In this document: one piece after another, positions 1-64,000 of the stretch | How the letters are laid out: every line of letters starts with the position of its first letter | Position numbering within the stretch: the stretch's first letter is position 1 | Source of the DNA: Bacillus sp. ISL-37 | GTDB lineage: Bacteria > Bacillota > Bacilli > Bacillales > Cytobacillaceae | Assembly: GCF_018613315.1 (NCBI RefSeq) | Contig: NZ_JAGGQL010000003.1 | Span: 186,001 to 250,000 of the forward strand | DNA length: 64,000 nucleotides | Reading direction: 5' to 3' | Notes under the pieces: generated by a model | What the model saw: the letters and a program-made list of their open reading frames with translations, nothing else | The model's database searches: none | Told to the model about the DNA's origin: nothing | Translations under genes and position numbers: made by a program

Positions 1-2
1 TT

Positions 3-1133
3 GCAAAGTTCAATCTCAAAACCCATGAGTTTACCAAGGTTCTTTCAATTGAAAAGGAAGAGTTCGGACCTATCCGATATGATAAGAGTACAAACAGCCT
101 TTATTTCGTGACATCAAAAGGCGTGAATGATTATTTATATCAATACGATTTGGCTGAAGGAACATATCAAAACAGTCATTTACCAGCTTCGATCATCCAG
201 GGTGGCACAGTCGCTAAAAGTGGTAATGTGTACATTCTTGCCGGATCAGCGACGAAGCCTAATAACATTTTCATGAAGGAAGCGGGCAGTGACGAGTGGA
301 AACAGCTGACGAACCTGGCTGTTCCTGGTGTCAAGGAAGAGGATCTTGTGAATCCTGAAGTCCTGACTTATCCTTCCTATGACGGCATGATGATGGAAGC
401 TTTATTTTTCAAAGCAAAGGAAGATGTCAGCAATGGTCATGTTATCCTTTGGCCTCATGGAGGACCACAGGCTGCAGAGCGTAAATTCTTCCGATCGATG
501 TTCCAGTTCCTCGTGAACAGAGGCTATAGCATTTTCGCTCCAAATTTCCGCGGATCAACAGGTTATGGACTGGCTTTCACCAAAATGGTCGAAGGAAATT
601 GGGGTGAAGGACCTCGCCTTGATAACATTGCTGGTCTTGAATACCTTTACGAAAACGGAATGGCTGACAGGGATAAAACATTATTGATGGGTGGAAGCTA
701 TGGTGGCTATATGGCACTGCTGTTGCACGGCCGCCATCCGGAATACTTCAAGGCAGTCGTCGATATTTTCGGACCATCCGATTTATTCTCATTCATTAAC
801 TCTGTCCCTGAACATTGGAAACCAATCATGAATCAGTGGGTCGGCGATCCGGTCAAGGACTTCGATAAGCTGACAGAGTATTCACCAATCACTTACCTGG
901 ATACGATGACAAAACCAATGCTGATTATTCAGGGAGCCAACGACCCGCGCGTCGTGAAGCAGGAATCAGACCAGATCGTCAAAGCCTTACAGGAAAAAGG
1001 CCGCGACGTGAAATACCTTGTACTTGAAGACGAAGGGCATGGATTCTCGAAAAAAGAAAACGAGATCCTTGTGAACCGTACGATACTTGAGTTTTTTGAT
1101 CAGTTTGTTGAAGCGAAGGTATTAGCTGAGTAG
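3..1133 (+). CDS. S9 family prolyl oligopeptidase-type serine peptidase, C-terminal part
   Basis: The reading frame is open from base 3, so the gene starts upstream of the window; 376 residues of the C-terminal part are present. It contains the alpha/beta-hydrolase catalytic domain: an HGGP oxyanion motif near 456-467, the nucleophile motif GGSYGGY near 690-710, the acidic residue in QGANDPR near 934-954, and the catalytic His in EDEGHGF near 1027-1047. These give a full Ser-Asp-His triad in the usual S9 order. The missing N-terminal part should be the beta-propeller that screens peptides. Likely a cytoplasmic oligopeptidase or acylaminoacyl-peptidase; exact specificity cannot be read. A strong terminator follows at 1214. 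Confidence 0.93.
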
Positions 1134-1213
1134 TATTAAAAAGTCTGCTATGGGAGAGCGTATTGATCTCCACTTTAAACCGATTTAGTAATCTATCTAG
1201 CATATAGAAACAC

Positions 1214-1242
1214 AAAACCGCTTGGGCAGCCAAGCGGTTTTT
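1214..1242. terminator. bidirectional intrinsic terminator
   Basis: Perfect 12-bp stem AAAACCGCTTGG/CCAAGCGGTTTT with a 4-base loop and a T-run on the + strand and an A-run in front. It lies between the convergent S9 peptidase and nucleotidyltransferase genes and can serve both. Confidence 0.9.
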
Positions 1243-1244
1243 CA

Positions 1245-2039
1245 TCATGAAATATTAGTCATTTTACTCTTATATAGAAGTTCCTCTAAATCATGATCTA
1301 TCGTGAAAATGGAACTTTGTTTTAACGTTTTCATAAACAGTTCTTTTAACTTTTCAGATGAAGCTCTCATGTTTTCAGCTGTTACTTCTTCTGGATACGT
1401 TGAAAGGTATGCTTCTATAAAAGATGGGGTTAATGTTTCATATGCTTTAAACTGATGCAGTTTTTTACCCTCATTCAATGCTTCTACGATTAAGGTATAG
1501 TCTCTCATATCCTCTAGTTTCTTTAGTGCATAGATGAAGTTATTTCTCTTCAGTTCTTTCTCCAATGCCAAAGCGCAATAAACGAACTCAAATGCCACGT
1601 CAATTCCTACATTATACCTAACCGGTTTGTTTCCGAATTTTTCGTTTTCGATTTCCATCTTCTCAGTGACTAATCCGGTTTTATCTAGAACCACTTTCCA
1701 TAGAGGTGATTTTACGGATAAAAATTCCCTTGGGACAATGGAGACATTGAATTCCAGTCCATTTTGCAGGATAGCGATCACCAGGAAAATGTCTTTGCTG
1801 AATTGTTTTTCTTTAATGTAACTTGTGTCGAATTCACTTAGGGTTTCACGAACAAAATCTCTAGTTATTTCTGCATCTTCAATTTTAGAGGTTGCCACCA
1901 TTAAATCAATATCAGAGTGTTCATCGTTATATCCAATTACTCCAGAGCCTATTTGTACGATTCCTTCCACTAAATCGGATGCTCCTATTTCTCTTATAGC
2001 TTTTTCAAAATAAGCTCTTCTCTCCTCAGGACTATACAT
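1245..2039 (-). CDS. nucleotidyltransferase domain protein
   Basis: The 264-residue protein carries the polymerase-beta-like nucleotidyltransferase signature: a GSG motif at about residues 32-34 followed by DIDLMV at about 43-48 (GS-x(n)-DxD), which binds the metal and nucleotide. The remainder is helical and acidic/basic mixed, similar in layout to aminoglycoside or MNT-type nucleotidyltransferases. The start at ATG 2039 has a GAGGTGG ribosome site about 5 bases upstream on the minus strand. Substrate (antibiotic, protein or other) cannot be told from sequence. It is monocistronic, convergent with the S9 peptidase. Confidence 0.75.
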   Translation of the reverse strand: MYSPEERRAYFEKAIREIGASDLVEGIVQIGSGVIGYNDEHSDIDLMVATSKIEDAEITRDFVRETLSEFDTSYIKEKQFSKDIFLVIAILQNGLEFNVSIVPREFLSVKSPLWKVVLDKTGLVTEKMEIENEKFGNKPVRYNVGIDVAFEFVYCALALEKELKRNNFIYALKKLEDMRDYTLIVEALNEGKKLHQFKAYETLTPSFIEAYLSTYPEEVTAENMRASSEKLKELFMKTLKQSSIFTIDHDLEELLYKSKMTNIS

Positions 2040-2192
2040 ATTCCACCTCTGCTTGTTAATTTTTAATCATTTTAGCATAAATTTACAAGTTTTTAGAAGT
2101 TTTTTCATGGCAAAAGGAGGAAGTCGATTTTAAGAGTAAATTTGGTCAGATAGGGAAAATATATTCTGTTATCAGCAAAGGAGGAATTTTCA

Positions 2193-2876
2193 ATGGCAAA
2201 AGTATTAGCTGTATTATCAAGTGGTCATAAAGACGAGGAAAACAATTATGAAACTGGCTGGTGGGGAGAGGAATTATTTGCCCCGATGCAGCTTCTTGAA
2301 AAGGCGGGTCATCAGGTCGACCTGGCATCGCCGCTTGGAGGCAAGCCGGTTATCGATAAAATGAGTATAAGCGAAGATTATGATCCGAAAGGTATTTATA
2401 AAGAGCTTTATGAGTCCGGAAAAGCGGATGATACGATGAAGCTTTCGGATGTAAATGCTGACGACTACGATGTCGTGTTAGTGGTAGGCGGACATGGTGC
2501 AATGTATGATCTGGCGAAGAACGAGGATTTACATGAGATCATGAACAAAATTTATGATGGAGGCGGCATTGTAGCAGCGGAATGCCATGGTCCTGCACCG
2601 CTTGTGTTTGCGAAGCGACCGAACGGTGAAAGCTTTATCGCGGGTAAAAAAGTAACAGGTTATCCAGATGAAATCGAACCAGAAGGTCTGTTGGATATCC
2701 TTCCGTTCAGCTTGGAGCAGGAAATGAGAAAGATCAGTCAATATGACCAGGGAGATCTCGAAAAAACGGGACATGCTGTATGGGCGGACGAGCAGCTCGT
2801 GACAAGCCGTGACCCATTTTCTTCCGAGTTGATGGGGGAAGAATTGGTTAAGGCGTTGGAGAAGAAGGGGAAATAA
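2193..2876 (+). CDS. DJ-1/PfpI family protein (Hsp31/glyoxalase III-like)
   Basis: 227 residues, the usual size for type 1 glutamine amidotransferase-like DJ-1/PfpI proteins of the Hsp31 group. The glycine-rich VVGGHGAMYDL stretch and the nucleophile elbow AAECHGPAPL, with the reactive Cys, are visible, as is an early acidic residue region after GHKDEENNYETG. Family members act as glutathione-independent glyoxalases/deglycases or holding chaperones in the cytoplasm. The start has an AAAGGAGG site 8 bases upstream. Probably its own transcription unit; an SDR gene follows 72 bases downstream on the same strand. Function at family level only. Confidence 0.88.
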   Translation: MAKVLAVLSSGHKDEENNYETGWWGEELFAPMQLLEKAGHQVDLASPLGGKPVIDKMSISEDYDPKGIYKELYESGKADDTMKLSDVNADDYDVVLVVGGHGAMYDLAKNEDLHEIMNKIYDGGGIVAAECHGPAPLVFAKRPNGESFIAGKKVTGYPDEIEPEGLLDILPFSLEQEMRKISQYDQGDLEKTGHAVWADEQLVTSRDPFSSELMGEELVKALEKKGK

Positions 2877-2948
2877 TTTACGTATTTTATCCGTCTTAGG
2901 GAAAAATAACTGAAGTGAGAATGTAGATTAAAGGAGAGGTGCAATTTT

Positions 2949-3707
2949 ATGGGAAACGAAAATAAAGTGGGCATTATTACTGGTGGCGGCAGCGGATTAG
3001 GGCAATCGACCGCACTCAGATTAGCAGAAGAAAAAGTAAATATCGTTGTGGTTGATATCAGCGAGAAAGGTGGAAACGAAACCGTCGAGATGGTGAAAAA
3101 GCTTGGAGTAGAAGCGATTTTCATCAAAGCTGATGTCTCAAAGCAAGAAGATGTAAAAAGATATGTCGATCAAACGGTTGAACAATTCGGTAAAATTGAT
3201 TACTTCTTTAACAATGCGGGGATTTCGGGCAGCGGCTCGTATTTCCTGGATTCCTCCATTGAAGAAATTGAAAAAATTGTCGGCATTAATCTATTGGGAG
3301 CACTTTATGGTGTTCGTTATGTAGCTGAGGTTATGCTGAAGAATGGTGGAGGTTCCATCGTGAACACCGCTTCAAGTGCAGGCGTGATCGGGCAGGATTC
3401 CGTTGTTACCTATTCTGCTACAAAGCACGGGATTGTGGGATTAACGAAGAGTATGGTCGCGGAGTACGGAAAAGATGGACTTCGGGTGAACGCTATAGCC
3501 CCTGGACCAACCGAGACGCCAATGGTCAAAAGCTTTTACGAAGCAAATCCGGCAATGAAGGAAAACGCAACAAAAGGTATCCCTCAAAGACGTCTGGGCA
3601 AGCCAGAGGAGGTTGCTGAACTGGTAACATTCCTGCTAACCTCTAAAGCACAGTATATTAATGGAGAAATCATCCGGATCGATGGCGGGTTTACTAATAC
3701 GAAATAA
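2949..3707 (+). CDS. SDR family NAD(P)-dependent oxidoreductase
   Basis: A classical 252-residue short-chain dehydrogenase. Visible are the cofactor motif GGGSGLG near residue 12, an Asp after the second strand (VVVDIS, suggesting NAD preference), the NNAG motif, the Ser of the active site in NTASSAG, and the YSATK catalytic Tyr-Lys. The C-terminal NAPGPTETPM stretch is also typical. SD AAAGGAGAGGTG precedes ATG 2949. The substrate cannot be predicted. It may be co-transcribed with the DJ-1 gene upstream. Confidence 0.92.
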   Translation: MGNENKVGIITGGGSGLGQSTALRLAEEKVNIVVVDISEKGGNETVEMVKKLGVEAIFIKADVSKQEDVKRYVDQTVEQFGKIDYFFNNAGISGSGSYFLDSSIEEIEKIVGINLLGALYGVRYVAEVMLKNGGGSIVNTASSAGVIGQDSVVTYSATKHGIVGLTKSMVAEYGKDGLRVNAIAPGPTETPMVKSFYEANPAMKENATKGIPQRRLGKPEEVAELVTFLLTSKAQYINGEIIRIDGGFTNTK

Positions 3708-3715
3708 TAGTGGAT

Positions 3716-3747
3716 CCGGGGTGAGGAGAAACTTACCCCGGTTATTT
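3716..3747 (+). terminator. intrinsic terminator after SDR gene
   Basis: CCGGGGT/ACCCCGG perfect stem with a 12-base loop, followed by a short T-rich stretch, directly downstream of the SDR stop codon. Confidence 0.65.
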
Positions 3748-3756
3748 AATGAAAAA

Positions 3757-3783
3757 CATTAACCCCACACGTGGTGGAGTTTA
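3757..3783 (-). terminator. hairpin downstream of cortex hydrolase gene
   Basis: A short GC-rich hairpin, AACTCCACCAC/GTGTGGGGTT with mismatches, lies just past the minus-strand hydrolase stop. On the minus strand it is followed by AATGTTTTTC. Probable terminator. Confidence 0.45.
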
Positions 3784-3786
3784 TAA

Positions 3787-4227
3787 CTACCATCTATAAA
3801 CATTATCACATGTATTAGCAATTGGTTCGTAATAACAGTGCTGTTTATATTGTCCTGCGAATGGCTGATTGTACCATGTAGGCGGACAAGGAGCATACGG
3901 GTTGAAATACCAAAGAGCATACTTGGAAGGCTGCTGTCTCCAATAATCTAATGTTTGCTTAGCCAATCTCTTTTCTACACTTCTAGCTCTGTTATAAAAA
4001 ACATTCCCCTTTTGCACGGCCTCAAATGAATAGTTTCCTCCTTGGATTTGAAAAATCACGTCTCGTACAGACCTTAAATCTTCAAAATCTAGACAATTCG
4101 CTTTCAGTCGATTTACAACTACATTACCAACCATAAGCATTCCCAGCGGTCCTTCACCCTCAGCTTCAGCCCTCATCATCCTGGCAATTAGTGCAACGTC
4201 ACTGTCGACATATTTTACCCTTGGCAT
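3787..4227 (-). CDS. cell wall hydrolase, SleB/CwlJ family
   Basis: 146 residues from the ATG at 4227. A longer frame upstream to 4422 exists, but a strong GAGGTGAT site 4 bases before 4227 fixes the start. The protein opens with MPRVKY, then the hydrolase_2 domain with the conserved acidic EAEGEG motif (about residues 22-27) and the closing ALWYFNPY...CPPTW region. CwlJ-type enzymes degrade spore cortex peptidoglycan during germination; there is no signal peptide, as in CwlJ itself. Its presence suggests an endospore former. It stands alone; a 52-bp tandem array begins about 250 bases upstream of its start. Confidence 0.85.
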   Translation of the reverse strand: MPRVKYVDSDVALIARMMRAEAEGEGPLGMLMVGNVVVNRLKANCLDFEDLRSVRDVIFQIQGGNYSFEAVQKGNVFYNRARSVEKRLAKQTLDYWRQQPSKYALWYFNPYAPCPPTWYNQPFAGQYKQHCYYEPIANTCDNVYRW

Positions 4228-4483
4228 TTTTATCACCTCTATAAGAATTGTATTAAAAACAGCTTGTAATAATGTTAAGAGGTTCCGATTTGCTTGAGAT
4301 AAAGCAATTGTTAAATGGCTAAAGTGGATGGTGACAAAAACCGTACTATCCCAGCTAGAGTTTATTCGCTTCATCCAATAAATAGAGAAAACCGCTATGG
4401 GTGTCATCATAAATGAGTACAATCACAACTTCGGGTCTTCTAACCAGCCATAGATGTGACCATAGAGGAGAAGAAACATGAAT

Positions 4484-5107
4484 GACGGTCACAGAAAGAG
4501 CCAGTATGTGCCAGTGAAAGGGAAAAATTACGAATGACGGTCACAAGAAGGGCGAACATGTGCCCCTGAAAGAGAAAAATCACGAGTGACGGTCACAAGA
4601 AGAGCAAACTTGTGCCCGTGAAAGAGGAAAATTTCGAATGACGGTCACAAGAAGATCAAACTTGTGCCCGTGAAAGAGGAAAATTTCGAATGACGGTAAC
4701 AAGAAGAGCGAACATGTGCCCGTGAAAGATGAAAATCACGAGTGACGGTCACAAGAAGGTCAAACTTGTGCCGGTGGAAGAGAAGAATCATGAAGGAAGG
4801 TCACAAGAAGGGCATACTTGTGCCTGTGAAAGAGGAAAATTACAAATGACGGTCACAAGAAGAGCAAATATGTGCCCGTGAAAGAGGAAAATTACGAATG
4901 ACGGTCACAAGAAGAGCGAACATGTGCCCGTGAAAAAGCAAATCAATGATTGACGGTCACAAGAAGGTCAAACTTGTGCCCGTGAAAAAGCAAATCAATG
5001 ATTGACGGTCACAAGAAGGTCAAACTTGTGCCCGTGAAAGAGGAAAATCACGAGTGACGGTCACAAGAAGGGTAAACTTGTGCCCATGAAAGAGGAAAAT
5101 CACATAT
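4484..5107. repeat. tandem array, 12 units of exactly 52 bp, hairpin-forming
   Basis: The motif GACGGTC(A/-)C recurs at 4484, 4536, 4588, 4640, 4692, 4744, 4796, 4848, 4900, 4952, 5004 and 5056: an invariant 52-bp step with a degraded half unit to the left (from about 4432) and a fading one to the right. Each unit holds an imperfect inverted repeat, TGACGGTCACAAG and CTTGTGCCCGTGA, around a 9-base loop, then a purine-rich spacer (AAGAGGAAAA). As 52 is not divisible by 3 and stops occur in all frames, it is not coding. This fills most of the gene-free gap 4228-5144. Confidence 0.93.
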
Positions 5108-5144
5108 TAAGGTCAAATACTATACAATCAGAGACGAAGTGGAA

Positions 5145-5870
5145 TTATTCTATTCCTTCATCCTTAAATAACGCTGGGTTTGCTGATGTATTCAAGCTTT
5201 GTGTTGACGCCCACAGGTTACCAAGGAATCTTGGCATCATCTGTTGGGAAGGTAAGACGCCGTATCTTGAGAAATAGACGAAGAGTTTTAAATAGTTACG
5301 AGCATTGCCAGGCAAATGAATTTCTTTTGCATAAAACTCATTTTCTGTCACTGTAGCAAAGGACCTTGTCTCAAACCCTGAAATAAAACGGGTTGTCTCA
5401 CCCTTGTACTCATTCTCGATAAAATGGATTTTCTTGATAATTGTTGGGTCGTCGTTACCATCGTAATTGGCCAGCCGCGCCTGGTTGAAAGCTGAAACAG
5501 AATCCAGCTTAGGAACGAATGAAAGCACATGGCCGTATGCTTTATCATGTCCCTCATAAAATGGCTTAATATCCAACTTATCCATTAGATCAACCAGCTT
5601 GAGCCTCTCGTCTTTTAAATAAGGAGGCCGGAAAATCTGTCTTGAAAGCTTCAATTCATCAAGCGAGTTGCACACAAGTGACGTGAAAAAGTACCACTGG
5701 CCATTATCATCGAGGCTAATATCATACGATTGTCCGTCCTTCTTCAATATGTAATCCTTAAATCGATCCTCTTTATCAAAAGTAAAATCTCGCTCCGATT
5801 CTTTGCCAGGCATGAAGCCAAAAGGAGATTCGATCGGGACAGCGATTTCCGAATAAAGCTTGTTTTTCAT
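5145..5870 (-). CDS. hypothetical protein, unrecognised
   Basis: I do not recognise this 241-residue protein. The frame is open to 5933, but the start MKNKLYSEIA at 5870 is preferred because a GGAAGGGTGT site sits about 9 bases upstream on the minus strand. There is no signal peptide, no membrane segment and no cysteine-metal motif; composition is soluble, with charged N-terminus and many aromatic residues (FYEGHDK, WYFFTSL, LFVYFSRYG). Codon use resembles its neighbours and the frame is long, so it is very likely expressed. Its 3' end abuts the 52-bp array, with no classical terminator between. Confidence 0.75.
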   Translation of the reverse strand: MKNKLYSEIAVPIESPFGFMPGKESERDFTFDKEDRFKDYILKKDGQSYDISLDDNGQWYFFTSLVCNSLDELKLSRQIFRPPYLKDERLKLVDLMDKLDIKPFYEGHDKAYGHVLSFVPKLDSVSAFNQARLANYDGNDDPTIIKKIHFIENEYKGETTRFISGFETRSFATVTENEFYAKEIHLPGNARNYLKLFVYFSRYGVLPSQQMMPRFLGNLWASTQSLNTSANPALFKDEGIE

Positions 5871-6002
5871 TAAAAAAGACACCCTTCCAAAACATAATAC
5901 ATACAGATTACCCATTCCTATACGATGGCACACATAAAAGATTTAATGTAAAAACGAGGAAAAACATGGTAATATTTTACTAGGAAAAAGGGAGGGTTAA
6001 TG

Positions 6003-6680
6003 ATGGAACTTAAGACGCAAGAAACTGCTGCTACGAAAGTGGATTTTACAAAAAGAGAGAACTTTGAGTTATACATTATTATCTTACTAATGATTGTGTC
6101 AGTGCTTTTTATTCCAGTATTGAAAGGAGTCATGGCAATTGCGCCAATCGTTTATTTTTTTATTGAACGAAAAGTGAGGAACAGGACGTTAGAGGAGGTC
6201 GGGTTTGACACTGCCTATTTTAAAGAGAACATCTTGAAAACATGGAAGCTCATTTTGTTTGTCGGGATTGCCATGCAATTAATATACTTGTTTTCTTATC
6301 AAAATTTCTTCCCGCAAGTATTAGAGCATGTCCTTGGCAGGATTCCGCTGGATTTCAGTGACTTGAATCCACTATTGTTTCTGAGTATTGCATTGCTCGC
6401 CTTTGGAGAAGAGATTGTCTTTAGAGGATTAATCCAGGCGCGATTGAGCAAACTCATGCCTGTATGGGTGGCCATCCTTATTACTTCCCTGCTATTTGCC
6501 GCCATGCATATTGCGACCGGTGATGCAACTATTGTCATGGTTGACTTAATGAGTGTCTTTATCGACAGTGTTCTGTTTGGAATCATTTTTGCTAAAACTA
6601 GGAATATCTATATAGCAACACTGGCTCATATTTTAGCCAATACGGTGGCTTTGTTATCAATTTATGTATTTGTTATATAG
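6003..6680 (+). CDS. CPBP family intramembrane metalloprotease
   Basis: 225 residues (226 if the ATG at 6000 is used; GGAGGG spacing favours 6003). A polytopic membrane protein with the three Abi/CPBP (Rce1-like) motifs: EEIVFRG (Glu-Glu-x3-Arg) at about 140-146, FAAMHIATG (FxxxH) at about 163-171 and HILANT (HxxxN) near the C-terminus. These residues form the glutamyl intramembrane protease site. Family members process prenylated proteins, bacteriocin-related peptides or regulate stress responses; the substrate is unknown here. Monocistronic as far as can be seen. Confidence 0.9.
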   Translation: MELKTQETAATKVDFTKRENFELYIIILLMIVSVLFIPVLKGVMAIAPIVYFFIERKVRNRTLEEVGFDTAYFKENILKTWKLILFVGIAMQLIYLFSYQNFFPQVLEHVLGRIPLDFSDLNPLLFLSIALLAFGEEIVFRGLIQARLSKLMPVWVAILITSLLFAAMHIATGDATIVMVDLMSVFIDSVLFGIIFAKTRNIYIATLAHILANTVALLSIYVFVI

Positions 6681-6785
6681 ATAATTGAATACGTTAAAAA
6701 TAGGAGGAGTATGGCTGCTATTTAGAGAAACTATCTAAGTAACAATCAGTTGCAATTATTTCTTTGTCAAGGAGTGATATTAACA

Positions 6786-7163
6786 ATGATTAGTAAAATC
6801 GGTCAGATCATGTTGTACGTAAATGATCAGGATGTTGCAGTAAAGTTTTGGACTGAAAAAATGGGGTTTGTAGTGAGAGCAGAAGAGGATAACGAGGCAG
6901 GATTTAGATGGATTGAAATCGCACCGAGTTTAGATTCTGAAACATGTATCGTACTGCATGATAAAGAATTTGTGGAAAAAATGTCGCCTGGACTCAATCT
7001 TGGCACTCCTTCATTAATGTTTTATTCTGAGAATCTTGAGGAATTCCGCAGCGATTTATCAAATAAAAATGTGCTTGTCGGTGAAATTGTAAACATGCCT
7101 TCAGGCAGGGTATTTAACTTTGCTGATGATGAGGAAAATTACTTTGCTGTTATGGAAAAATAA
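6786..7163 (+). CDS. VOC family protein (glyoxalase/bleomycin resistance-like)
   Basis: 125 residues from ATG 6786, preceded by AAGGAGTGAT; the in-frame upstream codons to 6750 lack a ribosome site. It shows one full VOC module: a beta-alpha-beta-beta-beta start (ISKIGQIMLYVNDQDVAVKFWTEK), a central GFRWIEIAP strand and the terminal Glu-containing strand NYFAVMEK. Metal-binding His/Glu positions are only partly kept, so catalysis is uncertain. Members act as dioxygenases, isomerases or drug-binding proteins. Followed by a terminator at 7182. Confidence 0.85.
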   Translation: MISKIGQIMLYVNDQDVAVKFWTEKMGFVVRAEEDNEAGFRWIEIAPSLDSETCIVLHDKEFVEKMSPGLNLGTPSLMFYSENLEEFRSDLSNKNVLVGEIVNMPSGRVFNFADDEENYFAVMEK

Positions 7164-7181
7164 TATCTTCGAAAACAAATG

Positions 7182-7209
7182 AGCCGTTTTATAGAAAGCG
7201 GCTTTTTTA
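7182..7209 (+). terminator. intrinsic terminator
   Basis: AGCCG/CGGCT stem with an A/T-rich extension in the loop and a run of six T, 18 bases past the VOC gene stop. Confidence 0.75.
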
Positions 7210-7307
7210 TTTTGTCTATTTTTTACTAACGAAAGATAATTATATATTGGAAAAAGAAGGGATATGTCATTTTGTATCGAATCTTATCACCGAATGATTT
7301 TGGATGA

Positions 7308-7351
7308 TTTTCAAATGAGTATGGAAGAAGAATTCTATACTCATTTGAAAA
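7308..7351. repeat. 15-bp perfect inverted repeat next to small membrane gene
   Basis: TTTTCAAATGAGTAT at 7308-7322 and its exact reverse complement at 7337-7351, loop of 14. It lies 3 bases beyond the stop of the minus-strand gene. There is no T-run on either side, so it is either a transcript-stabilising 3' hairpin or a weak terminator. Confidence 0.7.
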
Positions 7352-7354
7352 CCA

Positions 7355-7675
7355 TTATAGAAAGTATTCCTTGTACATAAAAAATGTCGCAATTACTGAA
7401 CCAATTAAATAGAGAATAGATGCGTAAAATGCAAATGAGGGTGAAAACTTTTCCGGAGATTGGTTCATTTTAATTCCTGTTTCACCTTGTACTTGCATAT
7501 CAATACTGCGGCTTGTAACTCCGCCTGAAGAACTAAAGAAGTAAATGAAGAATGTGCTGGCCAAAGCGACGAAAACTGAAACATCTATAAAGCTAAAATC
7601 CATTATTAACGTTACTCCAAAGTTGATTAATCCAATGATCACCAAAGTGGCTATAAAGCTTATTGTTTTTCCGAT
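7355..7675 (-). CDS. small two-pass membrane protein, unknown; probable ATC start
   Basis: Reading from TTG 7645 gives 96 residues with a truncated first membrane helix and no ribosome site. The frame stays open upstream, and AAGGGGG lies 8 bases before an ATC at 7675, giving a 106-residue protein that begins MGKTISFIATLVIIGL, a complete first helix. Two further hydrophobic segments follow: ISVFVALASTFFIYFF-like (about 40-58) and the C-terminal ASILYLIGSVIATFFM. A polar loop with GETGIKMNQSPEKF lies between. No family recognised. The ATC start is inference. Confidence 0.65.
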   Translation of the reverse strand: MGKTISFIATLVIIGLINFGVTLIMDFSFIDVSVFVALASTFFIYFFSSSGGVTSRSIDMQVQGETGIKMNQSPEKFSPSFAFYASILYLIGSVIATFFMYKEYFL

Positions 7676-7781
7676 AGTGATGACCCCCTTTTAAGTTGTT
7701 ACGCATGGTAACAGAAAAAGGTTTCATTTTTTTGTAAATTCAGGGAGTTAGTCCCTAAAAAACTGAGTCAGGAGAGACGGA

Positions 7782-8378
7782 ATGATTCATTTTATGGGAA
7801 CGCCGAAAATAGAGACACAAAGATTAATTCTCAGGCAGTTGGTACTGAAAGATGCCCAAACTGTTTTTGACAATTGGCTATCAGACGAACGGGTAAGTGA
7901 CAATCGAGTAAGCCCGGCGCATAAGCAAGTTTCGGAGACAAAAGAGAAGTTGGCAAGAATTATAGGTGAATATGATTCTAAAGAACTTTGTTATTGGGGG
8001 ATTGAGCTTAAAGTTGATGGCGAACTTATCGGAGAAATAGACTTATATGATTTTGATAGGACTACTGATAACTGTGAAGTAAGTTATTCAATTGGGTACG
8101 AATGGTGGAATCAAGGCTATGGAAGCGAAGCGCTTAAAGCGGTAGTCGATTTTGGCTTTAACTATATGAATATACATAAAATATCCGCTGCACATAATAC
8201 TGATAATCCGGCTTCAGGAAGGATCATGGTTAAAGCGGGGATGGAGCAAGAAGGAATAGTCAGACACATGATTCGCAATGCCAAGAATCAATATAAAGAC
8301 TGTGCTATTTATGGAATTCTCCAGGAGGATTATAGTAGACGGAATGATATTACTGAAATCCGAGTTATAGAAACATAG
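7782..8378 (+). CDS. GNAT family N-acetyltransferase (RimJ/RimL-like)
   Basis: 198 residues with the RimJ/RimL-type N-terminal signature IETQRLILRQL and the acetyl-CoA binding region YEWWNQGYGSEAL (Q/R-x-x-G-x-G/A) at about residues 106-118, followed by the usual NxxSxxVxxKxGM-like stretch DNPASGRIMVKAGM. Such enzymes acetylate N-termini, small amines or drugs. The start has AGGAGA 7 bases upstream. It is followed by a P-loop gene 46 bases downstream, probably co-transcribed. Confidence 0.9.
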   Translation: MIHFMGTPKIETQRLILRQLVLKDAQTVFDNWLSDERVSDNRVSPAHKQVSETKEKLARIIGEYDSKELCYWGIELKVDGELIGEIDLYDFDRTTDNCEVSYSIGYEWWNQGYGSEALKAVVDFGFNYMNIHKISAAHNTDNPASGRIMVKAGMEQEGIVRHMIRNAKNQYKDCAIYGILQEDYSRRNDITEIRVIET

Positions 8379-8424
8379 GATCGTGGTCAATCCTATACGA
8401 ATGAAGACGAAGGGAGAGATTTTA

Positions 8425-8988
8425 CTGAAAAGGATAGTGGTAATTACTGTAGGCAAAACACACAGCGGTAAAACTACTTTCGCACAGGCTTTGGAAAAAG
8501 AGCTGGAGAACTCTATGGTCATTGATCAAGACAATCACGCGGAATTCATCAATTCATATTATAAACTCCTGCAACCGACACACGGACCTAATACCCTCAA
8601 GCACGCTATATCAAAGCTGATTGTCAATTATGCAATAGAGCAAAGCAATTACCACCTTATCATTTGCAACTCGAATCGGAGCCTAAAAGACCGGTCGTAT
8701 CTTTTTAAAGAGTTGTTTCCCAAAGATGACTTTATTCAGATCATTGTTCATTTTGATATTCCGGATCATGTTCTTCAAGCCCGAGTTATTGAAAGTCAAC
8801 GGAGTACCAACATCTTCAGAGGTGCCTATTCCAATTTCGCCGAAGTATTAAAAAAACAGCAGACTGACTCCATAAAACCAGATGTAATGGATCCAGTGGA
8901 GGGTGAAGCAGATTACTTATTTAGGATAAAAGACAACGGAGACACTGAAGCTGTTCTTCTGGAAATTTTGCGTTTAGCAGAAGGATAG
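8425..8988 (+). CDS. P-loop NTPase/kinase-like protein; probable CTG start
   Basis: A Walker A motif, GKTHSGKTT, lies at the very N-terminus, as in small-molecule kinases and zeta-toxin/AAA-type kinases. The frame is open from 8383, but neither GTG 8383 nor ATG 8401 has a ribosome site, whereas AGGGAG stands 8 bases before CTG 8425, giving a 187-residue protein starting MKRIVVITVGKTH. DQDNHAEF may hold the acceptor-binding acid; LQARVIESQRSTNIFRG resembles a lid with arginines. Substrate unknown. Likely in an operon with the GNAT gene upstream. Confidence 0.75.
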   Translation: MKRIVVITVGKTHSGKTTFAQALEKELENSMVIDQDNHAEFINSYYKLLQPTHGPNTLKHAISKLIVNYAIEQSNYHLIICNSNRSLKDRSYLFKELFPKDDFIQIIVHFDIPDHVLQARVIESQRSTNIFRGAYSNFAEVLKKQQTDSIKPDVMDPVEGEADYLFRIKDNGDTEAVLLEILRLAEG

Positions 8989-9021
8989 ACCGTAAGAGTT
9001 ATCTAAATTGGGGGAGCTCAC

Positions 9022-9504
9022 ATGAAAAAACTAGTCTTTCTCTTTGTTGTCTTAGTGCTTACAGCCTGTGGACCAAGATTAGATGAAAATGCTCAGTTAG
9101 CCAAAGAATATTTAAAAGATCAAGGGTACTCGATTAAATCATATGAAGGGAAATATTCTTATATTATAGAAAGGGAACAATTAATTCATAAGCCGGAAAT
9201 TTTTGTTTGGGCCGTGCAAACAGTGGAGCCGGATGCCTATATTGGAAAGGAAATTACACAAGAGAAGTTCATTGTGAAAAATCACCCCCTAAGTAAAATT
9301 TACGGCCCACAGAAAAGTTTTTCCTATAAGGTTGGAGTCAGTGTATTCATGTTTAACGGAGAAATAATTGGCGGTATATCTTTCCCAGTCGGGAACGGGA
9401 TCGGAGGTTCGCCTTATTCACTCGATGGAAAAACTGCTGAAGAGGTTATAAAAATGGACTATGCTGAATGGAATAAACAATGGTCTGAGAAATATGGGGA
9501 TTGA
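9022..9504 (+). CDS. putative lipoprotein, unknown
   Basis: 160 residues beginning with a signal peptide and lipobox (VLVLTAC, Cys at residue 16), so it should be anchored on the outer face of the membrane. The mature part is mixed alpha/beta with a DUF4830-like or small secreted look but no motif I recognise: LAKEYLKDQGYSIKSYEG, and a GNGIGGSPYSLDGKT stretch near the end. A GGGGGAG site precedes ATG 9022. A terminator follows at 9516. Confidence 0.8.
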   Translation: MKKLVFLFVVLVLTACGPRLDENAQLAKEYLKDQGYSIKSYEGKYSYIIEREQLIHKPEIFVWAVQTVEPDAYIGKEITQEKFIVKNHPLSKIYGPQKSFSYKVGVSVFMFNGEIIGGISFPVGNGIGGSPYSLDGKTAEEVIKMDYAEWNKQWSEKYGD

Positions 9505-9515
9505 GTATATTGCGT

Positions 9516-9540
9516 GCTGCCCACTAAAGGCAGCTTTTTT
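9516..9540 (+). terminator. intrinsic terminator
   Basis: GCTGCC/GGCAGC stem, 7-base loop, seven T residues; 12 bases after the lipoprotein stop. Confidence 0.85.
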
Positions 9541-9576
9541 GCTGTTCAGTACTATTTGATAAAGAGGAGGTCTCTT

Positions 9577-9846
9577 GTGAAAGAGAATTTTGTAAATATC
9601 ATTTTAACAATGATATTTTTTGTGGGTTATGTATTCATATTTGATTATTTCTTCAGATATATTGAAATGATGTTTGTGCCTTATGGACTTCTGATATTCA
9701 TTTTACAAATAGGCTTTTCCATTGTGATCCTCCGAAAGAAAAATAACCTAAGAAGCACATTTGGCTTCTTAGGTTATTTTTTTGTTCTCATTAATTGCCC
9801 TCCTAATTGCCCTAATCTGACCTCGGTGACTGATCTCGTCTTCTAG
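9577..9846 (+). CDS. small membrane protein, unknown; 3' end reads through a terminator
   Basis: GAGGAGG six bases before GTG 9577 gives an 89-residue frame with two hydrophobic helices (IILTMIFFVGYVFIFDYFF and YGLLIFILQIGFSIVIL). After ILRKKNN the frame runs straight through a perfect 16-bp terminator hairpin (9741-9783) and on to 9846, antisense to the DinB gene. A one-base change in the preceding A-run (AAAGAAAAATAA) would bring TAA into frame after RKKK. So the natural protein may be only about 55 residues long, and the tail after residue 56 is doubtful. Confidence 0.55.
   Translation: MKENFVNIILTMIFFVGYVFIFDYFFRYIEMMFVPYGLLIFILQIGFSIVILRKKNNLRSTFGFLGYFFVLINCPPNCPNLTSVTDLVF
9741..9783. 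terminator. strong bidirectional terminator inside two convergent frames
   Basis: A perfect 16-bp stem (AAATAACCTAAGAAGC and its complement) with a 7-base loop and T-runs on both strands. It contains the stop codon of the DinB gene on the minus strand and lies inside the apparent 3' coding part of the + strand small membrane gene. Confidence 0.9.
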
Positions 9847-10298
9847 AACATGGAACCAAAGATAATAATAGTTGTGTGTAACTCCATTATCCCACTGTCT
9901 TTCTTCGAACAACCAATCATCATTATAGTTTTTTAGTTTGTCAGTGTATGTTCTCTTACCAGTGCAAGCTCATTCAAGTAAAAATCTAATGAATTTTGCT
10001 TGATAGACATTTTTGCTTGTTTTCCTAGCTCTAAGGCTGCCTTCCACTTCGATAGCTCTTCACTGTTAATATCACGTTCCTCAAATGTAATGACCTGATG
10101 GACAAATTCAATCGATGCTATATGCATCAAAGGGGCTCCGATTGAATTTGAACCTTCATTCGAGAGGTAATCCAAATCTTGTTGAGTTAAGAACCTGATA
10201 TCCTCCATGGTCACAGCCCTTGTATATTCTAGCATTGAAACCAATTCGCCAATTTTGGGCGAGTAACCTTCGACGTACTTAATCCTGTAATCAATCAT
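9769..10298 (-). pseudogene. DinB family protein, single-base frameshift
   Basis: The open frame 9933-10298 gives only 121 residues and stops after REHTLTN. One base shift at about 9943-9950 restores a continuous frame (TDKLKNYNDDWLF ... HVLEDEISHRGQIRAIRRA) ending at TAA 9769, for about 176 residues, the normal DinB length. The metal-binding His pattern, with LMHIASIEFVH in the first part and the terminal ISHRGQ motif in the second, is split across the break. Total length 530 fits one missing base. DinB proteins are metal-dependent four-helix enzymes, often thiol transferases. Real decay or a sequencing error cannot be told apart here. Confidence 0.85.
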
Positions 10299-10394
10299 CT
10301 ATTCCCCTCCCAGAAAATCTACATTAAGGTTACCAGCTTACTAGAAAAATAGTAGACTAATATTAGTTGGTTACATATGGTATCCTTAAGTTAT

Positions 10395-10431
10395 AGGGCG
10401 AACTGATTTTTTTCAGTCTGGCCCTTTTTTT
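10395..10431 (+). terminator. orphan intrinsic terminator upstream of ECF sigma gene
   Basis: AGGGC-ACTGA pairs with TCAGT-GCCCT around a T6 loop, followed by seven T. No + strand gene lies between it and the convergent region at 9846, so it terminates either antisense transcription or an unrecognised short RNA from about 10300-10431. Confidence 0.75.
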
Positions 10432-10443
10432 GTGGAAAAAAAA

Positions 10444-10473
10444 TGAAACGTTTTACATAACTTGTTTGTCTAA
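10444..10473 (+). promoter_or_regulatory. putative ECF-type autoregulated promoter
   Basis: TGAAAC at 10444-10449, 17 bases, then TGTCTAA at 10467-10473. This matches the GAAAC / CGTC class used by Bacillus ECF sigma factors (SigM/V/W/X) with one mismatch. It lies directly before the ECF gene, as expected for autoregulation. Confidence 0.6.
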
Positions 10474-10499
10474 CAGTGGAAGAAAGGAGGGGCAATGGT

Positions 10500-11024
10500 T
10501 TGGCAGATATCAAAAAGGTACGCCGTGCAATCAAGGGGAACAAGAAGGCTTTTCAGGAATTGATGGAGGAAGAGAAAGAGAAGCTTTATAAAATCGCGTA
10601 TGTTTATATGAAAAATGAAGCTGATTCACTGGAAGTTTTTCAGGAAACGGTTTACAAGGCATTGTTGTCGATTGGAAATTTGAAAGAAGAGCGTTATTTT
10701 TCCACATGGATTACCAAGATCCTTATAAATAATGCCGTCGATCTTTTAAGAAAAAAGAAAAGGGTCATCCCGATGGACAGGGATGTGATCGAATTTAAGT
10801 CAGCTCCCTATATCGAAAGTGAACGGCACCCGGAATTGCTCCAGGCTGTGATGGAGCTGGATGAAAAGTATAAGGAGATATTGATTCTACGGTTTTACAA
10901 GGATTTCTCAGTGAAGGAAATTGCGGAAATCCTAGATTGTCCTGAAGGTACCGTAAAAACCAAAATCCATCGGGGCGTCAATCTTTTGAGAAGCAAGTTA
11001 AAGGAGGATTGTGTGAATGAGTGA
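10500..11024 (+). CDS. ECF-type RNA polymerase sigma-70 factor
   Basis: 174 residues from TTG 10500, placed 9 bases after AAAGGAGG; the ORF start at 10476 lacks a site. Region 2 spans about residues 20-85 (QEVFQETVYKA-like segment SLEVFQETVYKALLSI, then FSTWITKILINNAVDLLRKKK), and region 4 spans about 115-170 (LDEKYKEILILRFYKDFSVKEIAEIL..PEGTVKTKIHRGVNLLR) with the helix-turn-helix. It should direct RNA polymerase to envelope-stress type promoters. An ECF-like promoter precedes it, and the overlapping downstream membrane gene is its likely anti-sigma factor. Confidence 0.93.
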   Translation: MADIKKVRRAIKGNKKAFQELMEEEKEKLYKIAYVYMKNEADSLEVFQETVYKALLSIGNLKEERYFSTWITKILINNAVDLLRKKKRVIPMDRDVIEFKSAPYIESERHPELLQAVMELDEKYKEILILRFYKDFSVKEIAEILDCPEGTVKTKIHRGVNLLRSKLKEDCVNE

Positions 11025-12318
11025 CCAATTCCCGGATATTAAAAATGAAATGAATCAAATATCGGTACCAGTCGATAAGCTGGATGCCATCATTGCGCAG
11101 ACGGTTAGTGAAACAAAAGTGAAGAAGTCTAAGAAGCGCGTAGTTATATATTCGATGAATGTAGCAATTATAGGTTTTAGCTTATTCATCGGCTCAGCAA
11201 TGGTTTCTCCAGCTATGGCGAAGGTAGCATCGAATATTCCTGTTGTAGGTACTTTTTTTAATGACATTGGTGATGAGGGGTTAAGAATTGCGGGCCAGAA
11301 GGGGTTAACACAGGTTGTTGATCAGACGGCGAAAGATAATGGAATCACGCTGACGATAAATGAAGTTTTTTACGATGGTACCCGCCTGACATTAGGATAC
11401 ACTCAGGAATCGCTATTGCCACTAGGTGAACTTGAACGGCCAGTAATAAAAGTGGACGGAAAGGAAATTAACTTCAGTTCTGGGTATTCTGGGGAATTTT
11501 TAACACCTCAAAAATATAAAGGCGTAATTGATATTACGCCGACTGAAGAGCTGCCTGAAGAATTTGAAATGGAGGTTCGAATTGATGCAGTAGGACTGGT
11601 CCCTGGAAACTGGTCATTTAAGTTCCCTGTAAAACAATCAAATGAAGTGACCGTCATCAGACCATCCATGGTAAATCAGGTCGATGGTGCCGAGATAAGT
11701 TTGAGCTCATTGAAGATAGGTCCGGCTGGCACGGATTTGAATATAAAGGTTATTGCTGATCCTGAAAAGCTGGATCCATATAGCTTAGGTTTCTACTTGC
11801 TTGATGACAAAGGGAAGGTCATCAACTTCTTACAGGGAAGCGGTTCTGGAGAAACAGTCGATGGAAAAGAACACGTCACTTTGCAAAGCCTTTATGAGCC
11901 ACTTGAGGATGGTGCCCGGAAGGTTAAAATTATACCTTATGACTTAACTTTACCAAATGACGGTTTGCAGGAAGTAATTGTGAATCTAGATAAGGTAAAA
12001 TTACCATTTACAATGAGTCAGGGTGATTATGGTAATGTTGTAGTTAATGATATAGAATACAAAGAAAATCGAACGGTTATTTATTTTGATATCGAAAGCG
12101 ATGGAATTATCGATGACCGCGCCTCAGAAAACCCAATCTGGCTTTTCGATGCTGATGGTAAAAACATGAGCCTTGATGAGAAGCCTTTTGCTGAACGGAT
12201 TAAGGGGAACAGCTTCAAGCAAGAGTTTGCGACCGGCAAGGCGGAAGGGTTAAAGCTGAAGACAAACAAGATGCCTAAGCCAGTTTTATATGAAGAATTT
12301 GTGATTGAAATCCCTTGA
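11017..12318 (+). CDS. DUF4179-type membrane protein, probable anti-sigma factor
   Basis: 433 residues, start overlapping the sigma gene by 8 bases with AAGGAGG 9 bases upstream, so the two are translationally coupled. A short cytoplasmic N-terminus of about 45 residues (MSDQFPDIKNEMNQISVP...) is followed by one membrane helix (VVIYSMNVAIIGFSLFIGSAMVSP, about 43-66) and a large outer domain beginning AKVASNIPVVGTFF, the DUF4179 hallmark, then DUF5643-like beta-rich sequence. This topology and position fit an anti-sigma factor that holds the ECF factor at the membrane until a surface signal arrives. The role is inference from synteny. Confidence 0.85.
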   Translation: MSDQFPDIKNEMNQISVPVDKLDAIIAQTVSETKVKKSKKRVVIYSMNVAIIGFSLFIGSAMVSPAMAKVASNIPVVGTFFNDIGDEGLRIAGQKGLTQVVDQTAKDNGITLTINEVFYDGTRLTLGYTQESLLPLGELERPVIKVDGKEINFSSGYSGEFLTPQKYKGVIDITPTEELPEEFEMEVRIDAVGLVPGNWSFKFPVKQSNEVTVIRPSMVNQVDGAEISLSSLKIGPAGTDLNIKVIADPEKLDPYSLGFYLLDDKGKVINFLQGSGSGETVDGKEHVTLQSLYEPLEDGARKVKIIPYDLTLPNDGLQEVIVNLDKVKLPFTMSQGDYGNVVVNDIEYKENRTVIYFDIESDGIIDDRASENPIWLFDADGKNMSLDEKPFAERIKGNSFKQEFATGKAEGLKLKTNKMPKPVLYEEFVIEIP

Positions 12319-12335
12319 TTTAACAAATGCAGAGG

Positions 12336-12368
12336 AAATGACGTGTGTACCAGCCACGTCATTTTTTT
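12336..12368 (+). terminator. intrinsic terminator of sigma/anti-sigma operon
   Basis: AAATGACGTG/CACGTCATTT perfect 10-bp stem, 9-base loop, seven T. Confidence 0.92.
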
Positions 12369-12404
12369 ATTATACCCAGGCATGATGCGGGATTCTAGTA
12401 CATA

Positions 12405-12445
12405 AGAAAAGCTAGCACGACAATCAGATCCGTGCTAGCTTTTCT
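12405..12445. terminator. bidirectional terminator before DUF1206 gene end
   Basis: Perfect 15-bp stem AGAAAAGCTAGCACG and its complement around an 11-base loop. On the minus strand it follows the DUF1206 stop by 2 bases. Confidence 0.85.
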
Positions 12446-12447
12446 CT

Positions 12448-13284
12448 TCATCCAAAATTCATATCTTGATAGCGGCCTTTAATAATTTGGTAGATGCCGT
12501 ATAATATCAGTCCGGCTGCTACAATAGCTAGTAGTAATTGTCCGAATGGCTGGTTTGCCAATTCTGTTAATGCACCGCCCAGGCCTTTTGATTCATTTGG
12601 ATTATGTGTGTATGCTGTGCGAATGAAGAAAAATCCAACCATACTCAGGACAATTCCTCGTGAAATCAGGCCGATCTTACCTGACAGGCGTGCGATTTTA
12701 CGTTCTTTATCATTCATTTCATATGTTTTGAATTTGGACATGAACTTCTCTTTAGCTCCACTATATAGTTCGTAAACTCCATATCCAATAATGACTGCTC
12801 CAACCACTCCAACCAACCAGACACCAAATGGCTGCTCCATTAACTTGGCAGAAATCGTTTTCTCTGAATTGTCACCGCCAGCAGATCCGGTGTTACTAGC
12901 TAATTTTATTGCCCCGAAAGCCAAATTACTATATATAAGCCCGCTTATGAAATAACCAGTTCTTTTAATCAGCCCTTTGGCATCAGTTCCTTCATTTTCA
13001 GGATCTTTTATCGCTTTAATAAAATCCCATAAGATATATCCAATTAAGCCAATGCCGATCATCCATAGGGCGGCTTCACCAAAGGGCATTTCGGAAATTG
13101 ATTGAAGAGCTCCTGAGGTCCCGGTCGTGTCGCCTTTGGGTCCGAATGCAGATAAAGCAGCGAGCACTCCAACCATTAAAAAAACCAGACCTTTTGCGAT
13201 ATAACCAAAGCGGGCAAACCTACGCATCCACGGTTTAGCTTCTCTCAATCTATTTTTGGCTTCTATAGTTGATGGTGAACTCAT
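12448..13284 (-). CDS. DUF1206 family membrane protein
   Basis: 278 residues with six predicted membrane helices arranged as three repeats of a two-helix module; each repeat begins with a Gly/Arg-rich GYIAKGLVFLMVG, GYFISGLIYSNLAFG, GLISRGIVLSMVGFFF-like helix and ends in YG(I/V)Y(E/Q)(L/I) or LIGYILWDF. This triplication is the DUF1206 pattern. Cytoplasmic basic linkers separate the modules. Function is unknown in the family; some members are stress-inducible. GAGGAAGTG stands 8 bases before the ATG on the minus strand. Confidence 0.9.
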   Translation of the reverse strand: MSSPSTIEAKNRLREAKPWMRRFARFGYIAKGLVFLMVGVLAALSAFGPKGDTTGTSGALQSISEMPFGEAALWMIGIGLIGYILWDFIKAIKDPENEGTDAKGLIKRTGYFISGLIYSNLAFGAIKLASNTGSAGGDNSEKTISAKLMEQPFGVWLVGVVGAVIIGYGVYELYSGAKEKFMSKFKTYEMNDKERKIARLSGKIGLISRGIVLSMVGFFFIRTAYTHNPNESKGLGGALTELANQPFGQLLLAIVAAGLILYGIYQIIKGRYQDMNFG

Positions 13285-13455
13285 GTTATGAACACTTCCT
13301 CTATTTTTCTCTCATTTATTAAATGTTCCCCCTTTTCCTGAAAAAGAAACCAGCTGGGTTACTTGCTTCCACTTTGCCAGCATAAAGTCTATTGTTTTAT
13401 TTTCAGCAGTGCGGGAAAAATGAAAGACAAATTCTATTTTTAGGAGGTATGCAAA

Positions 13456-13662
13456 ATGCCATATAATTCTTTAAACGACCTGCCGGATGCAATAAAGGAT
13501 AACCTGCCGCATCATGCACAGGAGATTTTTAAAGAAGCATTCAATTCAGCTTCTGAACAATACGATGAAGAAGAAACAGCCTTTAAGGTGGCTTGGAGTG
13601 CTGTTAAAAATGAGTATGAAAAGAATGATGATGAAGAATGGGTAAGAAAAGAAGAAGATTAA
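13456..13662 (+). CDS. ChaB family protein
   Basis: 68 residues with the ChaB signature: LPDAIKDNLPHHAQEIFKEAFNSA followed by EETAFKVAWSAVKNEY. ChaB proteins are small acidic helical proteins named after a gene beside the E. coli ChaA cation antiporter; biochemical role is unclear. TAGGAGG precedes the ATG by 8 bases. It stands alone and is closed by a terminator at 13696. Confidence 0.92.
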   Translation: MPYNSLNDLPDAIKDNLPHHAQEIFKEAFNSASEQYDEEETAFKVAWSAVKNEYEKNDDEEWVRKEED

Positions 13663-13695
13663 TATTTTTACTTTATTACACTTTAGATTCGGGCA

Positions 13696-13732
13696 AATAG
13701 CCGCTTTCCTTAAAGGGAGGCGGTTATTTTTT
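13696..13732 (+). terminator. intrinsic terminator
   Basis: AATAGCCGC paired with GCGGTTATT (one wobble) around a short inner TTCC/GGGA stem, then six T; follows the ChaB gene. Confidence 0.8.
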
Positions 13733-13802
13733 ACAAATAAAGATGTTTTTATCTTTGGTAAAATTTATACTAGAGTCAGAGAGTTTTAGGGGAGATTTAT
13801 TA

Positions 13803-14504
13803 ATGTATAAAATTATGCTGATTGAAGATGATGCGCAGCTGTGTGATCTGATCAAGGAAAATTTGGAGCGATATGGGTATGAGGTGGAATTGCCGCTTCA
13901 TTTTTCAAAAATAGAGGAAGAGTTTGCCCAAATCAATCCAGATCTGGTTTTGCTTGATATTAACCTGCCTTATTATGATGGGTATTATTTGTGCCGGAGT
14001 TTTCGCCAGAAGTCTAACGTGCCGATCCTGATGATATCTGCGCGAAGCCAGGAGATCGAACAGATTATGGCGATCGAACTAGGGGCAGATGATTTTATTA
14101 CGAAGCCGTTTACGTTCGACATGCTGCACACGAAAATCAAGGCGACGTTGAGAAGGGTTTATGGGGAATATTCGGCAAAAGAAGAGATCAAAAACTGCGC
14201 TGGGACGCTTTGTCTTGATGAGAAGACACTGATGCTGGAGTATGAAGGTTCTAGGGCAGAGCTTTCGAAAAACGAGTATAAATTGATGAAAAAATTAATG
14301 GACAACCAGGGAACATTTGTTTCAAGGGAAGAGTTGATTGAAGAAGTATGGGATGCGGTCACTTTCGTGGATGATAATACCCTGACTGTGAATATGACAA
14401 GAATCAAGCAAACTCTTGCCAAGCTGGGATTGAGCCAGGTCATCAAAAGCAAACGTGGAGTAGGCTATATGCTAGAGATTCCTGTGGGGATTGAACATGC
14501 TTAA
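13803..14504 (+). CDS. bceR: OmpR-family response regulator, BceR-like
   Basis: 233 residues from ATG 13803 (GGGGAG 8 bases upstream). The receiver domain shows the acidic pocket ED-D at residues 8-10, phosphoacceptor Asp52 in LLDINLPYYDG, the Ser of LMISAR and the Lys of FITKPF. A winged-helix Trans_reg_C domain follows (about 135-230), ending IKSKRGVGYML. Gene order with an intramembrane-sensing kinase and a BceAB-type transporter identifies it as the regulator of an antimicrobial peptide detoxification module. It should activate the downstream transporter genes from a TnACA-N4-TGTAA box. Symbol is by module similarity. Confidence 0.85.
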   Translation: MYKIMLIEDDAQLCDLIKENLERYGYEVELPLHFSKIEEEFAQINPDLVLLDINLPYYDGYYLCRSFRQKSNVPILMISARSQEIEQIMAIELGADDFITKPFTFDMLHTKIKATLRRVYGEYSAKEEIKNCAGTLCLDEKTLMLEYEGSRAELSKNEYKLMKKLMDNQGTFVSREELIEEVWDAVTFVDDNTLTVNMTRIKQTLAKLGLSQVIKSKRGVGYMLEIPVGIEHA

Positions 14505-15516
14505 AAGTCTTTTCCTCCGTTTTTTAAAAGACCGCTTACTCCTTATTATGTTTTATTTACTTAATATCGTTTGTGTTGTGTTGTTTTTTCATCTTAGTCA
14601 ACCTGCGAACAAGGAATATTTTTACCCGTTGGCAATCGGGTTATTTTTCTTAAGTGTTTATTTGCTTATCGATTGGTTTCGCTTTTATCCAGCAAACTCC
14701 ACCATGGAAATGCTCAGGAAGGATCAGAATGTGGAGTTGGCAGGCAATACCGAGGAGCAGAAGGCTTTCCAACAATTGCTACATAAAGTAGTCGGTGAAT
14801 ACACGAAGGAAAACAATGAGTTAAAAGAACAAAGCAAAGAAAGAATCAGCATGCTGTCCCATTGGATGCACCATTTGAAGACGCCGGTTTCAGTGATTGA
14901 ACTGATTTTGAATAATGAGGGAAAAACAGAGACTTTGGAAAAAATCCAGCGGGAAAATAAACGACTCCACACCTCCATCGAGCAAGGGCTGACAATGATC
15001 AGGATGGATCAGTTTGAGAATGATTTTGAAGTTCAGACTGTTGACCTGATTGCTTCGTTACGGAAGCTGATCAATGCTCGGAAAAAGGAATGGATCTATG
15101 GATCGCTCTATCCTGCCATTGACTCTAGTGAAGAAGATGCTTTAATCATTACGGATCCAAAGTGGAATGAGATTCTTATTGACCAAATCATCTCCAATGC
15201 CATTAAGTATTCCAGCTTGAAGGAAGGGAACAAAAAGCTAGTTTTTAAGGTTGAGAGGGTGGGGAATCATATCCATTTATCGATAATTGACGAGGGTGTA
15301 GGCATACCGCCATATGATCTCGAGCGGGTATTTCAGCCGTTTTTTACCGGAGAAAATGGAAGGAAGATCCGCAATTCTACAGGTATAGGACTTTACCTCA
15401 GCAAGAAAATAGCTGCCAAGCTCGGGGCTAAGATCACCATCCAATCTGTGCACGGAGAAGGAACAACAGTTACGCTTCGTTGGTTGGCTGCTACAAAGCC
15501 CGGAAGTGGTTCATGA
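14497..15516 (+). CDS. bceS: intramembrane-sensing histidine kinase, BceS-like
   Basis: 339 residues, overlapping the regulator gene by 8 bases. Two N-terminal helices (about 14-31 and 44-62) are joined by a very short outer loop, the mark of intramembrane-sensing kinases that take their signal from a BceB-type permease. The H box is SHWMHHLKTPVSVIEL, the N box QIISNAIKYS, G boxes DEGVGIP and TGIGLYLSKK. ATG 14497 is chosen over TTG 14491 by GGGGA spacing. It phosphorylates the BceR-like partner. A terminator overlaps its stop codon. Confidence 0.88.
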   Translation: MLKSLFLRFLKDRLLLIMFYLLNIVCVVLFFHLSQPANKEYFYPLAIGLFFLSVYLLIDWFRFYPANSTMEMLRKDQNVELAGNTEEQKAFQQLLHKVVGEYTKENNELKEQSKERISMLSHWMHHLKTPVSVIELILNNEGKTETLEKIQRENKRLHTSIEQGLTMIRMDQFENDFEVQTVDLIASLRKLINARKKEWIYGSLYPAIDSSEEDALIITDPKWNEILIDQIISNAIKYSSLKEGNKKLVFKVERVGNHIHLSIIDEGVGIPPYDLERVFQPFFTGENGRKIRNSTGIGLYLSKKIAAKLGAKITIQSVHGEGTTVTLRWLAATKPGSGS

Positions 15517-15545
15517 TACCTTACAAAACTGTAAGGTATTTTTTA
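15516..15545 (+). terminator. intrinsic terminator after bceS, contains BceR-box-like palindrome
   Basis: ATACCTTACA/TGTAAGGTAT perfect 10-bp stem, AAAC loop, six T. The inner part reads TTACA-AAAC-TGTAA (15521-15534), which equals the TnACA-N4-TGTAA binding consensus of BceR-type regulators. Confidence 0.85.
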
Positions 15546-15660
15546 GCGTTATCGATGGTTGGTTTTTGATTGGCGGCTTAATATGGAGTTAGAAGCGAAC
15601 GCGGTGTCAAATCGGATCAGTAACCAGCAACCACGTGGGCTAATGGACAAATATGAAGTT

Positions 15661-16388
15661 ACTTCGGACAAAATTATTGTGAAGCTCGATGGAATTGTCC
15701 GAACCTGGGGTTACTTCGGACAAAACAAGAGGAAAGTGCCGCTGAAATGTCCGAACCTGATGCTACTTCAGACAAAACAAGAGGGAAGAGCCGCTGAAAT
15801 GTCCGAACCCGGAGCTACTTCGGACAAAACAAGAAGGAAGAGCCGCTGAAATGTCCGAACCTGATGCTACTTCGGACAAAATTAGAAGGAAGAGCGTCTG
15901 AAATGTACAAACCCGAAGCTACTTCAGACAAAACCATAGGGAAGAGCCGGAGAAATGTCTGAATCCGGAGCTACTTCGGACAAAACAAGAAGGAAGAGCG
16001 GCTGAAATGTCCGAACCTGATGCTACTTCGGACAAAACAAGAGGGAAGAGCCGCTGAAATGTCCGAACCCGGAGCTACTTCGGACAAAACAAGAAGGAAG
16101 AGCCGCTGAAATGTCCGAACCCAGGGATACTTCGGACAAAACAAGAGGAAAGTGCCACTGAAATGTCCGAACCCTGAGTTACTTCAGACAAAATCAGAGG
16201 TAAGAGTCGCGGAATTGACTGTACATGACCCTACTTCGGACAAAATTAGAAGGAAGAGCGGCTGAAATGTACAAACCCGAAGCTACTTCGGACAAAACAA
16301 GAGGAAAGTGCCACGGAAATGTCCGAACCCAGGCATAATTCGGACAAAACAAAGGCGTAGAGCCGGAGAAATGTCCGAACGTCCTATA
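15661..16388. repeat. tandem array, 14 units of exactly 52 bp, between bceRS and bceAB
   Basis: ACTTCGGACA-like starts occur at 15661, 15713, 15765, 15817, 15869, 15921, 15973, 16025, 16077, 16129, 16181, 16233, 16285 and 16337: a constant 52-bp step over 728 bp. Each unit contains TTCGGACA and TGTCCGAA, so adjacent units form an 8-bp perfect stem with an 11-base loop (CCCGGAGCTAC type), separated by a purine-rich spacer. Sequence is unrelated to the 4484-5107 array though period and architecture agree. Short ORFs across it (for example 15559-15849) follow the repeat and are not genes. This fills the gene-free stretch 15546-16418. Confidence 0.94.
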
Positions 16389-16418
16389 CAACTACAATTT
16401 TTTAAGGGGGGAACTAGA

Positions 16419-17183
16419 ATGGTCATTTTGGAGGCTCAAAATATCGTGAAAGTGTATGGTGGATCGAGTGGGGAAGGTTTGACGAAAGCACTTGATGGTG
16501 TTAGCCTTTCTATTCATAAAGGTGAGTTTGTGGCGATTATGGGGCCGTCGGGAAGCGGGAAGACGACACTTCTCAATGTGCTGAGCGGTATTGACCAGCC
16601 GACTTCTGGTGAGATCAATATTTCTGGGCAAGAGATAAGCGAGATGTCAGGCGATCAGCTTGCAATGTTCCGTCGCAAACAGCTCGGCTTTGTGTTTCAG
16701 GAATTCAATCTTTTAGATAGCTTGACGGTCAGAGAAAATATCATTCTTCCAATGGTGCTTGAAAGGAAAACAGCAGCTGACATGGATACGAAGGTTCATA
16801 GTCTTGCGAATCTGTTTGGGATAGAGTCAATCCTAGACAAGTACCCCTATAATATTTCGGGGGGACAGCAGCAGCGAACCGCCGTCAGCCGAGCGCTCGT
16901 AAATGAGCCTGCGATGATTTTTGCAGATGAACCAACCGGGAATCTGGATTCCAAATCCTCGGCTGTCATTATGGAATGCTTTGAAAAAATCGTTGATGAG
17001 CTCTCGACAACGGTCCTGCTTGTGACGCATGACGTTTTTGCTGCCAGCTATTGTCATAAGGTCGTTTTTATCAAGGATGGAATGATTTATTCGAGTATCG
17101 TTAAAAAAGGGAACAGGAAGGAGTTCCTGAACCGGATCATGGATAATCTTGCTGTCTTAGGAGGAAGAACCTATGACATTTAA
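16419..17183 (+). CDS. bceA: ABC transporter ATP-binding protein, BceA-like
   Basis: 254 residues from ATG 16419 with GGGGGG 6 bases upstream; the frame is open upstream into the repeat array (to 16308), but that extension is repeat sequence. Walker A GPSGSGKTT, Q-loop VFQEFNLLD, signature ISGGQQQR and Walker B MIFADEPTGNLDS are all intact. It belongs to the MacB/LolD-like class pairing with FtsX-type permeases. It powers the BceB-like partner that frees lipid II cycle intermediates from cell-wall-targeting peptides such as bacitracin. It overlaps bceB by 11 bases. Confidence 0.9.
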   Translation: MVILEAQNIVKVYGGSSGEGLTKALDGVSLSIHKGEFVAIMGPSGSGKTTLLNVLSGIDQPTSGEINISGQEISEMSGDQLAMFRRKQLGFVFQEFNLLDSLTVRENIILPMVLERKTAADMDTKVHSLANLFGIESILDKYPYNISGGQQQRTAVSRALVNEPAMIFADEPTGNLDSKSSAVIMECFEKIVDELSTTVLLVTHDVFAASYCHKVVFIKDGMIYSSIVKKGNRKEFLNRIMDNLAVLGGRTYDI

Positions 17184-19107
17184 TCAAGTGGTTTGGAAGA
17201 TGGCGAAGGTTAATTACAAGAAGTATATCTTTTATTATCTTTGCAACAGTTTTGCGGTGATGTTCTTCTTTATGTTCTCGACGGTTTATTTTAACAGCAG
17301 GGTCGAACAAGGGAAGAAGCTGGAGAGCCTTCAGGACGCTTTATCGATTCCTGGAGCTGCGTTGATTAGTTTCACGATATTTTTTATCAGTTATGCCCAC
17401 AATGTTTTCATGAAAAAGAGAAAAAGTGAGTTTGGGCTTTTCATGACATTGGGCATGGCAAAAAGAGATTTAAGCAAGTTGCTGATCCTGGAAAATGCAG
17501 CGATCGCCATTTTGTCGATTCTATCGGGACTGCTGGCTGGAGCGATCTTTTCAAGACTGTTTTTCATGCTCTTGATGAGTCTCATCGAAATGGGGGAAGT
17601 TCCGTTCCATTTTAACGGTAAAATGTTTTTTTACTCAATCGGATCTTATTTGGCCGTGTTCATTCTGGCTGTAGGAAAATCTTTGTTCCAGACAATGAGA
17701 AGCAGCCTGATTACTAGTATGAAAAGCAACAGGTACGCAGACACAATCAAAATGAGAAGCCCACTGATTGGCGGCTTTGGGCTGGGGCTGATGGCCGGGT
17801 CACTGCTGATCCTTTATTTTACATATGAAAGCTCAAATGGCGCATACCTGCCGCTGTGGACATTAGCAATGTTATTGGGCCTGTATATCTCAATTAACCA
17901 GTCTGCTAGTTTCCTAATTAATCTCGTTAAAAAGTTTCCTGGTTTTTACTATCGCAGTTTGCTTTTCCTGAGCAGCCTCGATTATAAATTTAAGCAGTTG
18001 ACATCGATCATCATGCTTGTGACGGTAATGATTATGATCACCATCTTCTATAGCACTTTATTATTGACCTTTTACAAGGCTTCTGAAAAAGATGCTGTAA
18101 TTAATAATCCATATGATGTCGCTTTTTATCAGTCAGAAACAAGGAATACGATTTCCGATGGCGTGCTAAACGAGTTATTCGGTAAAAAAGAACATCTTGA
18201 AGTCCCGATATTGAATTATTATGAAAAACTTGAATATGTCGATGGATATCAAACTTATGACTTCATGTCACTGGATGATTTCAATAGGCTGACTTCGAGT
18301 GAGGTGAAGTTAGGAAAAAATGAGTATCTTTTTTATTTAAACTCTGAGCCAGAATATGCTCATACAGATATTGCTGAGTCGATTAAGTTATCCATTAATA
18401 ATGAAGCTGTAACATATACATTGAAGGATCAAGTGATTGAAAGAACTATCAATCTGCTGCCGAATGCATATGAATTCATTGTCGTTAATCAGAACGAATT
18501 TGATTATTTGCGGAATACAGTGGAAGGGTACGTGTTGAATCTGAATTTAATCAATGTGGATGACTGGAAAGAAAGTGAAAGTGCTGTTGCAGTATTAGAA
18601 GAAAAATTAAAGCTCAACAATCAGTCGACTCCACCAATGGACTATCCTGATATGGAGCATACAGCAGAATCCGAATTGTTTCGGGTTGCCTCGAAAATAG
18701 GCGACTATCATCAAAATAAAACCACTAATGGAATGATGTTCTATGTCACGACATTTCTAAGCATCATGTTCTTTTTCGGTACCTTTGTCCTACTGTTTCT
18801 TAATCTGTTTTCCGAAGTCGAAACTGAGAAATTAAAATATCGGAAACTAAATAAAATTGGAATGTCATCAAAGGAAATTAAGCAGAACGTAACAAGAGAA
18901 TTAGGGACGATCTTCTTTGCACCAACTGTCCTCGGAACGACACTGGCCTTCTTGTATCTTGGAATTTTATCAACAGACGTCGGTGGAATCATGAAAAACC
19001 CAGATATAATAATGCACTTCATACAAATTGCGGGAACTTACGTTGTAATCCAGGTGGGATCTTTCTTTTATGCCAGGAAGAAGATGTTATTGCAGTTGAT
19101 TAATTAG
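17173..19107 (+). CDS. bceB: ABC transporter permease, BceB-like (FtsX family)
   Basis: 644 residues, the normal size for BceB. It starts with MTFNQVVWKMAKVNYKKYIFYYLCN, typical of the family, then about ten membrane helices with one large extracellular domain (roughly residues 310-520) between helices 7 and 8, the part that senses or binds the peptide antibiotic. FtsX-like segments are visible near 50-150 and at the C-terminus. AGGAGG precedes ATG 17173. Together with BceA and the BceRS pair it forms a flux-sensing resistance module. The substrate peptide cannot be inferred. Confidence 0.9.
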   Translation: MTFNQVVWKMAKVNYKKYIFYYLCNSFAVMFFFMFSTVYFNSRVEQGKKLESLQDALSIPGAALISFTIFFISYAHNVFMKKRKSEFGLFMTLGMAKRDLSKLLILENAAIAILSILSGLLAGAIFSRLFFMLLMSLIEMGEVPFHFNGKMFFYSIGSYLAVFILAVGKSLFQTMRSSLITSMKSNRYADTIKMRSPLIGGFGLGLMAGSLLILYFTYESSNGAYLPLWTLAMLLGLYISINQSASFLINLVKKFPGFYYRSLLFLSSLDYKFKQLTSIIMLVTVMIMITIFYSTLLLTFYKASEKDAVINNPYDVAFYQSETRNTISDGVLNELFGKKEHLEVPILNYYEKLEYVDGYQTYDFMSLDDFNRLTSSEVKLGKNEYLFYLNSEPEYAHTDIAESIKLSINNEAVTYTLKDQVIERTINLLPNAYEFIVVNQNEFDYLRNTVEGYVLNLNLINVDDWKESESAVAVLEEKLKLNNQSTPPMDYPDMEHTAESELFRVASKIGDYHQNKTTNGMMFYVTTFLSIMFFFGTFVLLFLNLFSEVETEKLKYRKLNKIGMSSKEIKQNVTRELGTIFFAPTVLGTTLAFLYLGILSTDVGGIMKNPDIIMHFIQIAGTYVVIQVGSFFYARKKMLLQLIN

Positions 19108-19114
19108 ATTAACT

Positions 19115-19149
19115 AAAGCCGCTTTCCAAAAGGAAGGCGGTTTATTTTT
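19115..19149 (+). terminator. intrinsic terminator after bceB
   Basis: AAAGCCGC-TTCC pairs with GGAA-GGCGGTTT around a short A-rich loop, followed by a T-rich tail. Confidence 0.85.
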
Positions 19150-19201
19150 CTACCCTAATCGACAGATTTATTTTATAATATGAAAAAGGGAGGTGAGAAA
19201 A

Positions 19202-19513
19202 ATGTCAGAAGAAAGACTTGAACGATTAGAAGGAATGATGTCGCAACTGATTACCATGGTTGGCAATCTGCATAACAGTATGAGTGATATGCAAAAGGAC
19301 ATGAAGGATATGCAAACTGTTCAAAAGGAACATGGACAAAAGTTTGAATCTATTGAGTTGAGAATGGACAAAATGGAAACAAAGAATGAATTAAGGCACC
19401 AAGAGGTACTGAATCAAATTAAAAGATTGGAAAAAGACCAGGACTTCATCTGGGAAAAGGCAGTGCGAAATGAGAGAGAACTTGAGATTATGAAAAGAAC
19501 TTTGGAATCGTAA
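19202..19513 (+). CDS. small coiled-coil protein, unknown
   Basis: 103 residues from ATG 19202 behind GGGAGGTGAG. The whole protein is heptad-rich and highly charged (RLERLEGMMSQLITMVGNLHNSMSDMQKDMKDMQ..., then KFESIELRMDKMETKNELRHQEVLNQIKRLEKD), with no membrane segment. It predicts a long parallel coiled coil, as in small DUF-type cytoplasmic proteins of bacilli. No catalytic motif. Monocistronic; function not predictable. Confidence 0.8.
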   Translation: MSEERLERLEGMMSQLITMVGNLHNSMSDMQKDMKDMQTVQKEHGQKFESIELRMDKMETKNELRHQEVLNQIKRLEKDQDFIWEKAVRNERELEIMKRTLES

Positions 19514-19531
19514 TCTATCCTTCTTTTTGCT

Positions 19532-19562
19532 GCCAAGCTTACCTGCTACAAGCAAGCTTGGC
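19532..19562. repeat. 9-bp inverted repeat between convergent genes
   Basis: GCCAAGCTT/AAGCTTGGC with a 13-base loop between the coiled-coil gene and the minus-strand small membrane gene. No T-run on either strand; possible weak terminator. Confidence 0.5.
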
Positions 19563-19579
19563 TAGTTTGTTACTGTATC

Positions 19580-19765
19580 TTAGTTACCCTTAGACGACTC
19601 ACCATGGAATTCCTCCAGCAACTCGATTATTCTTCTGTTCTGCTCCACTTGAATCTCCGAATTTTTATACAGACGATAAATCCAGATTAACAAAATGATT
19701 AATGAAACAGGCACTGCTAAAACTACGAAAAAAGAAATCATCCCCATGATAGATGAGACAAACAT
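19580..19765 (-). CDS. small single-pass membrane protein, unknown
   Basis: 61 residues from ATG 19765, which has AGGAGGGG 8 bases upstream; the ORF start at 19786 has no site. One hydrophobic helix (about 5-30, SIMGMISFFVVLAVPVSLIILLIWIY) is followed by a short basic-acidic cytoplasmic tail with coiled-coil character (EIQVEQNRRIIELLEEF). No family recognised. The layout resembles small membrane scaffolding peptides. Confidence 0.75.
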   Translation of the reverse strand: MFVSSIMGMISFFVVLAVPVSLIILLIWIYRLYKNSEIQVEQNRRIIELLEEFHGESSKGN

Positions 19766-19987
19766 AAAAATCCCCTCCTTGTTCAAATTTTACTATTTAG
19801 TTGCATTTTTATTGGAATGTAATGTTAAAGTTTTATGAACTAAAATATAATATATTATTCCCAGAACCTTCCATATTATCTTCCCTAGTAAACTCATTCT
19901 CTATTTTTTCCGCTATGATACTTCAAAGTGTTATAATTATCATAATTATTAGAATAGTCACCAGTAAAAATAGAGGAAGGTGATGGT

Positions 19988-20611
19988 ATGCATTTTCTTC
20001 GTTATCAATGGGAGCCGTATTTATCGTATGGGCAGCTGTTTGAGTTTGAGAAGAACAAGGTTGTCTATCATCAGGGGGAGGCTGGCAGAGGAATCTTTTA
20101 TTTGAAGAAGGGTGAAATTAAGGTTACGCTTCTTTCGGACAAGGGAGATGAACGGATCATCAACATGGTTCCGCCTGGGATGCTGTTTGGTGAACATGGG
20201 GTCCATGGGGAGCCTTATTTGACGAGCGGGACGACGACTTGTCCCTCGCTGGTTTACTATTTTTCCGATGATGTCATTGCGACTATTTGCAAGAAACATC
20301 CTGAAGCGGCGGGAATCTATACAGACTCCTTGATATATAAATTCAGGACGCTTGCAGAAATCATTGCCCATCTGGACAGTCCGGTAGAGCAGCAAATGGC
20401 TTTTTATCTGCTCAAGCTTGTTCAGGAGAACGGGAATGCCTCGATGAACCAGACGGCTTTCTCTAAGTACATTGGCACGTCCCGAATCACAGTGAACAAG
20501 ATTATTCAAAAATGGAAGCAGAAGGGGTACATAGAGCTTCATAAGCGTGAAATTATTATCATTGATTTTGATAAAATAAGGGCGATTGCCAGCAATCCGC
20601 AAATGGATTAA
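19988..20611 (+). CDS. Crp/Fnr family transcriptional regulator
   Basis: 207 residues. The N-terminal cyclic-nucleotide-binding-like beta roll (about 15-115) includes YHQGEAGRGIFYLKKGEIKV and a GMLFGEHG segment; a long dimer helix follows, then a Crp-type HTH (about 145-195) with NQTAFSKYIGTSRITVNKIIQKWKQKGYIEL. There are no Cys ligands for an iron-sulfur cluster and the cAMP Arg-Ser pocket is not kept, so the effector is unknown. AGGAAGGTGATGG precedes the ATG. Its 3' end overlaps a second, convergent Crp/Fnr gene by 4 bases. Both lie next to the anthranilate cluster and are its likely regulators. Confidence 0.9.
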   Translation: MHFLRYQWEPYLSYGQLFEFEKNKVVYHQGEAGRGIFYLKKGEIKVTLLSDKGDERIINMVPPGMLFGEHGVHGEPYLTSGTTTCPSLVYYFSDDVIATICKKHPEAAGIYTDSLIYKFRTLAEIIAHLDSPVEQQMAFYLLKLVQENGNASMNQTAFSKYIGTSRITVNKIIQKWKQKGYIELHKREIIIIDFDKIRAIASNPQMD

Positions 20612-21231
20612 CCAACCAGGTTTCTGAGGAAATCTGGTTTTTTTATGAAGTATTTTCTTTTATCGATTTCAATGATGCCAGTTTCCTGCCATTGTTTGAG
20701 CACCTTGTAGACGGTTATTCTTGTGAGGCCAGTGCAGCAGGCAAGGTCTTGCTGGGAAATAGGAATCTCGTAATTTTTGAATTCATCGCAAATGTTGTGG
20801 AGTAAGACAGCTAGCTTTTGTTCAGATGTAAGCGCATTCAAATTAATGCGATCTAAAAGAATTTTCATTTTGTGAATGACGCTTTTCGAAAAAAGCTTGA
20901 AGAGTTCTGGGTGGGTGATCATCAGTTGTCGGAATTCGTCAGACGAGAAGTGATAGACAACAGAGTCTTTAACTGCGATTGCAGAGGTGAAATGGGTTTT
21001 CTGATCAAGTGACTGGACACCCAACAGCTGGTTCGGGATGACGATATTCAGCATATTTTCTTTTCCAGCGGCTGATTCTGTGACGATTCGTACAAGTCCT
21101 TTGTGCAGGTAATAAAAACCTTCTCCAAATTCTCCTTGCTTATAAATGCACTCCTTTTTTCTGAAAAACTGGCGAGTGCCATATTTCAAATAATTCTCCC
21201 AATGAAAGACTTCTTCATACACCGTAACCAT
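20608..21231 (-). CDS. Crp/Fnr family transcriptional regulator, divergent from anthranilate operon
   Basis: 207 residues from ATG 21231 (GGAGG 7 bases upstream; TTG 21237 is less well placed). It has a cNMP-binding-like beta roll with YKQGEFGEGFYYLHKGLVRIV and a C-terminal HTH (SQQDLACCTGLTRITVYKVLKQWQETGIIEI). No cluster-binding cysteine quartet. It shares about the same layout as the convergent neighbour but low sequence similarity. Its divergent placement 199 bases from the monooxygenase gene makes it the first candidate for operon control, possibly binding aromatic acid or CoA derivative; this is inference. Confidence 0.9.
   Translation of the reverse strand: MVTVYEEVFHWENYLKYGTRQFFRKKECIYKQGEFGEGFYYLHKGLVRIVTESAAGKENMLNIVIPNQLLGVQSLDQKTHFTSAIAVKDSVVYHFSSDEFRQLMITHPELFKLFSKSVIHKMKILLDRINLNALTSEQKLAVLLHNICDEFKNYEIPISQQDLACCTGLTRITVYKVLKQWQETGIIEIDKRKYFIKKPDFLRNLVG
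20615..20646 (+). terminator. terminator for first Crp/Fnr gene, embedded in convergent gene
   Basis: AACCAGGTTTC pairs with GAAATCTGGTT (one G-T) and seven T follow. It lies inside the last codons of the minus-strand Crp/Fnr gene. Confidence 0.75.
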
Positions 21232-21387
21232 AACCAAACCTCCCTATAAGTGAAGTTGATATCTAACATTATCATAGGGGAAACCTTAGAATATTTCTAC
21301 AATTTATTAGATAATTTAGACTTTTAAGAAAACTATTTCAGAAAAAACGTTAAATAGGCTACAGTTACGTTCAAAAATTAGTATTAC

Positions 21388-21402
21388 AATTCATTATGAA
21401 TT
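21388..21402. promoter_or_regulatory. palindrome at likely promoter of anthranilate operon
   Basis: AATTCAT-T-ATGAATT is a perfect 7-1-7 palindrome overlapping a TACAAT -10-like hexamer (21385-21390), 28 bases before the first operon gene. No convincing -35 was found, which would fit an activator-dependent promoter. The rest of 21232-21429 is AT-rich with nothing else recognised. Confidence 0.35.
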
Positions 21403-21429
21403 TTCAATTAATTTTTCAGGAGGGTGAAT

Positions 21430-22911
21430 ATGGGAATTAGGACTGGGGCTCAATATATCGAAGCGGTTAAAGCACGTAAACCTGAGGTTTGGCTTTCTGG
21501 TAAAAGGATCGAGAATGTATTTGAGGAGCCGGTGTTCAAGCAGCCAATCCTTGAAATTGCAAAGCTGTATGACATGCAGCATGATCCTGAATTTCAGGAT
21601 AAGATCACTCACGTTTGTGAGGAAACCGGTGAGCGAGTGAATAATGCATTCCTCGTACCAAAAAGCTATGAAGATTTAGTCAAGCGCCGCAATGTTTTCG
21701 AGGCGTTTGCAAAGGCAACATTCGGGCTCATGGGAAGGACTCCAGATTTCTTGAACGTCGTTGTGACATCCATGTATTACAATTCTTGGTTTTTTGAAAA
21801 ATACAATAAAAACTGGGCAGAGAATGTCCGCAACTATTATAAATACATCCGTGACAATGACATCTTCTTAACCCACGCCATCATCAACCCGCAAAATGAC
21901 CGCAGCAAGAATTCACATGAGCAGAAGGATACGTACACACACCTTGGTGCAGTGAAGGAAACACCAGACGGTTTGGTCGTTAGAGGAGCAAAAATGCTGG
22001 CAACGCTGGCTCCGGTGACAGATGAGGTAATCATCTACTCATTCCCTGGATTCGCACCTGGTGATGAAAAGTACGCTCTGGCATTCGCGATTCCAATCGA
22101 CACTCCAGGACTGCGCATCATATGCCGCGAGCCAATGCAGGATGGGCAGCGCTCATTCTTCGATCACCCACTCGCCTCAAGATTTGAAGAAATGGATGCA
22201 TTGCTTGTGTTTGATGATGTCGTTGTTCCTTGGGATCGCGTTTTCCTTCACAACAATGTCGAGGCAGCCAATAAGCTCTACCCGATGACAGGTGCAGGAC
22301 AGCAGCCAGCTCACCAGTCCGGTGTCCGCGGTCTTGTGAAACTGGAGTTCGCGACACAGGTGGCTATGAAGGTTGCCGATACAATCGGTGTGGATGGATA
22401 CTTGAATGTCCAGGACCAGCTTGGTGAACTCGCACAATCACTTGAATCAATCAGGGCATTGTTAAAGGTTGCGGAATACGAGCACACAATGACCGAGCAT
22501 GGTGAAGCGATGCCAGCTTATGTACCGCTGGAGACGATTCGCGGGTTGCTGCCGAAAATGTATCCGCGGGCAATTGAGATCATGCAGATTGTTGGTGCAG
22601 GCGGCTTGCTGATGTCTCCAACAGGAGCGGATTTTGAGAGTGATGAATTAAGAGGATCGATTGATAACTACTATGTTGGCCGGGAAGGAATTTCATCTTT
22701 GGAACGCGTCAGCATTTTCAAACTAGCCTGGGACCTGTGCGGCGAGGCGTTCGGACAGCGTCTATTGCAATATGAGCGCTACTACACAGGAGATCCAATC
22801 CGTAAGCGCGGAATTTTCTATAACAACTATAAGCGCCAAACATCGTTAACAATGGTTGACGAAGCGTTAAAGGGTGCACAGCTGGATAACAAGGAAGCGC
22901 TTACAAACTAA
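21430..22911 (+). CDS. FADH2-dependent monooxygenase, HpaB family; probable anthranilate 3-monooxygenase
   Basis: 493 residues, normal for the 4-hydroxyphenylacetate 3-hydroxylase (HpaB/HpaH) group of reduced-flavin monooxygenases. Family features include [18 protein letters not shown] at the start, the PQNDRSKN segment near 155 and the acyl-CoA-dehydrogenase-like helical C-terminus ending with [16 protein letters not shown] is 6 bases before ATG 21430. The adjoining FAD synthetase, flavin reductase and 3-hydroxyanthranilate dioxygenase genes match the anthranilate cluster I recall from Geobacillus thermodenitrificans NG80-2, where the HpaB-like enzyme makes 3-hydroxyanthranilate from anthranilate with FADH2 and O2. 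Substrate is therefore inferred from context. Confidence 0.88.
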
Positions 22912-22932
22912 CCTGCAGGAGGAGAAGGACGG

Positions 22933-23468
22933 ATGAAAACACATATTTATTCTTCATTGGAACTGCCTCGATCAATCGTCGCGATTGGAGCCTTCGACGG
23001 AGTCCATCGTGGGCATCAAACAGTAATCGTCAGGCAGTACAGCGAGGCAAGAAACTGAAGGTTCCGAGTGTGGTGTTTACATTTGATCCTCCACCGCGGG
23101 TGTTTTTTCAAGGAGCAAGGATGTTGACCACAGTCGAGGAGAAGCTGGCAAAAATCGAGAAGCTCGGTGCCAGGCATGCTGTTGTTGCCAGATTTGATGA
23201 GGTGTATGCCGGGCGGAGTGCTTACGAGTTCATCGATTGCCTGGCGAAGCTGAATCCTGCTGAAATCATGGTCGGCAACGATTTCCGCTTTGGCAAGGAC
23301 CGGATGGGAGATGTTTCTCTTCTTGAAAAGTATTTTAAGGTTTTTGTCACAAATCCAGTCCGCTGCTCTCAGGGAAGCGTGATTTCTTCCAGCAGGATTC
23401 GTCAGCTCATTTCTGAGGGTGAGATTCACCTTTCGAATTCGCTGCTCGGCTGGCCAGCAGGAAAGTAG
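22933..23468 (+). pseudogene. FAD synthetase (RibF N-terminal-like), single-base frameshift
   Basis: The frame from ATG 22933 (AGGAGGAG upstream) encodes MKTHIYSS ... IGAFDGVHRGHQ, the adenylyltransferase HxGH motif, but stops 42 codons in. Shifting one base at about 23026-23030 joins it to the open frame continuing with FTFDPPPRVFF and SSSRIRQLISEGEI and ending at 23468. Length 536 fits loss of one base from a 178-residue protein. It is the FAD-synthetase half only; the riboflavin kinase domain of bifunctional RibF is absent. In this operon type it supplies FAD for the reductase/monooxygenase pair. Loss may be tolerated through the housekeeping RibF enzyme. Confidence 0.88.
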
Positions 23469-23501
23469 GATTCTATTTTACAAGAATAGGAGGGACAGTG
23501 C

Positions 23502-24059
23502 ATGAAGTTGCTTGGAATATCAGGCACAATCATCGGCGCGAAAACTGGCATTGTTGTCCGTAAAGTGCTTGATGATGTGAAAAAGAAGTACCCGGACATC
23601 GAGGTGGAAATGCTCGATATGATGGATTATGATGTCGAGTTTTGTGATGGCCGCCCGCTGGAGAAATATTCAGCAGATACGAGAGCGGTGATTGAAAAAG
23701 TATCGTCTGCCGATTTTTACGTAATCGGGACACCTATTTTTCAGGGATCCATTCCAGGAGTGTTAAAAAATCTTTTTGACCTTATTCACCCAGATGCATT
23801 CAGGAATAAAGTGATGGGATTTGTCGCAAATGGAGGCACTTATCAACATTTCCTGGTGATTGAAAATCAGCTTAAGCCAATAGCCGGTTACTTTAGGGCG
23901 TTTGTAGCACCTAGCTATGTGTACGCCAACTATGATCATTTTAATTCTGAAAATGAAATCGTAGATGAAGATTTGCTGAAGCGAATTTCAGGTTTAGCCG
24001 ACGAAGTCGTTCATATGCAGAAATCATTAAAGGGCAGCACCGCGAAGGTTACGGAGTGA
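23502..24059 (+). CDS. NAD(P)H-dependent flavin reductase, FMN_red family
   Basis: 185 residues with the flavodoxin-like fold of NADPH-dependent FMN reductases: LLGISGTIIGAKTG at the N-terminus binds the flavin phosphate, and VIGTPIFQGSIPGVLKNLFDLI is the classic second flavin loop (SxPG-LKN). An ATAGGAGG site precedes the ATG. Its role is to reduce FAD (or FMN) with NAD(P)H and hand the free reduced flavin to the HpaB-type monooxygenase two genes upstream. The homologous operon in Geobacillus has a reductase in the same place. Flavin preference cannot be read. Confidence 0.9.
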   Translation: MKLLGISGTIIGAKTGIVVRKVLDDVKKKYPDIEVEMLDMMDYDVEFCDGRPLEKYSADTRAVIEKVSSADFYVIGTPIFQGSIPGVLKNLFDLIHPDAFRNKVMGFVANGGTYQHFLVIENQLKPIAGYFRAFVAPSYVYANYDHFNSENEIVDEDLLKRISGLADEVVHMQKSLKGSTAKVTE

Positions 24060-24098
24060 GTTTACCATTTTACAAGAATTGAAGGAGGACGATTAGAG

Positions 24099-24638
24099 AT
24101 GAAAAGCCAATTTGTTCCGATCAATCTTATGAAGTTTATTGAGGAAAACAGGGATCAGCTGAAGCCGCCGGTCAATAACAAGGTAATCTGGAAGGATGCA
24201 GAGTTAATGGTCATGCTGTTGGGTGGGCCGAACAAAAGACGTGATTTCCACGTTGATCCGTCGGAGGAGATTTTCTATCAGATCCAGGGCAGCTGTTATG
24301 TTGAGGTGATCAATGCTGAAGGCAAGCGTGAAGTCGTGGAAGTGAAGGAAGGCGAAATGTTCCATCTTCCTCCGAATGTGCCGCACTCTCCTCACCGTGT
24401 AGCTGACACAATTGGTTTGGTAATTGAGCGTAACCGTGCGCAGGGTGAACTCGAGGATTTCGTTTGGTTCTGCGATGAGTGCGACCATGAAATGCACCGC
24501 GCGACCATCCAACTGACAAACATTGAAAAACAGGTGAAGGAAGCGATTGCCAGCTTTAACGGAAATGAGGAGCTGCGCAAGTGTGATAACTGTGGACATA
24601 TGATGCCGCCAGAAGCGAGTGAATGGAAATGCGAGTAG
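24099..24638 (+). CDS. 3-hydroxyanthranilate 3,4-dioxygenase
   Basis: 179 residues, a single cupin plus a C-terminal rubredoxin-like iron site. Metal ligands His51 and Glu57 in FHVDPSEE and a His at 96 in PNVPHSPHR match the known enzyme (Cupriavidus His51/Glu57/His95). Two CxxC pairs (CDECDHEMH and CDNCGHMM) build the second iron centre of bacterial members. It opens 3-hydroxyanthranilate with O2 to 2-amino-3-carboxymuconate 6-semialdehyde. GAAGGAGG precedes the ATG. The end overlaps the next gene by 16 bases, implying coupling. Confidence 0.96.
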   Translation: MKSQFVPINLMKFIEENRDQLKPPVNNKVIWKDAELMVMLLGGPNKRRDFHVDPSEEIFYQIQGSCYVEVINAEGKREVVEVKEGEMFHLPPNVPHSPHRVADTIGLVIERNRAQGELEDFVWFCDECDHEMHRATIQLTNIEKQVKEAIASFNGNEELRKCDNCGHMMPPEASEWKCE

Positions 24639-25633
24639 ACTTCCATACGCATATCATCCCAGAAAATTTCAGTGAGCTGACGCAGCGATTCGGCGGTGAG
24701 AAGTGGCCGACACTTGAGCGCACCTGTGCTTGTGGCGCTAATATCATGATTGCCGGCAAGGTGTTCCGCGAAGTGACCGACCAGGTGTGGGACGCCGAGA
24801 AGCGAATCAAGGATATGGAGCGGGAGGGAGTCGACATTCAGGTTCTTTCTCCGATTCCTGTCACGTTCTCTTACTGGGCTCCGGCCGAGCAAGCGGAAAT
24901 TTTGGCCAGGGTCCAGAATGACTTTATTGCTGACCTGGTGAGCCAGTATCCGACTAAATTTATCGGACTGGGTGCAGTGCCTCTGCAAAACGTTGAGGTA
25001 GCGATCCGAGAAATGGACCGCTGTAAGCATGAGCTCGGATTGAGCGGCATTGAGATTGGCACGAATGTAAATGGTGTCAATCTCGATGACCCTCAGTTCA
25101 TCGAATTCTTTGAAATGGCGGAGAAGTGGGAAGTTCCTTTGTTCATCCATCCTTGGGAGACACTTGGAAAGGACCGGATGCCACGTCATAACTTGATGTA
25201 CACCGTTGGGATGCCGAGCGAAACAGCCTTGGCTGGAGCAAGTTTGATCCTTGGCGGAATCATGGATAAGTTCCCGAAGCTGAAAATCTGTTTGGCTCAT
25301 GGAGGCGGTGCGCTGCCATATTTGCTGCCGCGTTTGGATCAGGGCTGGAAGGTGTGGCCGCATCTGCGATTGCTTGATAAGCCGCCAAGCCACTATGCAA
25401 AGCAATTTTATTATGATTCGCTTGTGAATGAACCGGTCAACCTGAATTATTTACTCCAGAATTTTGGCCATGAGCGCATTATCATGGGATCCGATTATCC
25501 ATTTTTGCTGAGGGAGGTTCCGCCTGGAAAGGTCATTGACGATACAGTCGGATTATCGAAGGAACAGACGGAAGCGATGCTCGGTAAAAACGCGCTCAGG
25601 TTCTTGAATATTCCTGTTAAGGTGGGGAGTTGA
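24623..25633 (+). CDS. 2-amino-3-carboxymuconate 6-semialdehyde decarboxylase
   Basis: 336 residues of the amidohydrolase superfamily (ACMSD branch). The HxH zinc motif is VDFHTHIIP at residues 4-12, a later His is in FIHPWE, another in LAHGGGALPYL, and the catalytic Asp in MGSDYPFLL. ACMSD removes the carboxyl group from the ring-cleavage product to give 2-aminomuconate 6-semialdehyde, steering flux away from quinolinate. The start overlaps the dioxygenase gene; ATG 24629 is an alternative. Identity is strongly supported by the gene just upstream. Confidence 0.95.
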   Translation: MEMRVDFHTHIIPENFSELTQRFGGEKWPTLERTCACGANIMIAGKVFREVTDQVWDAEKRIKDMEREGVDIQVLSPIPVTFSYWAPAEQAEILARVQNDFIADLVSQYPTKFIGLGAVPLQNVEVAIREMDRCKHELGLSGIEIGTNVNGVNLDDPQFIEFFEMAEKWEVPLFIHPWETLGKDRMPRHNLMYTVGMPSETALAGASLILGGIMDKFPKLKICLAHGGGALPYLLPRLDQGWKVWPHLRLLDKPPSHYAKQFYYDSLVNEPVNLNYLLQNFGHERIIMGSDYPFLLREVPPGKVIDDTVGLSKEQTEAMLGKNALRFLNIPVKVGS

Positions 25634-25637
25634 TTTT

Positions 25638-26117
25638 ATGGAAAAGGCCTTAGTTACACCAGAAGAACGTTTGAAAGAGTTAGGCCTGACCTTGCCAGCT
25701 CCACGTCAATCGGCAGGGAATTATGTGAGCTGTGTAAGGACCGGCAACCTGATTTTCACATCCGGCCAGGGAACGAATGAATACCGCGGCCGGCTTGGCG
25801 AGGATGTCACGATTGAAGTGGGCTACGATGCGGCAAGGCAGTGCATGCTGAATCTGCTGACTGTGCTGAAGCAGGAATTAGGTGAACTTAGTAAGGTGAA
25901 GCGGGTGGTGAAAGTCCTTGGCTTTGTGAATAGTTCGCCTGATTTTACCGACCAGCCGAAGGTCATGAATGGAGCTTCCGACTTACTCGTACAGGTGTTC
26001 GGTGAGCGTGGTATGCATGGGAGATCTGCTGTCGGCATGGCGCAGTTGCCTTTGAATAATGCTGTCGAGGTCGAAATGGTCGTTGAAGTTGAGGATGAGG
26101 AGGGTGGATTAGGATGA
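25638..26117 (+). CDS. RidA family 2-aminomuconate deaminase
   Basis: 159 residues, with the RidA/YjgF fold: NYVSCVRTGNLIFTSGQG, GEDVTIEVGYDAARQCMLNLL and the closing VGMAQLPLNNAVEVEMVVEV with the trimer-interface residues. Within this operon, between the decarboxylase and the semialdehyde dehydrogenase, it should hydrolyse 2-aminomuconate to 4-oxalocrotonate plus ammonia, the role of RidA-like deaminases in 2-nitrobenzoate and anthranilate pathways. It overlaps the dehydrogenase gene by 4 bases. Confidence 0.9.
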   Translation: MEKALVTPEERLKELGLTLPAPRQSAGNYVSCVRTGNLIFTSGQGTNEYRGRLGEDVTIEVGYDAARQCMLNLLTVLKQELGELSKVKRVVKVLGFVNSSPDFTDQPKVMNGASDLLVQVFGERGMHGRSAVGMAQLPLNNAVEVEMVVEVEDEEGGLG

Positions 26118-27574
26118 ATCTGGCTCAACCACAAGCAATAAAAGATGCAAAGCTTTTCATTAACGGTGAATACCGTGATGCTATGTCAGGCGAGACTTTT
26201 GACACTATCGACCCTTCGACGAATAAGAAGCTGGCATCCGTTGCGAAGGCTGGGGTCGAGGATGCGAAATTGGCAATAGATGTCGCTCAGAAGACTTTCG
26301 AAAGTGGTGTCTGGAGTGAGATGCCAGTTGCCGAAAGAACAAAGATTCTGGTCAGGATGTCTGAACTGGTCATGGAAAGAGTCGATGAATTAGCGCTGGT
26401 CGAGACGCTTGATGTCGGCAAGCCGATCAAGGAAAGCCGCGGGTTTGATATCCCTCGTGCTGCTGCTAATCTGCGTTTTTTTGCCGAAATGGCGAACTAC
26501 ATTAACCATGAGCATTATGACCAGTCACGATATATGTCTTATTCCAAATACGCTCCGGCTGGGGTCACAAGCTTGATCATTCCATGGAATCTTCCGTTCA
26601 TGCAGATGACCTGGAAGGCTTCGGCAGCGATGGCCGCTGGCAATACGGTTGTCGTGAAGCCTGCGTCCTATACTCCATTGAGCGCCGTCATGCTTGGCGA
26701 GATTGCCAATGAAGCGGGATTGCCGCCAGGTGTTTTGAATATTATCACGGGTCCTGGCGGTACAGCAGGGACAGAGATGACCCGCAATCCATCAGTGCGA
26801 AGGATTTCATTTGTCGGCGACAGTACGACAGGCCGCACGGTCATGCAAAACGCGGCTTCACAGCTGATTCCCGTTTCTCTTGAACTTGGCGGTAAATCAG
26901 CCAATATCGTGTTCGAGGATGCGGATCTCGATGAAGCAGTTGCGGGATCGATTGAAGCGATTTTCAGGAACCAGGGTGAGATTTGTCTTGCAGGATCGCG
27001 TTTGCTGGTCCAGGAGAGCATTTACGATCGATTCATGGAAAAATTCGTCGCAGCGGCACGTGCTTTGAAGGTGGGCAATCCGCTTGATCAGGAGACAGAT
27101 ATGGGTGCACTTGTTTCAAAGGGACATCTGGAAACCGTCGATGAGTACGTTCAGATCGGATTGGCTGAAGGCGCTAAGCTCGCAACAGGCGGGAAGCGGA
27201 TTGCTAGTCTTGGAGAGGGCAACTTCTATGAGCCTACTGTTTTATACGATGTGGATAACAAGATGCGCGTGGCTCAGGAAGAAATCTTCGGACCAGTGCT
27301 CGTTGTGATTCCATTTAAAACAGAAGAAGATGCTATTAGAATCGCGAACGATTCCATGTACGGTCTGGCTGGAGTTGTCTGGACAAACGACCTGCGCCGT
27401 GCCCATCGTGTTGCTGCAAAAGTGAATTCCGGCTTGTTGTGGATCAACTGCTGGTATTATCGCGACCTGCGCACACCATTTGGCGGCTCGAAAGCAAGCG
27501 GTATCGGACGCGAAGGCGGCAGGCACAGCTTCGAGTTTTATACCGAAGCGAAGACGATTACGATGAAGCTTTAG
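26114..27574 (+). CDS. 2-aminomuconate 6-semialdehyde dehydrogenase (ALDH family)
   Basis: 486 residues with all aldehyde dehydrogenase landmarks: the N-terminal LFINGEYRDAMSGETF, WNLPFMQMTWK with the catalytic Asn, FVGDSTTGR for cofactor binding, the general base Glu in SLELGGKSANIV and the nucleophile Cys in NQGEICLAGSR. It oxidises 2-aminomuconate 6-semialdehyde to 2-aminomuconate with NAD. The placement with ACMSD and a RidA deaminase supports that substrate over 2-hydroxymuconic semialdehyde. It is followed by a 21-bp-period repeat array before the next operon gene. Confidence 0.93.
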   Translation: MNLAQPQAIKDAKLFINGEYRDAMSGETFDTIDPSTNKKLASVAKAGVEDAKLAIDVAQKTFESGVWSEMPVAERTKILVRMSELVMERVDELALVETLDVGKPIKESRGFDIPRAAANLRFFAEMANYINHEHYDQSRYMSYSKYAPAGVTSLIIPWNLPFMQMTWKASAAMAAGNTVVVKPASYTPLSAVMLGEIANEAGLPPGVLNIITGPGGTAGTEMTRNPSVRRISFVGDSTTGRTVMQNAASQLIPVSLELGGKSANIVFEDADLDEAVAGSIEAIFRNQGEICLAGSRLLVQESIYDRFMEKFVAAARALKVGNPLDQETDMGALVSKGHLETVDEYVQIGLAEGAKLATGGKRIASLGEGNFYEPTVLYDVDNKMRVAQEEIFGPVLVVIPFKTEEDAIRIANDSMYGLAGVVWTNDLRRAHRVAAKVNSGLLWINCWYYRDLRTPFGGSKASGIGREGGRHSFEFYTEAKTITMKL

Positions 27575-27590
27575 CAAGGTGTACCGGTAA

Positions 27591-27885
27591 ACTAGGATTA
27601 TATAACCCGAAACTGGGATTATAATTACGGAAACTGGGATTATTATCAATGAAACTGGGATTAAATACAATAAAACAGGGATTATCTCTATTCTGATAAA
27701 AAGTTGATACTTAAACTACTCCACCAACGGGGATTAAAGGCCGGTCAACGGGGATTATATCCGTTTCAAAGGAGATTAAACCAATTCCAACGAGGATTAA
27801 GTCTGTCCAACTTGTATTAAAAGTGCTCCAACTGGTAGTAAATCGAGGCCAACTGGTATTAAAACCAGCTCAACTGGTATTATCA
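27591..27885. repeat. degenerate tandem array with 21-bp period inside the operon
   Basis: The core ATTA of an AACTGGGATTA-like unit recurs at 27597, 27618, 27639, 27660, 27681, then, after a decayed 52-bp gap, at 27733, 27754, 27775, 27796, 27816, 27837, 27858 and 27879. Spacing is 21 bp apart from one 20-bp step. The units change along the array: CTGGGATTA first, then CGGGGATTA, then CTGGTATTA. This occupies nearly all of the gene-free gap 27575-27947. It lies after the ALDH stop codon and is not coding. Confidence 0.9.
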
Positions 27886-27947
27886 CGGAATAAGTGCTAA
27901 TTTCAACTGTTCAATAACCATATTTAATAGAAAAGGAGGGTGACTTC

Positions 27948-28727
27948 ATGAACGCAACTATTGAAAAGATTGCTGAAACGCTTCTCGAAGCGGAAAAAAG
28001 TAAAAATCCCATATCGCCGCTAACTGCACAATACGAAAACCTTAATGTAACGGATGCTTACAATATTCAGCTGGAAGTTTTAAAAAGAAAGCTGGAACAA
28101 GGTCGGACGGTTATTGGTAAAAAGGTCGGCCTTACGAGTGTGGCGATGCAAAAGATGCTTGGAGTGGATGAGCCGGATTATGGCCATTTGCTTGATGATA
28201 TGAAAGTGCCGAATGGCGGCACAGTGAAGATGTCCAACTTTCTCAGTCCGAAGATCGAAGCGGAGATAGGTTTCGTGTTGGGGTATGACCTTAAGGGGCC
28301 TAATGTCACTTTCCTCGATGTGCTGATGGCAACAAAATATGTCGTGCCAACGTTAGAAATCATCGACAGCCGGATTGCGGATTGGAAGATTGGACTCGTC
28401 GATACAGTGGCTGATAATGGGTCATCCGCTATGGTAGTCGTCGGAGACCAAATGACAGACATAACTGGTATCGACCTGCGAAGTGTTGGGATGACTTTTT
28501 TCAAAAATAATGAAATGGTGGCGACTGGATCTGGTGCTGCGGCACTTGGCCATCCGGCACATGCCATTGCCTGGTTGGCGAACAAGCTTCATGAGTTCGG
28601 GATTACGTTAAAGGCTGGCGAGCTGATTTTACCAGGAGCGCTTTCGGCAGCCATTCCTGTGCAGGAAGGCGATACAGTTTCTGCTCAGTTTGGTCCGGTC
28701 GGCTCCGTGTCAGTGACTTTTGAGTAG
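27948..28727 (+). CDS. 2-oxopent-4-enoate hydratase (2-keto-4-pentenoate hydratase)
   Basis: 259 residues of the fumarylacetoacetate-hydrolase-like hydratase/decarboxylase family. Of the two paralogues in the operon this one resembles DmpE-type hydratases: VIGKKVGLTSVAMQKMLGV, IDSRIADWKI and TGSGAAALGHP are diagnostic. The metal-binding Glu pair lies in PKIEAEIGFVL. It adds water to 2-oxopent-4-enoate to give 4-hydroxy-2-oxovalerate. AAAGGAGG is 8 bases before the ATG. It opens the second half of the operon after the repeat array. Confidence 0.88.
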   Translation: MNATIEKIAETLLEAEKSKNPISPLTAQYENLNVTDAYNIQLEVLKRKLEQGRTVIGKKVGLTSVAMQKMLGVDEPDYGHLLDDMKVPNGGTVKMSNFLSPKIEAEIGFVLGYDLKGPNVTFLDVLMATKYVVPTLEIIDSRIADWKIGLVDTVADNGSSAMVVVGDQMTDITGIDLRSVGMTFFKNNEMVATGSGAAALGHPAHAIAWLANKLHEFGITLKAGELILPGALSAAIPVQEGDTVSAQFGPVGSVSVTFE

Positions 28728-28739
28728 GAGGTGTGCGGG

Positions 28740-29618
28740 TTGGCGAAAATCAAAGCAGCAATCATAGGTTCCGGAAACATTGGGACCGATCTTATGTATA
28801 AGCTGGAAAGAAGCGAAGTTATTGAACTGACAGCGATGATTGGTATTGATCCTGAATCCGACGGGCTGAAGCGGGCCAAGGAAAAAGGATACCTGGCATT
28901 CCATAATGGAATTCAGGCACTGAAAGACAATCCTGACATGGCCGACATCGTGTTTGATGCAACCTCAGCAAAGACACATGTCAGGCATGCGAAGCTTCTC
29001 GCTGAATTGGGCAAGCTGGCCATCGACCTGACCCCGGCGGCAAGGGGACCATTTGTCTCTCCAGCTGTTAAAACAGATGCTTATTTGAATGAAAAAAATG
29101 TGAATATGATTACTTGTGGCGGACAGGCGACGATTCCAATCGTCCATGCGATCAACTCAGTTGCTGATGTCAGTTACGCCGAAATCGTCGCCACGATCTC
29201 TTCAAAGAGTGCAGGTCCGGGAACGCGTGCGAACATTGATGAATTTACGATCACAACTCGCCGGGGAATTGAGGAAGTAGGCGGAGCAGACAAAGGGAAG
29301 GCGCTGATTATCCTGAATCCGGCAGAGCCTCCGATTTTAATGCGAGATACGATTTATTGCGAAGTGAGAAACATGGATGAAGCTGCGATCACAAAATCGA
29401 TTGAGCAGATGATCGAAACGGTGAAGGAATATGTACCAGGCTACAGGCTGAAGCAGGAGCCGTTGTTTGATGGAAACAGGGTGACTGTGTTTGTCGAAGT
29501 CGAGGGTGCGGGTGACTACTTCCCGATTTATGCTGGAAACCTTGATATCATGACAGCAGCAGCGACGCGGGTTGCTGAGGACTTCGCGATCCATATGCTT
29601 GAAAAACAGATTGTCTAA
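28740..29618 (+). CDS. acetaldehyde dehydrogenase (acetylating)
   Basis: 292 residues from TTG 28740, 8 bases after AGGAGG (GTG 28731 would overlap the ribosome site). The Rossmann start is [11 protein letters not shown] and the catalytic Cys lies in [13 protein letters not shown], the DmpF/MhpF signature. It converts acetaldehyde, CoA and NAD to acetyl-CoA, and in this family it forms a channelled complex with the aldolase encoded directly downstream. Length is normal (about 300). Confidence 0.95.
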
Positions 29619-29630
29619 GCGAAAGGCTGG

Positions 29631-30668
29631 GTGGAATTTTTGAAGCGCAAAAGTGATAAGCCTATCAAAATTACAGAAGTTTGCCTGCGTGACGGCAGCC
29701 ATGTTATGCAGCATCAATATACTGAAGAGCAGGTACGCCGTGTGGCACGCGAGCTTGATGAAGCGGGAATGCACTATATCGAAGTGAGCCATGGAGACGG
29801 ATTGGGCGGTTCGACGCTGCAGTATGGAAAGTCACTCGTTGATGAAATGAAATTGATTGAAGCAGCGGTTGATGAATGTAAAAACTCAAAGGTAGCGGTG
29901 CTGCTTTTGCCAGGAGTCGGGACGGTCTATGAACTGAAGCAGGCCCACCAAATCGGCGCAAGTCTGGTCCGGGTTGCCACTCATGTAACCGAGGCTGATG
30001 TTTCAGCGCAGCATATCAGCATGGCACGCGAGCTTGGGATGGAGACGCTTGGCTTCCTGATGATGGCGCATATGGCACCTACTGAAAAATTGGTAGAACA
30101 GGCGAAGCTGATGGAGAGTTACGGGGCACAGGCTGTCTATGTAACTGATTCTGCCGGGGCCCTTTTACCGCATGAAGTAAAAGAAAAGATTGCGGCTTTA
30201 AGAGAATCATTGTCTATCGAAGTTGGATTCCATGCTCATAACAATCTCTCATTAGCAGTGGCAAATACGCTGACGGCAATTGAAGAAGGAGCAACAAGGA
30301 TTGATGGAAGCATCCGCTGTCTGGGTGCAGGCGCTGGTAATGCGCAAACAGAGGTTCTTTTATCCGTACTAGACCGAATGGGCGTCAATCTTGGAATCGA
30401 TATTTATAAAATGATGGATCTCGCTGAGAATACGGTTGGGCCGATGCTTCCGAAAGCGCAGGAGATTAATAGAGGTAGTCTCGTGTTAGGATATGCTGGT
30501 GTTTACTCAAGTTTCTTGCTGCACGCTGAGCGGGCTGGACAGAGATTTGGAATCGATTCAAGAGATATTTTAATAGAGTTGGGTAAGAGGAAGGTAGTTG
30601 GCGGCCAGGAGGATATGATTCTTGATGTCGCTGCTGAACTGGCCAAAGCCCGGAAGCTGGAGGTGTAA
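29631..30668 (+). CDS. 4-hydroxy-2-oxovalerate aldolase
   Basis: 345 residues, DmpG/MhpE family of the HMGL-like TIM barrels. EVCLRDGSHVMQHQ carries the catalytic Arg and metal Asp, and GFHAHNNLSLAVANT the HxH metal ligands; RCLGAGAGNAQTE is typical. It splits 4-hydroxy-2-oxovalerate into pyruvate and acetaldehyde, handing the latter to the dehydrogenase upstream. The GTG start at 29631 is only weakly supported by an AAGGCTGG site; TTG 29640 is an alternative. Confidence 0.95.
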   Translation: MEFLKRKSDKPIKITEVCLRDGSHVMQHQYTEEQVRRVARELDEAGMHYIEVSHGDGLGGSTLQYGKSLVDEMKLIEAAVDECKNSKVAVLLLPGVGTVYELKQAHQIGASLVRVATHVTEADVSAQHISMARELGMETLGFLMMAHMAPTEKLVEQAKLMESYGAQAVYVTDSAGALLPHEVKEKIAALRESLSIEVGFHAHNNLSLAVANTLTAIEEGATRIDGSIRCLGAGAGNAQTEVLLSVLDRMGVNLGIDIYKMMDLAENTVGPMLPKAQEINRGSLVLGYAGVYSSFLLHAERAGQRFGIDSRDILIELGKRKVVGGQEDMILDVAAELAKARKLEV

Positions 30669-30671
30669 AAT

Positions 30672-31469
30672 ATGACGATTATGAAGGGTGTCGACCTCGA
30701 AATCGTGGAATACTTATATTCTGCTGAAAAAGAACGTCGCGAAGTCGTGAAGGTGACCGACCGTTATCCAGAGCTTAGCTTTTCCGATGCGTATTCGATT
30801 CAGGAAAAATTGATTCAGAGACGCGAGCAGGACGGGTCTCGTAAAATTGGCCTGAAGCTTGGCTTAACGAGCAAAGCGAAGCAGCAAATGATGGGAGTCC
30901 ATGAAGCGATTTATGGGTACCTGACTGATGATATGCTGGCACTGGAGTGGGAACACCTTGATTTTACAGAGTTCATCCATCCAAAAGCAGAGCCGGAAAT
31001 TGCGTTTTTCATCGACGAGGATTTGGAAGGAACCAACGTAACCGCGGAAGATGTATTAAAAGTGACGAAATTCGTGGCACCGGCAATCGAGATTATCGAC
31101 AGCCGCTATTTGAATTTCAAGTTCACCCTGGCTGATGTGATTGCGGATAACTGTTCTTCATCAAAATTTTTGATCGGAAGCAAGTGGATGTCACCGCGGG
31201 ATCTGGACTTAGGACAGCTGGGCATGGTGATGTCGAAAAACGGACAGATTGCCCAAACCGGATCGAGTGCAGCAGTCCTGGGTCATCCGGCAACATCGGT
31301 CGCATGGGCAGTCAACAAGCTTGGTGAGGTTGGGAAAGGGATTAAAAAGGGAGACGTCATCCTGAGCGGAGCGGTATCAGAGGCGATTGCCTTTGAACCA
31401 AATGATAACGTTCTAGTGCAATTCGCCGAATTGGGCAGTGTTTCTTTTACATGCAAATCAAGCACTTAG
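30672..31469 (+). CDS. 4-oxalocrotonate decarboxylase
   Basis: 265 residues, paralogue of the hydratase at 27948 but closer to DmpH: VTDRYPELSFSDAYSIQ, IGLKLGLTSKAKQQMMGV and IDSRYLNFKF match the decarboxylase pattern. Metal ligands are in PKAEPEIAFFI. It decarboxylates 2-oxohex-3-enedioate (ketonised 4-oxalocrotonate) to 2-oxopent-4-enoate, feeding the hydratase, with which it normally forms a complex. The last codons overlap the operon terminator. Confidence 0.88.
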   Translation: MTIMKGVDLEIVEYLYSAEKERREVVKVTDRYPELSFSDAYSIQEKLIQRREQDGSRKIGLKLGLTSKAKQQMMGVHEAIYGYLTDDMLALEWEHLDFTEFIHPKAEPEIAFFIDEDLEGTNVTAEDVLKVTKFVAPAIEIIDSRYLNFKFTLADVIADNCSSSKFLIGSKWMSPRDLDLGQLGMVMSKNGQIAQTGSSAAVLGHPATSVAWAVNKLGEVGKGIKKGDVILSGAVSEAIAFEPNDNVLVQFAELGSVSFTCKSST

Positions 31470-31497
31470 TTTCTATGACTAAGTGCCTTCTTTTTTA
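31462..31497 (+). terminator. intrinsic terminator after the catabolic genes
   Basis: GCACTTAGT/ACTAAGTGC perfect 9-bp stem, 7-base loop, T-rich tail; the left arm includes the last codons of the decarboxylase gene. Confidence 0.9.
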
Positions 31498-31570
31498 GTT
31501 TTGAATATTCGAAATATAAAGTTAAAATATACATTCTATGTTAAGCACTTTACACTTTTGCTAGTAAAAA

Positions 31571-31625
31571 GTGATTATAATCACAGTTAGAGACAGCTTG
31601 GGAAAATATTTTGGTAGCGTTTACA
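31571..31625 (+). promoter_or_regulatory. Crp/Fnr-type palindrome over -10, and cre-like site, before TRAP operon
   Basis: GTGATTATAATCAC at 31571-31584 is a perfect palindrome with GTGA-N6-TCAC half sites (Crp/Fnr geometry) and contains TATAAT. Just upstream CACTTTT-GCTAGTA-AAAAGTG forms another inverted repeat. At 31612-31625, TGGTAGCGTTTACA matches the CcpA cre consensus except at two positions. Transcription of the TRAP genes is thus probably under a Crp/Fnr protein and carbon catabolite control. Confidence 0.55.
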
Positions 31626-31648
31626 AAAAGAAAAAAGGGGTGCGAGAA

Positions 31649-32662
31649 ATGATTGGTTTAAGAAAATTTAGTCTGACACTATTAATTTTTATGCTCGTGT
31701 TGACGGCTGCTGCATGTGGCAATGACACTGATGCAAAGCCTGCGGCAGGATCTGGTGAGAAATACTCATTCAAGCTTGCGCACATAACCCCAACGGACCA
31801 TATGTGGCATAAAGCCGCGGAAAAATTTAAGGAAGAGCTGGAAAAGAACTCGGATGGCCGAATGACAGTGGAAATCTACCCTGCAAGCCAGCTTGGAAGT
31901 GAAGCTGATATGGTTCAGCAAATCTCTTCTGGTTCAGTAGATTTCGGATTGATTACTGCTGCCTACATGAGTTCACGCGCTCCAGCGTTCACTGCCTGGT
32001 TTGCACCATATGCTTTTGAAGATTTAAAAGAGACGAATGCAGCACGCGATACTGAAATTGCGAAGAAGATATTGGCTACCCTTGACGACCAGGGACTTAA
32101 AGGACTTGATTATCTATTCGCTGGGAACCGGGTCATGCTGTTCAAGGATAAGGAAGTAAAGAAGCCTGAAGATATGAAAGGATTAGCATTCCGTGTGACG
32201 CCAAGCCCGCCGCTTCAAGACTTTTATAAATCACTGGGAGCTTCTCCTGAGTCATTGCCATTGCCGGAAGTATACGCCGCGGTTCAAACTGGGGTAATCG
32301 ATGGAATGGATATGGACCTTGACGCCACGATTACGAACAAGTATCACGAAGTTGCCAAGTATGGTGCGGTAACGAATCACATGGTATGGCCTTCAGTTGC
32401 GATCATGAACAAAGATAAGTACGAAAAGCTGTCTGATGGAGATAAGAAGATCATTGACGACGCCATCAAGACTGCAGCTGATTATTCAGCTAACACACGC
32501 GCATCCCAGGAAGAAGAATTCAAAAAGACGCTAAGCGATACTGGGATGAAGATCTATGAAATCGACCAGAAGTTATTTGAACCATATATTAAGCAATTCG
32601 ATGAAAAATATGGACCAACAGATCCGCTGATCCAGGAATTCATCGACACATTCCGCAAATAA
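31649..32662 (+). CDS. TRAP transporter substrate-binding lipoprotein, DctP family
   Basis: 337 residues from ATG 31649 behind AAAAAGGGGTG; the ORF extension to 31571 covers the promoter. A signal peptide with lipobox LTAAAC (Cys near residue 23) anchors it outside. The DctP fold is clear: KLAHITPTDHMWHKAAEKFKEELEKNSDGRM, EVYAAVQTGVIDGMD and the ligand carboxylate Arg in LAFRVTPS. Its position after the anthranilate pathway genes suggests capture of an aromatic or other carboxylate related to that pathway. Confidence 0.94.
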   Translation: MIGLRKFSLTLLIFMLVLTAAACGNDTDAKPAAGSGEKYSFKLAHITPTDHMWHKAAEKFKEELEKNSDGRMTVEIYPASQLGSEADMVQQISSGSVDFGLITAAYMSSRAPAFTAWFAPYAFEDLKETNAARDTEIAKKILATLDDQGLKGLDYLFAGNRVMLFKDKEVKKPEDMKGLAFRVTPSPPLQDFYKSLGASPESLPLPEVYAAVQTGVIDGMDMDLDATITNKYHEVAKYGAVTNHMVWPSVAIMNKDKYEKLSDGDKKIIDDAIKTAADYSANTRASQEEEFKKTLSDTGMKIYEIDQKLFEPYIKQFDEKYGPTDPLIQEFIDTFRK

Positions 32663-32680
32663 CCTATTGGAGGGAAATGC

Positions 32681-33211
32681 GTGAAATACGTCAGCAATAT
32701 GGTAGCCAGTTTCGAAAAGAAACTGGCTATTATCCTAATGTTTGCAATGGCTGTGATTGTCGCGGCTGCCGTTGTTTTTCGATATGTATTCAATAACCCA
32801 TTATTCTGGGCGGGAGAGGTATCGATTTTCTTGTTGATTTACATAACGTTCATCGGCGGCAGCCTAGGCTTGAAGTATAAGACACAGGCGTCTGTAACGC
32901 TGATTACAGATTATCTGCCTGAAAAGATTAATAAATGGGTGGCAGTACTTGCTCATATCTTTATGCTATTATTCATGGCGATTCTATTATTCTATTGTTT
33001 TACCTGGATTACTTCATCATCTGTAGCAATCCAAAGATCGAGTGCGATTTTGCTTCCAATGTGGATTCCTTATGCGATTCTGCCTTTTGGATTGCTGTTC
33101 GCGACGATTCATTTAATTAGTAATATGTTTGATATTATGCAAAATCAGCATATTGATAGTGAAATGGTTACGAATCTCCATGCTGCTGCAAAGGAGAGTG
33201 AAGAAGAATGA
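32681..33211 (+). CDS. TRAP transporter small permease, DctQ family
   Basis: 176 residues with four membrane helices: IILMFAMAVIVAAAVVFRYVF, WAGEVSIFLLIYITFIGGSLG, VLAHIFMLLFMAILLFYCF and the last near 125-148. FRYVFNNPLFWAGEVS is the DctQ signature. It pairs with the large permease encoded 4 bases overlapping downstream. GGAGGGAAATGC precedes GTG 32681. Confidence 0.93.
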   Translation: MKYVSNMVASFEKKLAIILMFAMAVIVAAAVVFRYVFNNPLFWAGEVSIFLLIYITFIGGSLGLKYKTQASVTLITDYLPEKINKWVAVLAHIFMLLFMAILLFYCFTWITSSSVAIQRSSAILLPMWIPYAILPFGLLFATIHLISNMFDIMQNQHIDSEMVTNLHAAAKESEEE

Positions 33212-34488
33212 TGGCACTGGTTATTTTAGCATTCGTTGTATTTCTGTTCATGGGAATTCCCATCTCGCTTGTGCTTGGAATGACAACGATCGTTTACTTC
33301 TTGGTGACTGGCAATACAATGCTGCTCGAATCGACTCCACAGCGGCTGTATTCGGGGATGGAGAATTTCGGGTTATTAGCGATTCCGTTGTTCATGCTGA
33401 CAGGTGAGTTGATGAATAGCGGCGGTATCACCAACAGGCTTGTGGTATTTGCAAGAATGCTCGTCGGTCATGTACGTGGGGGTCTCGCTTACGTCACGGT
33501 TATCGCTAATATGTTCCTAGCTTCTATATTGGGTTCGGCGAACGCGCAAGCCGCCATGATGAGCAAGGTGATGGTACCTGAGATGGAAAAAGAGGGTTAT
33601 AGCCGGGAATTTTCGTCGGCTTTGACACTCGCAAGCTCTATCGTGGCGCCAATCATTCCGCCGAGCATGATTTTCATCATTTATGGAACCTTGTCTGGAA
33701 CTTCGATTGGCGGTTTGTTCATGGCCGGGATTATTCCGGGAACGATTTTTGGTATCGGTTTTGTCTCTTTAATCGCCTATTTAGGATATAAGCATAATTT
33801 CCCGCGCAGTGAAAGAGCCAGCTTAAGCGCTATCTTCGACTCTTTCCTTAAGGTATTACCAGCTATTTTGGTCCCATTTGTCATTACTGTCGGGATTTTA
33901 AGCGGGGCTTTCACAGCAACAGAATCTGCCGCAGTTGCCAGTGTGATTGCATTCATTGTTGGGATGTTTTTTTACAAAGAATTGAAGTGGAAAAGCTTGT
34001 CGAAGATCTTGGTGAACACCGTTATTGGTACAGCCACAGTTACCTTCTTGATTGCGATGGCCAATTTATTCGGCTGGCTGATTGCCTTTGAGCAAATCCC
34101 GCAATTGATTGCGAACTCGATGTTGTCCATTTCGGATAACCCGTTTGTTTTCCTGTTGCTGGTTAACATCTTCTTGTTACTAATAGGGACATTGCTAGAT
34201 GGAATCGCAGCTCTGATTATCCTTGTTCCAGTGTTGATGCCTTTGGTTACAGGGTTCAATATCGATCCAATCCATTTCGGTGTGATTATCTGTATCAACC
34301 TGACAATCGGACTGTTGACACCGCCAGTCGGAACAGGACTGTTCATCGTGTCCTCCATCGCCGAAGTAAAATTCGAACGCTTGATTAAAGCCGTTACACC
34401 AATGCTTCTAATCGGAATCGCCATGCTCTTCATCGTCACCTACTGGGAACAAACAACTTTGTTTATACCACGATTGCTAGGATTCTAA
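33208..34488 (+). CDS. TRAP transporter large permease, DctM family
   Basis: 426 residues, about twelve membrane helices, with DctM hallmarks: FLFMGIPISLVLG, PLFMLTGELMNSGGIT, GSANAQAAMMSKVMVPEM and IIPPSMIFIIYG; the second half has LLTPPVGTGLF. It carries out sodium-driven uptake of the solute delivered by the DctP protein. AAGGAGAGTG precedes the start, overlapping the small permease by 4 bases. A hairpin follows at 34487. Confidence 0.95.
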   Translation: MMALVILAFVVFLFMGIPISLVLGMTTIVYFLVTGNTMLLESTPQRLYSGMENFGLLAIPLFMLTGELMNSGGITNRLVVFARMLVGHVRGGLAYVTVIANMFLASILGSANAQAAMMSKVMVPEMEKEGYSREFSSALTLASSIVAPIIPPSMIFIIYGTLSGTSIGGLFMAGIIPGTIFGIGFVSLIAYLGYKHNFPRSERASLSAIFDSFLKVLPAILVPFVITVGILSGAFTATESAAVASVIAFIVGMFFYKELKWKSLSKILVNTVIGTATVTFLIAMANLFGWLIAFEQIPQLIANSMLSISDNPFVFLLLVNIFLLLIGTLLDGIAALIILVPVLMPLVTGFNIDPIHFGVIICINLTIGLLTPPVGTGLFIVSSIAEVKFERLIKAVTPMLLIGIAMLFIVTYWEQTTLFIPRLLGF

Positions 34489-34715
34489 TTCGGGCGGTGT
34501 CTGTCACCACCCGGAATTTGTCCTTGTTAAGGAAATTATAAAATTATTTAGGTGAGGATAACTGCATGTGGTTTTCTTAATCCAGCTCCAGCGCCTAGCC
34601 CCTCGGGTCGCTTCGAGCCGCTCATTGAAGTCAAAGAACGACTTCATTGGGCGTCCCTCCAGCGCTTGTCGGGGCTGAACAATGCGCTTGTGCTTATTGA
34701 TCATAAGGGAGTTGT
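34487..34715. repeat. structured intergenic element (possible dispersed repeat)
   Basis: The gap between the TRAP and tautomerase genes holds three potential hairpins: TTCGGGCGGTG with CACCACCCGGAA (34487-34517), TGAAGTC/GACTTCA near 34627-34650, and a GC-rich block CCAGCGCCTAGCCCC ... GGGGCTGAACAATGCGCTT. Its GC-rich composition differs from the neighbouring AT-rich gaps. I recall very similar blocks as dispersed intergenic repeats in several Bacillaceae genomes, but cannot confirm it here. An ORF reading through (from 34552) is not taken as coding. Confidence 0.55.
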
Positions 34716-34719
34716 TGCT

Positions 34720-34917
34720 ATGCCGATTATTCAGGTACAAGTTCTTGAAGGTCGAAGTGATGAGAAAATAAAGGAATTGATTGCTGGAATTACTGAAACT
34801 GCAGTTCGAACGCTAGAGGTAAAGCCAGAGCAGGTGCGAGTGATCGTCCAGACGGTGCCTGATAAGTACTGGGGCGTTGGCGGAGTTACGAAGGACGAGA
34901 AAAAATCCCAACTCTGA
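34720..34917 (+). CDS. 4-oxalocrotonate tautomerase
   Basis: 65 residues starting MPIIQVQVLEGR; AAGGGAG lies 8 bases before ATG 34720. After Met removal, Pro1 is the catalytic base, and Arg11, Arg39 and an aromatic residue at 50 (Trp instead of the usual Phe) match the tautomerase active site. It interconverts enol and keto forms of 4-oxalocrotonate, upstream of the decarboxylase. It is separated from the pathway operon by the TRAP genes but completes the route. Confidence 0.93.
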   Translation: MPIIQVQVLEGRSDEKIKELIAGITETAVRTLEVKPEQVRVIVQTVPDKYWGVGGVTKDEKKSQL

Positions 34918-34938
34918 ATAAAGAGTTGGGATTTTTTA
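34904..34938 (+). terminator. intrinsic terminator
   Basis: AATCCCAACTC/GAGTTGGGATT perfect 11-bp stem overlapping the tautomerase stop codon, with six T after it. Confidence 0.93.
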
Positions 34939-35026
34939 GTGGATTAATAAAAGGGTTTTGATTTACAAAAGCGAATAGTTAAGAATGTTAGATTGCGACT
35001 TGTGATAGGAAAAAGGAGTGATTGTT

Positions 35027-35389
35027 ATGTTAAACAAAGTTTGTGTATTGACGATTAAGGTTGGAGACATGGAAAAAGCACTTGAATTCTATACAGAGGT
35101 GCTCGATTTTGAAGTGTCCAAGCATTATGGGGAAAATATCGTTTCATTAGTACATAACGAGGTTCCGATTGTATTGGAAAAATCAGATGAAGAAAGTTAC
35201 ACAGGTAGCCAAAAGTTACTAATAGGGATCCTATCTGAGAATATTGATGAAGATGTTGAACGACTGCGCAAAAAGGGAGCTAAGATTCTTTTCGACGAAT
35301 CCAGACCATGTCCGCCAGGTAGGTACAATGTGATTGAAGATCCATTCAGAAACCAACTTGAGCTTGTGGAGTTTTCGAATTTTAAGTAA
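35027..35389 (+). CDS. VOC family protein
   Basis: 120 residues from ATG 35027 (AAAGGAG 8 bases upstream). One VOC module with KVCVLTIKVGDMEKALEFYTEVLDFEV at the start and RYNVIEDPFRNQLELVEF at the end, where the Glu of QLELVE is the usual metal ligand. It could be a glyoxalase I-like lyase or a ring-cleavage-related enzyme. It is monocistronic between terminators, so there is no firm link to the anthranilate genes. Confidence 0.88.
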   Translation: MLNKVCVLTIKVGDMEKALEFYTEVLDFEVSKHYGENIVSLVHNEVPIVLEKSDEESYTGSQKLLIGILSENIDEDVERLRKKGAKILFDESRPCPPGRYNVIEDPFRNQLELVEFSNFK

Positions 35390-35458
35390 TTTTTGCAGGC
35401 TCCATTAGTTGGCGGTTTCCCATTTGTTCTTGATGAGGTAATCAGAATGAAAAAATTG

Positions 35459-35490
35459 AAGAACCACCTTCACAGAAGGTGGTTCTTTCG
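35459..35490. terminator. bidirectional terminator between VOC and redoxin genes
   Basis: AAGAACCACCTTC/GAAGGTGGTTCTT perfect 13-bp stem with a 3-base loop; T-rich tails on both strands. Confidence 0.88.
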
Positions 35491-35493
35491 CTT

Positions 35494-36015
35494 TTATTCA
35501 GTTGGTTTCTCACCGTTCGCGATATCCGCTGCGTAGGGAAGGATTCCTTCTGCTTCGATGCCGAATGTATCGATTTCCTGCGAATGAAGAACTGTGCCGT
35601 CTTTATCAAGAACAGCGAAGCCTCGTACTGCGATTGGAGACTCCGGGTCCAACATGTTTGTTTTCTTGATCAATTTCAGTTTCTCATCAGAGATAACTGG
35701 ATAATCAAGTCCCAACTCTTCTTTCATCGCTTTATGTTCCTTTACAGACGATGCGCTTACGGCGTAAATGTTCCCAGGAAACTGGCTGAATGATTCTTTC
35801 CGGTTCTGCAGCTCGACCAGCTGCGATTTACAGAAGTCTCAACCAACTCCCGTAAAAAAGAAAACCAGCGCAGGCTCTTCCATATTTTCGAAGGATACTT
35901 CCTCACCGTTTTCATCAGGCAGGGAAAGGCCTTTTGATTCAGATTTATCTTCAGAACAGCCGCTTAGGAAAGCTCCTATCATTAATAACATCATTAAAAA
36001 AGCTAATTTCTTCAA
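35494..36015 (-). CDS. redoxin-domain lipoprotein with in-frame UGA at CxxC; probable selenoprotein
   Basis: Standard translation yields only a 77-residue C-terminal frame from 35727. If the TGA at 35841-35839 is read as selenocysteine, one frame runs from TTG 36015 (AAGGAGGTG upstream) to 35494: 173 residues. It begins with a lipoprotein signal (lipobox LSGC), then a thioredoxin/AhpC-TSA fold: GLSLPDENGEEV, ALVFFFTGVG-U-DFC with U at residue 59, and later GFAVLDKDGTVL. UGA stands precisely where the first Cys of a CxxC redox motif is expected. A SECIS-like stem-loop follows 20 bases after it. It would act as an extracellular, membrane-anchored thiol/selenol oxidoreductase. Alternative: a Cys codon mutated to a stop. 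Confidence 0.75.
35804..35835 (-). promoter_or_regulatory. putative bacterial SECIS element
   Basis: Downstream of the UGA on the minus strand, GCAGCT (35824-35819) and AGCTGC (35813-35808) form a perfect 6-bp stem with apical loop GGTCG; TTCT/AGAA extends it past a bulge. The loop starts 20 bases after UGA and begins with GGU, as in the E. coli fdhF SECIS recognised by SelB. Confidence 0.6.
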
Positions 36016-36232
36016 GGTGCACCTCCTTATGTATTTTCTTCAGTATATATTGTTTTGCTGAAAACTCATTATACCATTTATGAAGAATTTGTATCGAATC
36101 GCCAACTCCTTCCTCCTAAATTCCTATTTTTTATAAAAAAGAGCCTTCCATTTAGTTAAAATTCAGAAAATATGTTAATGTTATAATTAGTAACAGGTCA
36201 TAATATCTAGTATTTAATTTGGAGGGACTGCT

Positions 36233-37123
36233 TTGCTGACGAACCACCTGGATTTCCGACTCGAGCCAAGGATTAGAGAACTTTATGAGGAGCATAAGAA
36301 TCGTGCTGAAAAAATCGACTGGGGCTACCATGAATTTTTGCCGTGGGATAAGGCAATGGATTTTAAACGCGTTCCCTGGGATGAAAGCCAGGTCACGTTG
36401 CCGACACCGGTTATTACTGCCATTGAAACAGCGCTGCTAACCGAGGTGAACCTTCCATGGTTTACTTCTTATCTGGATCAGACATTTAAGGGGTCTTTAT
36501 CGGTCATCAAAGATTTTGTCCATACATGGACGGCAGAAGAGGACCAGCACTCAAATTTGCTTGAAACGTATCTGTTAATAACCAGAAATGTTGAACCAAT
36601 GCGACTGCATCAATTACATAAAATGACATTGGAGAATGGCTGGGATCCGGATTTTCATACGCCATTTGAGACGATGGTCTACACCTCAATGCAAGAGCTC
36701 GCGACGATGGTGTTTTACAATAATGTCGCGAAGGTAGCAGGTCATCATGATCGGGAATTGGCCACGCTTCTTCGCCGTCTTGCAAAGGATGAGACGCTTC
36801 ACTACGCATTTTATCGAGATGTAATCAAATACCACCTAGAATTAGAGCCTAATTATTGCTACTACCTGGGCAATGTCATCATGAACTTTAAAATGCCAGG
36901 TGCCGTCATGCCAGACTTTGAAGACCGGATGGCCATCATCGCTAAAGAGGCGAATTATGGCCCACTGGAGTATTTCGATCAGGTGCTTGATGTGATTGTC
37001 GATTACTGGGATATCGAAAACCTGCGGCCAATTGCGCCTGAAGCGGAAAAAGCACGACTAGACATTCTTAATTACCATGCGCGTTTGAAAAGGGTCAGGG
37101 AGAGGTTTTATAAAAATAAATAG
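36233..37123 (+). CDS. ferritin-like acyl-ACP desaturase
   Basis: 296 residues of the fatty acid desaturase type 2 (acyl-[acyl-carrier-protein] desaturase) family. Di-iron ligands are visible as TAEEDQHSNLL (E-E-x-x-H) at about residues 101-111 and LAKDETLHYAFYRD (E-x-x-H) at about 187-200. The N-terminal RIRELYEEHKNRAEKIDW and FLPWDKAMDF are typical. It inserts a double bond in acyl chains, for membrane fluidity. The TTG start has GGAGG 7 bases upstream. It runs divergently from the selenoprotein gene; the 217-base gap between them holds an AT-rich promoter region with TATAAT at about 36180. Confidence 0.9.
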   Translation: MLTNHLDFRLEPRIRELYEEHKNRAEKIDWGYHEFLPWDKAMDFKRVPWDESQVTLPTPVITAIETALLTEVNLPWFTSYLDQTFKGSLSVIKDFVHTWTAEEDQHSNLLETYLLITRNVEPMRLHQLHKMTLENGWDPDFHTPFETMVYTSMQELATMVFYNNVAKVAGHHDRELATLLRRLAKDETLHYAFYRDVIKYHLELEPNYCYYLGNVIMNFKMPGAVMPDFEDRMAIIAKEANYGPLEYFDQVLDVIVDYWDIENLRPIAPEAEKARLDILNYHARLKRVRERFYKNK

Positions 37124-37124
37124 A

Positions 37125-37166
37125 AAAAATGGAACCAGCAGGGTTGACTTCTGGTTCCATTTTTAT
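37125..37166 (+). terminator. intrinsic terminator
   Basis: AAAAATGGAACCAG/CTGGTTCCATTTTT perfect 14-bp stem with a 12-base loop, right after the desaturase stop. Confidence 0.92.
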
Positions 37167-37233
37167 TTCCTAAAGGTATTTTCCAATTTTTGTAGAAGTA
37201 GTTTATAGAAGACATTTAATAAAAGGAGTCCTT

Positions 37234-37401
37234 ATGAATAAGGGAATACTACTGTTTATCGTCGGTTTGATTATGTATATGGCAGGCATCTATTTATCTA
37301 CTATTTGGGTGATGATTGGTGCCACTATTGGTGTTTCAGGCGGTATTTTGATGGGTGCGAGTACATATTTACTCGCATTGAAAAAAAGGCGAGACAGCTA
37401 G
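37234..37401 (+). CDS. small two-pass membrane protein
   Basis: 55 residues, MNKGILLFIVGLIMYM then a second helix with GATIGVSGGILMGASTYLLAL and a basic tail KKRRDS. AAAAGGAG lies 5 bases before ATG 37234. Codon use is ordinary, and start, ribosome site and hydrophobic pattern are all consistent with a real gene. Family not recognised. Stands alone between the desaturase terminator and a convergent gene. Confidence 0.75.
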   Translation: MNKGILLFIVGLIMYMAGIYLSTIWVMIGATIGVSGGILMGASTYLLALKKRRDS

Positions 37402-37434
37402 ATTTCAATAGTTGCTCCATCAAAAAATTCAAAT

Positions 37435-37929
37435 TTACTTTAGAGACTCATAATGCTTCTTGAACACTTTAAAAAGCCTTTCATCACCGCCACGATCAGG
37501 ATGGAGGGCTTTGAGGATTTTCTTGAATTCTTTTTTAACCACCTGGATGTCGGGATCCTGCTTCAACCCTAACAGTTCTTCCAATTTTGAAGGATCAGTT
37601 CCTGATGCTTCGATTTGTACATTCAGCATTTTTTTCAGCGTCCTTACCTTGGATTGCTCAATATGTAATCGTGTGGTCAGCAACTCCAGCTGTTCGTTAA
37701 GCAGGTTATTCTCCCGTTTGGAACTTTCTAGCTGTGCGGTGAATTGGTCGTTATACTTTTGTATTATGAAGTCTGTCAGGTCTTTAAGGTGTATTTTATA
37801 GGAAAGATTTCTTCTATGGGCCTGTTCGGCTTTTAAAAGTCCTTCTTCAATCCACATCAAAACATCTTGATCAGTAGCATCTATTCCGTATGAAGTTAAC
37901 TGTTCTGCAGCCTCTTTGATTGTCAGCAT
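37435..37929 (-). CDS. HTH - coiled-coil - J-domain-like protein
   Basis: 164 residues with an uncommon layout. Residues 1-55 look like a MerR/excisionase-type helix-turn-helix (LTIKEAAEQLTSYGIDATDQDVLMWIEEGLLKA). Residues about 60-110 form a coiled coil (LESSKRENNLLNEQLELLTTRLHIEQ). The C-terminus resembles the end of a J domain with an HPD motif: VKKEFKKILKALHPDRGGDERLFKVFKKHY. The HPD suggests interaction with DnaK. DNA-binding is inferred from the N-terminal pattern only. Monocistronic on the minus strand. Confidence 0.75.
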   Translation of the reverse strand: MLTIKEAAEQLTSYGIDATDQDVLMWIEEGLLKAEQAHRRNLSYKIHLKDLTDFIIQKYNDQFTAQLESSKRENNLLNEQLELLTTRLHIEQSKVRTLKKMLNVQIEASGTDPSKLEELLGLKQDPDIQVVKKEFKKILKALHPDRGGDERLFKVFKKHYESLK

Positions 37930-38078
37930 CTAATTGCCTCTCTTATATAAAAATAATCAGACAAATCTATCATACCATTGAATTTTTGCAGAAAAAGAAC
38001 AGAAGTGTGACATTGTGTTACATACAAATCCTCATGTGAAAATAAAATGGATTTATATCGTAAAGGCAGGTGTAAAGA

Positions 38079-38603
38079 ATGGTGTTTAACATGACTGAAG
38101 CAATTGAAATCCTGGAGCGGACGCCTGGAACTTTGGAGGCTTTGTTATCAGGATTATCAGAAGGCTGGGTGTACAGCAATGAAGGGGAGGGAACTTGGAA
38201 TCCTTCCGAAGTGATCGGACATCTCGTCGACGGTGAAAAATACAATTGGATTCCAAGACTTAAAATCATATTGGCGGAAACAGATGATAAAAGTTTTCCT
38301 GCTTTTGACCGTTTTTCACATTTAAAGGACAATAAGCATCTCTCAATTGAGGAAAAGCTTAGTGAATTTTCTTCCTTGAGGAAGGAAAGTATCAAGAAAC
38401 TGAAGGAACTGATCGTTGATGATAAGCAGTTTGTTTTGACGGGAGTCCATCCGGAATACGGGGAAGTAGAGGCAAGACAACTAATTGCTACATGGGCAGT
38501 ACATGATTTAACGCACTTATCGCAAATTACCAGAGTTTTAGCGAAAAGGTATACGAAAGAAGTTGGTCCATGGAAAAGTTACCTGGGGATTTTGAATAAA
38601 TAA
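38079..38603 (+). CDS. DinB family protein (DinB_2)
   Basis: 174 residues, an intact DinB-like metalloenzyme. The three-His pattern is visible: GHLVDGEKYNW (about residue 48), then WAVHDLTHLSQITRVL (HxxxH) near 144-160. Family members include bacillithiol S-transferases; specific substrate unknown. It contrasts with the frameshifted DinB gene at 9769. ATG 38079 follows an AGGCAGGTG site. A terminator follows. Confidence 0.88.
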   Translation: MVFNMTEAIEILERTPGTLEALLSGLSEGWVYSNEGEGTWNPSEVIGHLVDGEKYNWIPRLKIILAETDDKSFPAFDRFSHLKDNKHLSIEEKLSEFSSLRKESIKKLKELIVDDKQFVLTGVHPEYGEVEARQLIATWAVHDLTHLSQITRVLAKRYTKEVGPWKSYLGILNK

Positions 38604-38638
38604 TATGTAAGTATTCATTTTCTAAGTGCTCAAAATTA

Positions 38639-38670
38639 AGCCCCTGTAGATTTCACAGGGGCTCTTCTTT
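38639..38670. terminator. terminator between convergent DinB and acetamidase genes
   Basis: AGCCCCTGT/ACAGGGGCT perfect 9-bp stem, 7-base loop, T-rich tail on the + strand. Confidence 0.88.
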
Positions 38671-39604
38671 ATCTTATCGCACCGTGCGGCAACACCGCAT
38701 GCACACCTTTAACCCCGTTTACTACCTGTGTAACTCTCAAATCGACTGTCACACTGGCCAGTGCAAGGGCCTCTGTACGCTCAAGCCCATGAAGTTCTCG
38801 CAAAAGTGACACCATTTCATCCAGTGTCTGTCCGGCAGCAAGATTCAAGTCTTCATTAAAGCCAAAGGTAAGCCATCCCGCTGGTGTGTTAGCCCGCGGC
38901 ATTTTCAATTGAAGATCCTCTCTGACTGTAAGGGTGATGTCAACCAAGTCCATTGGGCACTCAATGGCCGTGCCGGAAACTTCGCCGTCGCCTTGCGCAG
39001 CGTGTCCATCACCAATTGAAAACAATGCCCCATCAACTGAAATTGGCAGATACAATGTGCTGCCTCTTTGGAGTTCTTTGCAGTCGATATTCCCGCCGCA
39101 ATAGCGTGGAGGGGATGTATGGTGCACACCTGATTCTGCAGGTGCGACTCCCATCAAGCCGATGAATGGATTAAGCGCAACATTTATTGAACGAGAACCA
39201 ACTTCAGTTCTAGCTGTCATTGTGTCACTGTCCAATTCCCAATCAAGGCGAATTCTCTCAGACCCTGTTAAACCGACTGCATCATTTTGCCAGCTTTTTT
39301 TGCCGCCTGCCCAATTCGTGCCATACCAGCCTGGTACGACATCGTTCAATTTTACCTCTAGAACCATTCCGGCTTTTGCCCCGTTCACTTCTATCGGCCC
39401 AATCATTGGATGGAGAGGAGTCTCTTCTTTTACTGCAGAGGTGAAAAATTGTCTCTCAACGCCTTTTGATTTAGAATAGCCCCATTCAATATCAGGTGTT
39501 TGCATGCGAATGCTGTCTCCAGAATTCACCTTAAGGATTGGCTTATATTCATTGCTAAAAGAACCGTGCAGGTTTTCGGATTTTAATTGAATTTTATGGA
39601 TCAT
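38669..39604 (-). CDS. acetamidase/formamidase family protein
   Basis: 311 residues of the FmdA_AmdA family. Features include the N-terminal PILKVNSGDSIRMQTPDI, IGPIEVNGAKAGMVLEVKL, the central GVAPAESGVHHTSPPRYCGGNID and the metal-site region IGDGHAAQGDGEVSGTAIE. These enzymes hydrolyse formamide or acetamide to ammonia and the acid in the cytoplasm. AAGGAG precedes the ATG on the minus strand. An EamA-type exporter gene lies 12 bases upstream, so both may be one transcript. Confidence 0.93.
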   Translation of the reverse strand: MIHKIQLKSENLHGSFSNEYKPILKVNSGDSIRMQTPDIEWGYSKSKGVERQFFTSAVKEETPLHPMIGPIEVNGAKAGMVLEVKLNDVVPGWYGTNWAGGKKSWQNDAVGLTGSERIRLDWELDSDTMTARTEVGSRSINVALNPFIGLMGVAPAESGVHHTSPPRYCGGNIDCKELQRGSTLYLPISVDGALFSIGDGHAAQGDGEVSGTAIECPMDLVDITLTVREDLQLKMPRANTPAGWLTFGFNEDLNLAAGQTLDEMVSLLRELHGLERTEALALASVTVDLRVTQVVNGVKGVHAVLPHGAIR

Positions 39605-39616
39605 AATTGCAACTCC

Positions 39617-40552
39617 TTACGCGATTTCATTTTTTACTAACTTGCCAGCTTGCTTCTTTTTAAAAAGCCGTGGGTTTGTTCCAATATAAACACCGGATAG
39701 CACGAGGGCTGCCCCGATGGCATGAGCAGCGGTGAAATTTTCACCTAAAAACAGAGTAGCCATGATGACTGCAGAAACTGGCATCACGTTGATGAAAATC
39801 GAGGCCTTAGCGGCGCCAACTTCTTTGATTCCGTTGTAGTACATGACGAACGATACAACCGTAACCAAAACACTCATATGAATGATCGCAAACCAAGTGG
39901 TCCCTGATGCCTGCTGAACGTCCTGCCATGATGTTTCTGAGAGGGCAAACGGCAGCAGGAAAAGAGTGCCGAAAGCGACAGCATAGGTCGTAGATTCAAC
40001 CGAACTGAACTTTTTCAAAACAACTTTCCCAACGACACTGTATAATGCCCAGCTGACCACTGCGCCCATAAGTACAAAATCGATTGGTTCAAATCCAAGC
40101 TTGAACAAGCTCAGCAAGTGTCCTTCAGTAATGATAAAAAAGGCTCCTGACAGAGCGATGGCCAATCCAATGACATTATTGCGTGTGATTGTCTCTTTTA
40201 AAAACAGAGCCGATAAAAGCACAATCAACACCGGATTGGAGGCGATGAACAGTGAGCTTTTGATCACCGGCGCATGCTTGCTGGCCATGAAAAAGAATAT
40301 GTTATACAGCGCAATGCCTGTCAGTCCGAGGACCGCGAACAAGCCAATATCCTTCAGATTAGGTTTCTTAATATTTTTTTCCATCATGAACATCAATGGG
40401 AAAAGGAGAATCGCTGCTCCAAAAAACCGGAAGAACGCCACCGTTGCTGGCTCAAAGCTTTCTACAGCAAATTTACCCGCAATGAATGCACTGCCCCAGG
40501 TTGCCGTTGCGAAAGTTAGCATCCCATATGTAACCAATAATTTTTTGTTCAT
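39617..40552 (-). CDS. EamA/DMT family transporter
   Basis: 311 residues from ATG 40552, which has GGAAGG 8 bases upstream on the minus strand. Ten membrane helices arranged as two five-helix EamA repeats; the first repeat has WGSAFIAGKFAVESFEPATVAFFRF and the second WALYSVVGKVVLKKFSS...LFLGENFTAAHAIGAALVLSGVYI. Drug/metabolite exporters of this type move amino acids, amines or purines. The short distance to the amidase gene suggests co-expression; the substrate is unknown. Confidence 0.92.
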   Translation of the reverse strand: MNKKLLVTYGMLTFATATWGSAFIAGKFAVESFEPATVAFFRFFGAAILLFPLMFMMEKNIKKPNLKDIGLFAVLGLTGIALYNIFFFMASKHAPVIKSSLFIASNPVLIVLLSALFLKETITRNNVIGLAIALSGAFFIITEGHLLSLFKLGFEPIDFVLMGAVVSWALYSVVGKVVLKKFSSVESTTYAVAFGTLFLLPFALSETSWQDVQQASGTTWFAIIHMSVLVTVVSFVMYYNGIKEVGAAKASIFINVMPVSAVIMATLFLGENFTAAHAIGAALVLSGVYIGTNPRLFKKKQAGKLVKNEIA

Positions 40553-40703
40553 CAAATTCCCTTCCATCTTATAAAATTGTTTAACTAGTATTTTAACACC
40601 TTTTTCGATAAGCGAAATATAAATTTTCTAAAAGTCCTGAAACTTTTTGGCTTCTGAGAAGTCTAATGTAGTGGAAATTCAACAATGGATATGAGGTGCT
40701 TTT

Positions 40704-41207
40704 TTGAAAAAGATATTGGCGAGTCTTATTTTAATTAGTGTTATGTTCTCAATGTCTGCATGTAATGGAGAAACCAAAGTAGAAAGCAGCAGTGAAAAAC
40801 AAGCTGATAAACAGTCTGAAAATCAGAAAAAAAAGGAATCGGAGAATACGGACAACACGGGAGTCATCCCTGAAGCTCTTTCTGCTAGCCTGGTTGAGGT
40901 CGATGAAGATACAGAAGGTAAAGACTTTATTTATGAAGTTAAGAATAATACTGACAAGGACATAGAAATTCCTTTTGATGAAAATGGAGGCCATGTTTAT
41001 GTGCTTAGGGATGAATCTGGTAAAGAAATTAGCCGTCAAGATGGCTATGGAACGATTCAAACTAAACAGATCGTAAGTGCCGGGGAAGCAATCACGATCA
41101 AAATCGGACTTGGCGGATATAAAAAAGGGACGTATGAACTCGAAGTCTGGATGGAGTCGGAATTAGACAATACTTACAATCAGACGATTACATTTACGAT
41201 TGAATAA
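40704..41207 (+). CDS. BsuPI-domain lipoprotein (proteinase-inhibitor-like)
   Basis: 167 residues, TTG start behind GAGGTG. A lipobox (FSMSAC) is followed by a low-complexity Glu/Lys/Ser/Gln linker (about 25-50), then a beta-sandwich resembling BsuPI, the intracellular proteinase inhibitor fold: DFIYEVKNNTDKDIEIPFDENGGHVYVLRDESGKEI and IKIGLGGYKKGTYELEVWMES. Here the domain is secreted and lipid-anchored. Inhibitory activity is not established for such proteins. A terminator follows. Confidence 0.82.
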   Translation: MKKILASLILISVMFSMSACNGETKVESSSEKQADKQSENQKKKESENTDNTGVIPEALSASLVEVDEDTEGKDFIYEVKNNTDKDIEIPFDENGGHVYVLRDESGKEISRQDGYGTIQTKQIVSAGEAITIKIGLGGYKKGTYELEVWMESELDNTYNQTITFTIE

Positions 41208-41216
41208 GCTTTATGG

Positions 41217-41244
41217 AGCAGAGGCCAACAGCCTCTGCTTTTTG
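41217..41244 (+). terminator. intrinsic terminator
   Basis: AGCAGAGGC/GCCTCTGCT perfect 9-bp stem, 5-base loop, five T. Confidence 0.92.
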
Positions 41245-41291
41245 TTGTGCCAAACGCTGGAATTAAGTGGTAAAATAAAAGCGAGGTGAGA

Positions 41292-41705
41292 ATGAACATG
41301 CTGTGGAAGTTTTTATTACTAGCTGCTTGGATGATATCAGTGATTGCATTCGTTAAATTTTTAATAAGAAAAACGTTAAAAATTTCAAAAGTGAAAAAGG
41401 CATCTTTTTCTTACAATCATATTAATGCTAAACATAGAAAAATAGACTGGACTGTGAGAATTACCGCACTGCTCATTAATGTCTTTTTGATTTATCAAGT
41501 GATGTTCGAAGGATTTCCAATTAATCTATTTCTTATATTGCTGGCTTTATTATTTACTTCCGAAAACTTTGTCCGTGCATTTTTTGCATGGAAATTTTCA
41601 GAAGATCCTAAGCAATCGATTTTGTCACTCGCTGAAGGAATCATCTTCATTACGTTTGTAGTGGTTATCATTCAATTTGATGTTTTGAATCTACTCATAA
41701 AATGA
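41292..41705 (+). CDS. DUF4181-like membrane protein
   Basis: 137 residues with four membrane helices: LLLAAWMISVIAFVKFLI, ITALLINVFLIYQVMF, INLFLILLALLFTSENFV and ILSLAEGIIFITFVVVII. The cytoplasmic loop SFSYNHINAKHRKIDW and the SENFVRAFFAWKFSEDPKQ segment are typical of DUF4181 proteins of bacilli, whose function is unknown. ATG 41286-region starts are ambiguous; GAGGTGAG supports 41292 or 41298. Confidence 0.8.
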   Translation: MNMLWKFLLLAAWMISVIAFVKFLIRKTLKISKVKKASFSYNHINAKHRKIDWTVRITALLINVFLIYQVMFEGFPINLFLILLALLFTSENFVRAFFAWKFSEDPKQSILSLAEGIIFITFVVVIIQFDVLNLLIK

Positions 41706-41919
41706 TAAGAAGTAGGAATGAGAGGAGAGAAAACCTCACTTTTACTGTTCTTTTATAATATTCTCGGGAAGGAATACTTTGTTACCTTTCCTGGGATCAA
41801 AAATAATGAAGAAAACGAATATATCTATACATTTAGGCCATTAGGTCTTCAATAGGGGACGCAAATGCGTGGAGATAGAAAAATAGACGAATAGATTTTT
41901 AGATTGGTGGTAGTTCTTT

Positions 41920-42579
41920 ATGATAGAAAATAAAAGAAACTTTGTCATTGCTATTATTCTGTTTCTTTTTTCGATGGCATTGAATTTTCCTTTTCCTCAT
42001 GAATATCCAATTGGTCAGGATGTTTTCTCAGCGTTAAATATACCTCTAAAGTCAATCAACGGGCTACATTATGTTGGGATTACTTCATTCACTCTTCTAA
42101 TTATTAGCCTTTATTTCCTGGGGCGCTCCCTCAAAATGTATCATAATAGAATGGTCTTAATTGCCATTTTGCTTGCGTTCTTCCTACCAATGGAACTTGT
42201 CGCCGCTTACCAAAAAACATTGGCCTCAGGTATTCATGCTGTTCACTATGACCGGGACAACAGCCACTGCCGCTTCGAAATGAAAAATGATACCACATTG
42301 TCCGCTTCATGCGATTTGCCATTTGAAAATTACAATAATGAAGCCGTCCAATTTAACATTGAATTCTATGAAAAATACCTATTCGAAGATGAAACACCAC
42401 TGCTTTCCCTGATGAATGAAGGAGGTCCATATAAAGTAATCCTAAATGGGAAAGAGAGAGAAATCGTAACCATTGAAACCGAGATCGATCTTTCTAAATT
42501 AGAAGTAGGGTCAATGAGTGGGGAGGCTTGGGCGGTTAATGTCATGATAAAAGATAAGGATAAAGTTAGGAAGTTGTGA
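41920..42579 (+). CDS. membrane protein with C-terminal extracytoplasmic domain, unknown
   Basis: 219 residues. Three hydrophobic helices occupy about residues 8-24, 47-65 and 78-95, followed by a soluble beta-rich domain (HYDRDNSHCRFEMKNDTTLSASCDLPFENYNNEAVQFNIEFYEKY...) containing two Cys that could form a disulfide outside the cell. No family recognised. GGTGG lies before ATG 41920. The 214 bases between this gene and the DUF4181 gene contain nothing I recognise. Terminator follows. Confidence 0.75.
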   Translation: MIENKRNFVIAIILFLFSMALNFPFPHEYPIGQDVFSALNIPLKSINGLHYVGITSFTLLIISLYFLGRSLKMYHNRMVLIAILLAFFLPMELVAAYQKTLASGIHAVHYDRDNSHCRFEMKNDTTLSASCDLPFENYNNEAVQFNIEFYEKYLFEDETPLLSLMNEGGPYKVILNGKEREIVTIETEIDLSKLEVGSMSGEAWAVNVMIKDKDKVRKL

Positions 42580-42594
42580 GGATCAATAAAACTT

Positions 42595-42629
42595 AGCACA
42601 CATTCAGTTGAAGAATGTGTGCTTTTATT
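42595..42629 (+). terminator. intrinsic terminator
   Basis: AGCACACATTC/GAATGTGTGCT perfect 11-bp stem, 7-base loop, T-rich tail. Confidence 0.92.
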
Positions 42630-42792
42630 ATGCAAAGAAAGGTGGAAATTGTCGTTTGCTGGGGCAACTTTAAAGAAATCAAATGGTGTGCGCGAGCACG
42701 GAGCTACAATGGTTCAACTTCCATTTACCTATTTAGATAGAAAGCTATTAAAAAAAGTTCCATAAATTTTATTTTCCTAATAGTTCCCGATT

Positions 42793-42814
42793 TTGTATAC
42801 ATACATTTGTATAA
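42793..42814. promoter_or_regulatory. GntR/FadR-type operator-like repeats
   Basis: TTGTATACAT at 42793-42802 and TTGTATAA at 42807-42814. The first is one base from the TTGTATACAA palindrome often bound by FadR-subfamily GntR regulators, and such a regulator is encoded at 44900. The remainder of the gap 42630-43033 is AT-rich with only the promoter below recognised. Confidence 0.4.
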
Positions 42815-42967
42815 AAATAATAATTTAACTCTTAAATTACTGATTTTATCGGACTAAAGTAGTAACAAAAGTATTTCAGGATAATTAGAAGTTTATCCAT
42901 GTCTATCAATAATTTTATTCGAAGATAGTTTTATAATTTAAATATTATAAATATTCTTAAAATAATC

Positions 42968-42996
42968 TTTACAAACTTTTTAGCCTGTTATATAGT
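42968..42996 (+). promoter_or_regulatory. putative sigma-A promoter of the peptide/amide locus
   Basis: TTTACA at 42968-42973, 17 bases, TATAGT at 42991-42996; about 38 bases before the first gene of the locus. Confidence 0.6.
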
Positions 42997-43033
42997 GTTA
43001 CCAATATCCAGGACCAAGCGAAGGGGTGGTATT

Positions 43034-43852
43034 TTGATTCAAAGTGTTAACAGTTTACAATCGACATTTTTTACAGAAAAAGTTGTTCTGGTTACTGGTG
43101 CAGCGCATGGAATTGGCAAAGGAATTTGCGAAGCATTCCTCAGGCACGGAGCAACAGTAATTGGAACAGACATATTGGATCACGAACTTGCGAAAGTGAA
43201 AACGGAACTTAATGAGTGGCTTGATATGAATGAAGAATCTAACCGTTTTGATACATATACTTGCGACATCACAGAAGTGGAAAGTGTGAAACAGTTAGTG
43301 GATTACACAATCCAAAAATTTAACAAGATCGATATATTGGTTAACAATGCTGGAGGTGTATGTGGACAAATTCATCAACCAGTAGAAGAAGTAACCCCTG
43401 ATCAATGGAGAAAGATATTTGCTGTTAATCTTGATGCCGCTTTTTATACGACAAAAGAAGTTGCTCCTTACATGAAAAAGCAGAATTATGGACGGATCAT
43501 TAATATCTCAAGTGGAGCAGGGCGCAGCACAAGTCTGACTGGAATCCAGGCATATGCCAGTGCTAAGGCTGGACAGATTGGTTTCACAAGGCAAATGGCT
43601 CAAGAACTTGGTCCCTATGGAATAACGGTCAATAACGTAGCGCCTGGATTTGTGATATCGAATCCTTCAACAAAGAAGCAATGGGAAAGAATGACGATGG
43701 AGGAGCAAGCAAATCTGGTCAAATCGATCTCGGTTAAGCGACTCGGAGAACCTGAAGATATTGCTCATCCGGTCCTGTTTTTTGCCTCAGACTTTGCAAG
43801 CTATGTGAGCGGCCAAACCATTTCAGCGGATGGCGGACAACAACTTTTTTAG
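43034..43852 (+). CDS. SDR family oxidoreductase
   Basis: 272 residues from TTG 43034, 7 bases after AAGGGG; the ATG-led frame to 42995 would overlap the -10 hexamer. Classical SDR motifs: GAAHGIG near residue 22, NNAGG, INISSGAGR with the active Ser and YASAK. Asp after the second strand (GTDILD) points to NAD. C-terminal VSGQTISADGGQQLF is also classic. First gene of a long locus with a peptide/amide transporter; it may oxidise a hydroxy intermediate of the imported compound. Confidence 0.92.
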   Translation: MIQSVNSLQSTFFTEKVVLVTGAAHGIGKGICEAFLRHGATVIGTDILDHELAKVKTELNEWLDMNEESNRFDTYTCDITEVESVKQLVDYTIQKFNKIDILVNNAGGVCGQIHQPVEEVTPDQWRKIFAVNLDAAFYTTKEVAPYMKKQNYGRIINISSGAGRSTSLTGIQAYASAKAGQIGFTRQMAQELGPYGITVNNVAPGFVISNPSTKKQWERMTMEEQANLVKSISVKRLGEPEDIAHPVLFFASDFASYVSGQTISADGGQQLF

Positions 43853-43862
43853 GAGGAGTCGA

Positions 43863-44909
43863 ATGGAAATCACAGTGATTGGTGCAGGCGCGATTGGCGG
43901 TGTGCTAGGAGCTCATCTTGTGAGAGCGGGCAACAAAGTAACTTTTTGCGATAAAGATTTGGAACATGTTCATGTCATGAATAGCAGAGGTCTTAGAATC
44001 GAGGGGCCTGATGAAACCTTTACCGTTGAATGCGATGCCTATACACCCGAACAACTAGTTAAGAAAAAGCCAGTTCTGGATACGGTGTTCCTCTGTGTTA
44101 AGGCACAGCATACAAAAGAAGCACTGAAACCATTTATACATCTTGTTGGAGATGAAACCAAAGTTGTTTCTTTCCAAAATGGGTTATGCGAAAACGAGAT
44201 TGCCAGCTTGGTAGGAAGAGATAAAACGATTGGATGCTTTGTAAATTTTTCAGCGGATTACTTGGAGCCGGGCAGGATCCTTTATGGCGGAGTCGCAGCG
44301 CTCTATCTTGGGGAATTGGACGGGAAAATCAGCCAGCGAGTCACTGATTTGCAAAAGGTTCTCGAATGCTGGGGCCCAGCCCAGGTTACGGATAACATTT
44401 GGGGCTATCTCTGGGGGAAGATGTCTTACGCGGGGCTTTTATACGCGACGGCTTTAGTTGATGAAACAATGGCGGCTGTTGTAAGAAAAATGGATCTTAG
44501 GGAAACATTGATGGAACTTTGCTCTGAAATACTGGAGGTTGCAGATAAGGAAGGAGTCAAGCCAATCGGTTTTGATGATTGGGTCCCAGGGCTTGTATAC
44601 CCTAGAGAGACTCGGGATCAGCAACTGCTCGATAATCAGCTGGAAAAACTCGCGGAAAGAATGGCGGCAAACAAGAAAACAAAAAGCGGCATTTGGAGAG
44701 ACTTGGCTGTCAGAAAAAGAAAAACAGAAATTGATTCACAGTTAGTTCCTATTTTAGAAATGGGAGCAAACCATCAAGTACCAATGCCGTTGACGGAATT
44801 GCTCGTGAGTCTTATCAAAGAGATAGAAACCGGTTCAACTCAAATGGATTGGGATCACTTATATAAATTAAAAGGACTATACGAAAGCGGAGAAAAAATA
44901 TGCAGTTAA
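43863..44909 (+). CDS. ketopantoate reductase-fold dehydrogenase (ApbA/PanE-like), altered active site
   Basis: 348 residues from ATG 43863 behind AGGAGG; the frame extension to 43830 overlaps the SDR gene. N-terminal Rossmann motif GAGAIGG and a C-terminal helical ApbA_C domain with RKRKTEID are present. The catalytic Lys is kept (WGKMSY), but the two Asn that follow it in PanE (N180, N184 in E. coli) are replaced by Ala and Tyr. Its paralogue at 56020 shares these changes. So it is likely a 2-oxo or 3-hydroxy acid dehydrogenase acting on the locus substrate rather than a pantothenate enzyme. It overlaps the GntR gene by 10 bases. Confidence 0.85.
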   Translation: MEITVIGAGAIGGVLGAHLVRAGNKVTFCDKDLEHVHVMNSRGLRIEGPDETFTVECDAYTPEQLVKKKPVLDTVFLCVKAQHTKEALKPFIHLVGDETKVVSFQNGLCENEIASLVGRDKTIGCFVNFSADYLEPGRILYGGVAALYLGELDGKISQRVTDLQKVLECWGPAQVTDNIWGYLWGKMSYAGLLYATALVDETMAAVVRKMDLRETLMELCSEILEVADKEGVKPIGFDDWVPGLVYPRETRDQQLLDNQLEKLAERMAANKKTKSGIWRDLAVRKRKTEIDSQLVPILEMGANHQVPMPLTELLVSLIKEIETGSTQMDWDHLYKLKGLYESGEKICS

Positions 44910-45559
44910 ACCATGAAAATCTATCTGATCATGTAGCGAAAATCATTAGGAAAATGATTCTGAATGGATCATTGAAGCCTGGCGAAAAAGTGAACCAAGC
45001 TCAGCTTGCTGAAAGTCTTAATATATCACGTGGCCCGATAAGAGAGGCTCTGAGATTACTTCAAAATGAAGGGTTAATCAAACATGAAACGAATAAGGGA
45101 ACTCATGTTTCGACGCTTTCTTCTCAGGATGCATATGAAATATATACACTTAGGGCTTTGCTGGAAGCAAAAGCTGCAAGCCTCGCAATCCCAAATTTAA
45201 TAGATAAGGATTTTGGCAAACTTGAACTGCTCCTGGAAGAATTCCAGAATGCCATGAATGAGAGGGACTTAGAAACGGAGGCAAGATGTGATATAGACTT
45301 TCATAGCTTGATCGTCAGTGCTTCCCGGCATAAAAGATTGATCCACATGCATCAGCAATTGGACACACAAGTTGGAGCGATGTTTTTGACTGTAGCCAAC
45401 AAGCTTCCTGCTAGAGCGGCGCTTGTTGTAGAAAACCACAGAAAATTGCTTGATGCTTTGAAGTCAAAGGATACAGTTAGAGTCAGCAGGGAGTTTTCCG
45501 ATCATTATGTTCACGCATTGAACGAACTAAAAGAGGTAAAAGGCCTTCTGACAATATAA
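44900..45559 (+). CDS. GntR family regulator, FadR (FCD) subfamily
   Basis: 219 residues. The N-terminal winged HTH (about 8-70) has LKPGEKVNQAQLAESLNISRGPIREALRLLQNEGLI, and the C-terminal FCD effector domain (about 80-210) has metal ligands in CDIDFHSLIV, ENHRKLLDAL and FSDHYVHAL. FCD regulators bind small organic acids and repress their catabolic operon. Embedded in the locus and overlapping the upstream gene, it is the likely local regulator; candidate operators lie at 42793. Confidence 0.93.
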   Translation: MQLNHENLSDHVAKIIRKMILNGSLKPGEKVNQAQLAESLNISRGPIREALRLLQNEGLIKHETNKGTHVSTLSSQDAYEIYTLRALLEAKAASLAIPNLIDKDFGKLELLLEEFQNAMNERDLETEARCDIDFHSLIVSASRHKRLIHMHQQLDTQVGAMFLTVANKLPARAALVVENHRKLLDALKSKDTVRVSREFSDHYVHALNELKEVKGLLTI

Positions 45560-45572
45560 AGGTGGTGTTTTT

Positions 45573-46589
45573 ATGTTACTAGAACTGAATGACGTGTCAC
45601 TATCTCTTAAGAGAGATGGAAAATACGTGAAAATCTTAGACGGGATTTCTCTTCAGGTTAATAAAGGTGAAACAGTAGGGATTGTAGGTGAGTCAGGCTG
45701 CGGGAAAAGCATGACAGCATTATCGGTTATGCGACTATTACCTGAAAAAGCAAAGCTTGAAGGTGTTGTTCAACTAGATCATGAAGATATAACATCCTAT
45801 TCAAAGAGGAAAATGGAGAAAATTAGAGGCAATAAAATGGCGATGATTTTCCAGGATCCGCTGACGTCATTGAACCCTCTTCATACTGTAGGCAGACAGA
45901 TTGAAGAGACACTTATTCTTCATACAGATTTAAATAAGGAGCAGCGGAAACGTAGAGTGATTGAGCTTTTGAATGAAGTAGGATTGCCGAGAGCAGATGA
46001 AATTGCTTCCGAATATCCTCATCAATTATCTGGCGGGATGAGACAGAGAATCATGATAGCAGTTGCCATGGCATGCAACCCAAGTCTATTGATTTGTGAT
46101 GAACCAACAACTGCTCTGGATGTAACCGTTCAAGCACAAATCCTCGATTTAATGAACCATCTTAAAGATGTTAACGAGATGGGAATTATTATGATCACCC
46201 ATGACCTCGGTGTAGTTGCTGAGGTATGTGACCGCGTTATTGTTATGTATGCCGGCAAAATTGTCGAGCAGGCCAATGTCAAGGAACTATTCATCAATCC
46301 TAAACACCCTTATACAAAAGGTCTTCTAGAATCAATACCGAAATTAGGAGTTAAAAAGGCAAAGCTTGGATCCATTCCTGGGATGGTTCCATCACCGGAT
46401 AAAATGCCGAATGGCTGTCGTTTCTATGAACGCTGCAGTTCAGCAATGGAAGTATGCAAAGGAACGACACCTCCAATGAGCAGTGTAGGAGAGGACCATA
46501 CTACAGCTTGCTGGCTATACGAAGAAAAGGGGGGAGAAATGAATGGCTCTTCTGGAAGTGAAGGACTTGAAGCAACACTTCACAATTAA
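45573..46589 (+). CDS. oligopeptide/dipeptide ABC transporter ATP-binding protein, OppD/DppD-like
   Basis: 338 residues. Walker [10 protein letters not shown]-loop [15 protein letters not shown], signature LSGGMRQR, Walker [13 protein letters not shown], and the OppD/F C-terminal region with [14 protein letters not shown], whose cysteines form the iron-sulfur site reported in DppD-type proteins. It drives import together with the F subunit encoded immediately downstream, with which it shares a 47-base overlap. AAAGGTGG precedes the ATG. Confidence 0.94.
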
Positions 46590-47538
46590 AAAGGGATTCC
46601 TGGGTGAAAAGAAAAAAGTGAAAGCAGTGGATGGAGTAAGCTTTCACATTGAGCAGGGGGAAACGTTAGGGATTGTTGGCGAATCTGGCTGTGGAAAATC
46701 AAGCCTGGGCCGTACAATCCTTCAGTTAATAAAGCCAACTTCCGGAGATATCTTTTTCGGTGGAAAAAATATTACCCATCTTCCGAGGAAGGAAATGAAG
46801 GAATTGCGGAAGGATATGCAAATTGTCTTCCAGGATCCCTATGCGTCATTAAATCCTAGAAGTACTGTCCGTACAATCCTTGAAACTCCGCTTATCGTTC
46901 ATGGAGTAGGAAATCGGCAGGAAAGAAGGAAAGTAGTCGAAGGCCTGATCGATAAAATCGGCATTCGCAAAGACCAGCTTGACCGATTTCCGCACGAATT
47001 TTCAGGGGGACAGAGGCAAAGGATCGGCATAGCACGTGCACTCACATTGAACCCGAAATTGATTATAGCAGATGAACCTGTATCAGCTCTTGATGTTTCA
47101 GTTCAGTCCCAGGTTCTGAATCTTATGGTGGATTTGCAAAAGGACCTTAACTTAAGCTATATGTTCATTTCTCATGATCTTTCTGTTGTACAGCATATTT
47201 CCGACAGAGTAGCTGTTATGTATTTAGGAAAAATAGTTGAAATCGCTGATGTCGAAGAATTGTACAGGAATCCGCTGCACCCTTATACAAAGGCACTGCT
47301 GACAGCTGTACCGATTCCGGATCCGACAAAAAAGCGAGACAGAATCATTTTGCAGGGAGACCTGCCAAGCCCTATTAATCCTCCGACAGGCTGTGCGTTT
47401 CATACACGTTGTCCGGTAGCAACTCCTGAATGTAAAGAGGAATCTCCTGAACTCAGGGAAAAAGCAATGGGTCACTGGGCTTCATGTATTCATGTACATC
47501 CTGAGCAGAGTGAGAAGACAAAAATTAATATTTCTTAA
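46543..47538 (+). CDS. oligopeptide/dipeptide ABC transporter ATP-binding protein, OppF/DppF-like
   Basis: 331 residues. Walker [25 protein letters not shown], signature FSGGQRQR, Walker [13 protein letters not shown], and the C-terminal [15 protein letters not shown] cluster. GGGGGGAG is 6 bases before ATG 46543, inside the upstream gene, so the pair is tightly coupled. Forms the heterodimeric motor with the D subunit. Confidence 0.94.
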
Positions 47539-47557
47539 CTTAAAGGAGGCGGGGTAG

Positions 47558-48571
47558 GTGGACGCACTTCGTTACACGGTAAAAAGGATTCTGCTCATGA
47601 TTCCGATTTTAATTGGTATTAGTATTTTGACTTTCTTCATCTCGAATACGATTCCAGGTGATCCAGCTCGTTTGGCGGCGGGTCCATATGCAGATGCGAA
47701 GGTAATCGAGGAATTGCAGGAAAAAATGGGCCTTAATGATCCTGTGTATGTACAGTATTTCAATTACATGAAAAATTTGCTTCAAGGGGATCTTGGGAAC
47801 AGTAACTACTCCCATCAGCCAGTCATGGAAGATATCAAACAATATTTTCCGGCAACTCTTGAATTAACATTCTTCTCGATGTTTATCACGATATTAATCG
47901 GAATACCTTTGGGTGTCATAAGTGCGAGCAAGAAGGATAAAGTAGCTGACCAATTTGCAAGGGTCATGGCCCTCATAGGGGTGGCGATGCCAGCATTCTG
48001 GCTAGGAATCATCTTTCTATTATTCTTCTATCTGAAGCTCGGGGTTCTACCCGGTTCAGGACGGTTAGATTCTGGCCTGGCTCCACCAGAGACAATTACC
48101 GGAATGTATACGATTGACGCATTGCTTACAGGAAATTGGACAGTGTTCAAATCAGCAGTGATCCATTTAATACTCCCAGGCATAACCCAGGCGGCCGTAA
48201 CCATCGGGATGATTACAAGAATGACAAGATCATCCATGCTCGAAGTTTTAAGAAGCGATTATATCAGAACGGCCTTTGCAAAAGGTGGATCAGAGAAGCG
48301 AGTACTTTACGGCCATGCATTGAGAAATGGAATGATGCCGATCATGACACTTCTTGGGATGACCTTTGGCCATTCGCTGGGCGGAAGTGTCCTCGTTGAG
48401 TCGGTGTTCTCGTGGCCAGGACTCGGAAAGTATGCGGTCAATGCCATTACATATCTGGATTTTCCAGCTGTTATGGCCGTCACGATCTTAATCGCCGTAC
48501 TCTTCATTCTCGTTAATCTTATCATCGATATACTCTATCAGGTTGTCGATCCTCGACTTAACTATGATTAA
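47558..48571 (+). CDS. peptide ABC transporter permease, OppB/DppB-like
   Basis: 337 residues, six membrane helices. MDALRYTVKRILLMIPILIGISILTFFI is the standard DppB N-terminus, and the EAA loop lies in DYIRTAFAKGGSEKRVLYGHALRNGMMP. GTG 47558 follows AAAGGAGG. One of two permease subunits for the solute pathway; the partner follows after a 207-base intergenic repeat element. Confidence 0.95.
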   Translation: MDALRYTVKRILLMIPILIGISILTFFISNTIPGDPARLAAGPYADAKVIEELQEKMGLNDPVYVQYFNYMKNLLQGDLGNSNYSHQPVMEDIKQYFPATLELTFFSMFITILIGIPLGVISASKKDKVADQFARVMALIGVAMPAFWLGIIFLLFFYLKLGVLPGSGRLDSGLAPPETITGMYTIDALLTGNWTVFKSAVIHLILPGITQAAVTIGMITRMTRSSMLEVLRSDYIRTAFAKGGSEKRVLYGHALRNGMMPIMTLLGMTFGHSLGGSVLVESVFSWPGLGKYAVNAITYLDFPAVMAVTILIAVLFILVNLIIDILYQVVDPRLNYD

Positions 48572-48593
48572 AGCTGTTTACGTAAAAATTATT

Positions 48594-48756
48594 GTTAAAA
48601 TCCTAAAGCCGATTTTAACGTGATAAGAAGCCGTTTTGTAGTTCGGAATTAAGTGTGCAGGCTCTTTTCTCATAATTGGCTTTAATTTTGTAAAGAAACA
48701 TAGGTCATTCAATCCAATGTTGTAGCCAAAAGCAACAAAGTTAGAGAAAAGAGCCT
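48594..48756. repeat. intergenic structured element, copy A
   Basis: A ~163-base element between the two permease genes. Left end GTTAAAATC/GATTTTAAC is a 9-bp stem; AGGCTCTTTTCTC at 48659-48671 pairs with GAGAAAAGAGCCT at 48744-48756 (13 bp perfect). A second copy with roughly four-fifths identity lies at 58731-58891. It ends 8 bases before the AGGAGG of the next gene, so its folding could affect translation of the permease. Confidence 0.9.
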
Positions 48757-48778
48757 TGATTAAAAGGAGGCAGTAAAA

Positions 48779-49597
48779 GTGGGTAGACGGATTTTGCAAA
48801 GTCCTTTAACAGTGTTAGGGATTTTCCTGGTAGCAATGATCATTATTCTGGCTATATTCGCACCATGGATAGCCCCTAGGGATCCTCTGGAGGTAAACCT
48901 GGGACAAAAATTGCTGCCGCCAAGTTCAGAGCATTGGTTCGGTACGGATGAAGTAGGTAGAGATATATTAAGCCGAATTATCTTCGGAACAAGAATCTCT
49001 TTAAAGATTGGATTAATGGTCGTTTTAATCTCATTTCCAATCGGCACCATCCTGGGAGCCATCGCAGGTTATGTCGGTGGTATGGTGGACCAGGTCATCA
49101 TGAGGCTTACTGATATTTTTCTCAGCTTCCCAGGAATCATCCTATCGATGTCGATTGCTGCTGCTCTTGGACCATCGATTGAAAATGTCCTTCTTGCATT
49201 AGCGATTACCTGGTGGCCTTGGTATACAAGGATTGTACGCTCATCAGTCCTGTCAATTAAGAGCTCTGAATTTATCGAATCAGCTAAGGCGATTGGAGCC
49301 AACCCTTTTAGGATTTTGTTTAAAGAAATCATCCCTAACGCGATTGCTCCTGCAAGTATCCAGGCGAGCCTGGACTTAGGATTCGTTATCCTGGCTGCAG
49401 CCGGACTAAGTTTTATCGGCTTGGGAGCACAGCCTCCATCACCTGAGTGGGGAGCGATGCTATCCTCGAGCAGGGAAATACTGCGGGATGCCTGGTGGGC
49501 AGCCACCTTCCCAGGTTTAGCAATCCTGCTGACTGTCTTAGGTTTTAACTTATTGGGTGATGGCATGAGAGATCTGCTAGATCCTAAAAATAGGTAA
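48779..49597 (+). CDS. peptide ABC transporter permease, OppC/DppC-like
   Basis: 272 residues, six helices, with the DppC-type N-terminus (SPLTVLGIFLVAMIIILAIFAP), the GTDEVGRDILSRIIFGTR motif and the EAA loop FIESAKAIGANPFRILFKEIIPNA. It lacks the longer N-terminal cytoplasmic leader of OppC. GTG start behind AGGAGG. The second permease subunit of the importer. Confidence 0.95.
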   Translation: MGRRILQSPLTVLGIFLVAMIIILAIFAPWIAPRDPLEVNLGQKLLPPSSEHWFGTDEVGRDILSRIIFGTRISLKIGLMVVLISFPIGTILGAIAGYVGGMVDQVIMRLTDIFLSFPGIILSMSIAAALGPSIENVLLALAITWWPWYTRIVRSSVLSIKSSEFIESAKAIGANPFRILFKEIIPNAIAPASIQASLDLGFVILAAAGLSFIGLGAQPPSPEWGAMLSSSREILRDAWWAATFPGLAILLTVLGFNLLGDGMRDLLDPKNR

Positions 49598-49678
49598 TTA
49601 CAATTCTTTGAAAGGGGTGATTCCTGCCTTTTAAAGCTTTGCAAGTAAAAAATCCATTAAAAATCTGGGGGGAAACAA

Positions 49679-51319
49679 ATGAAGAGGAAGAGTATCTTAT
49701 TTAAAGTAATGACCATGGCCCTGATTCTGTTACTTGCTTTGACTGGATGTAATAAGTACAACCAAGAGACAACTAATACACCGGCAGAAGGAAAGAATGA
49801 AGAAAAGAACGAGTCGCCAGCTGAACCACAGGGTTCTGGAAATCCAGAAGTCTTCAATTTCGCCACCAACCAGGATATACCTCACCTTGACCCACATGGC
49901 ACTGCTGCTAATACTTCGTTCCGCGTAACTTATATGCTATATGATCGCCTTGTTACTTATGATGGAACAGATACTGAAGTCAAACCTCAACTGGCTGAAA
50001 AATGGGATGTTTCCGATGATGGTTTGACTTATACATTCTACTTGAACAAGGAAGCGAAATTCCATGATGGTACTCCTGTAACGGCTGAAGCTGTTCAGTA
50101 TTCATTCACTCGTGCAATTGATATTGGAAAGTCGGCTGCTGGTCAATTTAAAAAGGTAATCTCAAAGGATAGCTTCGAGATTGTTGATGACCATACAATC
50201 AAGATTACTCTTGAAAAGCCATTTGCACCGTTCATTAAAACTCTTGGCACTGTGTTCGCCAATATCGTAAACCCAAAGCTTGCTGAAAATCATGGCGATG
50301 ATCTAGGTGAAAGTTATCTTGCAGATAAGGGCTACGGTTCTGGTCCATACATTCTTGAAAGCTGGGATCGCGGCCAGAAAATAGTTTTAAAAGCAAATGA
50401 GAATTACTGGGGAGAAGTACCTAAATTAAAAACGGTTAACATCATGATTGTCAACGAGCCTTCAACTGCAAGATTAATGCTTGAAAAAGGCGAAGTAGAT
50501 TTGCTCGACTACTCTATGCTATCTCCTGATGTCATGAAACAAATGGAAGGTACAGAGGGAATCGATGTCATCACACAGCCTGGATACCAGATTGACGATA
50601 TCGCAATTAACATGGAGAAGAAACCTCTTGATAATGTGAAGGTGCGCCAGGCTTTGGCACACGCCGTAAACTACGATTCTATTAATAATGATATTCTTCT
50701 TGGAGCTGGTAAGCGTATCGGCGGAATCATCCCTGAAGGAATGTTTGGCTATAACCCTGATGTGAAACAATATGATTTTGACCTTGATAAAGCAAAAGCC
50801 TTACTTGAAGAGGCAGGACTCGGAGACGGTTTTGAGACAGAAATCCTGATTTCCGAGAATAATGAAGTACGTAAGAATATTGCTGTCATGATGCAATCAG
50901 ACTTTAAAAAGATCGGTGTTGACTTGAAAATCAAGACATTGGCATGGCCGACATTCCTTGAAACTGTCACTTCAGGAGGCCATCAGTTAGCCTTGGCAGC
51001 ATGGACACCGGATTATGCTGACCCGGATTACAACCTTTGGTACTTTGCTCATTCTACTAGTAAGGGCCCAGGCTTTAACCTTGCATTCTATGAAAACAGC
51101 AAAGTCGATCAGCTATTGGAAGTAGGCAGAAAGACTGTCGATGAAGGCAGACGTGAGGAAATCTACAAGGAAATCCAGGCAGTCATGAGCGAAGAAGTTC
51201 CATATATCTTCCCTGCACAGCGTCTTGTCCAGGCTACTCAAAGATCCTGGGTAAAAGGGTATGAAATCAACCCAATGAACACATGGTATGTTCCGTTCCA
51301 GAAGATGACGAAAGAATAA
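49679..51319 (+). CDS. ABC transporter substrate-binding lipoprotein, SBP_bac_5 (Opp/Dpp) family
   Basis: 546 residues with a signal peptide and lipobox LALTGC (Cys near 24), a low-complexity Glu/Asn/Pro linker, then the family 5 solute-binding fold: FATNQDIPHLDPHGTAANTSFRVTYMLYDRL, GSGPYILESWDRGQKIVLKANENYWG and AWTPDYADPDYNLWYFAHS. GGGGGG site precedes the ATG. A second SBP at 57080 is a close paralogue, so the transporter may accept two related ligands. A terminator follows. Confidence 0.95.
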   Translation: MKRKSILFKVMTMALILLLALTGCNKYNQETTNTPAEGKNEEKNESPAEPQGSGNPEVFNFATNQDIPHLDPHGTAANTSFRVTYMLYDRLVTYDGTDTEVKPQLAEKWDVSDDGLTYTFYLNKEAKFHDGTPVTAEAVQYSFTRAIDIGKSAAGQFKKVISKDSFEIVDDHTIKITLEKPFAPFIKTLGTVFANIVNPKLAENHGDDLGESYLADKGYGSGPYILESWDRGQKIVLKANENYWGEVPKLKTVNIMIVNEPSTARLMLEKGEVDLLDYSMLSPDVMKQMEGTEGIDVITQPGYQIDDIAINMEKKPLDNVKVRQALAHAVNYDSINNDILLGAGKRIGGIIPEGMFGYNPDVKQYDFDLDKAKALLEEAGLGDGFETEILISENNEVRKNIAVMMQSDFKKIGVDLKIKTLAWPTFLETVTSGGHQLALAAWTPDYADPDYNLWYFAHSTSKGPGFNLAFYENSKVDQLLEVGRKTVDEGRREEIYKEIQAVMSEEVPYIFPAQRLVQATQRSWVKGYEINPMNTWYVPFQKMTKE

Positions 51320-51327
51320 TTCCAGTT

Positions 51328-51366
51328 AAACGACCGCAGGACTTTATTGTATGCGGTCGTTTTATT
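51328..51366 (+). terminator. intrinsic terminator after first SBP gene
   Basis: AAACGACCGC/GCGGTCGTTT perfect 10-bp stem, 15-base loop, T-rich tail. Confidence 0.85.
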
Positions 51367-51390
51367 CAATCAAATTCGGGAGGGAAAGCA

Positions 51391-51492
51391 ATGTGGAAGT
51401 TTTGGAAATTGGGGTGTGGCGCGGTCGATTGCTTCCTGGTAACAGCACCCGTAAATAGGATTGAACCTTTACTGGCAAAAGGTGATGAATGA
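51391..51492 (+). CDS. possible 33-residue leader ORF before amidase
   Basis: ATG 51391 has GGGAGGG 6 bases upstream and encodes 33 residues (MWKFWKLGCGAVDCFLV...) ending in TGA that overlaps the amidase start ATGATGA. The ribosome site is better than that of the amidase itself, so translation of the amidase may be coupled to this ORF. No homology known to me; it could also be chance. Confidence 0.35.
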   Translation: MWKFWKLGCGAVDCFLVTAPVNRIEPLLAKGDE

Positions 51493-52826
51493 TGAAAAAG
51501 TGGTCCGATTTATCGATTTTAGAAGTTGCTGATTTATACAGGCGTAAGGAAATGTCACCGGTTGAATTTGTGGGAAGTACATTCGAAAAGCTTAAAGAAG
51601 TTGACTCAAAACTTAACAGTTTTATTACGGTAATGGAATCAGAAGCCAAGGAAGCAGCGAAAGAGGCTGAGGCTGCTTTTTTAAGAAATGAAGTGAAGCA
51701 TGTTTTATATGGCATTCCATTTAGTGTGAAGGATCTCTATTTTACAAAAGGAGTCAGGACTACGTGTGGGTCCCATATCCTGAAGGAATATATTCCTGAC
51801 ACCACTGCTCCATTGGTAACAAAGTTGCAAGATTCTGGAGCCATTCTCATTGGTAAAACGAATATGCTGGAGTTCGCCTATGGAATTGTTCACCCGGATT
51901 ATGGGCAGACAAACAACCCCTGGGATGTGACAAAGACTGCCGGAGGATCTAGCGGCGGTTCTGCTGCATCGGTTGCTGCCGGAATTGGGTTGTTTTCTCT
52001 TGGTTCAGATACCGGAGGATCTATAAGAATTCCCGCTTCTTATTGTGGGATTGCCGGGCTTAAACCGACATATGGCTTGCTTTCACTCGAAGGTCTATTT
52101 CCATTATCGCCCTCACTCGATCATGCTGGGCCAATGGCAAAAAGTGCGGAAGATTTAATGGTTGTGATGGAAGCACTTGTGCAGGGCTTACCCTCTGAGA
52201 AGCTTCCAATCAATAAGAATATCATCATTGGAATCCTGCCAGCCGATAAAATTTCAGATGTTACCTCAGAGGTGTTTAGAATTTATGAAGATGCTTTAAA
52301 ACATGTTCATAACATAGGGTGGACTGTGAAGGAAGTCGATTTGAAGTATTTTGATCAGACAGAAGAAATCGTTATGAATGTGCTTTTACCTGAAGCAGCC
52401 TTAATTCATGAAAAATGGCTTTCTAGAAAAGAGGAGTATGCGCAATTAACATATAAACAAATTGAGGCAGGCCTTTCACATCGGTCTCTTGATTATTTGA
52501 AAGCTAAAAGAGAGTTAATGAATGCAAGGGAGGATGTAGACCAGGTATTGAAAAAAGCTGATTTTCTGCTTATGCCTACGGTTCCTTATCCTGCTCCAGA
52601 AGAAGATCCTGCTCTTGAGGAAGATAATGAAATGAAATTTACCGGGTTATTCAATGTTACAGGACATCCAGCCATGACGATTAACGCTGGTTTTACAAAG
52701 AATAAGCTTCCAGTTGGATTGCAGCTTGTCGGAAGACGTCTTGACGACAAAAGACTGATTGAAACAGCAGCAAAACTAGAAAAACTGTTGGGCAAATCAA
52801 TGAAAGGAATCAAAATGAATGTCTGA
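51489..52826 (+). CDS. amidase signature family hydrolase
   Basis: 445 residues of the AS family. The Ser-cisSer-Lys triad is visible: Lys in [13 protein letters not shown] (about residue 79), the glycine/serine-rich [17 protein letters not shown] (about 150-166) with the cis-Ser, and the nucleophile Ser in [12 protein letters not shown]. Such enzymes hydrolyse C-terminal or side-chain amides, including peptide amides. It starts within the stop of the 33-residue ORF; 51492 is an alternative ATG. It overlaps the M20 peptidase gene by 8 bases. Confidence 0.94.
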
Positions 52827-53958
52827 TATTTTAAATTACCTTAAAGAACACAGTAACTCCATCACTGAAACTTTAATTAGGTTGACAAAGGCTGAATCTC
52901 CTTCCCATACAAAGGATCTGGTAGATAAGTGCGGTGAAGTACTGCGGGAAGAATTCGAGAGATTAGTAGACGGTTCCGTCGAAATGATTGAAAAAACGGA
53001 AGTTGGCAATCAATACAAATTTACATATGGAACAGGGGGCGATGAAGGACAGATTTTAGTGATTGGCCACATGGATACAGTATGGGATGAGGGGGCATTG
53101 CCAATAAGACAGGAAGGAAACCTGCTTTATGGCCCAGGGGTCTTTGATATGAAAGGCGGCCTCACTATTACATTATGGGCATTAAAGGCGTTGAAGGAAA
53201 CGAGTGCTCAGCTTAACAAGAAAATCACCTTCCTGGTAACAACAGATGAAGAAGTGGGCAGTACGCATTCGAAGGAAATTATCCTCAAGGAAGCTGAAAA
53301 AAGCTCAGTCGTTTTTGTTCCGGAATCAAGCATCGGACCAGATGGTGCAGTAAAAACCGAAAGAAAAGGAGCGGCGCAGTTCCTCATGAAAGTGGAAGGG
53401 ATTGCAGCGCATGCGGGGATCAATGCATGGGACGGTGCCAGTGCAATCGAAGAACTGGCTCATCAAATCCTGGATTTAAAAAAGCTTGAAAATCGTGATG
53501 AAGGGATTTCTGTGAATGTCGGGGTAGTGAAAGGCGGCACCCGAGGGAATGTCATTGCCAAGGAAGCTGTAGCAGAAATTGATGTTCGCATCACCAAAAA
53601 AGCACAGGCAGAAAAGATTACAGAAGCAATCTTGAACAGGCCTGTTTTTGTAAAAGGAACAAAGGTTGAGGTTCTTGGGGAAATCGATCGATACCCTCTT
53701 GAACGGACAGAGGCTGTGATTCAATTATATGAGGATCTGAAGGGGATTGCTTCATCACATGGGTACGATTTGAAAGAAGGATCTTCAGGCGGAGCGAGCG
53801 ACGGCAACTTCACCTCAGGGATAGGCATTCCGACAATCGATGGGCTGGGCCCGCTTGGTGATGGAGCCCACACAGAGAAAGAGCATGTTGATTTATCTAA
53901 TCTCCCATACAGGGCCGCACTTTTGGCTGAAATTATCCAGAGATACGCCAACAAATAA
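52819..53958 (+). CDS. M20 family metallopeptidase (carboxypeptidase G2-like)
   Basis: 379 residues. Zinc ligands and catalytic acids appear in order: GHMDTVW (His, Asp), GPGVFDMKGG (bridging Asp), TDEEVGS (Glu-Glu), and the terminal His in DGAHTEKEHV. The dimerisation lid domain spans about 175-290 (GAAQFLMKVEGIAAHAGI). CPG2/ArgE-type enzymes cut C-terminal Glu or N-acyl groups. In an operon of amide hydrolases it likely releases an amino acid from the imported compound. Confidence 0.93.
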   Translation: MSDILNYLKEHSNSITETLIRLTKAESPSHTKDLVDKCGEVLREEFERLVDGSVEMIEKTEVGNQYKFTYGTGGDEGQILVIGHMDTVWDEGALPIRQEGNLLYGPGVFDMKGGLTITLWALKALKETSAQLNKKITFLVTTDEEVGSTHSKEIILKEAEKSSVVFVPESSIGPDGAVKTERKGAAQFLMKVEGIAAHAGINAWDGASAIEELAHQILDLKKLENRDEGISVNVGVVKGGTRGNVIAKEAVAEIDVRITKKAQAEKITEAILNRPVFVKGTKVEVLGEIDRYPLERTEAVIQLYEDLKGIASSHGYDLKEGSSGGASDGNFTSGIGIPTIDGLGPLGDGAHTEKEHVDLSNLPYRAALLAEIIQRYANK

Positions 53959-53971
53959 AGGGGGTCTAATA

Positions 53972-54697
53972 ATGTACATGATGGATTTAACAGCCTCAAA
54001 ATTCAAGGAAATTAAATCTTCCGTAGACACTGTATTGCTGCCAATTGGAATGATTGAAATGCATGGACCTCATTGTTCGCTCGGAACGGATGTATGGATT
54101 CCGCGCGAGTTTGTCAGACGGCTTGACCAGGGGATTGGAGACAGAGTATTGATGGCCCCTGAAGTTGCTTACGGTCATTCTTGGGGTCTTGCCCCATTTG
54201 AAGGAACGATTGATATTTCTGCTGAGGCCTTTTCTCAATATGTCTATGAAATCGGGAAGGAGTTTCACCGGAATGGTTTTGAACAAATTGTCTTGTTCAA
54301 CGGGCACGGAGGTAATATTCCAAGCTTGACGACTGTTGCCGAAAAGCTTGCTGACCTAGGGATGAAGGTTTTAACCATCAATTGGTGGGTGGATTACCGC
54401 GAGCAAATCTTAGAAATCACAAAAGGACCTGGCCATGGTGGAGAAGACGAGACTTCATTGATTCTTGCCATTGATGAGAAGCTTGCGGATCCTAGTCTTG
54501 CTGGTGACCATCAGGTAAATATGAATCCGAAAATCAAGTTCGAAAAATCAGGCAAGCAGTTATTTAAGAATGGCTATCTAGGCAATGCTGGCGCGGCAAC
54601 AGCCGAAAAAGGCGAAAGATTATATGAAATGATGCTGGAACTTGTATTATCCGATATTGAGGATCTATGGAGGGTTGATTATGAACCGGTCAATTAA
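53972..54697 (+). CDS. creatininase family amidohydrolase
   Basis: 241 residues from ATG 53972 (AAAGGGGG 8 bases upstream). Creatininase-fold metal ligands: LPIGMIEMHGPHCSLGTDVWIP (Glu, His, Asp), LFNGHGGNIPSL (NGHGGN signature) and GHGGEDETSLILAI (His, Glu). Members include creatinine amidohydrolase, MftE peptidases and formamide hydrolases (ArfB). It probably opens a cyclic or formyl amide in this pathway; which one is unknown. Confidence 0.92.
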   Translation: MYMMDLTASKFKEIKSSVDTVLLPIGMIEMHGPHCSLGTDVWIPREFVRRLDQGIGDRVLMAPEVAYGHSWGLAPFEGTIDISAEAFSQYVYEIGKEFHRNGFEQIVLFNGHGGNIPSLTTVAEKLADLGMKVLTINWWVDYREQILEITKGPGHGGEDETSLILAIDEKLADPSLAGDHQVNMNPKIKFEKSGKQLFKNGYLGNAGAATAEKGERLYEMMLELVLSDIEDLWRVDYEPVN

Positions 54698-54710
54698 GGA
54701 GGAGAAGCAG

Positions 54711-55955
54711 ATGTTGAGGTGGACTGATGAGCCAGTTGGAGAAAAAATCGTTGATATTGTCGTCAGTTTGAATGAACAAGCGCAAAAGTTACACAGCCAG
54801 GAGGTTGCCACAGCAAGTTACAGTCATGTGAAGCCCACACTTTCTGGCTTTGATGAGATTGGTGACGCTTTGGATGAAGTAGAAAGTGCACTTAAAACGA
54901 CAGAAGGACATGAAGGAGAATATATGAGAGCAATGGCGAACGGATTTCGTTATTTTGCTCGAAGCCTGCAGGGTGACAATGTTCCATATGAAGAACTGAT
55001 TGCGAACATACAGGAGTTGCCATCCACCTTGATCACTGACCAACAGCTAGAACATGCTAGGGAGCTGGTTGAAAAAGGGCTGTCAGACCTTGGGTACAAA
55101 GGAAGTTTATTTGAAAAAGCTACTGCCTGGCGTTCTGATACATTGATTGATCCTGAACAGGTGACAACAGTAGCAGAAAACTTCCGTGAAAACAGCAAAC
55201 AAGGGACTTTGAAAAGGGTGATAGGACTTCCAGAGGAAGATGGAATCGATTGGATCAAGCCTATCAGGGGTGTGTTTTGGAGCGGGTATTCCAAATATAC
55301 CGGCAACTATCGCGGGAACTTAACCTTCAATATCGACCGCCCATGGACAGAACCGATCCTTGCACAAATCATGACGCATGAAGGCTATCCTGGACACCAG
55401 GCGTTCTATTGCCGATGGGATTACTTATTCCAGCAGGGAAAGCTTCCACTCGAGGCTTCGTACTACTTAATAAACAGTCCTACCAATGCATTATTTGAAG
55501 GTGGACCTGAAACAGCCTTGAGCTTCCTCGGCTGGGATGATGTAAACGAAGAAACACCCGGCGTCACGGATGAGCAGAAGCAACAGTACTTGCTCGCAAG
55601 GAATTATCTCGATTACCAAAGGATGTTCACCACCAATGCCTGCTATATGTATAACCTTGGCCAGGTATCAAAGGAGGAAGCAATAGATTATTTAATCAAT
55701 AAAGGCGGTATAACCGAAATTGAAGCAAACAATGCATTCCGATTCTTCTCAGATCCTATTCAAAAAACTTATTTCCCTTGCTACTACTATGGCCGATGGA
55801 TGGTAGGAAACGCCTATAAAGAAACACCCAAAGAAAAACGGGAAAAATATTTCTCCATTCTCTATGACACACCACATACAACGAAAACCTTTATTAAAGC
55901 GATCAGCAAGTTGAACGGAAAAGAATTCGATGCTTTTAACACGTTGAAACAATAA
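54711..55955 (+). CDS. DUF885 family metallopeptidase-like protein
   Basis: 414 residues from ATG 54711, 8 bases after AAGGAGG formed at the end of the creatininase gene; the earlier ATG 54681 lies inside that gene. The zinc-binding HEGYPGHQ motif (about residue 225) and a downstream Glu in FEGGPETALS are the DUF885 hallmarks, shared with gluzincin-like peptidases. At 414 residues it is shorter than many family members (about 550-600), lacking a secretion signal. Expected to be a cytoplasmic dipeptidase or carboxypeptidase-like enzyme. Confidence 0.87.
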   Translation: MLRWTDEPVGEKIVDIVVSLNEQAQKLHSQEVATASYSHVKPTLSGFDEIGDALDEVESALKTTEGHEGEYMRAMANGFRYFARSLQGDNVPYEELIANIQELPSTLITDQQLEHARELVEKGLSDLGYKGSLFEKATAWRSDTLIDPEQVTTVAENFRENSKQGTLKRVIGLPEEDGIDWIKPIRGVFWSGYSKYTGNYRGNLTFNIDRPWTEPILAQIMTHEGYPGHQAFYCRWDYLFQQGKLPLEASYYLINSPTNALFEGGPETALSFLGWDDVNEETPGVTDEQKQQYLLARNYLDYQRMFTTNACYMYNLGQVSKEEAIDYLINKGGITEIEANNAFRFFSDPIQKTYFPCYYYGRWMVGNAYKETPKEKREKYFSILYDTPHTTKTFIKAISKLNGKEFDAFNTLKQ

Positions 55956-56019
55956 GGGTGGAAGGTGAGGCTTTTGGGAGCTTCACCTTCAGAAAAATTT
56001 TTTCAGTGGAGGTGAATGA

Positions 56020-57060
56020 ATGGAAATAACTATTATTGGCTCGGGTGCGATTGGAGGGGTTCTTGGCGCCTATATCGCGAGAGCAGGTGGAAATGTAGTT
56101 TTCTGTGATATTGAGCAAGATCATATAAATCACATCAGGTATAAAGGATTAAGAATAGAGGGTGCGGCAGAAGAATTTGTACTCAAAGGAGAAGCGTATA
56201 CCCCAGAAGAATTGATAGCAAGAAACAAGCAGCTTGATTGGGTTTTTATTTGCACGAAGGCCCACCATGCTCAACAGGCATTGGACCAGGTCTTCCAATT
56301 GATCAACAAAGACACAATAATTGTATCTTTTCAAAACGGATTAATAGACTTAACAGTTCCTAAATACAAGAAGGTTTCTGAGCCACTATGCTGTTTTGTC
56401 AACTTTTCGGCAGATTATCTTGAGCCAGGACGTATTTTGTATGGTGGGGTATCCTCTGTTGCGATAGGAGAATTTAACGGGACATCTACCGATAGATTGA
56501 AAGAGTTGAAAAAGATATTGGAACATTGGGGACCAGTTATAGAAACGAACAATATAAAGGGATATTTATGGAGCAAGTTATCCTATGCAGCCTTATTATA
56601 TGCAACCGCTCTTGTGGATGAAACAATGGCAAATGTTGTGGATAGGAAAGAATTCAGGCCTGCACTTATTGAGCTTTGTGCTGAAGTACTTGAAGCAGCA
56701 CATATAAAGAGTGTGAATGTCATTTCTTTTGACGTATGGAAGCCGGAACTAATTTATCCGAGGGATAATCAAAACACAGACTTGCTAAATGAAGAATTTG
56801 ACCGAATTTCGTTTTGGATGTCACAGAATAAAAAACAAAAAAGTGGAATATGGCGGGACATTGCCATAAGAAGGCGAAAGACGGAAGTAGATTTTGATTT
56901 AGTTCCTATATTAGAGATTGGCAGACAGCATAATTTGTCCTTCCCTCTAACTAAATTTGTAATTGAAAGAATAAAAGAGTTAGAGCAAGGGGCCAAGCAA
57001 ATGTCATGGGATAATCTAATGGATTTGAAAATGGTATATGAGGATGATGTACTAAGGTAA
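56020..57060 (+). CDS. ketopantoate reductase-fold dehydrogenase, paralogue of 43863
   Basis: 346 residues, same architecture as the enzyme at 43863: GSGAIGG Rossmann motif, conserved Lys in WSKLSY, RRRKTEVD near the end, and the same Ala and Tyr where PanE has two Asn. The two share long identical stretches (FVNFSADYLEPGRILYGG), so they arose by duplication within the locus. Together with the SBP just downstream it mirrors the KPR-transporter arrangement of the first half. GGAGGTGAATG precedes the start. Confidence 0.85.
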   Translation: MEITIIGSGAIGGVLGAYIARAGGNVVFCDIEQDHINHIRYKGLRIEGAAEEFVLKGEAYTPEELIARNKQLDWVFICTKAHHAQQALDQVFQLINKDTIIVSFQNGLIDLTVPKYKKVSEPLCCFVNFSADYLEPGRILYGGVSSVAIGEFNGTSTDRLKELKKILEHWGPVIETNNIKGYLWSKLSYAALLYATALVDETMANVVDRKEFRPALIELCAEVLEAAHIKSVNVISFDVWKPELIYPRDNQNTDLLNEEFDRISFWMSQNKKQKSGIWRDIAIRRRKTEVDFDLVPILEIGRQHNLSFPLTKFVIERIKELEQGAKQMSWDNLMDLKMVYEDDVLR

Positions 57061-57079
57061 TGAAGAGAGGGGTTTGAGG

Positions 57080-58690
57080 ATGAAAAAGAGTCAACCTTTT
57101 GTATTATTTGTATTGCTACTTTGTTCAGTCTTATTAATATCTGGCTGTAATAAATACAATGAAGAGGCTACAACAAAATCGAATGATCAAAAAGACAAGT
57201 CACCAGCTGACACTGCCAGTGAAGTCTTCAATTTTGCAACGAATCAGGATATTCCTCACTTAGATCCTCACGGAACTGGAGCTAATACATCTTTTAGAAT
57301 AACTTATATGCTCTATGATCGACTTGTTAACTATGATGGTACCACCACAGAAATTACTCCAATGTTGGCAGAAAAATGGGACATTGCAAACAATGGGATG
57401 AGCTATACATTCCATTTAAGAAAGGACGCAAAGTTTCATGATGACAGTGCCGTTACTGCAGAAGCGGTTAAATATTCATACTTAAGAGCATTAAAAGTAG
57501 GTAAATCAGCAGCGGGACAGTTTAAAAAAGTAATTGATGAAGATAGTTTCGAAATTGTCGATGATCATACGATCACTATTAATCTCAAACATCCATATGC
57601 TCCATTTCTTAAAACTTTAGGAACTGTTTATGCGAATATAGTCAATCCGAAACTAGCTGAACATGAGGGTGAAGACCTAGGAGAAGAATACCTTGCTAAT
57701 AAAGAAATGGGATCTGGACCCTATAAACTTGAAAGCTGGGAACGAGGGCAGAAACTTGTCTTAACTGCAAATGAAGACTATTGGGGAGAAAAGCCAACTT
57801 TGAAGAAAGTCAATATACTGGTTATTCCAGAAGCATCGACAGCAAGAATCATGCTGGAAAAAGGTGAAGTGGATATGCTGGACACTACCACTATTTCTCC
57901 ATCAACTCTGGAAGAGATGGACGGCAAAAATGGAATCAAGGTTCATTCTTCTCCAAGCTACAAATTAGTATTTGGAGACATGAACATGTCGAAAGCTCCA
58001 TTTGATAATCCTCTTATTAGAAAGGCGTTTGTCCATGCTGTTAACTATGAAGCGATTATAGAAAATATCTATCTAGGGAATGCATTTAGGGTAAACTCGG
58101 CAGTTCCTAAGGGTATGTTCGGCTTTGCTAAGGATACTCCTCTATATCCTTATGATTTAGAAAAAGCAAAGCAATTAATCGAAGAGGCTGGTTACAAAGA
58201 TAAGCTTGAATTTGAAATTTCAATTTCAGAAAATGATGAGGTTTATAAAAACATGGCCGTGACTATCCAATCGGATTTGGCAAAGATTGGTGCAAAAGTA
58301 ACTATAAAAGAATACGCGTGGCCTACTTATCTAGATTTAATAACTTCAGGAAACCATAATATTTCGTTAGGCGCTTGGACACCTGACTTTGCAGACCCTG
58401 ATTATAACTTATGGTATTTTGCGCATTCCTCAAGTAAAGGACCGGGCTTTAACACAGCATTCTATGACAATAAACAAGTTGATCAACTGTTAGAAGAAGC
58501 ACGTACTACTGTTGATGAAGCAAAACGCGAAGATTTATATGAAGACGTTCAGAAAATCATGGCAGAAGAAATTCCTTACGCCTTTATAGCGCAAACGATG
58601 GAAAGCGCGCCTGTAAAGGATTATGTAAAAGGATATGAAATGAATCCAATGAATACATGGTATGTGCCTTTCCATAAAATGTCCAAATAA
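57080..58690 (+). CDS. ABC transporter substrate-binding lipoprotein, paralogue of 49679
   Basis: 536 residues from ATG 57080 (AGAGGGG 7 bases upstream). Lipobox LLISGC, then CNKYNEEATT, nearly identical to the first SBP's CNKYNQETT, and the same FATNQDIPHLDPHGTGANTSFRITYMLYDRLVNYDGT fold start. No transporter subunits accompany it, so it probably docks on the OppBCDF-type complex upstream and extends its ligand range. Codon use is more AT-rich than the first copy. Confidence 0.94.
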   Translation: MKKSQPFVLFVLLLCSVLLISGCNKYNEEATTKSNDQKDKSPADTASEVFNFATNQDIPHLDPHGTGANTSFRITYMLYDRLVNYDGTTTEITPMLAEKWDIANNGMSYTFHLRKDAKFHDDSAVTAEAVKYSYLRALKVGKSAAGQFKKVIDEDSFEIVDDHTITINLKHPYAPFLKTLGTVYANIVNPKLAEHEGEDLGEEYLANKEMGSGPYKLESWERGQKLVLTANEDYWGEKPTLKKVNILVIPEASTARIMLEKGEVDMLDTTTISPSTLEEMDGKNGIKVHSSPSYKLVFGDMNMSKAPFDNPLIRKAFVHAVNYEAIIENIYLGNAFRVNSAVPKGMFGFAKDTPLYPYDLEKAKQLIEEAGYKDKLEFEISISENDEVYKNMAVTIQSDLAKIGAKVTIKEYAWPTYLDLITSGNHNISLGAWTPDFADPDYNLWYFAHSSSKGPGFNTAFYDNKQVDQLLEEARTTVDEAKREDLYEDVQKIMAEEIPYAFIAQTMESAPVKDYVKGYEMNPMNTWYVPFHKMSK

Positions 58691-58699
58691 ATATGAGAG

Positions 58700-58730
58700 G
58701 CAGGTTTTGAAAGGTTTGAACCTGCTCCTT
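58700..58730 (+). terminator. hairpin/terminator after second SBP gene
   Basis: GCAGGTT/AACCTGC perfect 7-bp stem with a 12-base loop and a T-rich but interrupted tail. Directly abuts copy B of the intergenic element. Confidence 0.55.
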
Positions 58731-58891
58731 TAAAATCCTAAAGCCGATTTTAACGTGAAAAAAGCTATTTTGTAGTTCGGTATTAAGTGTGCAAGCTCTT
58801 TTCTCCTAATAATCTTTATTTTTGCGAAGAAACATAGGTCATTTAATCCTATTTTGTAGTCAATAGCAACAAAGTTTGAGAAAAGAGCCTT
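58731..58891. repeat. intergenic structured element, copy B
   Basis: A ~161-base element matching 48594-48756. Conserved: TTAAAATC/GATTTTAA, TTTTGTAGTTCGG, TTAAGTGTGCA, GAAACATAGGTCATT and the long-range pair GCTCTTTTCTC/GAGAAAAGAGC. It ends 28 bases before the GNAT start codon. Confidence 0.9.
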
Positions 58892-58919
58892 CATATTAAA
58901 GTGAAAGAGGCTCATCAAC

Positions 58920-59492
58920 ATGATAGAATTAAAATTTTTCACAGAAGAAGACATCCCACAACTAATAAGCTGGATTGATAGTCCTGAATTTTTACTGCAA
59001 TGGAGCGGGACAGGATTTACCTATCCGCTGACTCACCAACAGCTCATTAAGTATTATGGTAAAGCAAATAAAGAAGGTTCAGAGATTCAGGCTTTTAAGG
59101 TTGTTCACGTTGAATCATCGAAGGTAATCGGGCATATTTCGCTTGGTTCAATCAATTTTCATAATAGAAATGCGAGAATGTGTCGAGTCCTAATTGGTGA
59201 TGAGGAGATGAAAGGCAAGGGCTTAGCTCCTTTAATGGTCAATAAGTTGTTAAATATAGCATTTGTACAATTTGGACTTCATAAGGTGAGCCTTGCTGTA
59301 TATGATTTCAATACCCCAGCTCTTAAACTCTATCAGAAAATGGGTTTTCGAACAGAGGGATTGATTAGAGAAGCATCAAGAATCGGGAACGATTATTGGA
59401 GTTATTATGAGATGAGTATTTTGGATCGAGAGTGGAGTTCAATATTAAATGGAAATGGGAGGGAAAACCTTGGAAAAGTTGACGGTGATTGA
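58920..59492 (+). CDS. GNAT family N-acetyltransferase
   Basis: 190 residues of the RimJ/RimL-like GNAT group: FFTEEDIPQLISWIDSPEFLLQW at the start, acetyl-CoA loop IGDEEMKGKGLAPLM (about 95-109), and FNTPALKLYQKMGFRTEGL. It may acetylate an amino group of the catabolised compound or one of its toxic intermediates; this link is context only. The 3' end overlaps the M28 peptidase start by 23 bases, indicating one transcript. The ribosome site (GAGG, 9 bases upstream) is modest. Confidence 0.9.
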   Translation: MIELKFFTEEDIPQLISWIDSPEFLLQWSGTGFTYPLTHQQLIKYYGKANKEGSEIQAFKVVHVESSKVIGHISLGSINFHNRNARMCRVLIGDEEMKGKGLAPLMVNKLLNIAFVQFGLHKVSLAVYDFNTPALKLYQKMGFRTEGLIREASRIGNDYWSYYEMSILDREWSSILNGNGRENLGKVDGD

Positions 59493-61233
59493 AAGAGAAA
59501 TAATATCCCATATAGATGCGAATCAACTAATGGATTATAACAGGGAAATTGCCAAAGAGGTAAGGCTGTCCGGAACTGAAGAAGAGCTTCGTGCGTTCAA
59601 GTTTGCCCAAAAGACTTTGGAAAGCTTTGGGCTAGAGACTGAACTTTCTTTTCACGAAGCGTACATTTCTCTTCCACGTAAAGCTAGCTTAAAGATTGGG
59701 GATATCGATGTGCCTTGTATTACTCACTCAATGGCACCGTCCACCAAAGAAGGCGGCTTATTAGGAGAATCCGTTTATATTGGTGATTATTCAGATGATA
59801 AGCTTTCTCTTTGCAAGGGCAAAATTTGCGTTATAGAAGGCATAGCAAGTCCGGAAGTTATAGCAAAGCTTAGTGGTGCCGGAACCCTCGCCGCCATTTT
59901 TATTAATGGACCTTATACACATGAGATGATTGTTTCAACTGTTTGGGGTAGTCCCACTGCCGAAAATATCTCCCAAACGCCGAAGATTCCTGTCGTTTCG
60001 GTAAATGACGACTCTGGTGAAATCCTTAAAAAGTTGATTGCTGAAGGGAAGAGCCAGGTAGAATTACATACCGAGGTTGAAACAAAATGGACAGCAATCC
60101 CAACCTTAATCGCCGACATTAAAGGAGAAGAAGAACCAGAGCATTTTGTCTTATTCAGCGGCCATATCGATTCGTGGCATTACGGAGCCATGGATAACGG
60201 ATCTGCAAATGCGACGATGCTAGAGGTGGCAAGAGTGCTATCAAAATATAAAGAGCAATTGAAACGATCGATCCGTTTGGCTTTTTGGTCTGGACATTCT
60301 CATGGCAGATATGCTGGTTCACAAGCCTACTGTGATCAGCATTGGGAAGATATACACGAGAATTGCGTCATGCATTTCTATGTTGATTCTGTCGGAGGCA
60401 AAGGAGCTACTATCCTGAGCGAGAGTAACTGCATGAGTGAAACTAAGGATATTGCGTCTCTCTATGTGAAGGAATTAGCCGGTCAAGATTATATAGGAAG
60501 CAGATATGGAAAGTACGCTGACCAATCTTTTTGGGGAGCGGGAGTTCCTTCCTTGTATATGGGAATGTCCGAACAACGATTATCTAATGACCCGATGTCC
60601 CAAAAAGTTTTTCAAGTTTTTGCGGGAAAGGAGGCAGGAGGATTCGGTTGGTGGTGGCATACAGTTGAAGACACAATCGATAAAATCGATCCGGCCAATT
60701 TAAAGCGCGATTGTGAAATCTATGCTCTCTCAATCTATAAAGTCTTAACCGATCCTATTGTGCCGATCAACCAATTGGCTGCGGTTCAAGAAATCAAAGT
60801 TACAATAAAAAAATATCAAGAAACAGCAGGAGATAAAGTGAATCTGGACTTAACCTTGGAACGTTTAAATGAACTTGAAGAAATAATCATGAAGGTGCAA
60901 TCTACTTTACCAACTTCGGGCCCGTTGGTTGAAGACCAGAAGGAAATCAATAAGAGAATCATGGCAATTTCACGAAGTCTTGTTCCTCTTAATTATGTAA
61001 GTAATGACCTTTTCGAACATGATCCGGCTGTTGGTTTATTGCCAGTTCCCTCGCTCTCGTCAATTAATAGAATGGCTTCCTTGGAGAAGGGGACACATGA
61101 GTATTATTTGTTGAACACCTCTATAAACAGACAGGTTAATAAAGTAAATTATTTATTGAAAAATGCACTTAAAGAGGCTCATAACTTATTAACTTTTAAT
61201 AAAAAAAGGAGGGGCAATTATGTCGGCAATTAA
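59470..61233 (+). CDS. M28 family zinc aminopeptidase
   Basis: 587 residues from TTG 59470 (GGGAGG 7 bases upstream; ATG 59449 has no site). A PA-like insert domain lies at about 120-200; the M28 zinc site follows with FSGHIDSWHYGAMDNGSANATMLEVAR (His-Asp-Asp), the AFWSGHSHGRYAGS segment where the usual EE pair is changed to Ser-His, and a late His in GWWWHTVEDTIDKID. No signal peptide, so cytoplasmic. The C-terminal ~170 residues are helical. Probable dipeptidase of the locus; the altered acid motif makes activity uncertain. Confidence 0.85.
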   Translation: MEKLTVIEREIISHIDANQLMDYNREIAKEVRLSGTEEELRAFKFAQKTLESFGLETELSFHEAYISLPRKASLKIGDIDVPCITHSMAPSTKEGGLLGESVYIGDYSDDKLSLCKGKICVIEGIASPEVIAKLSGAGTLAAIFINGPYTHEMIVSTVWGSPTAENISQTPKIPVVSVNDDSGEILKKLIAEGKSQVELHTEVETKWTAIPTLIADIKGEEEPEHFVLFSGHIDSWHYGAMDNGSANATMLEVARVLSKYKEQLKRSIRLAFWSGHSHGRYAGSQAYCDQHWEDIHENCVMHFYVDSVGGKGATILSESNCMSETKDIASLYVKELAGQDYIGSRYGKYADQSFWGAGVPSLYMGMSEQRLSNDPMSQKVFQVFAGKEAGGFGWWWHTVEDTIDKIDPANLKRDCEIYALSIYKVLTDPIVPINQLAAVQEIKVTIKKYQETAGDKVNLDLTLERLNELEEIIMKVQSTLPTSGPLVEDQKEINKRIMAISRSLVPLNYVSNDLFEHDPAVGLLPVPSLSSINRMASLEKGTHEYYLLNTSINRQVNKVNYLLKNALKEAHNLLTFNKKRRGNYVGN

Positions 61234-61957
61234 AAATAAAGTCGTAATTATTACAGGGGCTAGCAGTGGGATCGGTCGTGCAACTGCTGTTAAATTAGCA
61301 AGTGAAGGTGCGAAAATTGTTCTTGCTGCAAGGAGGGAAGAACGATTGCAGGAGCTAGCAGAGGAAATACAATCACTTGGCGGAACTGCTGTTTATAAAG
61401 TAACCGATGTCACTTCACTGGAGGAGGTTCAAAATTTAGCTGGTTTCACACTGGATCATTTCGGCCAAATTGATGTGCTTTTCAATAACGCTGGAATCAT
61501 GCCGCTTTCCTATATGAAAAATAATAGAGTGGAAGAATGGGATCAAATGATTGATGTCAACATTAAAGGAGTTTTACACGGTGTTAGTGCTGTACTTCCT
61601 CATATGCTTGAAAAAAACAGTGGTCACATCATCACGACATCTTCCGTTGCAGGACATGGAATCTTCCCATCAGGAACAGTTTATTGTGCAACAAAGTTTG
61701 CTGCCAGGGTAATTATGGAGGGACTGAATAAAGAATTGACCAAATCGAATATCAGGACTACCACAATCTCACCAGGAGTTGTTGATACAGAGCTGACAGA
61801 TTTAATTATTGACCCAGAAGTAAGACCAATATTTGAGAATCCAGAACTCCCATCCATCAAAAGTGAGGATATCGCAAATGCGGTTTTTTATGCTTTATCA
61901 CAACCATCCTCTGTTGCTGTAAACGAAATCATCATTAGACCGACAAATCAAGGGTGA
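61220..61957 (+). CDS. SDR family oxidoreductase (YdfG-like)
   Basis: 245 residues, overlapping the M28 gene by 14 bases with AGGAGG upstream. GASSGIG, an Arg pair after the second strand (LAARREERL, suggesting NADP), NNAGIM, SSVAGHG and YCATKFA are all in place, as in the serine/3-hydroxy acid dehydrogenase YdfG group. Last gene of the peptide/amide locus. It could oxidise a hydroxy amino acid or hydroxy acid released by the hydrolases. Confidence 0.93.
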   Translation: MSAIKNKVVIITGASSGIGRATAVKLASEGAKIVLAARREERLQELAEEIQSLGGTAVYKVTDVTSLEEVQNLAGFTLDHFGQIDVLFNNAGIMPLSYMKNNRVEEWDQMIDVNIKGVLHGVSAVLPHMLEKNSGHIITTSSVAGHGIFPSGTVYCATKFAARVIMEGLNKELTKSNIRTTTISPGVVDTELTDLIIDPEVRPIFENPELPSIKSEDIANAVFYALSQPSSVAVNEIIIRPTNQG

Positions 61958-62076
61958 TTTTTTAACTCCTTTTATTAATTAATTAAAGTTTGTTCTTATG
62001 AAATATTCGGTTACCCGATGTGTTTTGTTCCTTGGTATGGGGAAAAATATTTCCAACACACAAGGGGAGTGATAAA

Positions 62077-62340
62077 ATGTTTGTCGAAGGGAAAATCATT
62101 TCGGGTGAATTTGATCAATCCGTAAACGAATTTTCTTTGCAGCGTGTAAAGAGCTTGGAGACTCAATCTATTTTCAAAGAGTGCCAGATGGAGTCAGTTT
62201 ATCATTACTTGAAAAAACACGGAAATGATCCTTATGGGCAAATCATCACTCTGTATGATCAAATGCCGGTCAGATTGACACAATCTGAAATTAAACAATT
62301 GCTCAGCGATCTTGAGCGAATAAAGTCGCTATATCAGTGA
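62077..62340 (+). CDS. small hypothetical protein
   Basis: 87 residues from ATG 62077 (AGGGGAG 7 bases upstream); the extension to 62020 has no ribosome site. Soluble, helical, charged; no motif recognised. MESVYHYLKKHGNDPYGQIITLYDQMPVRLTQSEIKQLLSDLERI suggests a small helical bundle. Followed by a terminator, so it is its own unit. Confidence 0.75.
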   Translation: MFVEGKIISGEFDQSVNEFSLQRVKSLETQSIFKECQMESVYHYLKKHGNDPYGQIITLYDQMPVRLTQSEIKQLLSDLERIKSLYQ

Positions 62341-62342
62341 GA

Positions 62343-62369
62343 AGCAGGTCTTTTAAGACTTGCTTTTTC
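62343..62369 (+). terminator. intrinsic terminator
   Basis: AGCAGGTCT/AGACTTGCT stem with one G-T pair, 4-base loop and five T after the small hypothetical gene. Confidence 0.85.
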
Positions 62370-62462
62370 TATTTTCCAACAGGAATAACCGCTATTTTTC
62401 CCGAATAGGTAACGAGTGATCTGTAATTGAATTCCATGTTAAGTTAAAGGAGGAGAAACCTT

Positions 62463-62900
62463 ATCAACGCAAAAATAGTACCACTAATCGGAGGGCTGAT
62501 ATCAGGGATAGTCCTGGGGTTGTTTTTAAAACTCACTCAATCATTAACAAACCTTAAAGTGTATACCCTTTTGCTTAATGTTGACTACGTACCAATTCTT
62601 AAAAATGTGAAATTGCCTGAAATTGTTGAGTTTGGTTTGCACATGATGATATCAATAGTGCTGGCCATCGGGATAAATTTTTACATAACCAAGAAGGACT
62701 TACATAAAGAAACAATACAAAGCTTTGTCATTAGAGTGAGCTTAGTTGTTGGGGTGCTGTTATTTCCTACAACGCTTCTATCAGAACGGACACCGTCCAT
62801 TACAAATATATATGCTTTTATATTTTGGATGGTGGGGCATTGGTTTTATGGCTTGGTTTTAGGCAGGGTTTTGTCAAATAAGGAAGGATTGAAGGCTTGA
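62463..62900 (+). CDS. membrane protein, unknown; probable ATC start
   Basis: AAAGGAGG lies 9 bases before ATC 62463, which opens a 145-residue frame beginning MNAKIVPLIGGLISGIVLGLFLKL. The first conventional start, TTG 62520, would remove most of the first membrane helix and has no ribosome site. Four hydrophobic helices follow in all (IVLAIGINFYI, VSLVVGVLLFPTTLL, IYAFIFWMVGHWFYGLVLG). No family recognised with certainty. Overlaps the next gene by 4 bases, so they are co-translated. Confidence 0.7.
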   Translation: MNAKIVPLIGGLISGIVLGLFLKLTQSLTNLKVYTLLLNVDYVPILKNVKLPEIVEFGLHMMISIVLAIGINFYITKKDLHKETIQSFVIRVSLVVGVLLFPTTLLSERTPSITNIYAFIFWMVGHWFYGLVLGRVLSNKEGLKA

Positions 62901-63346
62901 GGAAGAAAAACTTTTATATAGTATCAATCGTTATGTTAATTTTGGGTATCTATGGTTTTACCAAATGGGCTGATTACCGTGAAAAGAATTTAGTGGATCT
63001 GCTGGATTTCAATAAAATCGAAAAGATTCACTATAAGCAGCTACCATTAATGGATGATATGGCTGCTTATAATCGTCAATTAACTGATGACGCGGCGATT
63101 CAGGAACTGATCAGTTTCTTAAGTCAATATAAAGTAAAAAAACTCGGTGATAGGGATTTTATTTCAGCATATACAGAAGAACAATTCCAATTCCAGTTGG
63201 AATATAAAGATGACAGAGTTACGTTGCCTTCGTTAATCGAAAGAGATGTCCTACTAAATGATATGCATCAATACAAAATCATCAATGGCCCGGTGGATTA
63301 TGAATGGCTGGAGGAGTTTTTAGAGAGAAAGGGAGAAGAGTTGTGA
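62897..63346 (+). CDS. single-pass membrane-anchored protein, unknown
   Basis: 149 residues, TTG start overlapping the preceding stop, GGAAGG about 9 bases upstream. One N-terminal helix (FYIVSIVMLILGIYGFTKW, about 5-23) anchors a soluble extracytoplasmic domain with KIEKIHYKQL and a repeated acidic pattern (LTDDAAIQELISFLSQYKVKKLGDRDF). This resembles small bacilli proteins with a PepSY/DUF-like beta domain, but no firm family. Likely functions with the membrane protein encoded upstream. Confidence 0.75.
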   Translation: MRKKNFYIVSIVMLILGIYGFTKWADYREKNLVDLLDFNKIEKIHYKQLPLMDDMAAYNRQLTDDAAIQELISFLSQYKVKKLGDRDFISAYTEEQFQFQLEYKDDRVTLPSLIERDVLLNDMHQYKIINGPVDYEWLEEFLERKGEEL

Positions 63347-63432
63347 AAAAGTGGTAAATAACTGATTTAGTTGAAACCTTTCTCATTCCTGATACGTATT
63401 TCCAATAACTACTAATCTTTCGGAGGTCTGCC

Positions 63433-63789
63433 ATGAAAAAGTATATTATTGTACTGGTAATGGTCATGATAGCTTTTTTATCCGGCTGCAGTGAAGAAGG
63501 CCAACAATTAAAAGGGCTTGTTTCTGAAAAAGAAGGTATTTATGGCCTTTATGTAGTAGGAGATGAAGACGTGGATGGGTCCAGACTTTCAAATGAGGGC
63601 ATTGATGATTCAAAATTACATGTCATCTTCCATCCAAAATCTTTGGAAGTCGCACAGGAGAGTTTTTCGACTGCGGATATTGAGAAAGAGCCAGCCTATG
63701 TTGTGCTGGACCATGAAGGAATAGCACTGAAAACGTATGAGTATGATGAAATGGTTGGTTACTTAAAAGCGAAAATTGGGCAAAAATAA
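63433..63789 (+). CDS. putative lipoprotein, unknown
   Basis: 118 residues; signal peptide MKKYIIVLVMVMIAFLSGC with lipobox LSGC (Cys 19). The mature part resembles a small thioredoxin-like or periplasmic helper domain without cysteines (HVIFHPKSLEVAQESFSTADIEKEPAYVVLDHEGIALKTYEYDEMVGYL). The VVLDHEGIALKT strand-turn-strand is typical of thioredoxin folds that have lost the active site; that is a guess. CGGAGG precedes the ATG. Confidence 0.8.
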   Translation: MKKYIIVLVMVMIAFLSGCSEEGQQLKGLVSEKEGIYGLYVVGDEDVDGSRLSNEGIDDSKLHVIFHPKSLEVAQESFSTADIEKEPAYVVLDHEGIALKTYEYDEMVGYLKAKIGQK

Positions 63790-63827
63790 TGGCTTAATAT
63801 AAGGCCTTCTTTTAAGGTGGTTTTAGA

Positions 63828-64000
63828 GTGGAACAAAAATGGTTGGAATGGGCAAAAGAAATGCAATCAATCGCCCAGGCTGGTTTGACTTATTCTAGGG
63901 ATGTATATGACCTGGAACGGTTTGAACAATTGCGGAATTTGAGCATAGAAATCATAGCAAGTCATACGGACTTGGATATAAAGGTTATTAAGAATCTATT
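63828..64000 (+). CDS. NUDIX hydrolase, N-terminal part
   Basis: The frame starts at GTG 63828 with AAGGTGG 7 bases upstream and runs off the window after 57 residues. WLEWAKEMQSIAQAGLTYSRDVYDLERFEQLR matches the N-terminal domain that precedes the NUDIX box in ADP-ribose pyrophosphatase-like proteins of bacilli. The NUDIX box itself lies beyond the window, so the call rests on the leader domain alone. Confidence 0.8.
   Translation, partial: MEQKWLEWAKEMQSIAQAGLTYSRDVYDLERFEQLRNLSIEIIASHTDLDIKVIKNL

Follow-up and report, generated by a model that had tools for sequence, protein, structure and literature searches.

Does the interrupted reading frame on the minus strand at positions 35494..36015 of the window (the 64,000-nucleotide stretch of Bacillus sp. 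ISL-37 DNA analysed here) encode a selenoprotein or is it the remnant of a broken gene, and, if it is functional, what does its product do? Read from 36015 to 35494, the frame consists of 173 codons followed by a TAA stop (included in the coordinates), and its sole interruption is a TGA at 35841-35839, which corresponds to residue 59. The preliminary description held that reading through this one TGA joins a lipoprotein signal peptide with a TTG start to a redoxin domain, and all these elements are indeed found in an otherwise open frame. The TTG codon (36013..36015, minus strand as for all features of this gene; the corresponding codon in relatives is TTG, GTG or ATG) is preceded, at a distance of 6 nt, by the Shine-Dalgarno sequence AAGGAGG (36022..36028), and all 8 named relatives have AGGAG at the corresponding site. 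The signal peptide (35956..36015) contains the lipobox LSGC at residues 17-20, with Cys20 invariant in all 8 aligned sequences, so that the product is predicted to be lipidated at this residue. The lipobox pattern fits 118 of 125 distinct relatives, and 5 more have Cys in a near-lipobox; the two group B sequences with Phe in place of this Cys (L074 and L094) are perhaps secreted or membrane-anchored forms. The UGA lies, as had been described, within the motif TGVG-U-DFC, i.e., U59-D-F-C62, a UxxC motif. The whole frame can be aligned to 7 relatives (79-98% identity), and a search started with the read-through protein identifies PF00578 (AhpC-TSA) with 74.4 bits over residues 30-144 (gathering cut-off 26). 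Given that this match runs across the UGA and that the UGA, the frame and a hairpin downstream of it are retained in relatives, the read-through frame is more than a chance arrangement.

An ORF listing yields, as anticipated, only a 77-aa fragment (35494-35727), and a single substitution converts a Cys codon into TGA; both facts are compatible with a nonsense mutation, whereby a Cys redoxin gene was broken by a TGT or TGC to TGA change and is now a pseudogene. The distribution of the UGA among relatives argues against such a mutation. One scan of genome contigs finds UGA at the site in 8 of 8 relatives (Mesobacillus, Cytobacillus and Bacillus sp., and one titled Chryseobacterium); the protein of Mesobacillus selenatarsenatis is 95% identical. 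A scan of 193 genomes from the host's taxonomic family gives matches in 86 (E<=1e-10). It yields 99 match rows, 97 of which contain the TGA; the other two are gene fragments. In G070 the row is the latter part of a gene split by a frameshift, and in G063 the match covers only the region downstream of the UGA, the UGA of that gene itself being seen in further searches, so that UGA is present in 98 of 98 loci and not TGT or TGC. Three family rows also contain TAA or TAG, and the two of these that were parsed (L057 and L058) have an open frame around the UGA that already begins before the start codon and continues to the end of the gene. Across 397 genomes of the order, all 64 rows at E<=1e-38 carry TGA among the matches listed, and rows with and without stops are mixed at weaker scores, again among the matches listed; one stop-free row (G331) covers only model positions 79-144, i.e., the part after the UGA. 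A row with one TGA from G330 was left out of the order count because the stretch fetched (L145) lacks a Sec-type site and this genome lacks SelA. A phylum-wide draw of 398 genomes gives 26 matches at E<=1e-12, with a TGA row only in the host's own genome. No close Cys form of the gene was found in the family, in the order among the matches listed, or in the 398 phylum genomes. A match on a Niallia taxi plasmid (H1) proved to be a plain AhpC.

The part of the gene that follows the UGA also appears to be translated and under selection, to judge from dN/dS values of 0.02-0.08 downstream of the hairpin in 11 comparisons with close-group relatives, the ratios being rough in 6 of the 11, where dS exceeds 1. 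The pseudogene reading is rejected on the strength of the conserved UGA and these ratios; the covarying hairpin described below and the lack of a close Cys form among the matches listed point in the same direction, and its probability is negligible. Two loci call for separate comment. In Mesobacillus boroniphilus JCM 21738 (L028), which is among the 8 relatives with UGA at the site, a gene that is otherwise similar has a frameshift downstream of the UGA, which is either a draft error or a real loss. The sequence titled Chryseobacterium sp. ISL-80 (L026, JAGGQZ010000009.1) has a gene that is 83% identical, with neighbors as in the Mesobacillus and Bacillus loci, and the Chryseobacterium title looks mistaken.

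The gene is apparently one member of a large, widespread and unnamed family with at least four groups, an aspect that was absent from the preliminary description. Group A, with the motif TGxx-U-D[FY]C-KSQLVELQ, holds the gene of the window; group B has TTYT-U-xxC-QQQLVQLH, and a few further sequences are near it; group C has YFTGxx-U-xxC-xSQLVEL, and group D has FHFT..-U-xxC-xxQLVxLQ. More distant homologs, taken from the listed stop-free rows of the order, have Cys: in 20 of 20 that were fetched, CxxC stands where the Sec family has UxxC, in the context FFRGxWCPVC in 19 and FFRGSWCPAC in one. These were considered as possible ResA-like proteins and are instead AhpC/TSA proteins of the FFRGxWCPVC type. 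The suggestion that the UGA occupies the position of a redox-active Cys is borne out by this alignment. In a tree of 64 rows, groups A, B and C and the Cys rows each fall on one side of a branch, with group D placed so that it surrounds A and B; group D may nevertheless have a single origin. The place of the Cys branch in the tree is unsafe because this branch is long (1.9).

The hairpin (35808..35824) has a 6-bp stem, GCAGCU/AGCUGC, and a 5-nt loop, GGUCG (35814-35818). Counted from the UGA, the stem begins at 14 nt and the loop at 20 nt, exactly as initially reported. In 108 distinct sequences from all groups, 98.9% of the stem cells are paired, and three of the six stem pairs are invariant. 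The outer pair is GC in 86 sequences, UA in 11, CG in 3, AU in 1 and unpaired in 7, and the fourth pair is GC in 67, AU in 35 and GU in 6. Cells with double changes number 50, compared to 15.2 in shuffles, and the covariation score is 0.236, compared to 0.098, with none of 500 shuffles as high on either measure; two of the five covariation measures are not above shuffles (pairs with double changes, 2 vs 1.9; pair types, 6 vs 5.1). Controls slid along the alignment pair in 6.6-35.8% of cells, and the +3 slide also shows 13 double-change cells. At codons +4..+11 of group A, 0.906 of codons are identical given the same residue, compared to 0.442 at other codons; no clear increase at the hairpin is seen in group B (0.62 vs 0.57 elsewhere). 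The folding energy does not stand out (z -1.32) and is matched by 16 of 200 shuffles. Moreover, the window has GGT-loop hairpins (stem length at least 5) after 43 of its 2768 TGA triplets and after 4 of its 104 long-frame stops (0 of 31 TGA, 4 of 53 TAA and 0 of 20 TAG). Given the ordinary energy and the fact that such hairpins are not rare in the window, the hairpin alone is not decisive. The preliminary description regarded close relatives with TGT or TGC and no conserved hairpin as the mark of a nonsense mutation; the relatives have UGA instead, and the retention of the hairpin with compensatory changes identifies it as a predicted SECIS just downstream of the UGA and a putative target of SelB.

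The genome of the host (4.74 Mb, 62 contigs) encodes the complete set of Sec decoding components that the preliminary description proposed to look for, all above curated cut-offs: tRNA-Sec (67.1 bits; ARAGORN gives the anticodon tca), SelB (357.7 bits), SelA (563.1 bits) and SelD (395.4 bits). The numbers of genomes that pass these cut-offs among 14 controls are 5, 2, 1 and 2 for tRNA-Sec, SelB, SelA and SelD, respectively. Three other genes of known selenoprotein types in this genome contain an in-frame UGA, namely SelD (U-GCK), FdhA (U-HAPSVAGL) and a second FdhA-type gene (U-HSSTVAGL) that scores below the TIGR01591 cut-off; Sec motifs given in the published literature include UxxK for SelD and UHxP for FdhA. 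The two formate dehydrogenase-type genes (host genome G000, C5:15400-17421 and C60:140735-141487; loci L150 and L154) both have a hairpin at a similar distance from the UGA with the loop GGUCU, which is close to the GGUCG of the gene analysed here. SelA is encoded in 172 of the 193 family genomes (of the 21 without it, 20 are named and G192 follows by elimination), so that Sec decoding looks common here, contrary to the earlier remark that selenoproteins are rare in aerobic Bacillaceae. All 86 carriers of the gene in the family have SelA (overlap compared by eye; Fisher 1.9e-6). In the order, SelA is present in 181 of 397 genomes, and it is missing from none of the 76 for which a TGA row is listed (Fisher 2.3e-31). 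The carriers are phylogenetically non-independent, and both p-values ignore shared ancestry.

These data also bear on a reading of the UGA that involves no selenium, either near-cognate read-through or a regulated stop, in which case the hairpin would be a read-through signal rather than a SECIS. The evidence for Sec in this protein is sequence-based, which leaves some room for this explanation, but the UGA occupies the position of the redox Cys of the 20 fetched Cys homologs, the listed carriers in the order invariably have SelA even though 216 of the 397 genomes lack it, and the distance and loop of the hairpin resemble those of the host's own FdhA-type genes. A selenium-free reading is accordingly very improbable, if less so than the pseudogene. 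Taken together, the machinery genes and the retention of the UGA and of a covarying hairpin in relatives support the original reading of the locus as a probable selenoprotein gene.

The read-through protein appears to adopt a peroxiredoxin fold. The best of five AlphaFold2 models (built with 8 sequences) has a mean pLDDT of 80.5 (79.6 to 56.1 for the others), and a fold search started with the model identifies AhpE and PrxQ as the best matches, with a TM score of about 0.65. In the model, residue 59 lies just before a helix, 60-71. In the three profile alignments printed, Cys62 (codon 35830..35832) falls on the peroxidatic Cys of peroxiredoxins, Sec59 (codon 35839..35841, assigned from the frame and conservation in relatives) on the Thr or Ser of the TxxC site, and Arg131 (codon 35623..35625) on the conserved peroxiredoxin Arg, a residue with a catalytic role in these enzymes. 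Cys62 does not vary in two alignments, one with 47 and one with 55 rows, and Arg131 is likewise invariant in the alignments. Thus, the peroxidatic position is occupied by Cys, and Sec is found three residues before it where peroxiredoxins have Thr or Ser, an arrangement that the preliminary description did not mention. The active site is a predicted UxxC disulfide-exchange site within a peroxiredoxin body, and the gene very probably encodes an extracytoplasmic, lipid-anchored Sec-containing UxxC oxidoreductase with this fold, in which Sec59 and Cys62 would form the redox pair.

The direction of catalysis is a question on which genomic context provides some clues. In group D, ctaG and sco precede the Sec gene, all three on one strand, in each of the 17 loci fetched, which come from 17 genomes (7-kb contexts; L165, L166, L177, L179-L183 and L185-L193; genes named by Pfam for L165 and by similarity to L165 for the other loci). 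These are copper assembly genes of cytochrome oxidase, which places the group D selenoprotein inside an oxidase assembly cluster. The search covered 79 loci in all; the remaining 62 (from groups A, B and C and further sequences, in part overlapping, and for the most part with flanks of 1.5-4 kb) lack this linkage within the stretch, and neither ctaG nor sco is found near the Cys homologs in the 20 stretches fetched. The known precedent is TlpA, a membrane-anchored redoxin that is described as reducing ScoI and oxidase subunit II (PMC6696091), and the placement of group D suggests a thiol reductase similar to TlpA. On these grounds, thiol reduction on the outer face of the membrane is favored, and disulfide rather than peroxide reduction is the somewhat more probable activity of the protein in the window. 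The main rival is peroxide reduction as the principal function, such that Cys62 or Sec59 would reduce extracellular hydroperoxides, with the UxxC pair serving as the resolving couple. The closest solved folds and sequences are peroxiredoxins, and Arg131 and Cys62 align with conserved residues of these enzymes, in agreement with such a function; Sec in place of the Thr or Ser of TxxC would rather favor thioredoxin-like disulfide exchange, and the tie of group D to ctaG and sco, where fetched, points to thiol reduction in oxidase assembly. Peroxide reduction is therefore possible and the less likely of the two.

If disulfide exchange is indeed the activity, the ribosome would read the UGA at 35841-35839 as Sec via tRNA-Sec and SelB, the latter recognizing the hairpin that starts 14 nt downstream, with its GGUCG loop. 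At the external surface of the membrane, Sec59, positioned where a helix begins, would attack a disulfide or another oxidized sulfur of a client protein; Cys62 would resolve the mixed selenenylsulfide, and the enzyme would be reset by a putative electron donor in the membrane, which may be of the CcdA/DsbD type. We infer both Sec insertion at the UGA and the direction of catalysis from comparison of sequences. By a weaker argument that draws on the linked relatives, the protein could act, like TlpA, on Sco and cytochrome oxidase subunit II, with the cysteines of their copper sites as clients. A speculative extension is that this Bacillales family of Sec lipoproteins acts on the external side of the membrane, where it reduces the copper-site thiols of Sco and of cytochrome c oxidase subunit II, that assembly of the aerobic oxidase might thus be selenium-dependent, and that the gene in the window represents an unlinked branch. 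For this gene in particular, a copper-site role is a tentative extrapolation from the linked relatives because none of the six Sco-family matches in the host genome is on its contig; its own neighbors, a desaturase-like gene and a glyoxalase gene, show no link to copper assembly.

An intrinsic terminator-like hairpin (35459..35487) is located directly 3' of the Sec gene, one of two in the region, one per strand, where shuffles lead one to expect 1.0. The glyoxalase gene converges on this hairpin and the desaturase-like gene is divergent upstream; given this arrangement, the Sec gene appears to be monocistronic. The divergent gene (36233-37123) belongs to FA_desaturase_2 (170 bits), and a gene of this cluster occupies the same place in 6 of 29 contexts compared, all 6 in group A. 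Elsewhere in the window (30672-34917), a gene of the FAA-hydrolase type, a whole TRAP transporter (DctP, DctQ and DctM) and a tautomerase are encoded side by side and are perhaps involved in uptake and breakdown of an aromatic compound. In two group C loci, L162 and L163, the Sec redoxin gene is adjacent to genes for a UbiD-type decarboxylase, a DJ-1/PfpI protein and an FAA hydrolase (assigned by Pfam for L162 and by similarity for L163).

The family, which is found in nearly half of the genomes of one bacterial family (86/193), may easily be overlooked, or annotated as gene fragments, when UGA is treated as a stop. With it, Sec use in Bacillales extends past formate dehydrogenase and SelD. 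Its 108 distinct hairpin sequences form a natural collection of a single SECIS type, and the linkage of group D to ctaG and sco raises the question whether selenium is needed for cytochrome oxidase assembly in Gram-positive bacteria.

Several known systems can be compared with this protein. ResA and StoA of Bacillus are extracytoplasmic thioredoxin-type CxxC thiol-disulfide oxidoreductases. The Sec protein does not belong with ResA: it scores 21.1 bits with the NCBIfam model PRK03147, far under the cut-off of 170, and the first ResA structure is at rank 49 in the fold search, below the peroxiredoxins. TlpA and the Sec protein are both membrane-anchored redoxins outside the cytoplasm, and the related group D is encoded behind sco, whereas TlpA is a thioredoxin-like protein with Cys and the fold of the Sec protein is nearer to peroxiredoxins than to ResA. 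AhpE and PrxQ (PDB entries 1xxu and 5iow), among the best fold matches, share 17-18% identity with the Sec protein, which differs from them by Sec at the Thr or Ser place and by its lipid anchor. No NCBIfam model reaches its cut-off for the 17 members tested (5 from A, 2 from B, 4 from C, 4 from D and 2 others); the weak similarity (16-36 bits) to NF053656 (TUGYCR motif thioredoxin fold (seleno)protein) and NF040769 (SelL-related redox protein) is far under the cut-offs of 100 and 120 bits. For Bacillales, a census of 2006 counted 3 selenoproteins, belonging to 3 families (PMC1794560), and no report of a Bacillales redoxin selenoprotein was found in the open text of PubMed Central, to which the search was confined, subscription literature being outside its scope. 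The closest known kind is that of the peroxiredoxin-like thiol:disulfide oxidoreductase selenoproteins (PF00578, UxxC or UxxU), a family listed in PMC13188914 (Table 1) and PMC9312934, with which the Sec protein has in common the PF00578 domain and the UxxC motif. Since Sec-containing UxxC proteins of this type are already a listed family, the kind of protein is known. The protein of the window differs from this family (listed representative WP_010940744.1) in being a Bacillales lipoprotein, and, to judge from the literature covered, the Bacillales Sec-lipoprotein lineage appears to be new.
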